Program-made: the position numbers and the translations under genes
In this document: one piece after another, positions 1 to 49,778 of the stretch
How the letters are laid out: each line of letters starts with the position of its first letter
How positions within the stretch are numbered: the stretch's first letter is position 1
Origin: Lysobacterales bacterium
Lineage (GTDB): Bacteria; Pseudomonadota; Gammaproteobacteria; Xanthomonadales; SZUA-36
Direction: 5' to 3'
Length of the DNA: 49,778 bases
Assembly: GCA_028289465.1 (NCBI GenBank)
Contig: JANQPM010000050.1
Span: forward strand, 1 to 49,778
Notes under the pieces: generated by a model
What the model saw: the letters and a program-made list of their open reading frames with translations, nothing else
Databases searched by the model: none
What the model was told of the DNA's origin: nothing

Positions 1-1
1 G

Positions 2-1177
2 TTCTCCCAGGTTCAGGGTCTGATTGCATCCCTGTCGGTCAACCAGGACAATTTCCTCGGCAGCGGCAAGCGCCTCGGGCTGGGGCTGAGCAATAGCCGC
101 ATCCTGACTCAGTTCGATATTTCGTATAGCAATCCGTACTGGACGGACGACGGCATCAGCCGCGGCTTTTTCCTGCGCTACCGTGAATTCGATCAGGCGC
201 AGGCCAATATCTCGGCCTTCACCAGCAGCGAGGCCGCAATCGGTGCCAACTTCGGTATTCCGGTCAGCGAAGTGGACTTTGTCGGGGCCGGCCTGTCGGC
301 CCGTAAGACGGATATCAACATTGGCAACCTGGCCGTCGAATCCGAAGATGCCGAGGGCAATTGCAACGACATCAATATGAACGGCATCTGCGGCGAGTTC
401 CTGATCGTGCCGATCCCGGGAGACCCCTTATCACGTAGCCTGGACGCCAACGGCGACGGCATTTTAAGCGACAGCGAGCGAGACTTCGAAACCCTGCAAC
501 TGGACCTGAACTGGTCGCGCGACAGCCGCGACCATTTCCTGAACCCGACCCGGGGTTCCATCCAGCGGTTTGCAATCGAGGCTTCGCTGCCCGGAAGCAC
601 CCGCGAGTATTACAAATTGTTTTACCGCTATGCCAAATACTTCCCGGTCTGGCGCTCCCTGGTCTTTTCCGTCAAAGGCGATGTCGGCTACGGCGATGTG
701 TACGACAGCTACGACGAAGACCTGCCAGTGGAACCCGGAACACCGGCCAGGCTGGTCGGCGAATGCAGCATAGACGATATTATTGCGCTGGACAGCGGGC
801 TGCCGTTCTTTGAACACTTCTACGGCGGTGGCGTGCGCGATATCCGCGGATTTGAAGACAATACCCTGGGTCCGAAAGACCAGTTCTGCCGCGCAATCGG
901 CGGCGATCTTAAAGTTTCCGGCGGCCTGGAGCTGGCTTTTCCGACACCGTTCCTCGGCGGACGCGGCGGTACAAGACTGGCTTTATTCATGGATTTTGGT
1001 AATGTTTACGAAAATATAGATGCTTTTGACGCGTCCGAACTGCGTGCATCCGCTGGACTATCAATGACCTGGGAGGCACCGATCGGGCCTATCGTGATTA
1101 ACTTTGCGGTACCCGTAAAAGAACAAGAAGGTGACGAAACCGAATCACTGCAGTTCTCGTTCGGTGCGACGTTTTAG
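2..1177 (+). CDS. bamA: Outer membrane protein assembly factor BamA (3' part)
   Basis: This is the C-terminal 391 residues of BamA, open at the left edge, so the POTRA domains lie outside the window. BamA is the 16-strand outer-membrane barrel that inserts other barrel proteins. The visible part covers essentially the whole barrel: the opening stretch around VNQDNFLGSGKRLG and the alternating pattern of NPYWTDDGISRGFFLRYR match the first strands. The VRGF-type motif of loop 6 is seen as IRGF within GGGVRDIRGFEDNTLG (about 822-870). The chain ends in the aromatic C-terminal signature LQFSFGATF expected of a barrel. An acidic, Cys-containing extracellular loop (about 345-490) looks like an enlarged lineage-specific loop. 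ompH follows after 19 bases, the usual order in Gammaproteobacteria. Confidence 0.95.
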   Translation, partial: FSQVQGLIASLSVNQDNFLGSGKRLGLGLSNSRILTQFDISYSNPYWTDDGISRGFFLRYREFDQAQANISAFTSSEAAIGANFGIPVSEVDFVGAGLSARKTDINIGNLAVESEDAEGNCNDINMNGICGEFLIVPIPGDPLSRSLDANGDGILSDSERDFETLQLDLNWSRDSRDHFLNPTRGSIQRFAIEASLPGSTREYYKLFYRYAKYFPVWRSLVFSVKGDVGYGDVYDSYDEDLPVEPGTPARLVGECSIDDIIALDSGLPFFEHFYGGGVRDIRGFEDNTLGPKDQFCRAIGGDLKVSGGLELAFPTPFLGGRGGTRLALFMDFGNVYENIDAFDASELRASAGLSMTWEAPIGPIVINFAVPVKEQEGDETESLQFSFGATF

Positions 1178-1196
1178 CTGATTGGAGTGAAGTGTT

Positions 1197-1736
1197 TTGC
1201 GCAAATGGCTGGTCATTTTGGCCGTGATGGCAGGCTGTGCCAGCCTGCTGCCTGTCTATGCGCAGGAAACGTCCCACATTGCCTACGTGGATATGAAACA
1301 CGTGCTGGACAATGCGCCGCAGGTGGTCGCCGGCCGGGAACGGCTGGACCAGGAATTCCGGCCGCGTGACGATGCGGTAAAGGCCGATGAACAGCAGTTG
1401 CAGGCCATGCAGCAGCAACTGGCTGAAGGTACCGGCCTGGATGATGAGTCGCGCACCAATCTGGAACGCGATATCCGCAACCTGCAACGCGCGGTCGACC
1501 GTCGCCGTGAAGATTTGATCGAAGAACTCAATTTCCGCCGCAACGAAATCGAACAGCGGCTGGAAGAAACGCTGGAACTGGTCATCAAATTCGTCGCCGA
1601 GGCGGAAGGCCTGGACCTGGTAATCACCGACCCCGTAGTGCTCTACTACAGTCCCCGCATTGATATCACGCAAAAAGTGCTGGACCGCTTGAAAGTGGAA
1701 TTCGAAGCCGACCAGCAAGAGCTGAACGGCCGCTGA
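1197..1736 (+). CDS. skp: OmpH/Skp family periplasmic chaperone
   Basis: Periplasmic holdase that carries unfolded outer-membrane proteins from the Sec translocon to the Bam complex. The protein has 179 residues against about 160 in E. coli Skp. I chose the TTG at 1197 because a GGAG at 1184-1187 is well placed and the product then begins with a clean signal peptide (RKWLVILAVMAG...LLPVYAQE). After cleavage the chain starts with the family's opening beta strand (HIAYVDMKHVLDNAP). It continues as a long charged coiled coil rich in Gln, Glu and Arg (about residues 45-130), the tentacle, and ends in a short beta-rich tail. It lies between bamA and lpxD, the standard place for this gene. Confidence 0.93.
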   Translation: MRKWLVILAVMAGCASLLPVYAQETSHIAYVDMKHVLDNAPQVVAGRERLDQEFRPRDDAVKADEQQLQAMQQQLAEGTGLDDESRTNLERDIRNLQRAVDRRREDLIEELNFRRNEIEQRLEETLELVIKFVAEAEGLDLVITDPVVLYYSPRIDITQKVLDRLKVEFEADQQELNGR

Positions 1737-1784
1737 TCCGGTACAATATGCCACTGGTGGCATGACTCAGAAAAGCGATAACAA

Positions 1785-2810
1785 GTGTCGAATACTCTCA
1801 CGTTAAATGCGCTGGCCGAGCGCTTCGAACTGCAACTGGCCGGCGATGGTGCGGTTGATATCAACGGCGTCGGCACGCTGGGTAACGCGCAAAGCGGGCA
1901 GTTGAGTTTTTTATCCAACCCCAGCTATCGCGGCGAGTTGAAGTGCACTCAGGCATCGGCCGTCGTATTGACCCGCGAGGCACTGCCGGATTGCCCGACC
2001 AACGCGCTGATCAGCGAAAACCCCTATGTCGACTATGCCCGTATCGCCGCGTTGTTCACCCTCAATGACGCCGCTGAACCCGGTATTCACCCCAGCGCCA
2101 GCGTTGCATCGTCCGCGGTGATCGGCCAGCGGGTCAGTATCGGGCCGAATGTCGTGGTCGGCGAGCGCAGCGACATTCAGGACGGTGCGACGATCGGCCC
2201 GAACTGCGTGATCGGCCGCGACAGCACAATCGGCGCCGGCAGCCGTCTGGTGACCAATGTGACCATCGTGGACCAGGTGAGGCTGGGCCGGCGGGTCATC
2301 GTTCACCCGGGTGCAGTGATCGGCGCCGACGGCTTTGGCCTGGCCTTCGACCGCGATCACTGGATCAAGGTGCCGCAGCTTGGCGGTGTGCAGATCGGTG
2401 ACGACTGTGAAATCGGCGCCAACACGACGATCGACCGCGGTGCCATCGAAGACACAGTTTTAGAAGACGATGTGCGTTTGGATAACCTGGTGCAGGTTGG
2501 CCACAATGTGTACATCGGCGCTCACACCGCCATCGCCGGCTGCGTCGGCATCGCCGGCAGCGCCCGTATCGGCCGCTACTGCCTGATCGCCGGCGGGGCC
2601 GGAATCGGCGGCCACCTGGAAATCGCGGACAAAGTGACGGTGAAAGCCATGGGCATGGTCACCCGTTCGATCAAACAACCGGGAGAATACGGTTCCGGCG
2701 TCGAAGCTCAGCCGCACCAGGAATGGCAGCGCAATCTGGCCCGCCTGCGCAAACTGGACACACTGGTCAGGCGGCTGCTTAAATTGGAACGTCAAAAGGA
2801 CAAACAATGA
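1785..2810 (+). CDS. lpxD: UDP-3-O-acylglucosamine N-acyltransferase LpxD
   Basis: Third step of lipid A synthesis: adds the second 3-hydroxyacyl chain from acyl-ACP to UDP-3-O-acylglucosamine in the cytoplasm. The 341-residue length is normal. An N-terminal uridine-binding domain (about residues 1-100) is followed by many left-handed beta-helix hexapeptides of the form [I/V]GxxxxI (about 100-300), including NTTIDRGAIEDTVL and the catalytic-His segment LDNLVQVGHNVYIGAHT. It ends in a C-terminal helix. The start is GTG at 1785. Its stop overlaps the fabZ start as ATGA (2807-2810), so the two are translationally coupled. Confidence 0.96.
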   Translation: MSNTLTLNALAERFELQLAGDGAVDINGVGTLGNAQSGQLSFLSNPSYRGELKCTQASAVVLTREALPDCPTNALISENPYVDYARIAALFTLNDAAEPGIHPSASVASSAVIGQRVSIGPNVVVGERSDIQDGATIGPNCVIGRDSTIGAGSRLVTNVTIVDQVRLGRRVIVHPGAVIGADGFGLAFDRDHWIKVPQLGGVQIGDDCEIGANTTIDRGAIEDTVLEDDVRLDNLVQVGHNVYIGAHTAIAGCVGIAGSARIGRYCLIAGGAGIGGHLEIADKVTVKAMGMVTRSIKQPGEYGSGVEAQPHQEWQRNLARLRKLDTLVRRLLKLERQKDKQ

Positions 2811-3277
2811 CCGCCTCAAACTTCGCTCTGGATTTGGAAGGCATCATCAAACTGCTGCCGCATCGTTATCCGTTTTTGCTGATCGACCGTGTTCTAAGCT
2901 ATGAAACCGATCCGGCGCCGCGGGTGCAGACCATTAAGAACGTCACGATTAACGAACCGTTCTTCCAAGGACATTTCCCGGGCCATCCGGTGATGCCCGG
3001 CGTGCTGATCATCGAGGCGATGGCGCAGTCGGCCGGCATTCTGGTGCATTTGGCGCGTTCGGCGGCCGAAAAAGAAGGCACGATCTACTATCTGGTCGGC
3101 GTCGACAAGGCGCGCTTCAAGAAAACCGTGACCCCGGGCGATCAACTGCTGATCGACGTCACCGAAAAACGCGTGGTGCGCGGCATGGGACAATACCAGT
3201 GCCTGGCCAGCGTGGATGGCCGGACCGTCGCCCAGGCGGAGATTCTGTGTGCTGCCGGCCGGGAGAAAAGCGCATGA
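2807..3277 (+). CDS. fabZ: 3-hydroxyacyl-[acyl-carrier-protein] dehydratase FabZ
   Basis: Hot-dog-fold dehydratase that removes water from 3-hydroxyacyl-ACP in fatty acid elongation. It competes with LpxA and LpxD for the hydroxyacyl-ACP pool, hence its place among them. The 156 residues include [14 protein letters not shown] near the N-terminus and the catalytic segment [20 protein letters not shown] (His about residue 54, Glu about 68). The start overlaps the lpxD stop by four bases, and its own stop overlaps the lpxA start (3274-3277). Confidence 0.96.
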
Positions 3278-4044
3278 TTCACCCGAAGGCGCTGGTCGAC
3301 CCGAAAGCGGAGCTGGCGCCCGATGTGGAAGTGGGGCCATTCAGCATCATCGGGCCGAAGGTCAAAATCGACAGCGGCAGCAGGATCGGTCCGCATGTGG
3401 TGCTCACCGGCCGTACCACGATCGGCAAGAACAATCGGATTTTCCAGTTTGCGTCCCTGGGCGAAGAGCCGCAGGACAAGAAATACGCCGGCGAAGATAC
3501 CGAATTGATCATCGGCGATGACAATACCATCCGCGAACTGTGCACATTCGGCCGGGGCACCGCGCAGGGCGGCGGTGTCACCCGTATCGGCAACGACAAC
3601 TGGATCATGGCCTGTGTGCATATCGCGCACGACTGCATTATCGGCAATCACACCATCATGGCCAATAACGCAACCCTGGCCGGGCATGTGACCATCGGCG
3701 ACTGGGCCATTCTGGGCGGTTATTCCCTGTTCCACCAGTTCGTCGAAGTGGGCGAGCACAGTTTCACTTCGTTTGCCAGCCATGTGAATCAAAGCATTCC
3801 GCCATATGTCACCGTCGCCGGCGAAAAAGCCAAAGCCAAAGGGGTTAACACCGAAGGCCTGAGGCGCCGCGGCTATTCGGCTGAACAGATTCAGCAGGTC
3901 AGACGCGCCTACCGCGTGCTGTACCGCTCCGGCCTGCCCCTGAAAGAGGCCAAAGCGCAGCTCAAAACCATGAGCCAGGACGCGCCCGAGATCGAACCGC
4001 TGCTGCGGTTTTTGAACGCCAGCGAGCGCGGCATCATCCGCTGA
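3274..4044 (+). CDS. lpxA: UDP-N-acetylglucosamine acyltransferase LpxA
   Basis: First committed step of lipid A synthesis: transfers 3-hydroxyacyl from ACP to the 3-OH of UDP-GlcNAc. The product is 256 residues from the ATG at 3274. An upstream in-frame ATG at 3199 exists but would extend deep into fabZ. The N-terminal two thirds are hexapeptide beta-helix turns (DVEVGPFSIIGPKVKI and following). The catalytic His lies in CVHIAHDCIIGNH, and GGYSLFHQFVEVGEHSF is the family's conserved binding segment. A helical C-terminal domain follows (about 190-256), with ...VNTEGLRRRGYSAEQI. It is coupled to fabZ by ATGA and lies 7 bases before lpxB. Confidence 0.96.
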   Translation: MIHPKALVDPKAELAPDVEVGPFSIIGPKVKIDSGSRIGPHVVLTGRTTIGKNNRIFQFASLGEEPQDKKYAGEDTELIIGDDNTIRELCTFGRGTAQGGGVTRIGNDNWIMACVHIAHDCIIGNHTIMANNATLAGHVTIGDWAILGGYSLFHQFVEVGEHSFTSFASHVNQSIPPYVTVAGEKAKAKGVNTEGLRRRGYSAEQIQQVRRAYRVLYRSGLPLKEAKAQLKTMSQDAPEIEPLLRFLNASERGIIR

Positions 4045-4051
4045 TATTGCC

Positions 4052-5212
4052 ATGACGGGCTTCGCATCACGCCCGCTGAAACTGGCGCTGGTGGCCGGCG
4101 AAGCTTCCGGCGATATGCTCGGCGCCGGACTGATTCAGGCAATCAGGGACCGACATCCGAATGCGGTATTTGCCGGTATCGCCGGCCCGCAAATGCAGGC
4201 CGCCGGCTGCGAGGCCTGGTGGCCGGCCGAAGAGCTGGCCGTGATGGGCTTATTCGAAGTGCTGACCGACCTGCCCCGGCTGCTGCGCCTGCGCCGGCAG
4301 CTAACCGAACGCATTATTCGCTATCGGCCCGATGGCTTCATCGGGATCGACGCCCCCGATTTTAACCTCGGCCTGGAAGCCCGGTTGAAGCGCAACGGCA
4401 TTCGAACCGTACACTATGTCAGCCCCTCGGTCTGGGCCTGGCGGCAACGGCGGGTCAAGAAAATCGCGCGTGCGGTGGACCTGATACTGGCCCTGTTTCC
4501 ATTCGAACCGGACTTCTACGCCGCCCACCAGATCGACGCCCGCTTCGTTGGCCATCCGATGGCCGATGAAATCGCCGAGGAAAACGACCCGCTGGCGGCA
4601 CGCCGTGAGTTAGGCCTGGATACCGAAGGCCCAGTTGTCGCATTACTTCCCGGCAGCCGGCGCGCAGAGGTGAGCCGGCTGGCGCAGCCGATGCTGCAAG
4701 CCGCACAGCAACTGGCCGGACAACGGCCCGGTATCCGCTTTATCGCGGCACTGGCAAACCGTAAAACCGAAGCACTGTTCAAAGCGGCTGCCCATTCCGA
4801 GCTGCCGGTGACCACCGGCATCGGCAACGCGCGGCAGGTGCTGGCCGCCTGCGATGCCGCGATCATTGCGTCCGGCACGGCCACTCTGGAAGCCCTGCTG
4901 GTCAACCGGCCGATGGTGGTCTGCTACAAGCTGGCCCCCGCCACCCACTGGCTGGCCAAGACCTTCAGGCTGATCAAGACCGACCATGTGGCGCTGCCGA
5001 ATATCCTGGCCGGCGAAGGTCTGGTGCCGGAATTGTTGCAGCAACGGGCCACGCCCGCCGCGATTGCGGCAGCCGCGCAGCAATGGCTGGAACAGCACGA
5101 GCGGGTGCAGGCCCTGAGCGAACGCTTTCGGCAAATCCACCGGCAACTGCGACGGGATGCCAGCCGTCAGGCAGCCGCAGCGGTTCTTGAGCATGTCGGC
5201 CGCGATGCCTGA
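4052..5212 (+). CDS. lpxB: Lipid-A-disaccharide synthase LpxB
   Basis: GT19 glycosyltransferase that joins UDP-diacylglucosamine and lipid X to form the lipid A disaccharide at the inner face of the cytoplasmic membrane. The 386 residues are normal for the family. Recognisable elements are the N-terminal LALVAGEASGDMLGAGLI, YVSPSVWAWRQRRVKKI (about residues 123-140), VALLPGSRRAEV (about 191-203), and the donor-binding ASGTATLEALLVNRPMVVCYK (about 272-293). rnhB starts inside its last codons, so the run from lpxD to rnhB is probably one operon. Confidence 0.96.
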   Translation: MTGFASRPLKLALVAGEASGDMLGAGLIQAIRDRHPNAVFAGIAGPQMQAAGCEAWWPAEELAVMGLFEVLTDLPRLLRLRRQLTERIIRYRPDGFIGIDAPDFNLGLEARLKRNGIRTVHYVSPSVWAWRQRRVKKIARAVDLILALFPFEPDFYAAHQIDARFVGHPMADEIAEENDPLAARRELGLDTEGPVVALLPGSRRAEVSRLAQPMLQAAQQLAGQRPGIRFIAALANRKTEALFKAAAHSELPVTTGIGNARQVLAACDAAIIASGTATLEALLVNRPMVVCYKLAPATHWLAKTFRLIKTDHVALPNILAGEGLVPELLQQRATPAAIAAAAQQWLEQHERVQALSERFRQIHRQLRRDASRQAAAAVLEHVGRDA

Positions 5213-5783
5213 TGCCATCCTGGCCGGGGTCGACGAAGCCGGCCGGGGTCCGCTGGCCGGGCCGGTCACCGTCGCCGCGGTGATTCTGGATCCGCAGCGG
5301 CCGGTCGACGGGCTGGACGATTCCAAGAAACTGACCGAGAAGCAGCGCGAGGCGCTGTATGCCGAAATCACCGATAAAGCGCTGGACTACCGTATCGTCG
5401 CTATTCCGCCGAAAGTGATCGACAAGGTGAACATTCTGCAGGCGACTCTGCTCGGCATGCGCCAGTCAGTCGAACAGCTCGGCACACGGCCGGCCCGGGT
5501 TCTGATCGATGGCAACCGCGCGCCCGAACTCGATCTGCCGGTCGAGACCATCGTCGGCGGCGATGCGCTGGAACCGGCCATCAGCGCCGCGTCAATCCTG
5601 GCCAAGGTGACCCGGGACCGGTATATGGTCGAACAGCACCGCATTTACCCGGACTATGGGTTCGACCGGCACAAGGGATACCCCACGCCATACCATTTGC
5701 AAGTGCTGGCCAGGATAGGGCCGTGCGAGCTGCACCGGCGTTCGTATACGCCGGTGCACCAGTCAGAGCTGGCTTTCAAGTAG
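5193..5783 (+). CDS. rnhB: Ribonuclease HII
   Basis: Cleaves RNA in RNA-DNA hybrids and removes misinserted ribonucleotides. The product is 196 residues from the ATG at 5193, or 192 from the ATG at 5205; both lie inside the lpxB end, and the upstream ATG at 5157 adds residues not typical of the family. Catalytic acidic residues are visible in the N-terminal GVDEAGRGPLAGP, in the LIDGN segment, and in the SAASILAKVTRDR region. The C-terminus has YGFDRHKGYPTPYHL, the family signature. In many Gammaproteobacteria dnaE follows rnhB; here a convergent sigma/anti-sigma pair lies there instead. A perfect hairpin sits inside the 3' end of this gene. Confidence 0.95.
   Translation: MSAAMPDAILAGVDEAGRGPLAGPVTVAAVILDPQRPVDGLDDSKKLTEKQREALYAEITDKALDYRIVAIPPKVIDKVNILQATLLGMRQSVEQLGTRPARVLIDGNRAPELDLPVETIVGGDALEPAISAASILAKVTRDRYMVEQHRIYPDYGFDRHKGYPTPYHLQVLARIGPCELHRRSYTPVHQSELAFK
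5731..5758 (+). other. Perfect 10-bp inverted repeat inside the rnhB 3' end
   Basis: TGCACCGGCG (5731-5740) and CGCCGGTGCA (5749-5758) are exact reverse complements around the 8-base loop TTCGTATA. The hairpin is GC-rich and lies about 25 bases before the rnhB stop, but no T-run follows. It may be an attenuating or mRNA-end structure between the convergent genes. It is not a standard intrinsic terminator. Confidence 0.5.
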
Positions 5784-5808
5784 TCATCCAGACCAGTGAG
5801 GCCGGACC

Positions 5809-6501
5809 TCAGTCGTCGACAAACTCCAGCAGCCGCCGCTCCAGCAATTCGCCGTCTGCGTCGCGAATCACCAGCCATACCCGCCCCACCGGGAAAAACC
5901 GTGCATCAATCGCCTTGGACACCGTATTCTCAGCGTCCGGAATACCGTTCCAGCGATAGAGCACTTGTTGTTCGGCCACTGTCATAAATGCCAGTTGCAG
6001 CGGCGTTTGGGCGCTATTGGCTGCCACCTCGACCCCGAGATTAACAATACTGCCCGAAGCCGGCCGCTGAACCACGAATGCCTGCGTTGACCCGGCCCGC
6101 ATCACAGGCAGCGTAAGCCCGGCACCCGGCCTGGCCAGATTTTGCGATGCAATCGAATGCTCCAGTTCGCCGATCTGCTGGCGTGCCTGCCAGAAGAAAA
6201 GCAGGCTGGCTGCCGCAATCACAACACTGGCCGCCAGTGACCATTGCGGCAGCGACATGGTTCGTTTTTTATCAGCAGATACTTGCAAGTTACCCCCCTT
6301 GGCCGGCTGGCCGCTGACCTCCACCCCTTTCGCTTCAGCCATTTTAAAACTATGCTGAACCGCCATTGCCGCTTCCAACTCGTCTTGCAGTTCAGGCGAT
6401 TCCAGAACCGCTACTTCAAAGGCGGATGCTTCCTGTTCTGTCAGCTCATCGCGCAGATAGCGGTGAATCAAGTCCTGCTGTTCCAGTTGCCGGGTATCCA
6501 T
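5809..6501 (-). CDS. Single-helix membrane anti-sigma factor
   Basis: Probable partner of the ECF sigma factor encoded just upstream. I start it at the ATG at 6501, seven bases after the sigma stop, giving 230 residues. The cytoplasmic N-terminal part (RYLRDELTEQEASAFEVAVLE and on) resembles the short helical anti-sigma domain, without the zinc-binding His/Cys motif. One hydrophobic helix follows (about residues 86-104, ASVVIAAASLLFFW), then a periplasmic domain of about 120 residues with beta-type patterns. The topology is cytoplasmic sigma-binding head, membrane anchor, outer sensor. The gene order sigma then anti-sigma supports the call. No specific family for the periplasmic domain was recognised. 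Confidence 0.7.
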   Translation of the reverse strand: MDTRQLEQQDLIHRYLRDELTEQEASAFEVAVLESPELQDELEAAMAVQHSFKMAEAKGVEVSGQPAKGGNLQVSADKKRTMSLPQWSLAASVVIAAASLLFFWQARQQIGELEHSIASQNLARPGAGLTLPVMRAGSTQAFVVQRPASGSIVNLGVEVAANSAQTPLQLAFMTVAEQQVLYRWNGIPDAENTVSKAIDARFFPVGRVWLVIRDADGELLERRLLEFVDD

Positions 6502-6508
6502 AGCGTCC

Positions 6509-7096
6509 CTACTCCGCAAGCAAGAGTTCGCACAGATCATCACGCGCTTGTAACAGCGCCTTCATACGCTGTCTGGCACGGTACAATACCCGGTCGAAAT
6601 GGGTGGTGCTCAGTTGCAAATCCTGGCAAATCGTGGCTTTGTCGTCCTCCTGCAGATAAAACCGCTCCAGTATTGCCCGATCCCGAGGCACCGACAACTG
6701 GTTGATCGCTGCCTTCAGGATGCGATGAACATCGCGGTTGTTCATCCGCTCGATCGCTTTGTCTTTAAGTACTGCTTTCAACTCGATTATCCCATCTTGG
6801 TCGGTGATATAGCGTTTCTCCTTGCGGAAATGAGCAATGGAAAGATTAACCGCCGTCTGTTGCAGAAACCATGGCAGGCTATCCGGATTCTTAATACCAC
6901 CGGCACGGATGCGTTGCAGTGTAATGATCAAGGCTTCCTGGGACAGATCCTTGGCCAGTTCGGGATCGCCGGCCCGCTTCAGCAGAACCAGCCGCAGCCC
7001 TTTGGCATAGCGAGCGACCAATTCGGTCTCGGCATTCTGATCACCGCTTTGAATGCGTCCAACCAATTCGCCAGCGCTGTATTCCTCGGCCTTCAA
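6509..7096 (-). CDS. ECF-type RNA polymerase sigma factor
   Basis: Small sigma-70 family protein of 195 residues with only regions 2 and 4. Region 2 is seen in LVARYAKGLRLVLLKRAGDPELAKDLSQEALI (about residues 27-57) and the following promoter-melting helix. Region 4 is the helix-turn-helix near LQLSTTHFDRVLYRARQRMKALL (about 157-180). The start is TTG at 7096 with GAGGGG six bases upstream. It is divergent from imuA across 137 bases. The likely role is switching on a stress or envelope regulon when the downstream anti-sigma factor releases it. The regulon is unknown; the protease/CHAT genes nearby are candidates by position only. Confidence 0.88.
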   Translation of the reverse strand: MKAEEYSAGELVGRIQSGDQNAETELVARYAKGLRLVLLKRAGDPELAKDLSQEALIITLQRIRAGGIKNPDSLPWFLQQTAVNLSIAHFRKEKRYITDQDGIIELKAVLKDKAIERMNNRDVHRILKAAINQLSVPRDRAILERFYLQEDDKATICQDLQLSTTHFDRVLYRARQRMKALLQARDDLCELLLAE

Positions 7097-7211
7097 GAGT
7101 ACCCCTCTTATTCTTATCGGTTCGATTCTACAACAGATGTCCGGTTTCTCTAACTTTGAGAACCGTCAGTTGCATACTGCCTTGAAAACGAAGGGGCAAA
7201 ATTACTCAAAT

Positions 7212-7231
7212 TACTGTATATAATTACAGTT
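7212..7231 (+). promoter_or_regulatory. LexA (SOS) box of imuA-imuB
   Basis: TACTGTATATAATTACAGTT matches the gammaproteobacterial LexA consensus CTG-N10-CAG with AT-rich centre. A perfect -10 hexamer TATAAT (7219-7224) lies inside the box, which predicts transcription to begin at about 7230-7232, only two to four bases before the ATG at 7234. No Shine-Dalgarno sequence can fit between box and start. LexA bound here would block the promoter directly. Confidence 0.92.
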
Positions 7232-7233
7232 AT

Positions 7234-7896
7234 ATGCCCCTAGCCGACAACACCACGCTTCTGCGGCTGCAGCAAGAACTGACCACGGTCAAATACCGGC
7301 CGCAGGAAACCGGTCTGGCGACCGGCTATCAGGCGCTGGACCAGGCACTGCCTAGTAAAGGCTGGCCGACCGGTGCGGTGACTGAACTGCTGGTACCGCG
7401 GCTGGGCAGCGGCGAATTCCGCCTGCTGCTGCCGCTGCTGGCTGACATTACCGGCCGCGATCAGTGGATCGCGCTGGTGCGCCCGCCGTGGGTGCCGAAT
7501 CCGCATGCGCTGGCCGCAGCACAAGTGGACTTGCGACGGCTGCGCCTGATCCGTGCCAAGACCAGCAAAGACGCATTGTGGGCCACCGACCAGTTGCTGC
7601 GTTCCGGCGCTTTCAAAGCCGTGGTGGCGTGGCCTGAAGCATTGCCGGGAGCATCCATCCGAAAACTGCAACTGGCGGCCGAAAACGGCCGGTGTTGCGG
7701 TTTTCTGATTCGCTCCGACCGCCATATGCGACAGCACTCCATGGCGCCGCTGCGAATCCATCTAAAGCCTCGGTCCTTCTCTGAGGCCGAGTTTCTCCAC
7801 AACCCCTATCGCCTGGAACTGCAATTGCAAATCCTGAAGTGCCGCGGATTGCTGCACCAGCGCGAGTTGACGGTTGAAATGAACTTGTTGGAGTGA
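7234..7896 (+). CDS. imuA: SOS mutagenesis protein ImuA
   Basis: RecA-fold-like accessory protein of the ImuA-ImuB-DnaE2 translesion mutasome. At 220 residues it is the usual length. The motif TGYQALDQALPSKGWPTGAVTELL (about residues 30-53) is the family's N-terminal signature, and the region that would be the Walker A loop is degenerate (VPRLGSGEFRLLLPLL), as in other ImuA proteins. WIALVRPPWVPNPHAL and the VVAWPEALPG segment are also typical. The start lies two bases after the LexA box. imuB follows after six bases, so the two are co-transcribed under SOS control. Confidence 0.9.
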   Translation: MPLADNTTLLRLQQELTTVKYRPQETGLATGYQALDQALPSKGWPTGAVTELLVPRLGSGEFRLLLPLLADITGRDQWIALVRPPWVPNPHALAAAQVDLRRLRLIRAKTSKDALWATDQLLRSGAFKAVVAWPEALPGASIRKLQLAAENGRCCGFLIRSDRHMRQHSMAPLRIHLKPRSFSEAEFLHNPYRLELQLQILKCRGLLHQRELTVEMNLLE

Positions 7897-7902
7897 ATCG
7901 AA

Positions 7903-9300
7903 ATGCTCTGGCTGTGTCTTTATTTTCCGCACTGGCCGCTGCAAGTCGCCGAACGCGGTATCAAGCCCCAAAAGCCGCTGGTACTGGTGCGAAATGCGCG
8001 GGTCAGCCACGCCAACGCCAGCGCCCGGCAAACCGGCATCCGACCAGGTATGCGAACCGCGGCTGCCTATGCCCTGGCTGCCGGACTGGCGACCGCTCAG
8101 CGGGAACGATCCGCAGAACAGCAGGCATTGCAGCGGCTTGCGGCCTGGGCTTATCAATACAGCGACCGCATTCTGCTGGACCAGCAGGCGCTATTGATCG
8201 AAGCGGCCGGCAGCCTGAAGCTGTATGGCTCGTTACCGCAATTCATCGACATGCTGCAAACCGGCCTTAAACGGCTGGGCTACCGCTCGCGCATCGGCGT
8301 CGCGCCGACACCGGCCGCCGCCCGTGCATTTGCACCGCGGCAGACTATTGCGGTCGATCGAACGCAACTGCAGCAACATATTCAGCATCTGTCGCCGGCA
8401 GCGCTGCCGTTAACCGATGACCGCCGCCTGGCGCTGCAACAAACCGGCGTACCCGACCTGAAAACCCTGCTGCGCTTCAGTCCTGCTGAACTCAGGCGAC
8501 GCTTCGGCTCAGAGCTGACCAACTATCTGGCCCGGCTTACCGGCCAGCAACTGGATCCGCGCACCCCTTATCAGCCACCCAGCCGTTTCAAAAGCTACCT
8601 GAATCTGCCGGCCCCGATTCATATCGCCGAAGGCCTGCTGTTTGCCGCCCGAAGGTTGCTGGAAGAACTCTGCGGTTTCCTGACCGCCACAGATGCCGCG
8701 GCCAGCCGTATCGAATGGCGACTGGGGCACGAAGACCACCCCGCCTCCCGGTTCACTATCGAACTCAGCAGCCCCGACCGGGATCCGGCACGGTGGATGG
8801 TCATATTGCAGGAAAAACTGGTGAACTGGGAATTACCGGCGCCGATTGAAAAAATCAGCCTGCGTGCCGATCGTATTGTCAGTCACAAGCCCAGGCAAAA
8901 CGATTGGTTAGACCAATCAGGGGAAAAAGAAGCAACCGGGCGAGTGCTGGAACGCATCCAAACCCGTCTCGGTAAAGAATCTGTTACCGGTATTCATCAT
9001 CGGCAAGATTACTACCCAGAAAAATCATGGTGTTATCAAGTATTTGATGAAACCAGAAACCAGTCCCACCTAAGCACCCACCAGCCGCTATGGTTACTGC
9101 CACAGCCGGTTTCCATGCCGGATAAACCGAACCCTAGCGTTTCCGTAGCTATGCAGCAAATAAAAACAGGGTGGTGGAAACAAGAGGATTGGCCAACCAG
9201 AGTTTATTACATTAGCTCAGGTATTGAGTCCGGCGGTCTTCGCCTATGGGTGTATCAGACACCAAACGACAATTACTACCTGCAAGGGCTATACGACTAA
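7903..9300 (+). CDS. imuB: ImuB, catalytically inactive Y-family polymerase-like mutasome hub
   Basis: Y-family DNA polymerase homologue that bridges ImuA, the DnaE2 polymerase and the sliding clamp during error-prone bypass. It has 465 residues. The N-terminus (MLWLCLYFPHWPLQVAERG) lacks the catalytic Asp of active Pol IV/V, and the second acidic pair is missing around LLIEAAGSLKLYG, consistent with the family's non-catalytic role. The finger, little-finger and C-terminal regions are present, ending in the usual GLRLWVYQTP...YYLQGLYD. The last 400 bases are visibly AT-richer than the start of the gene, grading into the AT-rich insert that follows. Its stop overlaps the stop of the convergent protease gene (9297-9300). 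Confidence 0.92.
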   Translation: MLWLCLYFPHWPLQVAERGIKPQKPLVLVRNARVSHANASARQTGIRPGMRTAAAYALAAGLATAQRERSAEQQALQRLAAWAYQYSDRILLDQQALLIEAAGSLKLYGSLPQFIDMLQTGLKRLGYRSRIGVAPTPAAARAFAPRQTIAVDRTQLQQHIQHLSPAALPLTDDRRLALQQTGVPDLKTLLRFSPAELRRRFGSELTNYLARLTGQQLDPRTPYQPPSRFKSYLNLPAPIHIAEGLLFAARRLLEELCGFLTATDAAASRIEWRLGHEDHPASRFTIELSSPDRDPARWMVILQEKLVNWELPAPIEKISLRADRIVSHKPRQNDWLDQSGEKEATGRVLERIQTRLGKESVTGIHHRQDYYPEKSWCYQVFDETRNQSHLSTHQPLWLLPQPVSMPDKPNPSVSVAMQQIKTGWWKQEDWPTRVYYISSGIESGGLRLWVYQTPNDNYYLQGLYD

Positions 9301-10241
9301 GCTAACAAGCCATTCAGCAAGTTTGTTAAATCGAATTTTGATAAATCCACATAAAGCGAATAATACATATTGTCAACCGATGATCGCTTGCTCTCAACAG
9401 CCACACCGGCAATTTTTGGCGTCTCTTCGTTAACAATAACCAGCGGTGAACCGCTGTGGCCGGAATACGGACCTAAACCATTGGTGCGAGCAACTATATG
9501 CCAATTCGCCCAACCGTTCCCCCACCCTTCTGCAAAGAGCCCCTTAATATCATCAGGAATTATCGAAGAATCGGGCATTAACTCAACCACAACATCATTT
9601 TTCCGTTGCGCAAAAAGTGACCCCGGCTTTCCAAAACCAACGACAATCGCCAATTCGCCTTGTGCAACTGATTGAGTAACCTCACTACTGTCTGCAATAT
9701 CAATGAGTGAAAGTTCTCGAGATAAATGACCTCTATCACATAGCTTGAAGATCAAAATATCAAGATATGCGTTTTTTGTGGTCGTATAATTAATACCTCT
9801 TATTAGTCTTACCGTTCCCGCTCTTTTTCTGACCAAGCTATATGCTCGTTGCTCCATACAACAGAATTTTGATTGATCTACATATCCGGGTGATAAATTA
9901 TTACCTTCCAAATAAGCATGTGCGAATTCATTACCCATTAATTGATACAAGTGGCGGGCAGAAATCATCCAAGCACCCTTTCGTGTTGAGACAACAAAGC
10001 CGCTACCGCGTATTACAAAATTATTCACTGTGGGTATTCTTTCGGGCGTTTTAATAAGCGGGGTAGACCACAGCAGCCTTCCTTCGCATGTAATATGGCG
10101 GCACCTCTGAAGTACTGCCACGTTTTCACTATGGTTCCCTATTAAATGCCTTGCTCTCTCTATATTTCCCGGACAGCAAATTTCACTCAACCTGCCTTGA
10201 ATGTAGTCAATATCCGAATAAACCTTGCTACAGATAACCAC
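9297..10241 (-). CDS. Trypsin-like serine protease of unknown role
   Basis: A 314-residue chymotrypsin-fold (S1/DegP-like) protease. The three catalytic residues can be placed: His97 in WMISARHLY, Asp161 in AYLDILIFKL, and Ser263 in the loop YSGHSGSPLVI. The core begins with NNFVIRGSGFVVSTRKG, the usual first strand before the His. The start is GTG at 10241 with GGGAG seven bases upstream. I see no signal peptide, so it may act in the cytoplasm; the N-terminal 70 residues contain six Cys and match nothing I recognise. It is clearly AT-richer than the imu genes and is divergent from a lipoprotein gene. Sitting beside a CHAT protease-like gene, it could belong to a protease-based stress or defence module, but that is inference. 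Confidence 0.75.
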   Translation of the reverse strand: MVICSKVYSDIDYIQGRLSEICCPGNIERARHLIGNHSENVAVLQRCRHITCEGRLLWSTPLIKTPERIPTVNNFVIRGSGFVVSTRKGAWMISARHLYQLMGNEFAHAYLEGNNLSPGYVDQSKFCCMEQRAYSLVRKRAGTVRLIRGINYTTTKNAYLDILIFKLCDRGHLSRELSLIDIADSSEVTQSVAQGELAIVVGFGKPGSLFAQRKNDVVVELMPDSSIIPDDIKGLFAEGWGNGWANWHIVARTNGLGPYSGHSGSPLVIVNEETPKIAGVAVESKRSSVDNMYYSLYVDLSKFDLTNLLNGLLA

Positions 10242-10342
10242 TATATTTCTCCCTTGCTGTGTTCTCTTTAGGAGTAATAAGTGGGAAGAGCAGGCAACTT
10301 ATCTCACTAAGATCATTGACGCTATTAACCGGAGAAGACACA

Positions 10343-11134
10343 ATGAATCGTAAATACACCTTGTTTCTCTTGATTATCTTTTGCTCAAGTTGCTCTAATG
10401 ATTCAAAAGATGACTCGTCAATACCCGAAGACAAACGGATTACCTACCTTGGTCACACTATTAGTATCGATGACATAATCGATGAAAATCTAAAGTGCCA
10501 CATCAATCTGACCAAGACACAATCAGACCAACACACGCATGGGACACCTAGCGGAACCAAATCATGCCCGCAGCAGCCAGAGGAAGACCCAGCATCTGCA
10601 CGTAAATATTATGAGAGCTTCCTTGGCGAATGGGAGTTTTACCGTCGAGAAAAACCGCTTAGGTCACACTTTTTTATTGGAGGCATACTCACAGTTAGCT
10701 CTGCAGAAAGCTCAGATTCCAATGAATATCAGGTGAGTGGCGACCCACTTTTGCTTGGCGGCAAGCCTATACCTCCATGGCAAATAGAACAACAGCCCGC
10801 AAGTTTCATTTTTAACGAAAAAGAACTGGTCACCGGCTGGAATGTCAATGTGCTGACAGGTGACTATGAAGTAGATGGCTGCATTCATAAAGTAACCGCT
10901 CAGAGAGCAGCTTTCTTAAACGATGCCTATCATGAATACTGCGACACGCAATACCGGTATTCCAAAAAAAAACGAAAGCTATGCCGATATATTGCCAAAA
11001 CCGCACAAAAAGACAGCAAGCACTTAATATTTGAATTAGAAGGCCATACAACCACCAGCGAGTGCAATAAACACAAGCGTAACCACAACCATGCGGGTAT
11101 ACACGGCGGCACGGCCCACGGCGGACAGGACTAA
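10343..11134 (+). CDS. Predicted lipoprotein with His-rich tail, unknown function
   Basis: A 263-residue protein not matching any family I know. I start it at the ATG at 10343, with GGAGAAGA at 10331-10338 as ribosome binding site. It opens with a signal peptide (NRKYTLFLLIIF) ending in CSSC, which reads as a lipobox. The body is polar, with Cys residues that could pair, a YESFLGEWEFYRRE segment and a conserved-looking HFFIGGILTVSS strand. The last 30 residues are rich in His (HTTTSECNKHKRNHNHAG...), suggesting metal binding. The gene is AT-rich like the neighbouring protease and ends three bases from the convergent CHAT gene. It may be a cell-surface sensor or substrate for its neighbours; nothing shows this directly. 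Confidence 0.65.
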   Translation: MNRKYTLFLLIIFCSSCSNDSKDDSSIPEDKRITYLGHTISIDDIIDENLKCHINLTKTQSDQHTHGTPSGTKSCPQQPEEDPASARKYYESFLGEWEFYRREKPLRSHFFIGGILTVSSAESSDSNEYQVSGDPLLLGGKPIPPWQIEQQPASFIFNEKELVTGWNVNVLTGDYEVDGCIHKVTAQRAAFLNDAYHEYCDTQYRYSKKKRKLCRYIAKTAQKDSKHLIFELEGHTTTSECNKHKRNHNHAGIHGGTAHGGQD

Positions 11135-11137
11135 TAG

Positions 11138-14100
11138 CTAACCTAGATAAATTTGAAATGCCGCCCACGAGTAAATGCCGCCGTTCCGGGCGGCATTTAT
11201 CGCTTTGCGCTTGGCGGCCGCAAGCGCTTCGATGGCCGACATGCCGTTCTGTACCCCACGATAAAATGTTTCCACAAAACCAGCGGTTTCCTGGTCCCCG
11301 ACCGGCCACAGCGTTGCGACAACCGGCCCGGCGCCGGCATTCAGAAATGCCGAGACCAGCCCAACCGAATGATCAAAGGCAAATTGCTGGACACCCGAGC
11401 TTGAACAAGCGCTTAGCACTACCAACGGGCGATTCAACGCAAGGCCTGCCACACCCACCGGCGTCAGGCCGTCGCCAACCAGAGTATCGCCGACTTCACC
11501 GTTGACCGGGGGCGACAATATCATTCGGGACTGTTCCGGGTATTCCAGGTCATTGACAGCATGTGTCGGCAGATGAATCACGGAATAGGTGTCGAGCCCG
11601 GCCGCCAGGAAGTTTTGCAGGGAAAATGACTCGCCGGACAGTACGTTGTGCGGTGGAACATTGAGCAAATCTGTCAGTATTTCAATTTCACGCTTCGCGC
11701 CGGCAAGCGGTGGCAGTCCCCCGGTCGCTACTGCGGGCGCACCGGCCAGCAATACCCGGTCGCCCGCCAGATCAACCCTGGTCTGCTGCCGGGCGTCTGA
11801 AACGGACGAAATAGTAAATACATTGACGATGCTATGGCTAAGCGCTAGCGGCTTACCGTTCAGTCGCAGGGCATCGATCGGTAGTCCGCTAAATACGCCG
11901 CTCGGGATAAAATAAAGCCGCTCTGTGAGTTGGTCTTGAATGCGGCCCAGCAATTGCTCGCCCAGTGCATCCAGGTGGCGTATCGGCATCAGGCCCGAAC
12001 CAATGCTGCCTAGTCGCTCCTTGACTGCTTCAATTTCTGCGGCAAATTGCCCACCGACATCAACACTGTGAAACTCAATTCCGGCATGGCTGACCAACCA
12101 GACATATAAGGTTTCACGATCAAGATGGTATGTCAGTACCGCCTGGTCGTGTTGCAGTTGACCGGCCAGATAACGAATAGCGCTTGCCTGCAGCGATGTC
12201 GGCGCCTGCTCCGCCTGGTTGAGTTCCAGGAGTTTCCGGTCGATCTGATTGCTGAGTTCATGCCTTTTACCCGGATCCCGGGTTCGAATCCGTTCACGAA
12301 TCAAGTATCTGAGTTGCGCTTCTTCATCATCACTGCGGGTTTTTCCTGAGGCCGGATCTGCCTGCCTGATATGCAGATTTCGTAACCGCGCCAACTCGGC
12401 GAAAGACGCATAAGCCCGGTCCGGCGCATCGGCACCCTGCGCTAGAAACAACCGGAAGTAAGATTGAAAGATCGCCTTGCGGCTTTCCCAGTACCAGGAA
12501 CCCAATACACCCGGCAAGGACTGGCGATAACGACGCATTTCCTCGATCAGGCTCTGATAGCTACTCAGCGCCTGATGCTTTTCACCTTGCAACTCCAATA
12601 TACGCGCTCTGGCTTGCAGGCTTTGCAGACGATCCGGCAATAGCACGGACTGTTGCAAATCCACCAGAGCCTTCTCAACAATCTCGGGCATACTTTGCCC
12701 CGCGATACTGTTTTGCTGCAGTTCATATTGATACTGTGCTATCAGGCATTGGTTCATCAATCGAATCCGCCCGGCTTTTGCACTGATATCCGCGCACTGC
12801 CCGAACGCCTCTACTGCCTTTGAATATTGCCGCTGCGCCGCGTAATCACGGGCCCGGTTCCGACGGTAGCGTGCCTGATCAAATGAAGATGTCTGAATCG
12901 ATTGTTCGAGATTCCGGTATTCTGCCATCAGACCGAAATCACCTTCCTGGCGGGCGATATCGGCAGAGTGCTGATAAGCTGAAATCAATTGGTCGCCATC
13001 GCCGGTTTCTTCTAACGCTTCTATGGCCAGCTTCAAGCGTTCCTTGGCCTGCGAGTAGCTGCCGATCTGCCGGTAGGCGATTCCCAAGGTCAGGTTGATC
13101 CTCGCCTTGCCGGATCGGTCGGCAATTGCCGAATAAATCTCATGCGCTTCTACCAACAGCGGCAGGGCTTGCCGAAAATCTCCCAGGCTTCGGTAAATCC
13201 GCCCGAGCTCATTGAGGTTATTGGCAAGCTCGGCCCGATCCATGCCCATTCGAAGCTGCCGGTTATTCTCCCAGAGCAGGCGCAATGCCGTTTCGTATTC
13301 ATACTGGTCTTCAAACACCAGAGCGATATTGTGCTGAACTTGAGCGGAAAGCTTTTCGTCGCCCAGCGCTTCGGACACGGCTTCCACACGGCGATACCAA
13401 TTCACAGCGTCATCGAATTGATCGCGGATAAAGTAAGAAACCCCGGTCAATAGATAGGCGAATGCCTGCTCATATTGATGGCTGTCAGACGCCAGGCGGG
13501 CGCTGGCAGCCAACGACTGTCGACCGATGCGGGTTCGTACCGCCGATCGCCAGCGACTATGGCCACCGCGCTCGATTAACGCCGCGCCATGTACTTGCAA
13601 TGCAGCCAGCATCAGATCTTTTGCGCCCCGGGCTTTTGCCGCCCAATAAGTGAATTTAGCCAGGCGGGCTGCCTGATCCCAGTCGCCCAAGTGCCAGTAA
13701 ATGAGCTGCGCGGCGAGCAACTGGAGCCATAATCCCTGCTCTACTTCTCCCATTTGTGCCAGCAGGCGGCCGGCAATGGCCAGGTTTTTTGTTTTGGTTT
13801 CCCAGGGCATGTCATCCGGCTGTCGTTGCTGCATTGCACTCGACGCCGCCCGATAAACGTTTATTAAGGGCTGATTGGCCAAATCACGGGGAATGGCTGC
13901 CACCGATATATCCAGGTGCGATCGCCTGGTAGATTCCACGACCTCAACGGCAAAGCGGATAGCATCGCAATCGGCCTCGGGCGCGATGAACAGAAACCGG
14001 GGACCCATACGGAAACTGGGAATGTGGGTTGATACTGTTGAATCGCCCGTGCGCGTTAACAGGACAAGCTCTGCCTCATAGCCAACCGCACTGATCAGAT

Positions 14101-14260
14101 AGGAATACGCGGCATCGCAGGCCAACGCATAGTCCAGCCTTTCACCTTTGACAATCGCCCGATCGACTTCTACCGGGGTAGCTTCAATCTGTGCGCCCTG
14201 TACAAACCCACAACCGGAAAAAGCCAGCAGAAAAACCATGCAATGTTGTAACTTGGTCAC
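11138..14260 (-). CDS. Exported TPR-CHAT protein (caspase-like fold)
   Basis: A 1040-residue protein with an N-terminal signal, about a dozen TPR-like helix pairs (roughly residues 140-560) and a C-terminal CHAT domain. CHAT domains are caspase-fold peptidases with a His/Cys dyad; here His lies in IHLPTHAVNDL (about residue 900) and Cys in VVLSACSSSG (about 952), so it looks catalytically complete. I chose the GTG at 14260: GGGGGGA is well placed, and the first residues (HCMVFLLAFSGCGFVQG) form a signal peptide with a possible lipobox FSGC. The longer reading from 14326 runs over that ribosome binding site. Export would place the CHAT enzyme in the periplasm or on a membrane face. It is divergent from a DksA-like gene. 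Such proteins are often near ECF sigma factors, and one lies at 6509-7096. Confidence 0.85.
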   Translation of the reverse strand: MTKLQHCMVFLLAFSGCGFVQGAQIEATPVEVDRAIVKGERLDYALACDAAYSYLISAVGYEAELVLLTRTGDSTVSTHIPSFRMGPRFLFIAPEADCDAIRFAVEVVESTRRSHLDISVAAIPRDLANQPLINVYRAASSAMQQRQPDDMPWETKTKNLAIAGRLLAQMGEVEQGLWLQLLAAQLIYWHLGDWDQAARLAKFTYWAAKARGAKDLMLAALQVHGAALIERGGHSRWRSAVRTRIGRQSLAASARLASDSHQYEQAFAYLLTGVSYFIRDQFDDAVNWYRRVEAVSEALGDEKLSAQVQHNIALVFEDQYEYETALRLLWENNRQLRMGMDRAELANNLNELGRIYRSLGDFRQALPLLVEAHEIYSAIADRSGKARINLTLGIAYRQIGSYSQAKERLKLAIEALEETGDGDQLISAYQHSADIARQEGDFGLMAEYRNLEQSIQTSSFDQARYRRNRARDYAAQRQYSKAVEAFGQCADISAKAGRIRLMNQCLIAQYQYELQQNSIAGQSMPEIVEKALVDLQQSVLLPDRLQSLQARARILELQGEKHQALSSYQSLIEEMRRYRQSLPGVLGSWYWESRKAIFQSYFRLFLAQGADAPDRAYASFAELARLRNLHIRQADPASGKTRSDDEEAQLRYLIRERIRTRDPGKRHELSNQIDRKLLELNQAEQAPTSLQASAIRYLAGQLQHDQAVLTYHLDRETLYVWLVSHAGIEFHSVDVGGQFAAEIEAVKERLGSIGSGLMPIRHLDALGEQLLGRIQDQLTERLYFIPSGVFSGLPIDALRLNGKPLALSHSIVNVFTISSVSDARQQTRVDLAGDRVLLAGAPAVATGGLPPLAGAKREIEILTDLLNVPPHNVLSGESFSLQNFLAAGLDTYSVIHLPTHAVNDLEYPEQSRMILSPPVNGEVGDTLVGDGLTPVGVAGLALNRPLVVLSACSSSGVQQFAFDHSVGLVSAFLNAGAGPVVATLWPVGDQETAGFVETFYRGVQNGMSAIEALAAAKRKAINAARNGGIYSWAAFQIYLG

Positions 14261-14381
14261 GCGAGTCCCCCCAAGTATGCGAGAAAGGTCATTTTGTTCA
14301 GAGCTGGTCGTCGATGCAACTGTCACAGGCCATTGAATGACAAATTGGTATAGTGACTATTCTAAATACGCCGTACAACCG

Positions 14382-14720
14382 ATGGATATCAACAACCTTC
14401 AGCAAATGTTGCTCAAACAGCGGGAAATGCTGACTGGTATTGGTTCGGTTGCCAATGAAGCCGCTGCAACCGTCGAACTCGACCAGACCCGTGTCGGGCG
14501 CTTATCGCGTATGGATGCGATGCAGGCCCAGGCGATGTCGATTGCAACCAACCAGCGCCGGCGGCAGCAACTGCGCCGGATCGAGGCTGCGCTGAAGCGC
14601 ATCGAAGACGACGAATACGGGGATTGTCTGCACTGTGGAGAATCCATCGCCCCGTCCCGGCTGCGAATCGATCCGGCTGCCACATTGTGTATCGGCTGCG
14701 CCGAGCAAGCCGAACGCTGA
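14382..14720 (+). CDS. TraR/DksA-family zinc-finger regulator
   Basis: A 112-residue protein with an N-terminal coiled coil and a C-terminal zinc finger of exact DksA spacing: CLHC, 17 residues, CIGC. These proteins enter the RNA polymerase secondary channel and tune initiation with ppGpp. I use the ATG at 14382; the ATG at 14337 would add 15 residues of poor fit (NWYSDYSKYAV). The coiled-coil region carries RLSRMDAMQAQAM where DksA has its acidic tip. It is shorter than housekeeping DksA (about 150), so it is more likely a TraR-like paralogue. It is divergent from the TPR-CHAT gene. Confidence 0.85.
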   Translation: MDINNLQQMLLKQREMLTGIGSVANEAAATVELDQTRVGRLSRMDAMQAQAMSIATNQRRRQQLRRIEAALKRIEDDEYGDCLHCGESIAPSRLRIDPAATLCIGCAEQAER

Positions 14721-14751
14721 TCTCCTGCCTTATACGCTTTCCTACTTTGGC

Positions 14752-14767
14752 ATCAGAAATTTCTGAT
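14752..14767. other. Perfect 16-bp palindrome between two genes
   Basis: ATCAGAAATTTCTGAT is a perfect palindrome 31 bases after the DksA-like stop and about 105 bases before the DUF2845 gene. It has no T-run or long stem, so it reads better as a dimeric protein binding site than as a terminator. No known operator was recognised. Confidence 0.35.
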
Positions 14768-14873
14768 AGCCGAATGCGCATTTGACGCACTGCCTTAGCG
14801 GGCAAATCGCGATAGCCGGATCGCCGGTCGATTGGGCAAGCTGATTTCACCCCGATCCCAAAGGAGTAGTCAG

Positions 14874-15185
14874 ATGATTCGATTGTTATTAGCGGTATGC
14901 ATCGTCAGCCTGCTGGGGATGTTTACGATAAAACCGACCCACGGCGACAGTCTTCGCTGCGCAAACAAGATTGTGAAGACCGGCGATAACAAGGAAATGG
15001 TACGCCGCCACTGCGGCAAGCCGGCCATCAAACAATCCGGCTATGAGACGATTTACCGGAACGGCTATCAGATCCGTACCCAGGTGGAACGCTGGTACTA
15101 CGACGGTAGAAGCGGACGCCTGAACAAGACCGCGATATTTCATAACGGCCTGTTGGTGAAGATTGTCAATGGCGAGCGGGTATGA
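14874..15185 (+). CDS. Small exported DUF2845 protein
   Basis: A 103-residue protein of the DUF2845 family, function unknown. The ATG at 14874 has AAGGAG at 14861-14866. A signal peptide (IRLLLAVCIVSLLGMFTIKPTHG) is followed by a compact periplasmic domain with two Cys (LRCANKIVKTGDN and RRHCGKPAIK) that can form a disulphide. The pattern of GxPxxxxxxG then a WYYDG strand is SmpA/OmlA-like, as in other small envelope proteins of this type. It ends 68 bases before dnaE2 and has no evident link to SOS; the dnaE2 LexA box lies in the gap. Confidence 0.75.
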   Translation: MIRLLLAVCIVSLLGMFTIKPTHGDSLRCANKIVKTGDNKEMVRRHCGKPAIKQSGYETIYRNGYQIRTQVERWYYDGRSGRLNKTAIFHNGLLVKIVNGERV

Positions 15186-15231
15186 CGGACTGCCACCGGG
15201 CCGAAAAAGCGGATTGAGTATCGCTGCTGAA

Positions 15232-15251
15232 TACTGTATATATTTACAGTA
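15232..15251 (+). promoter_or_regulatory. LexA (SOS) box of dnaE2
   Basis: TACTGTATATATTTACAGTA differs at one position from the ideal TACTGTATATATATACAGTA. A -10 hexamer TATATT lies at 15239-15244, with TTGAGT at 15214-15219 as a possible -35 (19-base spacer). The start codon is two bases after the box, exactly as at imuA. Confidence 0.93.
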
Positions 15252-15253
15252 TT

Positions 15254-18200
15254 ATGCCTCTGCCCGACTATGCCGAACTGCATTGCCTGACCAATTTCAG
15301 CTTTTTGCGCGGCGCATCGCATGCCGAAGAACTGGTGAAACGCGCCTACGACATGGGCTACCGCGCATTGGCGATTACCGATGAGTGCTCCATGGCCGGC
15401 GCGGTACGGGCACACCGGGCCGCCAGAACGGTTCCGATACGCCTGATTATCGGCAGCGAATTCCGACTGGACGAGCTGCATCTGGTTTTACTGGCCACCG
15501 ATCACACCGGCTACAGCCAGCTTTGCCAGCTGATTACCACCGCCCGGCGGGCCGCTCCAAAAGGGGAATACCGGCTGACGCAAAAACAACTGGAATACGG
15601 CCTGGACCATTGCCTGGCGATCTGGGTTCCGGCGGATACGGTAGCCATGGCCAATGCGCCTGCCCGGCAGATGCTGGCAGCGACCGGCCGATGGCTAAAA
15701 CGGCACTTCGCCGGCCGGGCCTGGATCGGTGCAGCACTGCATCGCCGTTTCGACGACCGGCTGAAGTTAAGGCGGCTGATGCAGCTGGGCAATATCTGCG
15801 GTTTGCCGCTGACCGCCTGCGGCAGCGCGGTGATGCATCACCGGAGGCGCCATAAACTGGCCGACACGCTGACCGCGATCCGCCTGAATACTCCGGTGGC
15901 CGAAGCCGGTTTCGCGCTGGCCCCGAATGCCGAGCAGCACCTGCGCTGCAAACAAGAGCTGATTGCGCTGTACCCGGCCGAGTTGCTACAGGAATCGGTA
16001 CGCATCGCCGAACGCTGCCGCTTCTCGCTGGACGAACTGAATTACCAGTACCCGCATGAAGTTGTACCGCCCGGCAAAACGGCAACCCGGCACCTGCGCG
16101 AACTCACCGAAGCCGGAGTGAGGCGGCACTGGCCCGATGGGCCTTCCGATGAGATACGGCAGCAAATCGAGCACGAGCTGAACCTGATTGCCGAACTGCG
16201 CTACGAATCGTATTTTCTGACCATTCACGACATCGTCGAATACGCCCGCAGCCAGAACATCCTGTGTCAGGGCCGTGGTTCGGCGGCCAATTCCATCGTC
16301 TGTTTTTGCCTTGGCATCACCGCGGCCGACCCGAGCCGCATCGGCCTGCTGTTCGAGCGCTTTATCTCCCGTGAACGCAATGAACCGCCGGACATCGATG
16401 TGGATTTCGAGCACGAACGGCGCGAAGAAGTCATGCAATACGTCTACCGCAAATACGGCCGCCACCGGGCTGCGCTGTCGGCCACTGTCATTACCTATCG
16501 CCATAAAAGCGCGGTGCGCGACGTCGGCAAGGCTCTGGGCATCGATCCGGATCAATTGCAGCAGTTATCCGACAACCTGGCCTGGTGGGACCGGCCGGAA
16601 ACCTTCGCCCGCCAGATCACCGAGGCCGGCTTTGATCTCAACAGCCACATCATGAAGTTGTTCTTTGAACTGGTGGACGAGATTTGCGGCTTTCCGCGCC
16701 ATCTGTCCCAGCATGTCGGCGGCTTTGTGATCGCCGAACAACCGCTGAACACCCTGGTGCCGGTGGAAAATGCGACCATGCCCGACCGGACCGTGATCCA
16801 GTGGGATAAGGACGATCTGGAAAGCCTGGGCCTGCTCAAAGTGGACTGCCTCGCGCTGGGCATGCTGACCGCCCTGCACCGCTGCTTCGATCTGATACAG
16901 CTATACCATGCTCACACGGTCAATCTGCTGACCATTCCAGAAGGCGATAAGCCGACTTACCGCATGATCCAGCAGGCCGATACCATCGGCGTCTTTCAAA
17001 TCGAATCGCGCGCCCAGCAGGCCATGCTGCCGCGGCTGAAGCCGGCCAATTACTACGACCTGGTGATTGAAATCGCCATCGTCCGGCCCGGCCCGATCCA
17101 GGGCAATATGGTGCACCCCTATCTGAAGCGCAGAGACGGCCTGGAACAGCCGGACGTGCCGAAGCCGGAATTATGGGCGGTGCTGGAAAAAACCCTGGGT
17201 GTGCCTATTTTTCAAGAGCAGGCGATGAAAATCGCTATGGTCGCGGCCGGCTTCAGCGCCGGCGAGGCCGATGCATTGCGGCGCGCAATGGCGGCCTGGA
17301 AGCGGCGCGGCGGCCTGGAGCCGTTTCGCGACAAGCTGATCAACGGCATGCTGAAAAACGGCTACCAGAAGGATTACGCCGAGCGCATCTATGAACAGAT
17401 CAAAGGCTTTGGCGACTATGGCTTTCCGGAATCCCATTCAGCCAGCTTCGCGATCCTGGCCTATGCCTCGGCCTACCTGAAATGCCACTACCCGGCTGCG
17501 TTCACCTGCGCGTTACTGAACAGCCAGCCGATGGGCTTCTACTCGCCGGCACAGTTAATTAAAGATGCGCAGCGCCACCGGGTCCGCATGCTGCCGGTGG
17601 ACGTACGCTATAGCGATGCGCTGGCCACACTGACCGACGATACCCGTCAGGGCCGGCGGCATGCGATTAAACAACCGGCGATCCGTCTCGGCCTGGTCAC
17701 CGTCAAAGGCCTGAGTAAGCCGGCCATCGAACGGTTGGTCGAAGCCCGCCGCGAATCGCCGTTCCGATCCGTACAAGATTTGGTCGACCGCAGCCGCCTA
17801 TCGCAAAAAGACCGGCATGCACTGGCCAGATCCGGTGCGCTGCGCGGCCTGGCCGGGCACCGCCACCGGGCTTACTGGCAAACGCTGGCCGCGCGCCCGC
17901 AGACCGGGCTGCTGCGCGGCACCGAAATCAGCGAACCGCATACGCCGATGCGGCCGCCCGATGCCATTCAGAATCTATGGGCGGACTATAACGCGACCGG
18001 CCTCAGCCTGAACGACCACCCGATGCGGCTGCTGCGCGGCCGCATTCAGCAGATCGCCCGTCGCCGCACCGTATCCGCGACCGCACTGACCCAATGCGAA
18101 CATGGCCGCGCGCTTTATGTCGCCGGGCTGACCACCAACCGCCAGCGGCCGCAAACCGCCAGAGGCGTGATTTTTCTGACTCTGGAGGATGACACCGGCC

Positions 18201-18388
18201 TGATCAATGTGGTGGTCTGGCCGGATCTGGTCGAACGGCAGCGCAAGACCCTGCTCGGCGCGCGCTTAATGGGCGTCGAAGGCCGCCTGGAAACCGAGGG
18301 CAGCGTATTTCACTTGATCGCGCACCGGCTGGACGACCACAGCGGCCTGATCCGCCGGCTGCCGGTACGGTCGCGGGATTTTCAGTAG
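15254..18388 (+). CDS. dnaE2: Error-prone DNA polymerase DnaE2
   Basis: C-family polymerase that does SOS-induced translesion synthesis with ImuA and ImuB. It has 1044 residues, typical for DnaE2 and shorter than replicative DnaE. The N-terminal PHP domain starts with YAELHCLTNFSFLRGASH; the palm has GRGSAANSIVCFCLGIT and the catalytic PDIDVDFEHERREEV (about residues 376-390). The fingers follow with SATVITYRHKSAVRDVGKAL. PIFQEQAMKIAMVAAGFSAGEADALRRAM and GFGDYGFPESHSASFAILAYASAYLK are strong signatures. A C-terminal OB domain (about 950-1030) carries VIFLTLEDDTGLINVVVWP. It starts two bases after its own LexA box. It is separated from imuB by about 6 kb, although these genes commonly form one operon. 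Confidence 0.96.
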   Translation: MPLPDYAELHCLTNFSFLRGASHAEELVKRAYDMGYRALAITDECSMAGAVRAHRAARTVPIRLIIGSEFRLDELHLVLLATDHTGYSQLCQLITTARRAAPKGEYRLTQKQLEYGLDHCLAIWVPADTVAMANAPARQMLAATGRWLKRHFAGRAWIGAALHRRFDDRLKLRRLMQLGNICGLPLTACGSAVMHHRRRHKLADTLTAIRLNTPVAEAGFALAPNAEQHLRCKQELIALYPAELLQESVRIAERCRFSLDELNYQYPHEVVPPGKTATRHLRELTEAGVRRHWPDGPSDEIRQQIEHELNLIAELRYESYFLTIHDIVEYARSQNILCQGRGSAANSIVCFCLGITAADPSRIGLLFERFISRERNEPPDIDVDFEHERREEVMQYVYRKYGRHRAALSATVITYRHKSAVRDVGKALGIDPDQLQQLSDNLAWWDRPETFARQITEAGFDLNSHIMKLFFELVDEICGFPRHLSQHVGGFVIAEQPLNTLVPVENATMPDRTVIQWDKDDLESLGLLKVDCLALGMLTALHRCFDLIQLYHAHTVNLLTIPEGDKPTYRMIQQADTIGVFQIESRAQQAMLPRLKPANYYDLVIEIAIVRPGPIQGNMVHPYLKRRDGLEQPDVPKPELWAVLEKTLGVPIFQEQAMKIAMVAAGFSAGEADALRRAMAAWKRRGGLEPFRDKLINGMLKNGYQKDYAERIYEQIKGFGDYGFPESHSASFAILAYASAYLKCHYPAAFTCALLNSQPMGFYSPAQLIKDAQRHRVRMLPVDVRYSDALATLTDDTRQGRRHAIKQPAIRLGLVTVKGLSKPAIERLVEARRESPFRSVQDLVDRSRLSQKDRHALARSGALRGLAGHRHRAYWQTLAARPQTGLLRGTEISEPHTPMRPPDAIQNLWADYNATGLSLNDHPMRLLRGRIQQIARRRTVSATALTQCEHGRALYVAGLTTNRQRPQTARGVIFLTLEDDTGLINVVVWPDLVERQRKTLLGARLMGVEGRLETEGSVFHLIAHRLDDHSGLIRRLPVRSRDFQ

Positions 18389-18396
18389 CGGCAAAC

Positions 18397-18756
18397 CTAA
18401 AGCAGGAAAATCGCGATGCGGCTGACCATGCTGACAAACTTATCCAGCTTGGTCAGCACCCGCCGCGCGCTGCGCAATTCGTCGATTTCCTGCTTCAGCA
18501 ATTTCGCGCGCTTTCTCAGTTCTTTGCTGTGCGCTTCGAGCTGCCCGGCCACCTGTTTCAGCTTGGTAATCGTCAGCCGGCTGCGCAGCAAGGTGACGTC
18601 ACGCTGCAGCAGTGCGTATTCGTTCTGCACGCGTGGCGGTGCATCCAGAAACAGCGCGCGAACCTGGCTGGAAGCCAACTTCAATTCCAGTTTGCGCAAA
18701 AAGCTCAGCAGGCTCTTAGGCGGGATGGTTCCTTCGCCGTCAAACTCAAGTGTCAT
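18397..18756 (-). CDS. Small helical coiled-coil protein, unknown function
   Basis: A 119-residue protein, not recognised. The start at 18756 has GAGGGGAG well placed. After a short N-terminal stretch (TLEFDGEGTIPPKSLLSFLRKLELKL) the rest is helical with heptads of Leu, Arg and Glu (about residues 40-105), ending in a hydrophobic segment VSRIAIFLL that may touch the membrane. It lies 21 bases after the lipoprotein gene on the same strand, so the two look like one operon. It is convergent with dnaE2, eight bases away. Confidence 0.6.
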   Translation of the reverse strand: MTLEFDGEGTIPPKSLLSFLRKLELKLASSQVRALFLDAPPRVQNEYALLQRDVTLLRSRLTITKLKQVAGQLEAHSKELRKRAKLLKQEIDELRSARRVLTKLDKFVSMVSRIAIFLL

Positions 18757-18777
18757 GCGATACTCCCCTCGGTACGT

Positions 18778-19692
18778 CTATTTCAATCCTGCGGCCGCTT
18801 CCCTGATCGACTGTAATTCCGCCATCAACCGAAGCAACTGGGTTGCGAAGTCCGGATCCTCGCCAAGCAGTTTTTCCAAGGTATTTTGCAAGGTTTTGGC
18901 TGCCCGGCTGGCTGTCTTTAATTCACCGATCGCGGTATTGGTCATCAAAATCCGGCGGCGCTGCTCCAGCCATTTCTGTGCCTTTTCCGGTGTATCGGCC
19001 AGCGGCTGCTTAGCGGTCAGCGGCGTTTCCAGCAGCATCTGGGTACGCCTTAAGTTCAGCAGCTGCGTATTGTGTTCAAGGTCGTCGCCGATCACACTTA
19101 GCAGCTCTTCATGGGTCTTCAGCGCACTTTGCAGCATGCCCTGGTCGCGGGCAATAGCCGCTTTCAGCGCCGCCCGCTGTTTGGCGTTGACGACAAACGC
19201 GACGATTTTCGAAATGCTGCTCTTCTGCTCGTCGCTGAGTTTGAAAATCTCCTGCCCGCCCAACTGCTGGGACAGATCGTCGATATTCTTCGCACTGGCC
19301 GCTATGGCCTCGGCGGTTTTCTCAGCTTCATCGGTGGTCGCCAGCGTATTCAGCAGCACGAAATAACCGCTTAGTGCCGAGACGTGTTTGCGAATGTCAT
19401 TGAAGACCGCAATCCGCTCGCCATCCAGCTCGTTGAACTGGCCGAGACTGTTGATTTCCTGCTGATGAAAATTCGCTGCACTGCGGTCTGCAAAGCGGTT
19501 GGTTTCAATCAATTGCGCCGAACTAGTATCGATCGCGGTTTCTTGCGCAGTTAATAAGAGCTGATTCAGGCTGTCGGCATAATTGATGCCGGCATTGGCA
19601 AACTTCTCGTAAGGACCGACCGGCGTGGTTGCACAGCCCGCACAGCACAACGAGAACACTATCGCACTGAAAATGAGCCAGATATGCTTCAA
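18778..19692 (-). CDS. Helical lipoprotein, unknown function
   Basis: A 304-residue predicted lipoprotein. The TTG at 19692 has a GGGGGG seven bases upstream and begins a signal peptide (KHIWLIFSAIVFSLCCAGC) ending in a lipobox with Cys near residue 20. The ATG at 19773 would bury this signal. The mature part is almost all alpha-helical, with conserved-looking AGINYADSLNQLLLTAQETAID near the start and repeated Leu/Glu heptads later, so it probably forms a helical bundle. The downstream coiled-coil protein (18397-18756) is its likely partner. I know no function for this pair. Confidence 0.65.
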   Translation of the reverse strand: MKHIWLIFSAIVFSLCCAGCATTPVGPYEKFANAGINYADSLNQLLLTAQETAIDTSSAQLIETNRFADRSAANFHQQEINSLGQFNELDGERIAVFNDIRKHVSALSGYFVLLNTLATTDEAEKTAEAIAASAKNIDDLSQQLGGQEIFKLSDEQKSSISKIVAFVVNAKQRAALKAAIARDQGMLQSALKTHEELLSVIGDDLEHNTQLLNLRRTQMLLETPLTAKQPLADTPEKAQKWLEQRRRILMTNTAIGELKTASRAAKTLQNTLEKLLGEDPDFATQLLRLMAELQSIREAAAGLK

Positions 19693-19964
19693 AGAACACC
19701 CCCCTTTTCGACCGGCTTGTACCCGCAAACTGATGCGCCACCGCCGTGTTAACAGTATCTCTAAGCCTAGCATCCAAACAAGCGGCTTTCCACGCCAGAC
19801 CCGGCCGTTCCGAATATTCCGCAGAGGCCAAATCGATCACCCCGTGCCGGCTTGTTCGGCAGGTCGAATGGCACGTTTTGAATTATGATTGGCGTTATTT
19901 GCGAGTGTGGCAGCCGCGCCCGGCCACTACCATTTCTCCATCAACCCATCATATGGAGCAAGCA

Positions 19965-20801
19965 ATGAACCACCGAACTCCGGCCAAGCAAGTGGCCCTG
20001 GTTACCGGCGCATCATCCGGCATGGGCGAGGATTTCGCCAAAGCCCTGCTGCAGGAAGGCATGGTGGTGTATACCGCCGCGCGACGCATCGAACGAATGG
20101 CGAATCTGCAAAAGCAAGGTGCAATCCCGCTGAAAATGGATATCACCCGGGATGAGCAGATTCGTGCGGTCGTGCAGAAAATCGAAGCCGATCATGGCGG
20201 TGTTGATGTGCTGATCAACAATGCCGGTTTCGGTATGTTCGGTGCGGTCGAGGATACCGACATCGATGACGCACGTTACCAGTTCGAAGTGAACCTGTTC
20301 GGCATGGCCCGCCTGACCCAGTTGCTGCTGCCGGGGATGCGCGAAAAGCGGGGCGGCAAAATCATCAATATTTCCTCAATAGGCGGAAAAGTCTACACGC
20401 CGCTTGGCGCCTGGTACCATGCGACCAAGCATGCGATGGAAGGCTGGTCCGACTGCCTGCGGCTTGAACTGAAAGCGTTTGATATCGACGTGGTGGTGAT
20501 CGAGCCCGGCGCGATTCGAACGGAATTTTCCGATGTGATGATCGGGCCGATGCTGGAGCGTTCCGGTTCGGGACCGTACGGCAAACTGGCTCATGGAATT
20601 GCGAAGGTATCCCGGCAGAACGACCATGCCGGCAGCAGTTCGGAACCCAAGGTGATCACCGACCTGGTACTGAAAGCTGTCCGATCGCGTCGGCCCCGAA
20701 CGCGCTACGCTGCCGGGAAATACGCTAAACCGATGTTGTTCACTCGAAAGTGGCTGGGCGACCGCATTTACGACCGGGCAGTGTTGTCACTGGTTAAATA
20801 G
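19965..20801 (+). CDS. Short-chain dehydrogenase/reductase
   Basis: A 278-residue classical SDR oxidoreductase. It has the nucleotide-binding loop VTGASSGMGEDFAK (about residues 12-25), NNAGFG (about 86-91), the catalytic Ser in INISSIGGK and the Tyr-Lys pair in YHATKHAMEGW (about 152-162). GAIRTEF is the usual later signature. I use the ATG at 19965, with GGAG at 19955-19958; an in-frame ATG at 19953 is possible. The N-terminal binding region TGASSGMG and the acidic residue pattern do not settle NADP versus NAD. Substrate unknown. The AraC regulator starts three bases after its stop, so the pair is an operon, and the regulator may control the enzyme. Confidence 0.88.
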   Translation: MNHRTPAKQVALVTGASSGMGEDFAKALLQEGMVVYTAARRIERMANLQKQGAIPLKMDITRDEQIRAVVQKIEADHGGVDVLINNAGFGMFGAVEDTDIDDARYQFEVNLFGMARLTQLLLPGMREKRGGKIINISSIGGKVYTPLGAWYHATKHAMEGWSDCLRLELKAFDIDVVVIEPGAIRTEFSDVMIGPMLERSGSGPYGKLAHGIAKVSRQNDHAGSSSEPKVITDLVLKAVRSRRPRTRYAAGKYAKPMLFTRKWLGDRIYDRAVLSLVK

Positions 20802-20804
20802 CTG

Positions 20805-21803
20805 ATGAAACAAGCAACTCGATTCAAGGTATCGCCCGGCTGGAAAGTCATGATCCGCGATATGGGCATGAACCCAGCCGAAGTGCTGACGCTGGCCGGC
20901 CTGCCGGCCGACCTGTTTGCCCGCAAAGACGCCAGTCTCAGCGTCGGCGATTACTTCAATCTCTGGCTCGGGCTGGAAAAAGCGGCCGACGGCCGCGACC
21001 TGCCGCTGATGATCGGCCGGGCCATCTCGGCCGAAGCTTTCGATCCGCCGATCTTCGCCTGCCTGTGCAGCCCGAACCTGAATACCGCGCTGCAACGGCT
21101 CGCCGAATATAAGCGGCTGATCGGCCCGATGATGCTGACCGTAGACATCGGCAAACGGCAAACCAGAATATCGATCAGTTGCTACAAAAGCAGACAGCCC
21201 ATTCCCGCCTCGCTGGGCATCAGCGAACTGGTCTTTCTGACCCAGCTCACCCGCCTGGCCACGCGGGAACACGTGGTTCCGGTCAATGTGACACTCCAAC
21301 GCCCACCGGAAAACCCGAAGGCCTACAGCGCCTTTTTCGGTATCGATCTCAAACGCGGCCGGGAAAACCGCATCGCATTTTCGGCCGAAGACGCCACCCG
21401 CCCGTTTCTGACCGAGAATGCGGCTATGTTCGACTTCTTCGAACCCGGCCTGAAAAAACGCCTGTTCGACCTCGATGTCGAAGCCAGCGCCCGCGAACGG
21501 GTTCGAAGCGCCCTGATGGAAATGCTGCCCAGTGGCCAAAGCACCATGGACCAGATCGCCCGCAAACTCGCCGTCAGCAAACGCACCCTGCAACGCCGGC
21601 TGAACGACGAAGGCACCAGCTACCAGGAAGCCTTGCAACAGACCCGGGAAGAACTGGCCCAGCACTACCTGACTCAATCAGACCTGGCACCGGGCGAAAT
21701 ATCGTTCCTGCTCGGTTTTCAGGATGCGAATTCGTTTATTCGCGCGTTCGGGCATTGGACGGGGCAGACGCCCGGGGAATATCGGGGGAGTTTTAGTGCT
21801 TGA
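20805..21803 (+). CDS. AraC-family transcription regulator
   Basis: A 332-residue regulator of the AraC/XylS family. The N-terminal part (about residues 15-200) resembles the arabinose-binding-like domain of the OruR/ArgR-type group, with LSVGDYFNLWLGLEKAADGRDLPLMIGR. The C-terminal DNA-binding part (about 225-330) has both helix-turn-helix units: MDQIARKLAVSKRTLQRRLNDEGTSYQEAL and the conserved GFQDANSFIRAFGHWTGQTPGEYR. It follows the SDR gene by three bases. The left structured repeat begins just after its stop. Confidence 0.9.
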   Translation: MKQATRFKVSPGWKVMIRDMGMNPAEVLTLAGLPADLFARKDASLSVGDYFNLWLGLEKAADGRDLPLMIGRAISAEAFDPPIFACLCSPNLNTALQRLAEYKRLIGPMMLTVDIGKRQTRISISCYKSRQPIPASLGISELVFLTQLTRLATREHVVPVNVTLQRPPENPKAYSAFFGIDLKRGRENRIAFSAEDATRPFLTENAAMFDFFEPGLKKRLFDLDVEASARERVRSALMEMLPSGQSTMDQIARKLAVSKRTLQRRLNDEGTSYQEALQQTREELAQHYLTQSDLAPGEISFLLGFQDANSFIRAFGHWTGQTPGEYRGSFSA

Positions 21804-21820
21804 TTTTGCTTGTTGAGATT

Positions 21821-22050
21821 TTCGCTGTTTGCTGCGCAAGCTGTAGTGAGTTCATTTCTTTGTCTTGCAACAAAGAAACGAACCAAAGAAAATGCAACCC
21901 GCACAGCGGCCTCCGCTACGCTACGGCTCCCCGTTTCATCAGGCTGCTTTGTGGCGTCGGTTTGAGAGCACATCCCTGCGCTCGCAAACCTAAAATTTCC
22001 TCCTGAAATTTTCCACCAGTCACAACCTGATGAAACGGCGCTGTGCAGGG
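21821..22050 (+). repeat. Structured repeat, left copy (plus orientation)
   Basis: An element of about 230 bases that recurs, inverted, at 23303-23516. It folds into a string of hairpins: 21827-21832 with 21836-21841; 21855-21863 (TTTCTTTGT) with 21870-21878; 21959-21964 plus 21966-21969 with 21980-21983 plus 21985-21990; 21992-21999 (AAAATTTC) with 22005-22012. The last two are enclosed by a long stem, 21931-21943 (CCGTTTCATCAGG) with 22026-22038, continued by 21901-21908 (GCACAGCG) with 22039-22046. Short open frames across it do not look like genes. Confidence 0.85.
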
Positions 22051-22174
22051 CCTACTAAATCCCGGAAATCAGGGAGTCGAGAAGCATTCCATTCTTGCCA
22101 GGATCGTCACATCAAATTCCCGATGTACTCCAATTAAGCTCTAATGTCAGTCATGATACGTGATCCTCAGTATG

Positions 22175-23152
22175 TCAGCTAGATGGCTTTGTAGCCCATG
22201 GTCTCATACCTACTCTGTTCCAGTGTTCACGTAGTGCATCATCTAACGGTCTAATATCGGAAAGAGCGATCTGCTCCCCGTGGTGAGCGACGAGTTCGCG
22301 AACCACAGGAGAGTCTGTACCACGCTCACACGGATTCACGAACACTCTGAATCGCTCATCCAGTGTGAAAAGGCCAAGCTCGAAGGCTTTATCATGCTGA
22401 AGGCAAAGACAAAGACCATTTCCCATATGGCCACGTAACGTTTCATTGTCGCTCCAGCGTGCAATATGAGCTCCAACAAGAAAACGGGGATCGGTCATCT
22501 TACATCTGGGGAAACAGCATCGGTTTCCATAGAGTTTTCTGATCGCAAATGAGAAATGTGTCTGCCCAAGACGGGAGCGCACAGTAGATACTTGCGTTCC
22601 CGTCTGAATAGAAACGACAGTCTTTCCATCAGCATGGGAAACAATGTCACCAGAACCGAAGAGCGCAATGAGGAGCTCCTCATCTGCATCGGAAAGGTAC
22701 GCACCGTTAAGGCACTGAAGTCGTCCGGTTTGTCGGACGAAGAAGATATTCAGCTTGTCCTTCCCGCGATCTCGATTTGCATCAAAGTACTGCTCCAGCT
22801 CGGTCCTTCTGGCTTGGAAAATCTCTACCAGATTCACGGGTTGATGAAATGGGATGAAATCTGTGAGGTCAGCACGATAGAACGTGGGAGCATAGTCCCA
22901 CCCTTTCGGATCTGGCGGGCGCCGAGTTGATCGGAAACCGTCGCCGGATGCGATGGAGTATCCAATGAAGTTTGCGTCAGGAGTCTTGCTACGCAAGTGG
23001 AGAATAGTGTCACCTTGCCGTACATCAAGTATTTTGCTCCAAAAGGGCCATGATCCACCGCCGCGTTTCTCGGTTGGAGCCCACACACAGTTGGTGAATG
23101 CCCATGTTCCGCCACCATGGACTTCATCTCTAGACATTTCGATATAAATCAT
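22175..23152 (-). CDS. HNH endonuclease with PUA/EVE-like N-terminal domain
   Basis: A 325-residue protein in two parts. The C-terminal part (about residues 195-300) is an HNH nuclease of the restriction type: RCCFPRC, then VGAHIARW (His229), then MGNGLCLCLQHDKAF (Asn245, His253). The N-terminal part (about 1-140) has TWAFTNCVWAP, WSKILDVRQGDTILHL and FIGYSIASGDGF. That strand order and the GD turn resemble the PUA/EVE superfamily, members of which read modified bases in type IV restriction enzymes. From this I infer a modification-dependent DNA cutter used against phage. The gene is AT-richer than its neighbours and is preceded by an AT-rich promoter region (23153-23296). It is the only gene between the two structured repeats. 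No methylase gene accompanies it. Confidence 0.75.
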   Translation of the reverse strand: MIYIEMSRDEVHGGGTWAFTNCVWAPTEKRGGGSWPFWSKILDVRQGDTILHLRSKTPDANFIGYSIASGDGFRSTRRPPDPKGWDYAPTFYRADLTDFIPFHQPVNLVEIFQARRTELEQYFDANRDRGKDKLNIFFVRQTGRLQCLNGAYLSDADEELLIALFGSGDIVSHADGKTVVSIQTGTQVSTVRSRLGQTHFSFAIRKLYGNRCCFPRCKMTDPRFLVGAHIARWSDNETLRGHMGNGLCLCLQHDKAFELGLFTLDERFRVFVNPCERGTDSPVVRELVAHHGEQIALSDIRPLDDALREHWNRVGMRPWATKPSS

Positions 23153-23302
23153 TTCTCTGAGCTAACTATAAATATTCAGACCTGTTAATCATAAAGACTA
23201 TTTTTTTTCGTTATACAGATAAAACTTTTTTAGCTATTTGATCCCCTTAATAGTGGCTTATTAAGAATCAAGCAAATCCCGAAGGCTTGCAAATCTCTCC
23301 CT

Positions 23303-23516
23303 GTACAGCGCCGATTCCTCAGTTGGCGACTGGTGAAAAAATTCAGGATGAATTTTTAGGCTTGCTAGCACAGGGATGTGCTATCAAGCCGACGCCACAA
23401 AGCCAATTGAGGAATCGGGAAGCCGAAGGCCGCTGTACTGGGACACGTTTTCTTTGGTTCGTTTCTTTGTCGTGCGACAAAGAAATGAACTCGCCATAGC
23501 TTGCAAAGCAAGCGGC
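23303..23516 (-). repeat. Structured repeat, right copy (minus orientation)
   Basis: The inverted counterpart of 21821-22050. Its stems are at equivalent places: 23499-23504 with 23508-23513; 23462-23472 with 23475-23485; 23359-23364 plus 23366-23372 with 23377-23383 plus 23385-23390; 23337-23344 (AAAAATTC) with 23350-23357. The long closing stem is 23311-23326 with 23403-23418, continued by 23303-23310 (GTACAGCG) with 23431-23438. Several stem positions differ from the left copy on both arms at once, keeping the pairing. Confidence 0.85.
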
Positions 23517-23581
23517 GAAAAAACAAATAAAAACTTAGAAAATCAAAGATCGACTTAAGAAACCAAACACCCCAACCAAAC

Positions 23582-23848
23582 CTACCCCGTCAAAAACCCA
23601 GATATAACCTCAACATCCGCCGCCTCAACTTCCACAGAAACCACCTTTGCCAGCGGCGGCCCCTTCCCCAGCCATGTCGCCAACTGATCCAAAGCATCAG
23701 CCTCACCGCAGGCCAGCACTTCGACCCGCCCGTCCGTCAGGTTCAGCGCATGCCCGGTAATGCCTCGCTTCTCGGCCTGTGCCCGGGTCGACTCGCGAAA
23801 CCAGACACTCTGTACGCGGCCGCTGATATAAAACCGCCGGCAGATCAC
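23582..23848 (-). CDS. acyP: Acylphosphatase
   Basis: An 88-residue enzyme hydrolysing acyl phosphates such as acetyl or carbamoyl phosphate. The phosphate-binding loop is GRVQSVWFRESTRAQAEKRGITGHALNLTDGRVEV: Arg near residue 18 and the Asn of LNLTDG are the expected catalytic pair, though the usual GVGFR is here SVWFR. The GTG start at 23848 directly follows the TAG stop of the thioredoxin-like gene, so the two are coupled. Confidence 0.9.
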   Translation of the reverse strand: MICRRFYISGRVQSVWFRESTRAQAEKRGITGHALNLTDGRVEVLACGEADALDQLATWLGKGPPLAKVVSVEVEAADVEVISGFLTG

Positions 23849-24328
23849 CTATTCCGGCGCGGCCGCCGCTTCGACAGCAGCCTCGAGTTCCTTGCGGGTA
23901 ATCGGGCCGAGAAAGGTCTTTACCCGGTAGCCTTCCTGATCCACCAGAAAAGTGGTTGGCAGCACGCGCGGGTTTTCCAGGCCGTCCGGCATGTCATACA
24001 CATCCGGCAGCAGAATCGGGTAGCTGGGATCGTATTCCTCCAAAAAGGCCTCGAAGGCGGCCTCGCCGGTATCTTCATAGGCCAGGCCCAGCACCACGAT
24101 GTGATCGTTTTCCGCGTGCAGTTCGGAAAGTTCGGGAATTTCCTTACGGCAGGGCGTGCACCAGGTGGCCCAATAGTTTACTACTACCCACTGTCCGCGG
24201 TAATCGGACAGCGCAGTTTCGCCGCCGCTCAGGCGCGGCAGTTTGAAATCGGCTTGCAGTTCGCGCCTGTCCGCTGCGGACACTGACAAACCGGCCACCA
24301 GCAGCGGAATCAACAGGAATTTTTTCAT
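23849..24328 (-). CDS. TlpA-like periplasmic thioredoxin
   Basis: A 159-residue thioredoxin-fold protein with signal peptide (KKFLLIPLLVAGLSVSAA). The active site is WATWCTPCRKEIPEL (Cys-Thr-Pro-Cys, about residues 56-59). The cis-Pro loop is seen as VLPTTFLVDQEG (about 121-132). This CxxC class generally keeps partner cysteines reduced in the periplasm, for instance in cytochrome c maturation. No cytochrome genes are nearby, so its partner is unknown. Acylphosphatase is read directly after it. Confidence 0.88.
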   Translation of the reverse strand: MKKFLLIPLLVAGLSVSAADRRELQADFKLPRLSGGETALSDYRGQWVVVNYWATWCTPCRKEIPELSELHAENDHIVVLGLAYEDTGEAAFEAFLEEYDPSYPILLPDVYDMPDGLENPRVLPTTFLVDQEGYRVKTFLGPITRKELEAAVEAAAAPE

Positions 24329-24374
24329 CGATAATTCTCCTTAACGGCAGCGACCGCCATTATTATTGTGGCGA

Positions 24375-25625
24375 TTATTGCGCTTGCATCAGGTAATAAG
24401 ACTTCAGTGAGCGATTGAGTTCCCTGCCGGAATGCTGGCGAATGGCCAGCAGTGCGTTTTTCAACGAACGGTCCCAGTGGTTTTCCATCGGCAGCGATTC
24501 GGCCTCGGCCAAAGGCAGTACATAGTGACCGGCATCGGCCAGATCGGCCAGGCTCAACTCGTCCAGGTCTCGGGCCAGGAACCAGTCACCCTGAGCGTCC
24601 TGCTGCACGATACCGGCCTGCATCAGGTCCGCAAGCATACGTTGTAACTGACCGTCGCTGGCGGCCTCCTCAAACAACATCAGATCGCCGGAAGTCAGGC
24701 TTTCGCCGCGGCGCTGGGCCAGCCACAGATGACCGACGATGCGGTACAGCAACTGAAACTCCTGCCGCTGCGGCCAGCGCCAGCTTGCACGATGGTAGCG
24801 GAAGGTGGTCAGGGCCGCGGTCAGCGAAGCGCCGAGCAGGATCACCAGCCAGGACAAGTAAATCCAGAATAAGAAAATCGGCACGGTAGCCAGCGACTGG
24901 TACAGAGTGGTGTAGTTGGCCCGGCTGACGTACAGCACGAATCCCTGCTTGGCCAACTGAAACAGCACGGTCGACAGCAGGCCGCCGATCACCGCATGGC
25001 GGAAATTCACCGGCCGGTTCGGGACCAGGAAAAACACCATGGTCAGCGCCGCCCAGGTAAACAGCCCGATGGCCAGGGTATTGGCCCAGACGGGACTTGC
25101 CGCACCAAACCCCAGACGTTCCAGCGCCGGCTGTGCAGTCAGCGCCAGCGCCGCACCCATCAGCAGCGGCGTCAGGGTCAGTACGGCCCAGTACATGACC
25201 AGCCGGTTGGTCAGCGCACGCGCTGTCTTGACCCGCCAGATTCGGTTCAACGCCCGCTCGATGCTGGCCATCAGCAATAAAGAGGTAATCACCAGCACGA
25301 CGGTGCCGACGGTGGTCAGCCCGGAGGTGCCTTCCAGAAAACCCTGCACATAGCGCTGTACTTCGCCGCCGACAGTCGGCACAAAATTGCGAAAGATAAA
25401 ATCCTGAACGTTGGCGCTCCAGGCGTCGAATACATCGAAGGCCGAGACAATGCCGAAAGCCACGGCCAGCAGCGGCACCAGGGCCAGCAGGCTGGTATAG
25501 CTCAGCGACGCGGCCACTTCAAAACAATGGTCTTCCTTGAAGTGCCGCCACACATGGGCGGACAGCGCCTTGAGTCGGCGAATATCAATCCACCCGGACT
25601 GGTCGGTCATCTGGCTGTGCGGCAA
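24375..25625 (-). CDS. YihY/UPF0761 family inner membrane protein
   Basis: A 416-residue membrane protein of the YihY/BrkB family (once wrongly called ribonuclease BN). The family hallmarks are the N-terminal WRHFKEDHCFEVAASLSYTSLLALVPLLAVAFGI (about residues 14-47) and FLFWIYLSWLVILLGASLTAAL (about 250-271). Six membrane helices can be counted, followed by a C-terminal cytoplasmic domain (about 285-416). The TTG at 25625 has GGAGG eight bases upstream; the ATG at 25610 is the alternative. Exact function unknown. Confidence 0.9.
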   Translation of the reverse strand: MPHSQMTDQSGWIDIRRLKALSAHVWRHFKEDHCFEVAASLSYTSLLALVPLLAVAFGIVSAFDVFDAWSANVQDFIFRNFVPTVGGEVQRYVQGFLEGTSGLTTVGTVVLVITSLLLMASIERALNRIWRVKTARALTNRLVMYWAVLTLTPLLMGAALALTAQPALERLGFGAASPVWANTLAIGLFTWAALTMVFFLVPNRPVNFRHAVIGGLLSTVLFQLAKQGFVLYVSRANYTTLYQSLATVPIFLFWIYLSWLVILLGASLTAALTTFRYHRASWRWPQRQEFQLLYRIVGHLWLAQRRGESLTSGDLMLFEEAASDGQLQRMLADLMQAGIVQQDAQGDWFLARDLDELSLADLADAGHYVLPLAEAESLPMENHWDRSLKNALLAIRQHSGRELNRSLKSYYLMQAQ

Positions 25626-25729
25626 TCCGTCGGCCTCCGAAGTTCGTGGCGCCCAAGCCTAACCGGTTTACCCTGTCATGTGAACTCAATACAATCAGCG
25701 ATCTGTGATATTTACCAAAGGAATTCGCC

Positions 25730-26679
<950 letters not shown>

Positions 26680-26686
26680 CGCCTCA

Positions 26687-27001
26687 ATGCGCTGGATTTA
26701 TCTCGCTCTGCTGATCTGGCAGCCGATCTGGCTCTGGTGGCTGCCGGCACCGGCCGGCTACCGGTCGCCAGTCGCGGCAGCCATCGCGTTTCTGCTGCTG
26801 TTGTTGCCGCTGCACGGCGTACTGAATAACCGCTACCGTCCGGCCATCTGGGCCGCCTATCTCAGCCTGCCCTATTTTATGTTCGGTGTGATGGAAATGT
26901 GGTCCAGGCCGCCGGCGCGCTGGACCGCCGGCCTGCAAATCGCGCTGGTTATTGGCTATTGGTGGTGTCTGTCGCGCCAGGCTCGGCGACTGCATCAGTA
27001 G
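26687..27001 (+). CDS. DUF2069 inner membrane protein
   Basis: A 104-residue protein with three or four membrane helices, of the DUF2069 family usually next to wrbA in Gammaproteobacteria. Diagnostic parts are LLIWQPIWLWWLPAP near the N-terminus, HGVLNNRYRPAIWAAYLSLPYFMFGVMEMW in the middle and the RWTAGLQIALVIGYWWCL helix. The ATG at 26687 lies seven bases after the wrbA stop. Its last 53 bases overlap the 3' end of the convergent 988-residue gene. Confidence 0.85.
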   Translation: MRWIYLALLIWQPIWLWWLPAPAGYRSPVAAAIAFLLLLLPLHGVLNNRYRPAIWAAYLSLPYFMFGVMEMWSRPPARWTAGLQIALVIGYWWCLSRQARRLHQ

Positions 27002-29915
27002 CCTCGCGTTCCGATTGGTCGATTGGGGATTCGCCGGCCGGGGGCTCGATGGTTTCCGGCTCACTGACTGCCGGTTCCGGCGGCTGCACGAAGTAGCGCT
27101 GATGCAGGTCGCTGAGCTGCAGATAGGCCAGGCCGACAATGGCGCTGACCGATCCGGTACGACGCAGCGTTTCGGGCTCCTGCGTCCAATGTTGTTCCAG
27201 ATACTGGCTTCTGGCCTGGCCGATGGTCGCGATCTCGCGGATCGGCGTAGTAGCGTCGCGCAGGCGGCGCAGGCCGCGAAAGTCCAGCAGCCCGCGCTGT
27301 CCTTCGAACGCACCGCGAATCGCATCGTCGAACATCATCGCATTGGGATAAAACAGGTGCATGAAGGCCTTCAGCCGCGCCTTGGCCACGTTGACCGCGG
27401 TTAGCTGCTCGGCCAGAGACAGGCTGTCGTCACCGCCCAACCGCAGGGGCTGGCTCAGCAGGCTGCCGTAGACCGCCGATTCCTGTCCGCGGTACAGTTC
27501 GCGCAAATGGCTGTTGATTCGGTCGGTCAGCTCCTCGCCGTCGCTTTCGGCCAGCGTTTCCACCCCGTTGCCGGTGACAAACCAGTCGCGCCATTCCGCG
27601 CCGGTCTGCCAGTTATCGCCGAACAAGCGGGACGGCAGAGTGCGCGATGAAGCCAGATAAGTCAGGCGGTTGGGCACAATCGGTAAACTGCTGCCGGTCA
27701 GCGGCGTGACTATCGACGTGCCGACATGTTCCATCGGGCAGGAGTCCTGCAGCAGTTCCGGATCATTGGCAGCGAATAGGTAGTGATATTCCTGATCGCC
27801 GGTAAAACGGATGGTAAAGACATCGGTTTCCTGCCCATCGTGCTGAAAACGGCCTTTCAGCAGATAGGACAGGCGCCCGAAATAATTGGCCACATTGGTG
27901 TCATTGGCCCGGGCCAGCTCAGACCGGCGATCGACCCACTCGACCTGGTCATAGCAGATATCGATATCGCCCAGGCGTGTCTGATCGGCCAGCAAATAGC
28001 TGCTTGGGAAGCGTTCTACCAATGCACGGTTCGCTTCCAGCTCATCTGCCATCTCGCAGATGCGCGTCGCATCGCACGGTCCGATCGTCAGCATTTCCGG
28101 ACGGTAGTGGGTTTCCTGTGCGGTGTCGCCGGTCAACTGCACATCCGCACCGGGTTTCAAGTAGGCGCTGCGGTACTCCTGCTGGACTTCGGTAACCGCA
28201 TTCATCAACTGCGCTGACTGCCGGCGGTAGTAGTCCAATTCGCGCAGCACGATATCATTGATCGCAGCTCCCTGACCGGCCAGACAATCGGTCCAACTGC
28301 TCAGGCGCCGGTTAATCTCCTCGCCGGCGGTCATCATTTCCAGCAACTGCTGCTCGCTCTCCGGCGTCTGGAAATAAACCGGCCACTGGTCGGCAAACCA
28401 GCGCATGGTATTGGCCAGCAGCGCCCATTCCAGCGGGTTTGGCAACGCGGCGGCATCCTGCCGGCATTGCTGGCCATAGTCCCGCTCCAGCAGGCCGAGG
28501 ATGAAATTGATCCGCTGCCAGGTGCTCAGCACCAGTTCCCGCCGAAGCTGCACTTCGCCGAACGGGCCGTCGCCGTCTCCGGCCAGCGCGGGTCGGCGGA
28601 TATTACGGGCGACCAAGTCGTTGAAACCCGCGATACAGCCATCGAACTGCTCCTTGCTGATCGCCGCCGATTCGCCCGTCTGCGATGCGGCCAGGCTGAT
28701 GCAGATATCGATCTCTTCGCGAATGACATTACGCACCGGCTGATCGAAATAGTACCCGGCGTCAGGCAGCATCAGGTTCAGTTGCGCGCTGGCGTCGACC
28801 AGTTCCCGGCGCACGGCGAGCCAGTCCTGATCGGCGTTTTCCTGCAGCCGTGAAACCGTATTGAACACTGCGGCGACCACGGAATTGATACGTGCGTCAA
28901 CATCGGCGAATTCCCGGGCAAACGCGCTGGATATCGCCGGCAAGGTTTCCGCCAGCGGACCCAGCATGGCCTGTGACAGTGGCCGAGCATCGGTACCCCA
29001 TTGACCTTCGTCGACCAGCCGGACTCCAACGTCCAGCAGGTAGTGGGCGAAACGCAGGTAGTGTCGGTCCTGCAGTCCTTCAAGAGCCTTGGTCAATGCC
29101 AGCTTGGCCCGGAGTCCGCTGCGCTGTTCAGGTTCGGCGGCGGCCGCAACCAGCAGCAGGTCCCGTTTTAACGCCCAGCTTAGCGTCGGGTCAACCGCAC
29201 CGACATGGGTAAGCTCCGCCGTCAACGCCTTTAGCGCCTGGTTGATCGCCTCGTCAGTTGCAAAACGGCGGTTCGCATCATTCTCGACCACCGCGCTGCC
29301 AAGCGCCAGATGGTCCTGTTCCAGCCACGCTGCCAGCCAGGCCGCGACCGTCTCGTTGGCAGCCGCCCAGTCCAGCAATGACTGCCAGATCAGCGGCGCC
29401 CGGACCTCGACGTCCTGCAGCACCGCCGGCAGCAGGCTGGCCGTATACGCGGAGGCGTTCTCCTGCAGCAGGCTGCGGCGGGCCAGAGACAGCAGCCGTT
29501 GATCGCGGGTATTACCGTCCGGCCACAGACGCAGGCCGTGCTGATCGAGTTCCAACTGCAATGACTGGTCGATCAGATCCTGCTGTACGCCCCAGGCTTC
29601 GGCATCCCCGATCAGCGGTCGAATATCGGCCAGGCGGGTTCTTAGCTCCAGCGCGCGCTGCTGCAGTTCCTCTGAGCTGAGATCGTCATGACCGCCCAGG
29701 GTCGCCAGCAATTCATCGACAACCAGCAGATTCTGCAGGCGCTGCGAACGGTCGGCAGTCGAAGCCACCGCCTCAACCACTTCGACCACCGACGGCAGCG
29801 CCGAAGACGGCTGCGCTGACAGGCCGGCAGCACAGACCATCGCCAGTGCGGCCACGCCGGCGTCTCTCAAAGCGCCGCTCAAATTTTTTCCAAAGATGCG
29901 ATACGGCACCGGCAT
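26949..29915 (-). CDS. Large exported protein, unknown function
   Basis: A 988-residue protein that I do not recognise. The N-terminus has a basic stretch and a hydrophobic segment (DAGVAALAMVCAAGLSAQP), which looks like a signal peptide, so it is probably periplasmic. The first 600 residues are helical and rich in Leu, Ala and Gln. A middle region contains LTIGPCDATRICEMADELEANRALVERF and DICYDQVEWVDRRSELARANDTNVANYFGRLSYLLKGRF, with several spaced Cys. The C-terminal 60 residues are a low-complexity Pro/Glu/Ser tail (about 950-988), and this tail is what overlaps the DUF2069 gene. It is divergent from an acyl-CoA dehydrogenase gene. The long uninterrupted frame and regular codon use support a real gene. 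Confidence 0.75.
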   Translation of the reverse strand: MPVPYRIFGKNLSGALRDAGVAALAMVCAAGLSAQPSSALPSVVEVVEAVASTADRSQRLQNLLVVDELLATLGGHDDLSSEELQQRALELRTRLADIRPLIGDAEAWGVQQDLIDQSLQLELDQHGLRLWPDGNTRDQRLLSLARRSLLQENASAYTASLLPAVLQDVEVRAPLIWQSLLDWAAANETVAAWLAAWLEQDHLALGSAVVENDANRRFATDEAINQALKALTAELTHVGAVDPTLSWALKRDLLLVAAAAEPEQRSGLRAKLALTKALEGLQDRHYLRFAHYLLDVGVRLVDEGQWGTDARPLSQAMLGPLAETLPAISSAFAREFADVDARINSVVAAVFNTVSRLQENADQDWLAVRRELVDASAQLNLMLPDAGYYFDQPVRNVIREEIDICISLAASQTGESAAISKEQFDGCIAGFNDLVARNIRRPALAGDGDGPFGEVQLRRELVLSTWQRINFILGLLERDYGQQCRQDAAALPNPLEWALLANTMRWFADQWPVYFQTPESEQQLLEMMTAGEEINRRLSSWTDCLAGQGAAINDIVLRELDYYRRQSAQLMNAVTEVQQEYRSAYLKPGADVQLTGDTAQETHYRPEMLTIGPCDATRICEMADELEANRALVERFPSSYLLADQTRLGDIDICYDQVEWVDRRSELARANDTNVANYFGRLSYLLKGRFQHDGQETDVFTIRFTGDQEYHYLFAANDPELLQDSCPMEHVGTSIVTPLTGSSLPIVPNRLTYLASSRTLPSRLFGDNWQTGAEWRDWFVTGNGVETLAESDGEELTDRINSHLRELYRGQESAVYGSLLSQPLRLGGDDSLSLAEQLTAVNVAKARLKAFMHLFYPNAMMFDDAIRGAFEGQRGLLDFRGLRRLRDATTPIREIATIGQARSQYLEQHWTQEPETLRRTGSVSAIVGLAYLQLSDLHQRYFVQPPEPAVSEPETIEPPAGESPIDQSEREATDAVAEPGATDTTNSQ

Positions 29916-29942
29916 AATTTATCTCAGGCTGGAACGCCCGGT

Positions 29943-29948
29943 TATACT
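29943..29948 (+). promoter_or_regulatory. Possible -10 element upstream of the AidB-like gene
   Basis: TATACT lies 91 bases before the ATG at 30039, in the 123-base gap between divergent genes. No good -35 is seen at the standard distance, so this is only a candidate promoter. Confidence 0.3.
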
Positions 29949-30038
29949 ACCTTACTGCCACAGACGGACAAAGCCCGGCCGAAACCACCGCCGGAACCGT
30001 CACCAGTACCAACGCCGGCAGCGGCACAACGGGAACTC

Positions 30039-31724
30039 ATGCACGACCGATTTATTCAGCACCCGCCGCAACTCGCCAACCAGTATGAGGCGGATCCGGT
30101 GCTGCGGGAATACCTGCAGCGACAATTGCCGGCGGATTACCTGGACGGTGCGATGCCCGACTTCCTGTGCATCGGCGAATTGGCGGCCGGCGAGCTTTAC
30201 GCCCTGCAACAAGCGGACCGCGAACAGGAACCGCGGCTGGTTCAATGGGATGCCTGGGGGCAGCGTATCGACGCGATCGAACTGACCGATGTCTGGCACC
30301 GGGCCGAACCGCTGGCGGCCGAAACGGGCCTGATTGCGCATGGCTACGATACCGCTCAGCAGCCCTGGGGACGGATTCGCCAGTTCGCGCTGGCCTATCT
30401 GTTTATCCCTTCCACCGACATGTACGGCTGCCCGCTGGCGATGACCGACGGCGCGGCCTCGGCGCTGCTGGCATCCGGCAATCAGAACCTGATCGACCGG
30501 GCCGTTCCGCGGCTGACCAGCCGTGACCCGGACCGTTTCTGGACCAGTGGTCAGTGGATGACGGAAACCACCGGTGGTTCGGATGTTTCCGGCACGGAAA
30601 CCCGCGCGCAACAAGATGACAAGGGTCAATGGCGCTTATACGGAAAAAAATGGTTCACCTCCGCTGCCACCGCACAGATGGCGCTGGCACTGGCCCGCCC
30701 GGACGGCAACCCGTCCGGTTCTGGCGGACTGGCGTTGTTCTATCTGGAGCCGCGCGATGCGCTGGGCAAGCTGCAATGCATCGAAGTGCTGCGGCTGAAA
30801 CAGAAGCTTGGAACCCGCAAGCTGCCGACGACCGAGCTGCTGCTGAACGGCGCGCCCGCGACACCGGTCGGCAAACTGACCGATGGGGTTAAGCAGATCG
30901 CGCCGATGCTGAACATCACGCGAACCTGGAACGCGGTCACCGCCGTCGCCTATATGCGCCGGGGCCTTGCGCTGGCTCAGAACTACGCCGGCCGGCGCCG
31001 TGCGTTCGGTCATTTGCTGGCCGACCTGCCGCTGCACCAGCAAACCCTGGCCGACCTGCAGGCGGAATACGAAGGCGCGTTTCAACTGGCCTTTTCCACC
31101 GTCGCGCTGCTGGGCCGGGTCGAGCAGCAAAAGGACCCGGCCCAGGCAGCGCAACTGCGCCTGCGCACTGCACTCACCAAGCTGTACACCGCCAAGCAGG
31201 CCATTCGGGCTGTCAGTGAAATATTGGAATGCCTCGGCGGTGCGGGTTATCTGGAAGACACCGGTATTCCAGTACTGCTGCGCGACGTTCAGGTGTTATC
31301 AATCTGGGAAGGCACCACCAATGTGCTCGCGCTGGAGGCACTTGATGTGCTGCGCTCGACCGACGCGCTGGCTCAGGAGACCGACAGCCTGCTTCGCATC
31401 AGGGGCACACTGGTCGACCCCGCACTTCAGCAGATTCTGGACCGGGCGCTGGCACAGTTCGATCAGCTACGGCAATACCTCGATCAACAGAAACCTGAAG
31501 TGCTGCAAGCCAACGCGAGACGAGTGGCGTATTGCCTTGCGCAAAACCTGGCCTGCGCGAGCCTGTCCGAACAGGCGCAATGGTCTTTGCAGCATGCGCA
31601 GTCCCGCCGGGCCCGGTATGCCGCCGAACGGTTTGCCAAGCGGCATCAGGTTCCACTATCCTTCATGCCGCTCGACCAGACCCGTGCATTGGCCGCGGGT
31701 TCCGAACAGGACCGAAACGCATGA
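30039..31724 (+). CDS. AidB-like acyl-CoA dehydrogenase family protein
   Basis: A 561-residue flavoprotein of the acyl-CoA dehydrogenase superfamily, most like the AidB branch. It has the extended N-terminus of that branch, then LAMTDGAASALLASG, WTSGQWMTETTGGSDVSGTETRA (about residues 168-190), GKKWFTSAATAQMAL and the FAD-binding LECLGGAGYLEDTGIPVLLRDVQVLSIWEGTTNVLALEAL (about 393-432). In E. coli AidB binds DNA and is induced by alkylation, but many family members are metabolic enzymes; which applies here is open. Its stop overlaps the start of the asparaginase gene (ATGA, 31721-31724). Confidence 0.88.
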   Translation: MHDRFIQHPPQLANQYEADPVLREYLQRQLPADYLDGAMPDFLCIGELAAGELYALQQADREQEPRLVQWDAWGQRIDAIELTDVWHRAEPLAAETGLIAHGYDTAQQPWGRIRQFALAYLFIPSTDMYGCPLAMTDGAASALLASGNQNLIDRAVPRLTSRDPDRFWTSGQWMTETTGGSDVSGTETRAQQDDKGQWRLYGKKWFTSAATAQMALALARPDGNPSGSGGLALFYLEPRDALGKLQCIEVLRLKQKLGTRKLPTTELLLNGAPATPVGKLTDGVKQIAPMLNITRTWNAVTAVAYMRRGLALAQNYAGRRRAFGHLLADLPLHQQTLADLQAEYEGAFQLAFSTVALLGRVEQQKDPAQAAQLRLRTALTKLYTAKQAIRAVSEILECLGGAGYLEDTGIPVLLRDVQVLSIWEGTTNVLALEALDVLRSTDALAQETDSLLRIRGTLVDPALQQILDRALAQFDQLRQYLDQQKPEVLQANARRVAYCLAQNLACASLSEQAQWSLQHAQSRRARYAAERFAKRHQVPLSFMPLDQTRALAAGSEQDRNA

Positions 31725-32215
31725 AGAAACTGCAGATCATTACTACCGGCGGCACCATCGACAAAGTTTATTTCGACAATATGAGCGACTATCAGATCGG
31801 CGAACCGCAGATCGGGCAGATACTCGCTGCGATGGGGGTCGGCTTCGAGTTTCAAGTCAATGCGCTGATGCGTAAAGACAGCCTGGATTTGACCGACAAG
31901 CACCGGCAACTGATACACGATGTCGCCGAAGCGTCCGATGCCGAACATGTTTTGATCACCCATGGCACCGATACCATGGTGGAGACCGCCCGCGTGCTGC
32001 GCTCGATCGGCGGCAAGACCATTGTCCTGACCGGTGCGCTCAACCCCGCGCGCTTTAGAGACTCCGATGCGATCTTCAATATCGGTTGCGCGGTCGGCGC
32101 GGTGCAGTCGCTGCCGGCCGGCGTGTACATTGCAATGAACGGCCAGGTATGGAATCCGATGAAAGTGCGTAAAAACCGGGCGGCCAACCGTTTCGAGGCG
32201 CTGGTTGACGATTAA
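31721..32215 (+). CDS. Single-domain asparaginase-like protein
   Basis: A 164-residue protein that matches only the N-terminal domain of type I/II asparaginases. The first catalytic Thr is in IITTGGTIDKVYFD (about residues 6-19) and the second in LITHGTDTMVETARVL (about 79-94), with VLTGALNPARFRDSDAIFN next. The C-terminal domain of normal enzymes (about 330 residues) is missing, and no remnant of it follows: the stop is nine bases from the convergent DUF445 gene. Short stand-alone versions are known in proteobacteria. It is coupled to the acyl-CoA dehydrogenase gene. Confidence 0.85.
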   Translation: MKKLQIITTGGTIDKVYFDNMSDYQIGEPQIGQILAAMGVGFEFQVNALMRKDSLDLTDKHRQLIHDVAEASDAEHVLITHGTDTMVETARVLRSIGGKTIVLTGALNPARFRDSDAIFNIGCAVGAVQSLPAGVYIAMNGQVWNPMKVRKNRAANRFEALVDD

Positions 32216-32224
32216 CGCGCCCGC

Positions 32225-33463
32225 TCAGGCCAGCCACTGCAGCAATGCATGGATGGTAAGCCCGACCAGCCCGCCGACCAGGGTGCCGTTGATACGGATA
32301 AATTGCAGATCGCGCCCGATCGCCAGTTCCACCCGGTTGCTGGTGGTCCCGGCATCCCAGGTGCGCACCGTATCGCTGATCAAAGACGCGATTTCTTCGC
32401 CGTTTTCGGTGACCAGGGTCACGATGGCTTCTTCCAGCCAGGCATTCACCAGTTGCTGCATGTCCGAATCCGCGTGCAATTCATCGGCAATGCCTTTCAG
32501 CAGCCGCCGGAACGACTGCCGCAGCGGAGCATTTTCGTCTTCGGCCTGCTGGCTCAGTGCCTGACCCAGGTCCTTCCACACGGCGACCAGGTAGTCCTGC
32601 AGTGCGTCGTTATTTAATAAATCGCCTTTGATCTTCTCGCCCAGCCGGCGATAGTGGCCGGAAGTCTGTAGCTCCCCGGCCAGTTCCTGCATATAGCCGT
32701 TGAAACGCTGGCGCAGTGCGTGCTGCGGATCCAGCGACATTTCAAACAGCAGCGTTTCAATGCGCTGGATCATCTGTATCACGATCTTGTCATCGACAAA
32801 ACCCGGCAGCCACCACGGGCTTTCCTGCTGAATGCGCTGCCGGATCACGGCCGAATTGTCGTTCAGCAATACAATCAAGAAGCGCAGTATCTGGGTCAGA
32901 ATATCCTGGTGGCGCCCGTGCTCGGTCAGTATCTGCAAAGCCTTGCCGGCCAACGGCGCCAGCGGCAGCACATCCATATGCCGCTCGCCGAGCCGGCTGA
33001 CAAAACGCCGCACCCGGCCCTCGGATACCGCACCGAACAGCCAGCCGCTGATTCGCAAAGACCAGTCCGCCACTCGAATCTGCGCACTCTCGGTTCGCAG
33101 CCACAGAGCCAGCCGCGCGGCCAGCGCGGCGCCGGCCAGCTTTGCCCGGACCTGTTCGGCCTGCAGGAAATTCTCGCGCACGAAGCGCGCCATGCTGTCC
33201 GCGATTTCGTCCTTGCGGGTCGGGATAATCGCGGTATGCGGAATCGGAATGCCGAGCGGATGGCGAAACAGCGCGGTCACCGCGAACCAATCGGCCAGCG
33301 CGCCAATCATCGCGGCCTCGCTGAATGCATGAACATAGGCTGCGAACTGCCCGGGCTGTTTCAGCGTCAATACGAAAACTATTGCCATCAGCAGCAGCAA
33401 GGCCAGCGGTATCAGCTTCATGCGCCTGAGGCGCCTGGCCTGCTCCGCTTCGTACGGGTTCAT
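32225..33463 (-). CDS. DUF445 family membrane-anchored protein
   Basis: A 412-residue protein of the DUF445 (YjiN-like) family, function unknown. The N-terminal helix (residues about 16-35) is followed by the family signature HAFSEAAMIGALADWFAVTALFRHPLGIPIPHTAIIPTRKDEI (about 45-87). The remainder is helical, and a C-terminal hydrophobic stretch (NGTLVGGLVGLTIHALLQWL) forms a second membrane anchor. The start at 33463 precedes a gap of 28 bases after the DUF962 gene on the same strand, so they are likely co-transcribed. Confidence 0.88.
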   Translation of the reverse strand: MNPYEAEQARRLRRMKLIPLALLLLMAIVFVLTLKQPGQFAAYVHAFSEAAMIGALADWFAVTALFRHPLGIPIPHTAIIPTRKDEIADSMARFVRENFLQAEQVRAKLAGAALAARLALWLRTESAQIRVADWSLRISGWLFGAVSEGRVRRFVSRLGERHMDVLPLAPLAGKALQILTEHGRHQDILTQILRFLIVLLNDNSAVIRQRIQQESPWWLPGFVDDKIVIQMIQRIETLLFEMSLDPQHALRQRFNGYMQELAGELQTSGHYRRLGEKIKGDLLNNDALQDYLVAVWKDLGQALSQQAEDENAPLRQSFRRLLKGIADELHADSDMQQLVNAWLEEAIVTLVTENGEEIASLISDTVRTWDAGTTSNRVELAIGRDLQFIRINGTLVGGLVGLTIHALLQWLA

Positions 33464-33491
33464 GGATTCACCCAGTCCGGGGCCGCTGCGA

Positions 33492-33797
33492 TCAGATTTT
33501 CACCCTGCCGATCAAAATATCCTTGAACATCACCCAGTCGCCGATCAGGCTGTACAGCGGATATTTGAACGTTGCCGGTTTGTTGTGCTCGAAGAAGAAA
33601 TGCCCGACCCAGGCGAAACCGTAGCCTGCGACAGGGGTCAGCAGCAGCAGCCACGGGTTGCGTTGCCAGATCGCCGCGACGATGATCGCAATCACCAGCA
33701 AAGTACCGACAAAATGCAGACGCCGGCAGATCACGTTGGCATGCTCGTTGAGGTAAAACGGATAGAAGTCGGCAAAACTGCTGAATCGTTTACTCAT
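33492..33797 (-). CDS. DUF962/Mpo1-like membrane protein
   Basis: A 101-residue protein with three hydrophobic segments. The signature is FADFYPFYLNEHANVICRRLHFVGTLLVI near the N-terminus and WVGHFFFEHNKPATFKYPLYSLIGDWVMFKDIL near the end, matching the Mpo1-like (DUF962) family. The yeast homologue is a dioxygenase acting on 2-hydroxy fatty acids, with His residues as iron ligands; the HxxxH-type His residues are present here. Bacterial function is not established. Confidence 0.88.
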   Translation of the reverse strand: MSKRFSSFADFYPFYLNEHANVICRRLHFVGTLLVIAIIVAAIWQRNPWLLLLTPVAGYGFAWVGHFFFEHNKPATFKYPLYSLIGDWVMFKDILIGRVKI

Positions 33798-33851
33798 GCG
33801 GATACTCCCGGCCTGTCGGATCGTGGCACCACATTATCACAGCGGCGGACA

Positions 33852-34589
33852 TCACCGGCCTTGTCGCCCGCGCAGGCGGCGGTTTCTGGCGAATGCGGAA
33901 GTCAGCCACCACAGCACATAACCGGTCACGGCGATGATCAAACCCAAAGCCGCGGCGGTCTGCAACAGCGGATGATTGAAATCATCGCGCGTTTCGTAGT
34001 CCATCACATGCAGCATCCACAGAAAATCGAAAATGCGCCAGGTATCGGTGCGCCGGGCCACCACTTCCCCGGTCCATGCATCCAGATACAGACGCGGATG
34101 ACTGGCGTGTTCAAAATCCACCCGGTACAGCGGCAGCGCCCGGCCGCGGTATTCGCTGCCGGGTGCCTCTTCGGTGATTTGCTGCACTGAAACCACCGGC
34201 CAGTCTTGCTGCAACGCGGATTGGGCCAGCAAAACCGCCTGCTGCTCATCCAGCGCCGGCAGCAACCGGCCCGACCGCGCATCGACCGCGCGGTGACCGC
34301 CGTCGAAACCGATCAGATACACCGTTTTGTTGCGCAAACGGCGGATCGTGATCGACTCCAGCGGCACATTCGGCATCGCCGCCTTAAAAACCACCGAGGC
34401 TTGTGCCGGTGTGACCAGATCGGCCAGCGCGACGCCGGCTAATGTGGCCGGATCCGGTGTCAGATGTTCACCTCTGACTTTTTCGATGGGGACCAGCGAG
34501 AAATACAGCCCGCTGACCATCCACGCGAGGACCTGCAAACCAACCACCAGGCCGAGCCAGCGGTGGATTTTGCGCCATGGTATACCCAT
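33852..34589 (-). CDS. PepSY domain membrane protein
   Basis: A 245-residue protein with an N-terminal helix (KIHRWLGLVVGLQVLAWMVSGLYFSLVPI), a large periplasmic part holding PepSY-type repeats (for example the LYRVDFEHASHPRLYLDAWTGEVVARRTDTWRIFDFLWMLHVMDY segment) and a C-terminal helix (AALGLIIAVTGYVLWWL). Proteins of this form often work with iron or siderophore transport, but no such gene is adjacent. It begins twelve bases after the S9 peptidase gene on the same strand. Confidence 0.85.
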   Translation of the reverse strand: MGIPWRKIHRWLGLVVGLQVLAWMVSGLYFSLVPIEKVRGEHLTPDPATLAGVALADLVTPAQASVVFKAAMPNVPLESITIRRLRNKTVYLIGFDGGHRAVDARSGRLLPALDEQQAVLLAQSALQQDWPVVSVQQITEEAPGSEYRGRALPLYRVDFEHASHPRLYLDAWTGEVVARRTDTWRIFDFLWMLHVMDYETRDDFNHPLLQTAAALGLIIAVTGYVLWWLTSAFARNRRLRGRQGR

Positions 34590-34601
34590 TCCGGCGATGC
34601 G

Positions 34602-36749
34602 CTACGGTTCGAGCTTCAACACCTGGAAAATAAACGCGTATTCCCTGGCGGTATCGCGCAGCCGGTCGAAACGCCCGGCGCCGCCGCCGTGACCGGCGCT
34701 CATATCGGTATAGAACAGCAGCCGGTTGTTATCGGTCTTGTGGTGCCGCAGTTTGGCAACCCATTTGGCCGGTTCCCAGTATTGCACTTGCGAGTCCCAT
34801 AGGCCGGTTGCAACGTACATATGCGGATAGTCCTGCGCTTTGATCTGATCATACGGAGAATAGGACAGCATATAGTCGTAGTAGGTCTTGTCGTTCGGAT
34901 TGCCCCACTCATCGTATTCAAACGTCGTCAGCGGAATGGACTCGTCCAGCATGGTCGTGACCACATCGACGAACGGCACCTGGGTCATTAATACGCCAAA
35001 GGATTGCGGCGCCATATTCGCAACCGCGCCGATCAGCAGACCGCCGGCGCTGCGGCCCATGCCGACCACCTTGCCCTTGGCTGCCCAGCCGCGTTCGACC
35101 AGGTAGTCTGCCGTGTCGATGAAATCCGTAAAGGTATTTTTCTTGTGCAGCAGCTTGCCGTCTTCATACCAGCGCCGGCCCATCTCCTGCCCACCGCGGA
35201 TGTGTGCCGTTGCAAAGACGAAACCGCGATCCACCAGGCTCAGTATGCTGCTGCGAAAGCTCGGCTCGTACCAAGAGCCGTAAGAACCGTAGCCGAGCAG
35301 ATACAGCGGATGCGTACCATCCGCCTCGGTGCCCTTCCGGTACAGCAGCGTCACCGGCACCCTCTCGCCGTCCCGGGCGGTCAGGTATTCACGCGCAGTT
35401 TCGTAGCTTTCCGGATCGAAATCGTGGCCGGCGAACTGCCGTTTGCGCAACACCCGTTCGCCGGTCCTTAAATTCAGATCATAGATCGACCGGGGCGTGG
35501 TCAGCGACGAATAACTGTAGCGCAGCACCGGTGTATCCATATTCGGATTGTTGTCGATCGCTGCGGTGTAGGCCGGCTCGTCTGATGACACGTAGAACGA
35601 CTCCCCGCCATTCAGCGGAATCACCTGCAACTGGTTGATACCGCTTTCGGTTTCCTCGACCACCAGATAATCGTCGAGCACGGTAAAGTTGTTGACAAAC
35701 ACGGTCGGGCGGTTGGCGACCACCTCGGTCCAGCGGCCGCGGTCATGCCCGTGGGCGGTGGCGACCTTCATGATCCGGAAATTCGCCGCGTCCCAATTGG
35801 TTCGAATATAGGTAACGTCCCCGGCTGTTTCGATCTGGTACTCGTGGTTGTCCTGGCGCGCCAGAAACGGCTGCGGCTCGGCCAGCGGCTGATCCACCGG
35901 AATCAGTCGATACTCGGTTTGCAGCGTACTGGACAGGCCGACCACGATAAACCGTTCGTCGCGGGACGGATAAACAAACATCACATACTGCGAATCGTTC
36001 TCCTTGAACACCAAAACGTCGTCTGCCGCGTCGGTGCCGAGACGGTGGCGCCATACTTCATTCGCAATCAGCGTGCCCTGCTCGCGTTTGACATAGAAAA
36101 GATGTTTGCTGTCCGCGGCCCAGGCCAGCGAAGTGGATGCGTGTACGATCGTTTCAGGGCTGAACTCGCCGGTTTTCAGGTTTTTGAACTGAATATCGTA
36201 GTTCCGGCGGCTGACTTTGTCTGCGGCGAACGCCGCCCATTGCTGATCCGGGCTGACTTCGTAATTGCCGATGCGGTAGTAGTCATAGCCTTCGGCCATC
36301 GCGTTTTCGTCGAACAGGATTTCCTCGGCGGCATCCTCGCTGCCCTTGCGCCGCGCATAGATCGGATGGTCCTTGCCTTCCTCGTAGCGGCGATAGTAGA
36401 AATAGTCGCCTTTGCGGTACGGTACGCTGGCGTCATCCGGCTTCAGGCGGCTGACCATTTCCTGGTAGAACCGCTCCTGCAGGTCTCCGGTCGGCGCCAG
36501 CACGACTTCGGTATAGTCATTCTCGCGTTCCAGGTAGGCCAGCACGTCCGGATCTTCGCGCTTATCGTCGCGCATCCAGTAATACGGGTCATTGCGAGTA
36601 TGATCGTGCGCGGTCAGCGTATGGTCTCGGCGTTCCGCCACCGGCGGCATCGGTTCATTGTCCACAGATGGGTTCCTATCGGTTTGCGGAATACTGGTGC
36701 AAGCGGTTGCAACAACACCGGCCAGACTAATCAGTGCAATAAAACGCAT
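34602..36749 (-). CDS. S9 prolyl oligopeptidase lipoprotein (oligopeptidase B-like)
   Basis: A 715-residue serine peptidase with an N-terminal beta-propeller (about residues 60-430) and a C-terminal alpha/beta-hydrolase domain. The catalytic Ser is in VVGMGRSAGGLLIG, the Asp in VATGLWDSQVQYWEP and the His in MSAGHGGGAGRFDR. DPYYWMRDDKREDPDVLAYLERENDY near the N-terminus is typical of oligopeptidase B. The propeller limits it to peptides and peptide bonds after basic residues in that subfamily. I start at the ATG at 36749 because the product then begins with a signal (RFIALISLAGVVATAC) ending in a lipobox, so it is tethered to an envelope membrane. Confidence 0.93.
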   Translation of the reverse strand: MRFIALISLAGVVATACTSIPQTDRNPSVDNEPMPPVAERRDHTLTAHDHTRNDPYYWMRDDKREDPDVLAYLERENDYTEVVLAPTGDLQERFYQEMVSRLKPDDASVPYRKGDYFYYRRYEEGKDHPIYARRKGSEDAAEEILFDENAMAEGYDYYRIGNYEVSPDQQWAAFAADKVSRRNYDIQFKNLKTGEFSPETIVHASTSLAWAADSKHLFYVKREQGTLIANEVWRHRLGTDAADDVLVFKENDSQYVMFVYPSRDERFIVVGLSSTLQTEYRLIPVDQPLAEPQPFLARQDNHEYQIETAGDVTYIRTNWDAANFRIMKVATAHGHDRGRWTEVVANRPTVFVNNFTVLDDYLVVEETESGINQLQVIPLNGGESFYVSSDEPAYTAAIDNNPNMDTPVLRYSYSSLTTPRSIYDLNLRTGERVLRKRQFAGHDFDPESYETAREYLTARDGERVPVTLLYRKGTEADGTHPLYLLGYGSYGSWYEPSFRSSILSLVDRGFVFATAHIRGGQEMGRRWYEDGKLLHKKNTFTDFIDTADYLVERGWAAKGKVVGMGRSAGGLLIGAVANMAPQSFGVLMTQVPFVDVVTTMLDESIPLTTFEYDEWGNPNDKTYYDYMLSYSPYDQIKAQDYPHMYVATGLWDSQVQYWEPAKWVAKLRHHKTDNNRLLFYTDMSAGHGGGAGRFDRLRDTAREYAFIFQVLKLEP

Positions 36750-36811
36750 GCAGATCTCCAAACAAAGATGAGCCGCACATTCTGACCGCTGCAGCGGCCG
36801 GAATCCAGTGC

Positions 36812-37759
36812 CTAAAGATGGGCCGCCGCAACGCGCCGATTTATTCCGGCTTCAGATGGTTCATTCGGATACGCGGGCAAGCTATCGGGCATCGCCAGAC
36901 CGGGCTCCCATTCGAATTCCCATTCGGGATGCGCGAGATTCAGTTTCATGATCAACTTGGACGGATACCAAACCGTCGGCATCTGACCCAGATAGCTGGC
37001 CCACATGCTGAAGGTGGAACCCGATGCGATCAGGTACCGCGCGCCGGACAGCGCCAGCAGGTCACCGATAGCCGAACCGTAGTCACATCTCGTAACGTGC
37101 GGCATGTCGAGGATAGGTTGCAGTTCGCGATCCGTGCCGTCAGAAAACACCCGGGCTTCCCGCTCGCCTATCTTGCCTCTAAGCGCTTCCAAGGCGGCCG
37201 TATACCATTCAATGGGTATCGCAATGCCATCTCGACGACGGATTTCGCTTTCCGTTCTGCCGCGCAGGAAATCGCCGCGCCGAATATGAATACCAACCGG
37301 GAACCGCTGACCGAGGCCAAGTTTATGTGATGGCCTGGTCATTGCCGCCAGCGCTCGTGAAATCAGTGCATGGTCCCATCTAAACGGCTGGAAATAACCG
37401 CCCATGCCGCGATAGATGACCAGATCCCCCGGCCGGGCCCACTGCCGCTTCGCCTCCGGCACCCAGTGGCTGGTGGCCAGAATACGCGCTTTCTCCCAGC
37501 CGCCCACCACGCCGGCCGGGCGTGAAAACAGATTGCCATAGAAGCGGAAATCATGCGGGTTTACACGCAGATTTTTCGGTTTTATCGACGCCCAGGCCGG
37601 CCAGATCATTTGATAACCGTCCTGCCGGCAATGACTCAGACAACGGGCCCAGTTAAACAGCAGGTTGCCCAGGCCGTCACCGCCCGCGCGGAACCACCAA
37701 AGATCGGTCCTGGACAGTTTGGGATAAGCGTATATGGGGCGATCGGTTTTTTTGTCCAT
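36812..37759 (-). CDS. GT11-like glycosyltransferase (alpha-1,2-fucosyltransferase family)
   Basis: A 315-residue protein of the GT11-like type. The donor-binding motif HIRRGDFLRGRTESEI (about residues 154-169) and the later ASGSTFSMWASYLG (about 244-257) are characteristic, with VFSDGTDRELQPIL between. The N-terminus has GGDGLGNLLFNWARCLSHCRQDGYQMIWP, the first fold strand of the family. A sugar acceptor cannot be read from the sequence. It stands alone between an S9 peptidase and bioA, with no other glycan genes adjacent, so it may be a transferred single gene. Confidence 0.8.
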   Translation of the reverse strand: MDKKTDRPIYAYPKLSRTDLWWFRAGGDGLGNLLFNWARCLSHCRQDGYQMIWPAWASIKPKNLRVNPHDFRFYGNLFSRPAGVVGGWEKARILATSHWVPEAKRQWARPGDLVIYRGMGGYFQPFRWDHALISRALAAMTRPSHKLGLGQRFPVGIHIRRGDFLRGRTESEIRRRDGIAIPIEWYTAALEALRGKIGEREARVFSDGTDRELQPILDMPHVTRCDYGSAIGDLLALSGARYLIASGSTFSMWASYLGQMPTVWYPSKLIMKLNLAHPEWEFEWEPGLAMPDSLPAYPNEPSEAGINRRVAAAHL

Positions 37760-38006
37760 GCTTCAGCAGTCAGATCAACAGATTGGGGCTACAAACCGAC
37801 GAGGACCTATACCGTTAGAGCGTCAATCCGGCCGAAAACATTCGCCGGGTATACCGACGCTCTTTTTCAGTTTAGCCAGACCGGCGGAAAACCGCTATTT
37901 AACCAAGGTAAATTCCACCTGAAATAATGCTGAAAACGGGCAGGTACGGGCCTGCGGCTCGTGCTACCCTGTCACCCGTTTTATTCGATCCGTTTCTCCA
38001 TCCAAT

Positions 38007-39356
38007 ATGAACAATCAGCAACTGGTTCAACGCGATCTGCAGGTAATGTGGCACCCGTGCACTCAGATGAAAGACCACGAGTGGCTGCCACTGGTTCCGA
38101 TTCGAAGCGGCAAAGGCGTCTGGCTGGAAGACTATGACGGCAAACGCTATCTGGATGCGATTTCTTCCTGGTGGGTTAACCTGTTCGGCCACGCCCACCC
38201 GGCGATTAATCGTGCGTTGGCCGAACAGGCCGAACAACTCGAACATGTCATCATGGCCGGCTTTACCCATGAACCCGCCGTGCGTCTGGCAGAGCGGCTG
38301 GTGGCAATCACACCGGACCGCCTGCAACGGGTGTTTTTCGCCGAAAACGGCTCATCCGCCGTTGAAATTGCGCTAAAGATGAGTTTCCACTACTGGCTGA
38401 ACCGGGGCCAGCCGAAACGCCAGCGTTTTGTCAGCCTGGCCAACAGCTATCACGGCGAAACCCTGGGTGCGCTGGCGGTCGGCGATGTTGCGTTATATAA
38501 GGAAACCTACGGGCCGCTGCTGCTGGAACCGATTATCGCGCCGGCGCCTGATGCCTATCTGACCGAAACGGGCGAATCGGCCGAAGCGTTCGCCGAGCGC
38601 CGGCTTGAAGACATGCGCCGAATATTTACCCAGCAGGGCGATGAAATCTGCGCGGTAATCGTGGAGCCGCTGGTGCAGTGCGCCGGTTATATGCGCATGT
38701 ATCACCCGGCTTACCTGACCGGCCTGCGCCGGCTTTGCGACGAATTCGATATTCACTTGATTGCTGACGAAATTGCAGTCGGCTTCGGCCGCACCGGCAG
38801 CCTGTTCGCCTGCGAGCAGGCCGGTATCAGCCCGGATTTCATGTGCTTGTCCAAAGGCCTGACCGCAGGCTACCTACCGCTGTCTGCGGTATTGATGCCG
38901 GACAGCGTCTATCAGGCTTTTTACCACGACTATGCCAGTTTGAAAGGTTTCCTGCATTCCCACAGTTATACCGGCTATGCACTGGGTTGTACCGCGGCGC
39001 ATGCAACCCTGGATTTGTTTGAGCAAAGCGATGTATTGGCCCGCAACCGGCAAACCGCGGCGCGTATGCGCTCGGCGGTCGAAGCGCTGCACGATCACCC
39101 GCAGGTCGGCGATATTCGTCAGCACGGCATGATACTGGCAATTGAAATGGTCAAAGACAAAGCCAGCAAGACCGCCTATGACTGGCGCGAGCGGCGCGGC
39201 ATGCGCGTCTATCAGCACGGGCTGGAGCGGGGCGTACTGCTGAGGCCGCTCGGAAACGTGGTTTATTTCATGCCGCCCTATGTGATTAACGAGGAAGAAA
39301 TCGCATTGATGGCCGACACCGCGATTGCCGGTATCGAGGCTGCTACCGCGGCATAG
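38007..39356 (+). CDS. bioA: Adenosylmethionine-8-amino-7-oxononanoate aminotransferase
   Basis: PLP-dependent enzyme of biotin synthesis, converting KAPA to DAPA with S-adenosylmethionine as amino donor. The 449 residues start with the BioA signature WHPCTQMKDHEWLPLVPI and YLDAISSWWVNLFGHAHP. The PLP aspartate is in LIADEIAVGFGRTGSLFACEQ, and the Schiff-base Lys is in DFMCLSKGLTAGYLPLSA. It is not next to other bio genes here. The 247-base gap before it holds no recognisable operator for a biotin repressor. Confidence 0.95.
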   Translation: MNNQQLVQRDLQVMWHPCTQMKDHEWLPLVPIRSGKGVWLEDYDGKRYLDAISSWWVNLFGHAHPAINRALAEQAEQLEHVIMAGFTHEPAVRLAERLVAITPDRLQRVFFAENGSSAVEIALKMSFHYWLNRGQPKRQRFVSLANSYHGETLGALAVGDVALYKETYGPLLLEPIIAPAPDAYLTETGESAEAFAERRLEDMRRIFTQQGDEICAVIVEPLVQCAGYMRMYHPAYLTGLRRLCDEFDIHLIADEIAVGFGRTGSLFACEQAGISPDFMCLSKGLTAGYLPLSAVLMPDSVYQAFYHDYASLKGFLHSHSYTGYALGCTAAHATLDLFEQSDVLARNRQTAARMRSAVEALHDHPQVGDIRQHGMILAIEMVKDKASKTAYDWRERRGMRVYQHGLERGVLLRPLGNVVYFMPPYVINEEEIALMADTAIAGIEAATAA

Positions 39357-39417
39357 CCGAAACAGACTGCCGTCAATACCCCGCGGCCAGGGCGCCCGGC
39401 CGGCGCGGGTCGACCGC

Positions 39418-41067
39418 TCACGATCCGCCCTTTTGCGCCGGGTTTGGGGTCGGGTTGCGTAATACCCGCCCGAACCGCTGCCCGGTCATTCGTCCGTTCA
39501 GCAAAGCCGCCCGGCCATTGACAAAAACATGTAACACACCTTCGGCATATTGGTGTGGATCGGCAAATGTCGCGCGGTCGATAACGGTATTCGGATCAAA
39601 TACCGCGATGTCGGCCTTGGCGCCGGGCGCGATGCGACCGCGATCGGACAAGCCGAGGCGGTCGGCCGGCAGATGGCTCATTTTATGGATCGCCAGCGGC
39701 AGCGACAGCAGTTGCCGCTCCCTGACGTAATAACCGAGCACCCGCGCAAAGCTGCCGTAATTACGCGGGTGCGGCATACCGTTACCCGGTACTTCGATGC
39801 CGCCATCGGACGCAATCATCGTCAGCGGATGCACCATAATACGCTCCACATCCTGCTCCGACATTGCATGAAAAATACCCTGACATCCCCCGCTGGCCTG
39901 AATTTCAATCGCCAGTTCGGCCGCTTCCTGTACAGAGACCGGCCGATTCCGCGCCTGCAATATGTCCCGGAAACTCTTGCCGTTGAACGACGGATTCCAG
40001 TCGCATTGCGCGATCACCACCCGGGAAACGTCATTGCCGCCCCGGTCGTGAATTATATTCTGAACAATACCTGCCTTGATTTTGGCGCGGACCTTTGGCT
40101 GGGCGATGCGCTCGGCAAACGCCTGATCGTCGCCGGCCAGGCTCCAGGACGGAAACAGCACGCTGATGCCGGTGCTTGAAGCGGCGTACGGATACTGGTC
40201 GATGGAAATATCCACGCCGCGCGCGCGGGCCGCATCCACCAGGGCCAGGCTGTCCCTGCTGCGCCCCCACATCGACGCCCCTATGGCCTTGTGATGGGTG
40301 ATCTGCGTCGGCAGACCGCCTTCCTCGCCGATTCGAATCGTCTCGGCGACGCTTTCAAGCAGCTCCAGGCCTTCTTCGCGCATATGCGAGATATGAATGC
40401 CGCCGTAGCGGCCGACCACTTTCGCCAGTTCGATGACCTCCTCGGTGGCGGAATATGCGCCCGGTATGTATTTCAGTCCGGTGGACAGGCCGAACGCTCC
40501 GTGTTCCATGCTCTCGGCCACCTTGGCCGACATCGCTGCGAGCTCCGCATCGCTGGGAGAACGGTTGTCCCTGCCCATCACCTCGGTACGAATGGTGTTG
40601 TGGCCGATGAAGCTCGCAAAATTCACGCTCGCCGGTGCCGCTTCCAACTGCTCGAACAGCGCCGTCAGCGGATAAGCCGAACTGCCGTCCGGTCCGCCGA
40701 TCACCGTCGTCACACCCTGGCGGATGTAGTTTTCCGCATCGGGGTACAAAATGATGCCGTTGCGTTTCCGGTTTCGGCGGTGAGCATGGCTGTGAATGTC
40801 GACAAAGCCCGGTACCACCGCGAGGCCGCTGACATCAAGCCGGCGCCCGGCAGCCGCGCGATTGAGATTCCCGACAGCCACAATGGTGTCGCCGGCAATG
40901 CCGACATCGGCGGAATACGGCTCGCCGCCGCTGCCGTCGTACACCGTCCCGCCAGCCAGGACGATATCGAAGTGCTGCGAATCAATCGGCGTCTCGTCGA
41001 CTTTATTGGCGATTTGATGGGAGCAGCCGGCTAACAGCAGCGCGAATAAGGCAGCAGCGATTTTCAT
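39418..41067 (-). CDS. N-acyl-D-amino-acid deacylase family lipoprotein
   Basis: A 549-residue amidohydrolase that removes acyl groups from D-amino acids. The metal-binding motif is VVPGFVDIHSHAHRR (about residues 67-81); later signatures are GGIHISHMREEG, GLPTQITHHKAIG and ASDGGIEVPGNGMPHPRNYGSFARVL. I start at the ATG at 41067 because that gives a signal peptide (KIAAALFALLLAGC) with a clear lipobox; the frame opens much further upstream (41220), but that part looks unlike this family. Being a lipoprotein, it would act in the periplasm, perhaps on D-amino acids released from peptidoglycan. 190 bases separate it from the DprE2-like gene. Confidence 0.9.
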   Translation of the reverse strand: MKIAAALFALLLAGCSHQIANKVDETPIDSQHFDIVLAGGTVYDGSGGEPYSADVGIAGDTIVAVGNLNRAAAGRRLDVSGLAVVPGFVDIHSHAHRRNRKRNGIILYPDAENYIRQGVTTVIGGPDGSSAYPLTALFEQLEAAPASVNFASFIGHNTIRTEVMGRDNRSPSDAELAAMSAKVAESMEHGAFGLSTGLKYIPGAYSATEEVIELAKVVGRYGGIHISHMREEGLELLESVAETIRIGEEGGLPTQITHHKAIGASMWGRSRDSLALVDAARARGVDISIDQYPYAASSTGISVLFPSWSLAGDDQAFAERIAQPKVRAKIKAGIVQNIIHDRGGNDVSRVVIAQCDWNPSFNGKSFRDILQARNRPVSVQEAAELAIEIQASGGCQGIFHAMSEQDVERIMVHPLTMIASDGGIEVPGNGMPHPRNYGSFARVLGYYVRERQLLSLPLAIHKMSHLPADRLGLSDRGRIAPGAKADIAVFDPNTVIDRATFADPHQYAEGVLHVFVNGRAALLNGRMTGQRFGRVLRNPTPNPAQKGGS

Positions 41068-41258
41068 TGTTATTGAGCCTCGAGTGAATCTGTACGGTTC
41101 TATTCTATTCGCCCGAGCGCCGACGCTCAGGCGGCGATTCACTATAGCAGGAAAACTCAGCAGAACAGATTCGAATAAATACGTAAGCACTAACACAAAA
41201 ACCCAGGCGACAGAACCCACTTAAACCGGCACGAAGGAAGCGGATGCAAGACCCCTTT

Positions 41259-41996
41259 TTATATGCCCAGGCGTCGAACCAGCGCGTTTGGCAGCGCCCT
41301 GATCAGTGCCATCAGCGGCCGCCAGTAGCCGGGTAGATAAACGGTTCCGCTGCGGTGCCGCAGCACGCGATGCATACTGCGGGCGATGCGTTCGGGAGTG
41401 GACCAGAGCAGACCTTTGTCGAATTCCGAGGTCATCGGCGTATCGACCCGGCCAAGCCGTAAATCGACCACCCGGACAGCGGCCGGTGCCAGCCGCTGTT
41501 GCAAGCCGCCGAGATAACAGGAAAGCCCGGCTTTGGCCGCTCCGTAAACATAATTCGACGCGCGGCCACGGTCTCCGGCCACCGAACCGATGGCCGCGAG
41601 GCAGCCGCTGCGCTGGTCCTCGAATCGTTCCGCCAAGCGGGTCAGTAGCGACAAATGACTGATCAGATTAATATTCAACATGTCCCGCTGTGTGGTCCAG
41701 TCCTGCTGGCAGCGGGCTTGCGAACCCAGGCTGCCGTGTGCGAGCAGAACCAGGTCCGGATGACGCAATGCCTGCCAGACCTCCGCCACCAGCCGGCTGT
41801 GTCGCTCAGTTTCGCAAAGATCGGCCGGTGCGGTGGAAACCCGTTCGGCGCCGCGTTGCTCAAGGTCAGCGGCCAGACTCTGCAGGGCTGTCGCATCACG
41901 GCCGACCAGATGCATCACAGCACCCCTGGCCGCGGCCAGCCGGCAAAACGCGCTTGCGATCGCCGAGGTCGCGCCGAATACCGCAATATGTTGCAT
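41259..41996 (-). CDS. dprE2: DprE2-like SDR reductase (decaprenylphosphoryl-2-ketoribose reductase type)
   Basis: A 245-residue short-chain reductase. The nucleotide loop is VFGATSAIASAFCRL (about residues 6-20). The catalytic run AAIGSVAGDRGRASNYVYGAAKAGLSCYLGGLQQRL (about 135-170) closely follows the mycobacterial DprE2 pattern, with Tyr and Lys of the YxxxK motif. In that pathway DprE1 oxidises decaprenylphosphoryl ribose at C2, and DprE2 reduces it to decaprenylphosphoryl-D-arabinose. It starts eight bases after the DprE1-like gene, which supports the pairing. The lipid carrier in a gammaproteobacterium may differ from decaprenol. Confidence 0.82.
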   Translation of the reverse strand: MQHIAVFGATSAIASAFCRLAAARGAVMHLVGRDATALQSLAADLEQRGAERVSTAPADLCETERHSRLVAEVWQALRHPDLVLLAHGSLGSQARCQQDWTTQRDMLNINLISHLSLLTRLAERFEDQRSGCLAAIGSVAGDRGRASNYVYGAAKAGLSCYLGGLQQRLAPAAVRVVDLRLGRVDTPMTSEFDKGLLWSTPERIARSMHRVLRHRSGTVYLPGYWRPLMALIRALPNALVRRLGI

Positions 41997-42004
41997 GTTC
42001 GATT

Positions 42005-43357
42005 TCAGTCCGACCGCTCCATTCGGCGCCAGAAATCCGACCCGAAACCCGGGTCGATAAATTGCCCGAACTGCGCCAGTTCAGGATAAGCTTCGGCATA
42101 CCGTACCGGTGACATTCTAGCGTCCTTGGCGGGGTATGGGCGGCCGCGATGGTCGGCAACCACCCGGTCCAGCGCATCCAGCAGCCGATGGGTTGCCGCT
42201 CCGCGGTTGGCGAAGTCCAATGCCACGGAAAAGCCGGCCGTCGGAAACGACAGCAATCCCGGTGACCGGCGGGGACCGAACCATTTACCGACAGCCAGGG
42301 TTGGCGGCTGGCGATGCCGGTCGATCACATCCAGCAGTTTCATCAATGCGGTCAGCGAATCCGGTTCGGGCAACACGCTTTGATGCTGGTAGAAACCGCG
42401 TCGGCCAAACAGGCGGTTCCAGCCCGGCCAGCGGTCCAGCGGGTAAAGTACGGATTCTGCCGGCGCTGTCCGCCTGCCGTCGCGCACAGCCCTGCGATAC
42501 CAGAGATTACCGGCCTTCATCAGCAGACGGCCGGGCCAGTCCGTCTGCCAGCGCGGCATCGCTTCGCGATGACCAGTCTTGCGTTTCGGCCAGTGCAGGC
42601 GGTCGCGGTCCGGATCAGCGACATGATTGGCAGCCAGATAGTTTCCGCTGCGGCACCCGCGGGCCGCATCGAACCAGACGCTGTGGTATTCCCAGTCCCG
42701 GCATTGCCGTGCATGCAGTGAAAACAAGGTGTCCGGGTGCTTGAAAGGCGCACTGTTCACGTCCAGCTTCAGCGACCGCACCGGCCGTAAGCGGATTTTG
42801 GCTGTCAGAATCAAACCGGTCAGCCCCAGGCCGCCAACCGTGGCGGCAAACAAACCGCGCTGACGGTCCGGCCCGCATTGCACGACCTCGCCGTTTGAGC
42901 GCAGCAGTTCGACCGCAAGCAGATGGTTGCCGAAGGTCCCGTGGCGGCCATGGTTTTTGCCGTGAATATCGTTTGCGATCGCGCCGCCGACGGTGACGAA
43001 CTGAGTACCCGGCACAACCGGCAGCAGCCAGCCGTCCGCGGTCAGCCGACGATGGATCTGCGACAGCGTGACGCCGGCTTCGCAGTGCAGAACCCCACTG
43101 TCCGGATCGAAGTGCAGCACACGGTTGAGCCGGCGACAGTCCACCAGCGTACCAGCAGTGTTTAACGCACAGTCGCCATAAGAGCGCCCGAGACCGCGGG
43201 GCAGAAACTGCCGGCGCTCCTTTTCCCGGACCCCCTTTTCCTGGTGCCTCTTTTCACGGAAAAGCCGCATCGCATCCTCGGCGCTGCCGGGGACCATAAC
43301 CTCGGCGGGTACGCCGCGGCACACGCCCGCCCAGCCATAAACCGCGGAATCGGTCAT
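42005..43357 (-). CDS. dprE1: DprE1-like FAD-dependent oxidase
   Basis: A 450-residue FAD-binding oxidoreductase. It has the flavin motif PRGLGRSYGDCALNTAG (about residues 52-68) and VVPGTQFVTVGGAIANDIHGKNHGRHGTFGNHLLAVELL, both close to mycobacterial DprE1. Near the C-terminus the active-site Lys lies in PAKDARMSPVRY, as in AKDSR of that enzyme. It oxidises polyprenylphosphoryl ribose in the two-step epimerisation to arabinose. I start at the ATG at 43357: this overlaps the stop of the GT-C gene (ATGA), and the frame continues open further upstream but without family similarity. Confidence 0.85.
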   Translation of the reverse strand: MTDSAVYGWAGVCRGVPAEVMVPGSAEDAMRLFREKRHQEKGVREKERRQFLPRGLGRSYGDCALNTAGTLVDCRRLNRVLHFDPDSGVLHCEAGVTLSQIHRRLTADGWLLPVVPGTQFVTVGGAIANDIHGKNHGRHGTFGNHLLAVELLRSNGEVVQCGPDRQRGLFAATVGGLGLTGLILTAKIRLRPVRSLKLDVNSAPFKHPDTLFSLHARQCRDWEYHSVWFDAARGCRSGNYLAANHVADPDRDRLHWPKRKTGHREAMPRWQTDWPGRLLMKAGNLWYRRAVRDGRRTAPAESVLYPLDRWPGWNRLFGRRGFYQHQSVLPEPDSLTALMKLLDVIDRHRQPPTLAVGKWFGPRRSPGLLSFPTAGFSVALDFANRGAATHRLLDALDRVVADHRGRPYPAKDARMSPVRYAEAYPELAQFGQFIDPGFGSDFWRRMERSD

Positions 43358-44619
43358 GGCTCGCGGCGGGTATCGGGCCGGACACGAAGAAAAACCAGTG
43401 CCAGTCCAATCGCCGCACCGGCGATCCAGTGCGGTATCGCATCCGCGCTCAGCAATAATGTACGAAAATCCGCAGCGCCGATTGCCGGCGCAACGATCAG
43501 CACCGCGCCGGGCAGCCAGGCCTGCCGGTAGCGGGTTCGGTTGTGAATCAGGCCGCCCACGGCCAGTGCCAGGGTCGCCAGCAGCACCGGCTGAGACAGG
43601 CCGTCCAGTAGCAATACCAGAACCATCAGCACCGTGAACAACGGAAACGCAACGGTCAGTGCGACCCGCAGCAGACGGCAGAAAGGTCCGGAAATCTGTG
43701 GATAAGCGATGCCCTCGGGCGGCAACAGGCGGTACAGGACAAAGCTGTCCGGGCCCAGGCTGGCCCAAAGCCGCGTCGCCAGCCCCCAGCATGCCCGCAG
43801 CGGCCGCGTCAACAAAGTTCGCAGACTGGCCAGGCTGCGGATCAGACGGCCGCGGTAGCTCAGTTGTTTCCAGTCCGCCATCACACGCTGAACCTCGTTC
43901 TCGATAAACACAGGGGCGGTCGGTCCCCGATCGGTTTCGTTAGCGGCGATCATCAAGTTGAACATCCAGGTCGTGTCCGGCCACGGAACACCGTAGCGCC
44001 GCGCATTGCGAATAGCCAGCAGCAGAAAAGCGGCGGCGGCAGGCAGCAGGATGTAAACCCATTGCTCCGGCGACGACGGCCCCATGCCGATGCCGGCCAG
44101 CGGCGCCAGCAGCAGCGCGTCAAAGCGGGTCAGAAAAGCCAGTGCTGCAATCAAACCCAGCAACAGGCTGCGCCGATCGGGGGGTAAATCCGGATAAACC
44201 AGAACCAGGCAGATCAGGGACAGCCACAGACCCAGCCAGATATCCGGCCAGATATGGCGACTCAGAACGATACGCCCCGGCATCAGGGTCATCAGCAGGC
44301 CGGCGCAAAGCGCTGCCGGCCAGCCGCCGAGAATTTGCGCGCTGGCCATGGTCGCAACGATAGACAGCATCGACGCGGCACCGCCCATTCGGCGTAGCAT
44401 GCGCTCGGGATTGGCGCTGATACGGTGACCCAGCATCGACAGCCAGGCCATCAGCGGTACCCGCAGAAACTGACCGGGCGCATAAGGGTCGGGCTCGGCA
44501 CCGGCCCCGATATAGCCGTGCTCGTCGCCAACCGGCGCTGCCGCGCCCATGGCCCTGAATGCGAGCGACCGCACCAGCAGTGCCGCCGACAACACGACCA
44601 GATAGGGCCACCAGCTCAT
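43354..44619 (-). CDS. GT-C type membrane glycosyltransferase, likely pentosyltransferase
   Basis: A 421-residue membrane protein with about ten hydrophobic helices. The first loop has the acidic motif PVGDEHGYIGAGAEP (about residues 29-43), the usual place for the metal or sugar-phosphate site of GT-C enzymes that use lipid-phosphate sugars; RHIWPDIWLGLW and LTRFDALLLAPLAGI fit the ArnT/PMT/GT39-like layout. Coupled directly to DprE1-like and DprE2-like genes, it would use lipid-phosphate arabinose as donor on the outer side of the inner membrane. Acceptor unknown. Comparable GT-C enzymes add D-arabinose to type IV pilins in Pseudomonas. Confidence 0.75.
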   Translation of the reverse strand: MSWWPYLVVLSAALLVRSLAFRAMGAAAPVGDEHGYIGAGAEPDPYAPGQFLRVPLMAWLSMLGHRISANPERMLRRMGGAASMLSIVATMASAQILGGWPAALCAGLLMTLMPGRIVLSRHIWPDIWLGLWLSLICLVLVYPDLPPDRRSLLLGLIAALAFLTRFDALLLAPLAGIGMGPSSPEQWVYILLPAAAAFLLLAIRNARRYGVPWPDTTWMFNLMIAANETDRGPTAPVFIENEVQRVMADWKQLSYRGRLIRSLASLRTLLTRPLRACWGLATRLWASLGPDSFVLYRLLPPEGIAYPQISGPFCRLLRVALTVAFPLFTVLMVLVLLLDGLSQPVLLATLALAVGGLIHNRTRYRQAWLPGAVLIVAPAIGAADFRTLLLSADAIPHWIAGAAIGLALVFLRVRPDTRREP

Positions 44620-44661
44620 ATCAGAACAGTCAAATTGAGAACAGCCGGTTTGGAGTCGGAA

Positions 44662-45024
44662 TCAACGTTCGTCCTGGACGGTCTTGGCTTTGGATTTAAA
44701 CGTCGGCGTAAATTTCTCGCGCTGGCCCGACATGGAAATGCTTTCCACGTAATACCAGTAGATCTTGCCGCTTTCTATGGCGTCGTCGATAAACTCATAA
44801 TGACTCGGCGTGTCGCTGTTGCCGGCACCCGGAATGGTGTGCTCGTTGATACGCTGAAACGGCCCGCCTTCGCTTTCGCCGCGGAACACATCGAAACCGA
44901 AGTTATCGAGCTCGCTGGCAGTGGCCCACTTGATGCGGTTGAAAATCTCCGCCTGCTCTTCGGCCGGCACGGTAAACAGGCAAAGCAGCGCGGTACAGAG
45001 ACCGGCAAAATAATAGTTACGCAT
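44662..45024 (-). CDS. Small exported fibronectin-III-like protein
   Basis: A 120-residue protein with a signal peptide (RNYYFAGLCTALLCLFTVPA). The mature part (about 25-110) reads as one fibronectin type III-like domain: IKWATASELDNFGFDVFRGESEGGPFQRINEHTIPGAG, then YEFIDDAIESGKIYWYYVESISMSGQ. That pattern is typical of Fn3 modules at the ends of secreted proteins, but here it is encoded alone. It lies 15 bases after the C25 peptidase gene and 42 bases before the GT-C gene, in the same operon. It may be a secreted adaptor or a split-off domain of the peptidase. Confidence 0.75.
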   Translation of the reverse strand: MRNYYFAGLCTALLCLFTVPAEEQAEIFNRIKWATASELDNFGFDVFRGESEGGPFQRINEHTIPGAGNSDTPSHYEFIDDAIESGKIYWYYVESISMSGQREKFTPTFKSKAKTVQDER

Positions 45025-45039
45025 GGTTATTTTTAATAT

Positions 45040-47685
45040 CTAGGGCTTGCTGCGGCGACCCGGTGCACCGACCCCCGTCTGCCGCCCGGCAGCCCTGGTT
45101 GCCCCTTGTGTTTCCCGTGCGATTCCTCCGATCGCGTCAACATTCTGCTGTGCGTTCCAGGCATAGGCCCGAATGGCGCCGATGTCCTGCCCGGGGTCGC
45201 GGCTGGCCCGCCAGTTGAACCGGCCGCGGCGCAACGGAAACTGCTCGCTTTTGACCAGCCTGCCCTTGCTGTCCTGCCAGTCGATCACCACCTGGCCGTC
45301 GAAAGCCGCGTCCAGCACCCGGCCCTTGACCTGCACGGTGTCCGGCCGCTCCTTTATCTTGAGCTTAATGGTGTGATTGGGCAAGGCCAGGCGGGTAGCC
45401 GGGTCGCCGAGCAGATTGTAGGTTTCGACCATCAGGCGGCTTTTTTCCTGATGCTTGGCGCGCATTACAGCCTCACCCAGGGTATTGGCCGGGTGCCGGG
45501 TCAGCTCATCCAGCACTACCCGGCTGAAATGGTGGCCCGGAGAATTTCGCCAGGATGCGGCCAGGATGCCGATCGCACCGCGGTCCGGCAGGCGCAGAAA
45601 TTTTTCGCCGATGGAGTCTGCGGTCGGATGATCGAACGGCGCCGAATAACAAGTCATGCTCATGATAAAAGGCAGACGGGTAGTCGGCTTTAACTGTTCC
45701 AGATGATCCAGCGTGAACAGGTCATGGTTTTTTCGAATATCGGGCGGCCCGGTACGCCAGACATAGCGCCCGCCATGGCCCATAAAGTGCACCAGTAGCT
45801 GACCGCCGTCAAAAGCGCTTTGCAGCGTGGCCTGATGCTCGGCGTTATCCTTTTCTTCCGGCGATGGGTAGACCTTGGTGCCAGCGTAGCCGGCCTGGGC
45901 CAATGCATTGTCAAGCCGGTCGCTGGTGCGCTGCAACCCGAGCTGTTCGTTGGCCACCCACAACACCTTGCGCCGCCACGGGCCGACCTCAGCCTGTCGA
46001 TGGTAGGCGATCACCTTGTCTACAATCGCACTGACATCTGCCGGATCGCTTACCGGAAAACGGCCGATCGCCAGATCGGGCCAGAAATCATCTCCGTCTA
46101 CCGCGACAAAAACATTGTCACTGGCAGCATAGCCTTGATACGTTTCCACCGGCCAGGTCGGAATCAGGTTGCGTTGAGTCGCGGCGATATCGTCCTGGTA
46201 GCCGTGGCTTTGGTTTTTGGCAAAATGCGTTCTCTCGTTCGGCCTGAAAGTCCAATCCGCATAGTTGCGGTCGTCAGCGGCTTCGCTGTGCACATCCCAG
46301 CTGGCATCGCCGACCAGCAATACGAACCGGAGCCGCGGCGACTGCCAGTGATGGTACGCATGGCTGATGAAATCCCGGATGGCCGATGGCGCCAGAACGC
46401 CGTGGTTGAACTCATCGTAGATATCCTCGACATCGACCACCCGCACTTCCAGCCCCCGTTGCCGGTGAAACGCTGCCAGCGGTTCAATGGCCGCGCGCAG
46501 ACGGCGGTGGCTGATCATCAGATAGTCGGCGCTCTGTTCGGTCCGGCGGAGTTCGGACGGCTGATCGGCAACTACCGCCGCCGGCGTATAAAATCCATCT
46601 TCGGCTACCGCGATATAGGCCGTCGCATCGTTGTGCGTTGCATAGCGATGCCAATGGCGGCCACCGTGCTGAGTGGAACTAAACGGTGTCAGCAGCCGCC
46701 CCTGGTCGCTGATGACTGTGGGCGGTCGTTCGGTCGGCCCCGAGAGCTGAAACCAGCCGCCGGGCTGGTGTTTGACCTGAAACCGCTGCTGGCCGTCGGA
46801 CAACAGGCCCTGGTGTTCATATTCCAGCGCTATCCAATTCAGCAGCACCGCATCGACCAGCGGTCGGGTTTCACCGGGCGGGGTTCGCTCCGGTATTCGC
46901 AGGGACAATCGGTCAGACCCGTCGCCTTTCAACAGATTCACCGGGACAGATTGAATTTCAAGGATATGTTCTTCCTGATCCAACCACTCGGCAGACGCGA
47001 CCGGATGGCCATTCAGCGAGACTTCGATACGGTGATCGGGCAGATCGGCATAACCCCGGCCGGCCAGCTTGGACCAGCCTCGCAGGCCCAGCCGAATGCT
47101 CGGTACGCTGTTGGCACTGCGGTACCTGAGGTCCAGCGGAATCACCAGCGGCTCGGGGTCAATCGAATTGAGGCGGGCCCAGTACCAGACTTCCGGTTGC
47201 GGCGCGTCGGCAGTGCCGCGAAAGCGCACACGAAGCTGGTCTTTCTCTATTCGGCGCGACAGGCGCAGCGCGGCAGCCTGCCGGGTGTGCGGTTCGCCCG
47301 AGCTTGCCGGGTCTGACGTTACCGGATCCGATGCTACCGGGCCGGGCGCATCGGCAGAGCCGGTCGGCATCAGCCAATAGGTGTTGTACGCGCTGAATTC
47401 GCTGTAGTAGGACTGCGCGCCGCCGAGATGGCGGCCCACGAACAGCAGATCGCCCGAGGGTTTGGCTACGGTATATCGGACAGGCCGGCCCTGATTGCTT
47501 AGGCGCAGATGATCGGTGGCCAGCGTATCGCAACCGATAGCCTGTCTCAGCGCACTGGCAGGAATCCGGTAGGCGCCCGACGCCGCTACCGACACCTTGA
47601 GCGCGGCAGCGGAATCGCAAGACTGGCTGGCCACCGCCGGCAAAACGGCGGCCAGCAAAAAAACGCTGCAACAGCGCTGTAGCAT
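45040..47685 (-). CDS. Gingipain-like C25 cysteine peptidase
   Basis: An 881-residue exported peptidase of family C25. After the signal peptide (about residues 1-20) come an N-terminal beta domain (about 30-370) and a caspase-like catalytic domain (about 390-720). The dyad is visible: His637 in LVHFMGHGGRYVWRTG and Cys679 in FIMSMTCYSAPFDHP. A C-terminal Ig-like domain follows (about 760-850) with a basic tail. In Bacteroidetes this family includes gingipains and PorU, the transpeptidase that anchors secreted proteins to a lipopolysaccharide. There are no type IX secretion genes in this window. It is first in the operon with the Fn3-like protein, GT-C and DprE-like genes. A Pro/Ser/Asp-rich linker lies around residues 100-120. 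Confidence 0.85.
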   Translation of the reverse strand: MLQRCCSVFLLAAVLPAVASQSCDSAAALKVSVAASGAYRIPASALRQAIGCDTLATDHLRLSNQGRPVRYTVAKPSGDLLFVGRHLGGAQSYYSEFSAYNTYWLMPTGSADAPGPVASDPVTSDPASSGEPHTRQAAALRLSRRIEKDQLRVRFRGTADAPQPEVWYWARLNSIDPEPLVIPLDLRYRSANSVPSIRLGLRGWSKLAGRGYADLPDHRIEVSLNGHPVASAEWLDQEEHILEIQSVPVNLLKGDGSDRLSLRIPERTPPGETRPLVDAVLLNWIALEYEHQGLLSDGQQRFQVKHQPGGWFQLSGPTERPPTVISDQGRLLTPFSSTQHGGRHWHRYATHNDATAYIAVAEDGFYTPAAVVADQPSELRRTEQSADYLMISHRRLRAAIEPLAAFHRQRGLEVRVVDVEDIYDEFNHGVLAPSAIRDFISHAYHHWQSPRLRFVLLVGDASWDVHSEAADDRNYADWTFRPNERTHFAKNQSHGYQDDIAATQRNLIPTWPVETYQGYAASDNVFVAVDGDDFWPDLAIGRFPVSDPADVSAIVDKVIAYHRQAEVGPWRRKVLWVANEQLGLQRTSDRLDNALAQAGYAGTKVYPSPEEKDNAEHQATLQSAFDGGQLLVHFMGHGGRYVWRTGPPDIRKNHDLFTLDHLEQLKPTTRLPFIMSMTCYSAPFDHPTADSIGEKFLRLPDRGAIGILAASWRNSPGHHFSRVVLDELTRHPANTLGEAVMRAKHQEKSRLMVETYNLLGDPATRLALPNHTIKLKIKERPDTVQVKGRVLDAAFDGQVVIDWQDSKGRLVKSEQFPLRRGRFNWRASRDPGQDIGAIRAYAWNAQQNVDAIGGIARETQGATRAAGRQTGVGAPGRRSKP

Positions 47686-47714
47686 ATGTTGAACCTAGCG
47701 ACGAAAACAGGTGT

Positions 47715-47729
47715 AGTATAACTTATACT
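47715..47729. promoter_or_regulatory. Symmetric divergent promoter element
   Basis: AGTATAACTTATACT is a 7-1-7 palindrome between the C25 operon and the divergent phosphatase-like gene. Each strand carries TATACT, the plus one at 47724-47729 and the minus one at 47721-47716, so one short site can serve as -10 for both directions. No good -35 boxes were found on either side. Confidence 0.5.
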
Positions 47730-47764
47730 GTTACTGATCCACGCGCCAGCCCGACCGGACCAGC

Positions 47765-47792
47765 GCCGAATGCCGGCGATATGGCATTCGGC
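47765..47792 (+). other. Perfect 10-bp hairpin in a leader region
   Basis: GCCGAATGCC (47765-47774) and GGCATTCGGC (47783-47792) pair perfectly around the loop GGCGATAT. It sits in the probable 5' leader (about 150 bases) of the phosphatase-like gene at 47884. No T-run follows. Confidence 0.45.
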
Positions 47793-47883
47793 AGCATCGG
47801 ACCGCCCGTTGAGGCCGCCGCCGATATGCGGCGTTGTAAATAGTTGCTAACATGCGCCGTACCTTTGCCGGAAGGGTTTCTTT

Positions 47884-49778
47884 TTGATCGCGCTCAATAC
47901 AACCCGTTTGGTCTCCGCCATGTTGATGGCTGTCATATTGGCGGCCGTCCTGTTGTCCGGCTGCCAGGATCACTCCGCGTCAAAGACCGGCCGGCGGGTG
48001 ATTATTCTGGGTTTTGACGGCATGGACTTCGGGCTGACCCGGCGCTTGATAGATGCCGGCGAATTACCGCATCTGGCCCGGCTGGCCGGCAGCGGCAACA
48101 GCGGGCCGCTGGAAACGTCGGTACCGCCGCTGAGCCCGGTTGCCTGGTCCGAATTTGCAACCGGTCTGGATGCCGGAGGGCACGGCATCTTCGACTTCAT
48201 CCACCGCGACCCGGATACCATGCAGCCCTACCTGTCGACATCGCGGATCGAAACCGCCGAATCCGATTGGCTGCCATCGCGGATCAAGCTGGGTTCCTGC
48301 ATACTGCCGCTGGCCCAGCAGACGCAGGCCAATCTGCGGCGGGGCCGGCCGTTCTGGGAACGCCTGGAAGACGCCGGCATTCGCACTCGGATCATACGTA
48401 TGCCGGCCAACTACCCGCCCAGCGGCACCGCGTTCAGGGAGCTGAGCGGCATGGGCACACCGGATTTGCTTGGTAGTTACGGGACTTTTTCGTTCTACGG
48501 TACCGGGCTGTTCGTGATTCGAAAGTCGCTGGACGGCGGCAATACCTATCCAGTGGAGATCGAACAAGGCCGCATTCAGGCACCGCTTTTCGGTCCTGTG
48601 AACCCGTTTACCGCTGCCGCTGACGAGACCAGCATCGAATTCACGATTGAATTTGGTAGCGACCCCTCGGCAGCTTCGCTGCAGATTGCGGACCAACGTG
48701 TTGAACTGCAGGCCGGTCAATGGAGTCCGTGGGTTGCGTTCGAATTCGAGCTCGACTGCATTCCGTTCGTCACGCTGCCGGGAATGGTGCGATTCTACCC
48801 GCGCCAGTTGCGCCCGGAGCTGGAGCTGTACGTATCACCGATCAATATCGATCCGCTCAACCCGGTGCAGCCAATCTCGACGCCGACCGGCTTCGCTGTC
48901 GAACTGGCCGAGGACGGCGGCCGTTTTTATACCCAGGGCATGATGGAAGACACCAAAGCCTTGTCTGCCGGCATACTGACCCGGACGGAGTTTCTGGCGC
49001 AGGCAGCATTGTCCGGACAGGAAGTCGAACAACAATACTATCCGTTGCTGGATGCGTTTGACGACGGCCTGCTGTTCTACTATTTCGGCAACCTGGACCA
49101 GGTCTCGCATATGATGCACCGCCACCAGCCCGGTGTGCCGTCCAGCGATCAGGCGCCGGCCGACCCGCAATTCGCCGATGCCGTTGCCGATCGGTACCGC
49201 GATGCAGACCGAATAGTCGGCAAGACCCTGCAGCAAATGACCGCGAGTGACTTGCTGATCGTCATGTCGGATCATGGCTTTGCACCATGGCAGCGCAGCT
49301 TCCATCTGAATGCGTGGCTGCGCGAACAGGGTTATCTAGTCTTAAAAGATACCGCCCCGGCCGATGAAATCGACTGGAACCGAACGCGTGCCTACGGCCT
49401 GGGCTTTAACGGGCTATACATCAATCAGCAAGGCCGCGAACGGGACGGCATCGTCGCGCCTGAGCATGCCGAAGCGCTGGTCGCCGAAATTGCCGACCGT
49501 TTGCTGGCGGAAACAGATCCGGTAACCGGCCGCCCGGCAATCACCCGTACGTATATCGCATCGCAGCACTACAAGAACCGCGAACATCTGCAGACGGGGC
49601 CGGACCTGGTCGTCGGCTATGCCCGCGGTACGCGGAATCACAGCGACGCTGCGATCGGCCGAGCCGCCGGCCCGGTCTTCAGCGATAACCTGGATGAATG
49701 GAGCGGCGACCACGCAATGGACCATACCGTGGTGCCGGGCGTGCTGTTCACCAACCGGCCGGTTGTTTCAGCGGCCGG
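47884..49778 (+). CDS. Alkaline-phosphatase-superfamily lipoprotein (3' end cut)
   Basis: The visible 631 residues belong to the alkaline phosphatase/type I phosphodiesterase superfamily and run off the right edge. I use the TTG at 47884 because GGAAGGG at 47870-47876 is well spaced; the ATG at 47920 is the alternative. The leader (SAMLMAVILAAVLLSGC) ends in a lipobox, so the enzyme is anchored outside the cytoplasm. The first metal site is VIILGFDGMDFGLTRRL; the likely Thr/Ser nucleophile region is PPLSPVAWSEFATGLDAGGHGIFDF. The second metal site is IVMSDHGFAPW and the third GDHAMDHTVVPGVLF. Substrate unknown: nucleotide, phospholipid headgroup and phosphoglycerol transfer are all possible. 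It is divergent from the C25 operon. Confidence 0.85.
   Translation, partial: MIALNTTRLVSAMLMAVILAAVLLSGCQDHSASKTGRRVIILGFDGMDFGLTRRLIDAGELPHLARLAGSGNSGPLETSVPPLSPVAWSEFATGLDAGGHGIFDFIHRDPDTMQPYLSTSRIETAESDWLPSRIKLGSCILPLAQQTQANLRRGRPFWERLEDAGIRTRIIRMPANYPPSGTAFRELSGMGTPDLLGSYGTFSFYGTGLFVIRKSLDGGNTYPVEIEQGRIQAPLFGPVNPFTAAADETSIEFTIEFGSDPSAASLQIADQRVELQAGQWSPWVAFEFELDCIPFVTLPGMVRFYPRQLRPELELYVSPINIDPLNPVQPISTPTGFAVELAEDGGRFYTQGMMEDTKALSAGILTRTEFLAQAALSGQEVEQQYYPLLDAFDDGLLFYYFGNLDQVSHMMHRHQPGVPSSDQAPADPQFADAVADRYRDADRIVGKTLQQMTASDLLIVMSDHGFAPWQRSFHLNAWLREQGYLVLKDTAPADEIDWNRTRAYGLGFNGLYINQQGRERDGIVAPEHAEALVAEIADRLLAETDPVTGRPAITRTYIASQHYKNREHLQTGPDLVVGYARGTRNHSDAAIGRAAGPVFSDNLDEWSGDHAMDHTVVPGVLFTNRPVVSAA

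Follow-up and report, generated by a model that had tools for sequence, protein, structure and literature searches.

The window, a 49,778-nucleotide stretch of a Lysobacterales genome, contains a gene for a 325-aa protein flanked by two inverted copies of a structured repeat. Blast of the left copy (21821-22050, + strand) against the 2.95 Mb genome returned exactly two sites, itself and an inverted copy at 23299-23519 (- strand; 78% identity, E 5e-50). The inverted-repeat arms (130 nt at 82% and 74 nt at 85% identity) exceeded every other inverted repeat in the window by a wide margin. Blast and repeat search bore out the inverted pair of about 220-230-base repeats described by an earlier, sequence-only reading of this DNA. 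Both copies are real, although their fold extends further outward than that reading had drawn it, through S1 and the terminal hairpins to about 21823 and 23517. Rather than two separate repeats, they appear to be the ends of one unit with an HNH gene inside. The element ends are located with an uncertainty of a few tens of bases. The features are as follows.

21823..22050, minus strand: left half of the putative cassette; folded strand minus, outward is leftward (blast, fold and strand tests)
21823..21849, minus strand: left terminal hairpin, farthest out in the left half (sequence, fold)
21850..21883, minus strand: left S1 hairpin, GTTCATTTCTTTGT/ACAAAGAAACGAAC in plus-strand letters, with one A.C that is G.U on the minus strand (covariation)
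21865..21869, minus strand: left S2 strand TTGCA inside the S1 loop, predicted to pair with 21893-21897 as a pseudoknot (loop complementarity, covariation)
21884..21892, minus strand: left L1, sense UUUUCUUUG, proposed third strand in the S1 major groove (mirror test)
21893..21897, minus strand: left S2 partner strand TGCAA (loop complementarity, covariation)
21931..21943, minus strand: left inner closing stem, first arm CCGTTTCATCAGG, partner at 22026-22038 (two-copy alignment)
21959..21990, minus strand: left hairpin GGTTTG..CAAACC, sense loop region with GGGA (fold, GGA-loop counts)
22175..23152, minus strand: cargo gene, 325-aa protein with a C-terminal HNH_2 nuclease domain (Pfam PF13391, E 3e-6, above cut-off)
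23299..23517, plus strand: right half of the putative cassette, inverted copy; folded strand plus, outward is rightward (blast, fold and strand tests)
23444..23447, plus strand: right S2 strand CACG, predicted to pair with CGTG at 23471-23474 (loop complementarity, covariation)
23448..23457, plus strand: right L1 TTTTCTTTGG, proposed third strand (covariation, mirror test)
23457..23490, plus strand: right S1 hairpin GTTCGTTTCTTTGT/ACAAAGAAATGAAC (loop complementarity, covariation)
23492..23517, plus strand: right terminal hairpin CGCC..GGCG, then an A-rich flank (sequence, fold)

Residues 180-314 of the cargo protein matched PADLOC HNH restriction-type profiles (E 2e-23), and the cargo is probably a restriction-type defence gene. 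The GC content of spacer and gene was 47-50%, compared with 59% for the window. Genomes of the class shared just the C-terminal HNH part of the protein, and no relatives were found in the viral contigs or plasmids searched. In same-family relatives the neighbouring acylphosphatase/thioredoxin region matched while the HNH gene did not, and the module was nearly absent. Single-sequence structure prediction of the protein was unusable (mean pLDDT 31).

Each copy folded into hairpins plus a closing stem, with the previously named stems present. Compared with dinucleotide shuffles, fold stability reached z-scores of -8.3 (left) and -11.7 (right), and 0 of 200 shuffles were as stable. The closing stem reads CCGTTTCATCAGG/CCTGATGAAACGG on the left and CCGATTCCTCAATTGG/CCAACTGAGGAATCGG on the right, where one A.C is left that corresponds to G.U on the opposite strand. 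The AT stem changes from AAAATTTC/GAAATTTT to AAAATTC/GAATTTT in the other copy, and a third stem from GGTTTG/CAAACC to GGCTTG/CAAGCC. The compensatory changes claimed for these stems held up in the two-copy alignment, in which 8 body pairs had changed on both sides, 4 had changed on one side and still paired, and none was broken. Over all pairs tested 2.6 double changes were expected, and 0 of 20000 placements reached the observed count, which in this test was 11 rather than 8, as it included a doubtful outermost pair and two of five pseudoknot pairs held in the wrong register. In the right register, the pseudoknot contributed three more doubly changed pairs between the window copies and one lost pair.

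On the outward strand, the outer module follows the order S2 - UUUCUUUGG - S1 5' arm - loop - S1 3' arm. In most copies the S1 loop was complementary to the bases preceding L1 despite changing letters, with a mean run of 4.17 compared with 3.12 when partners were shuffled (maximum of 200 shuffles, 3.32). Among 20 sequences from many genera, pairing cells amounted to 93.7% (79.3% in shuffles), and double changes occurred in every one of the five S2 pairs and in five S1 pairs. The structural claim survived in these further copies: their covariation score of 0.358, counted like the variants over related, phylogenetically non-independent sequences, exceeded all 500 shuffles (0.111) and all slid partners (<=0.117). 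These computations show at each end a predicted H-type pseudoknot, in which S2 joins the S1 loop to the bases beyond L1.

L1 itself covaries with S1. In lineages with an asymmetric S1 (e.g. UUUCUCUU/AAGAGAAA, UUUCUUUU/AAAAGAAA and UUUUCUUU/AAAGAAAA), the U-rich L1 changed so as to mirror the 5' arm of S1. A full mirror was present in 24 of 28 distinct asymmetric combinations and a direct repeat in 1 of 28. When rows differing only by an extra C were merged, 22 of 26 combinations were mirrors; random re-pairing of L1 and S1 gave 5.0 on average and at most 12. U.A-U and C+.G-C triples call for a parallel pyrimidine strand, which a mirror L1 would supply; this relation is the signature of a pyrimidine-motif triple helix. 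We propose from this covariation that L1 lies as a parallel third strand in the S1 major groove. The S1 tract of the window, UUUCUUU, is mirror-symmetric, so that the window alone provides no test of the triplex. A site combining S1 and L1 occurred 68 times in the 0.70 Mb of fetched loci and never in three Markov resamplings; because the loci were fetched for carrying the module, this count shows specificity rather than frequency. It is rare for a triple helix to be argued from sequence alone, as this three-way covariation allows.

Triple-helix pseudoknots are known from telomerase RNA and from the SAM-II and preQ1-II riboswitches, alongside the ENE elements of viral and transposon RNAs. Here, as in telomerase RNA, L1 of the H-type pseudoknot would run across the deep groove of its second stem. 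The present ends would resemble these structures in that the stem is rich in A-U and its major groove takes up a U-rich strand in parallel Hoogsteen geometry, but differ in forming inverted pairs in bacterial intergenic DNA. They also differ in lacking an Rfam match: no family was found at gathering score or E-value thresholds. The core sequence had no match in the open-access literature searched either, in agreement with the earlier reading, to which no named element with such a layout was known. The STAXI motif (PMC2864571) likewise consists of repeated pseudoknots near DNA-handling genes; its copies are in tandem rather than inverted, and it too is set apart by the Rfam result.

The folded strand could be distinguished from its complement. 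Departures from Watson-Crick pairing in the variable arm of S1, read on the outward strand, comprised 54 G.U and 6 A.C. Apical loops contained GGA 142 times in sense (outward) and 44 times in antisense. The minimum free energy was lower for the sense strand in 53 of 74 cases, the outward strand being 5.4 kcal/mol better, while flanking controls had the opposite sign. The G.U/A.C asymmetry and the GGA-loop bias indicate that one single strand is selected. The fold had been thought to be selected as RNA or as extruded DNA; selection stands, whereas a symmetrical cruciform does not agree with these two biases. The selected form would so be a single strand, either RNA or ssDNA. G.T wobbles and pyrimidine triplexes exist in DNA as well as RNA. 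Our guess is RNA, at slightly better than even odds, with ssDNA appreciably less probable.

Compensation might also arise without selection, through template switching that copies the arms onto each other as in quasipalindrome correction. Long, near-perfectly complementary arms are the usual substrate of that process. It is nevertheless contradicted by the pairing of a loop with downstream bases, by the mirror relation of L1 and by the one-sided preference for G.U, none of which it is expected to yield, and we consider it very improbable.

The loop bias is also what a regulatory RNA family, such as a CsrA/RsmA decoy that chances to occur as inverted pairs, could leave behind. The sense GGA loops were distributed over 66 of 105 sequences, and their commonest form has an A two bases upstream. 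In sense, ACAGGGATGT or GCAGGGATGT is found in each of the two window copies, and the GGGA in the sense loop region of the left hairpin (21959..21990) resembles the CsrA/RsmA consensus. The genome encodes CsrA, and weak sub-threshold Rfam matches were to RsmW and TwoAYGGAY. The GGA loops and the csrA gene suggest a possible decoy role. As an account of the whole element, however, a decoy leaves the paired unit and its passenger genes unexplained. Clostridia copies are without GGA loops by eye, the window element has no promoter match, and its genome holds two copies only. We regard this alternative as improbable.

Proteobacterial genomes commonly contain repeats of this general kind, and annotation of such repeats tends to yield short spurious proteins. 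When the S1 module was searched for with a covariance model (E<=1e-5), it was detected in 81 of 398 genomes of the phylum and 39 of 213 genera. A stricter pattern matched 23 of 369 genomes of the class, with 0 matches of the reversed control pattern in the genomes listed, and the exact pattern, which was too narrow, gave 9 stretches in genome contigs. The same module was found in Clostridia MAG contigs and in one Flammeovirgaceae (Bacteroidota) MAG contig, where MAG contamination is possible. The Clostridia contigs L081-L088, which come from roe deer, share the core module but have tails of their own. Against 72,556 plasmids the query element produced a single short match, and against 50,697 phages it produced none; a plasmid or phage origin was rejected on these counts.

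Pairing recurred in other genomes. An outward-facing inverted partner was present on the predicted side at 31 of 36 newly fetched loci, mostly with 0.33-0.6 kb between end modules and no gene inside. No same-orientation partner occurred within 8 kb in the earlier locus set. In genus g292, every element combined one A-type and one B-type end, with the exception of L257, whose types were unclear. Identities there were mostly 77-94% for A-A, 75-96% for B-B and 61-70% for A-B, and A and B ends also occurred at gaps of 1.34 or 2.2 kb, an interval that may hold a gene. The pair in genome G280 was absent as a whole at the orthologous site of G410, G411, G412 and G376, where both flanks align. This is one site, and as the relatives are 78-91% identical it does not fix the exact ends; the absence may instead reflect loss in the relatives.

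Several intervals enclosed genes, including AbiU2 in G376, an ion channel in G137 and a NIPSNAP gene at 0.9 kb spacing. Two longer intervals contain candidate cargo. At L191 (G095:C11, 297-6561), ends of 89% identity bound a 6.25 kb interval with a trypsin-like protease (LmuA-like profile), an IS110 transposase and a 176-aa protein without assignment, and in G163 a two-partner secretion locus lies in a 9.9 kb interval. Cargo restricted to defence was not supported, since NIPSNAP, the ion channel, the secretion locus and IS110 also lie between ends.

We read 21823-23517 as a non-autonomous cassette with folded-strand ends that is moved in trans, with a probability of about 0.6. It would be a single unit of ~1.7 kb, in which two inverted structured ends surround a single passenger gene. 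Each end would be a folded strand read outward, from a closed body with hairpins through a pseudoknot with a third strand to a terminal hairpin. The pair may have moved together, the folded ends being read by an enzyme provided in trans. Against this, target-site duplication was not detected (flank matches 6.7, 6.4 in the shuffled control, with ends not exactly known). Neither a transposase common to carriers nor a parent IS with the same ends was found, in a genome-wide survey that covered Y1 only, and near-absence from plasmids and phages is not typical of an active transposon.

MITEs and mobile insertion cassettes (MIC; PMC5444012, PMC6542083) share with the present element the non-autonomous inverted ends, the optional passenger gene and the lack of the element from the corresponding site in relatives, as for the G280 pair. 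They differ from it in target duplication and may do so in a parent IS, and the ends here are structured single strands. The MITE-like intergenic repeat families R0, R2, R178 and R200 of Pseudomonas fluorescens (PMC2718517) are also relevant. R200, of 320 bp, may overlap or belong to the present repeats, as judged by description rather than consensus, and the available portion of that source describes no pseudoknot or triplex for these families.

REPINs/BIMEs are the other close comparison, as inverted pairs that form one non-coding, intergenic, chromosomal unit in many bacteria. The window element could be a giant relative, with folded ends recognised as ssDNA by an HUH transposase (Y1/RAYT-type) in trans. 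Its inverted pairs, its chromosomal, intergenic location, the absence of target duplication and the capacity of DNA for the same wobbles and triplexes would fit. Moreover, L245 (G767, 9819-10361) encloses a divergent Y1-like transposase gene, below the Pfam cut-off, and copy L192 is near an IS200-type gene. However, REPINs are built from short REP palindromes and mobilised by RAYT, whereas the ends here are several times that size (about 220-230 nt), with several hairpins, a pseudoknot and a proposed triplex. The genome itself has 0 Y1_Tnp genes, and the module was present in the fetched flanks of 0 of 25 Y1 genes from 18 carrier genomes, by which RAYT/IS200 was rejected as a general partner. 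We consider this version rather unlikely, though more credible than the decoy.

Location between genes and very stable folds would also suit intergenic punctuation, a 3'-end protector or terminator-like barrier spread by recombination. Neighbouring genes, however, showed no orientation bias (downstream genes 37 away and 39 towards, from a crude ORF call), on which a 3'UTR or terminator role was rejected, and the window element had neither a terminator match nor a T-run terminator at its ends. The probability we give to punctuation is low.

We advance tentatively, and with limited confidence, the possibility of a widespread unnamed mobile element whose triple-helix pseudoknot RNA ends guide or protect the moving copy, through recognition at the RNA level, and which picks up single genes, including defence-type ones. 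Recognising the repeats as paired units, with a pseudoknot that is conserved and a third strand of triplex type, makes anonymous repeats open to testing. It raises the questions of what reads the fold, whether it acts as RNA or ssDNA, and how single genes (nucleases, AbiU2) enter between the ends.

Some loci departed from the usual arrangement. Tandem direct copies of the module were seen in G717 and family f208 at spacings of about 250 bp, and at G717:C8 (268958-270043), G656:C107 and G677:C157 at about 250-320 bp; those of G717 sit symmetrically on both sides of a pair. One inward-facing pair was seen in G755. In G120, a second palindromic repeat, GTCATTCC.GCGAAAG.GGAATCCAG, often flanks the copies (L101-L107).

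Elsewhere in the window, 9200-10700 is AT-rich (41-43% GC, mean 59%) and possibly foreign. A 37-bp direct repeat, TACTGTATATA.TTACAGT, occurs at 7212-7248 and 15232-15268 with 84% identity and looks like a LexA/SOS box. Its second copy lies just upstream of a DnaE2-type polymerase ORF (15254-18388).
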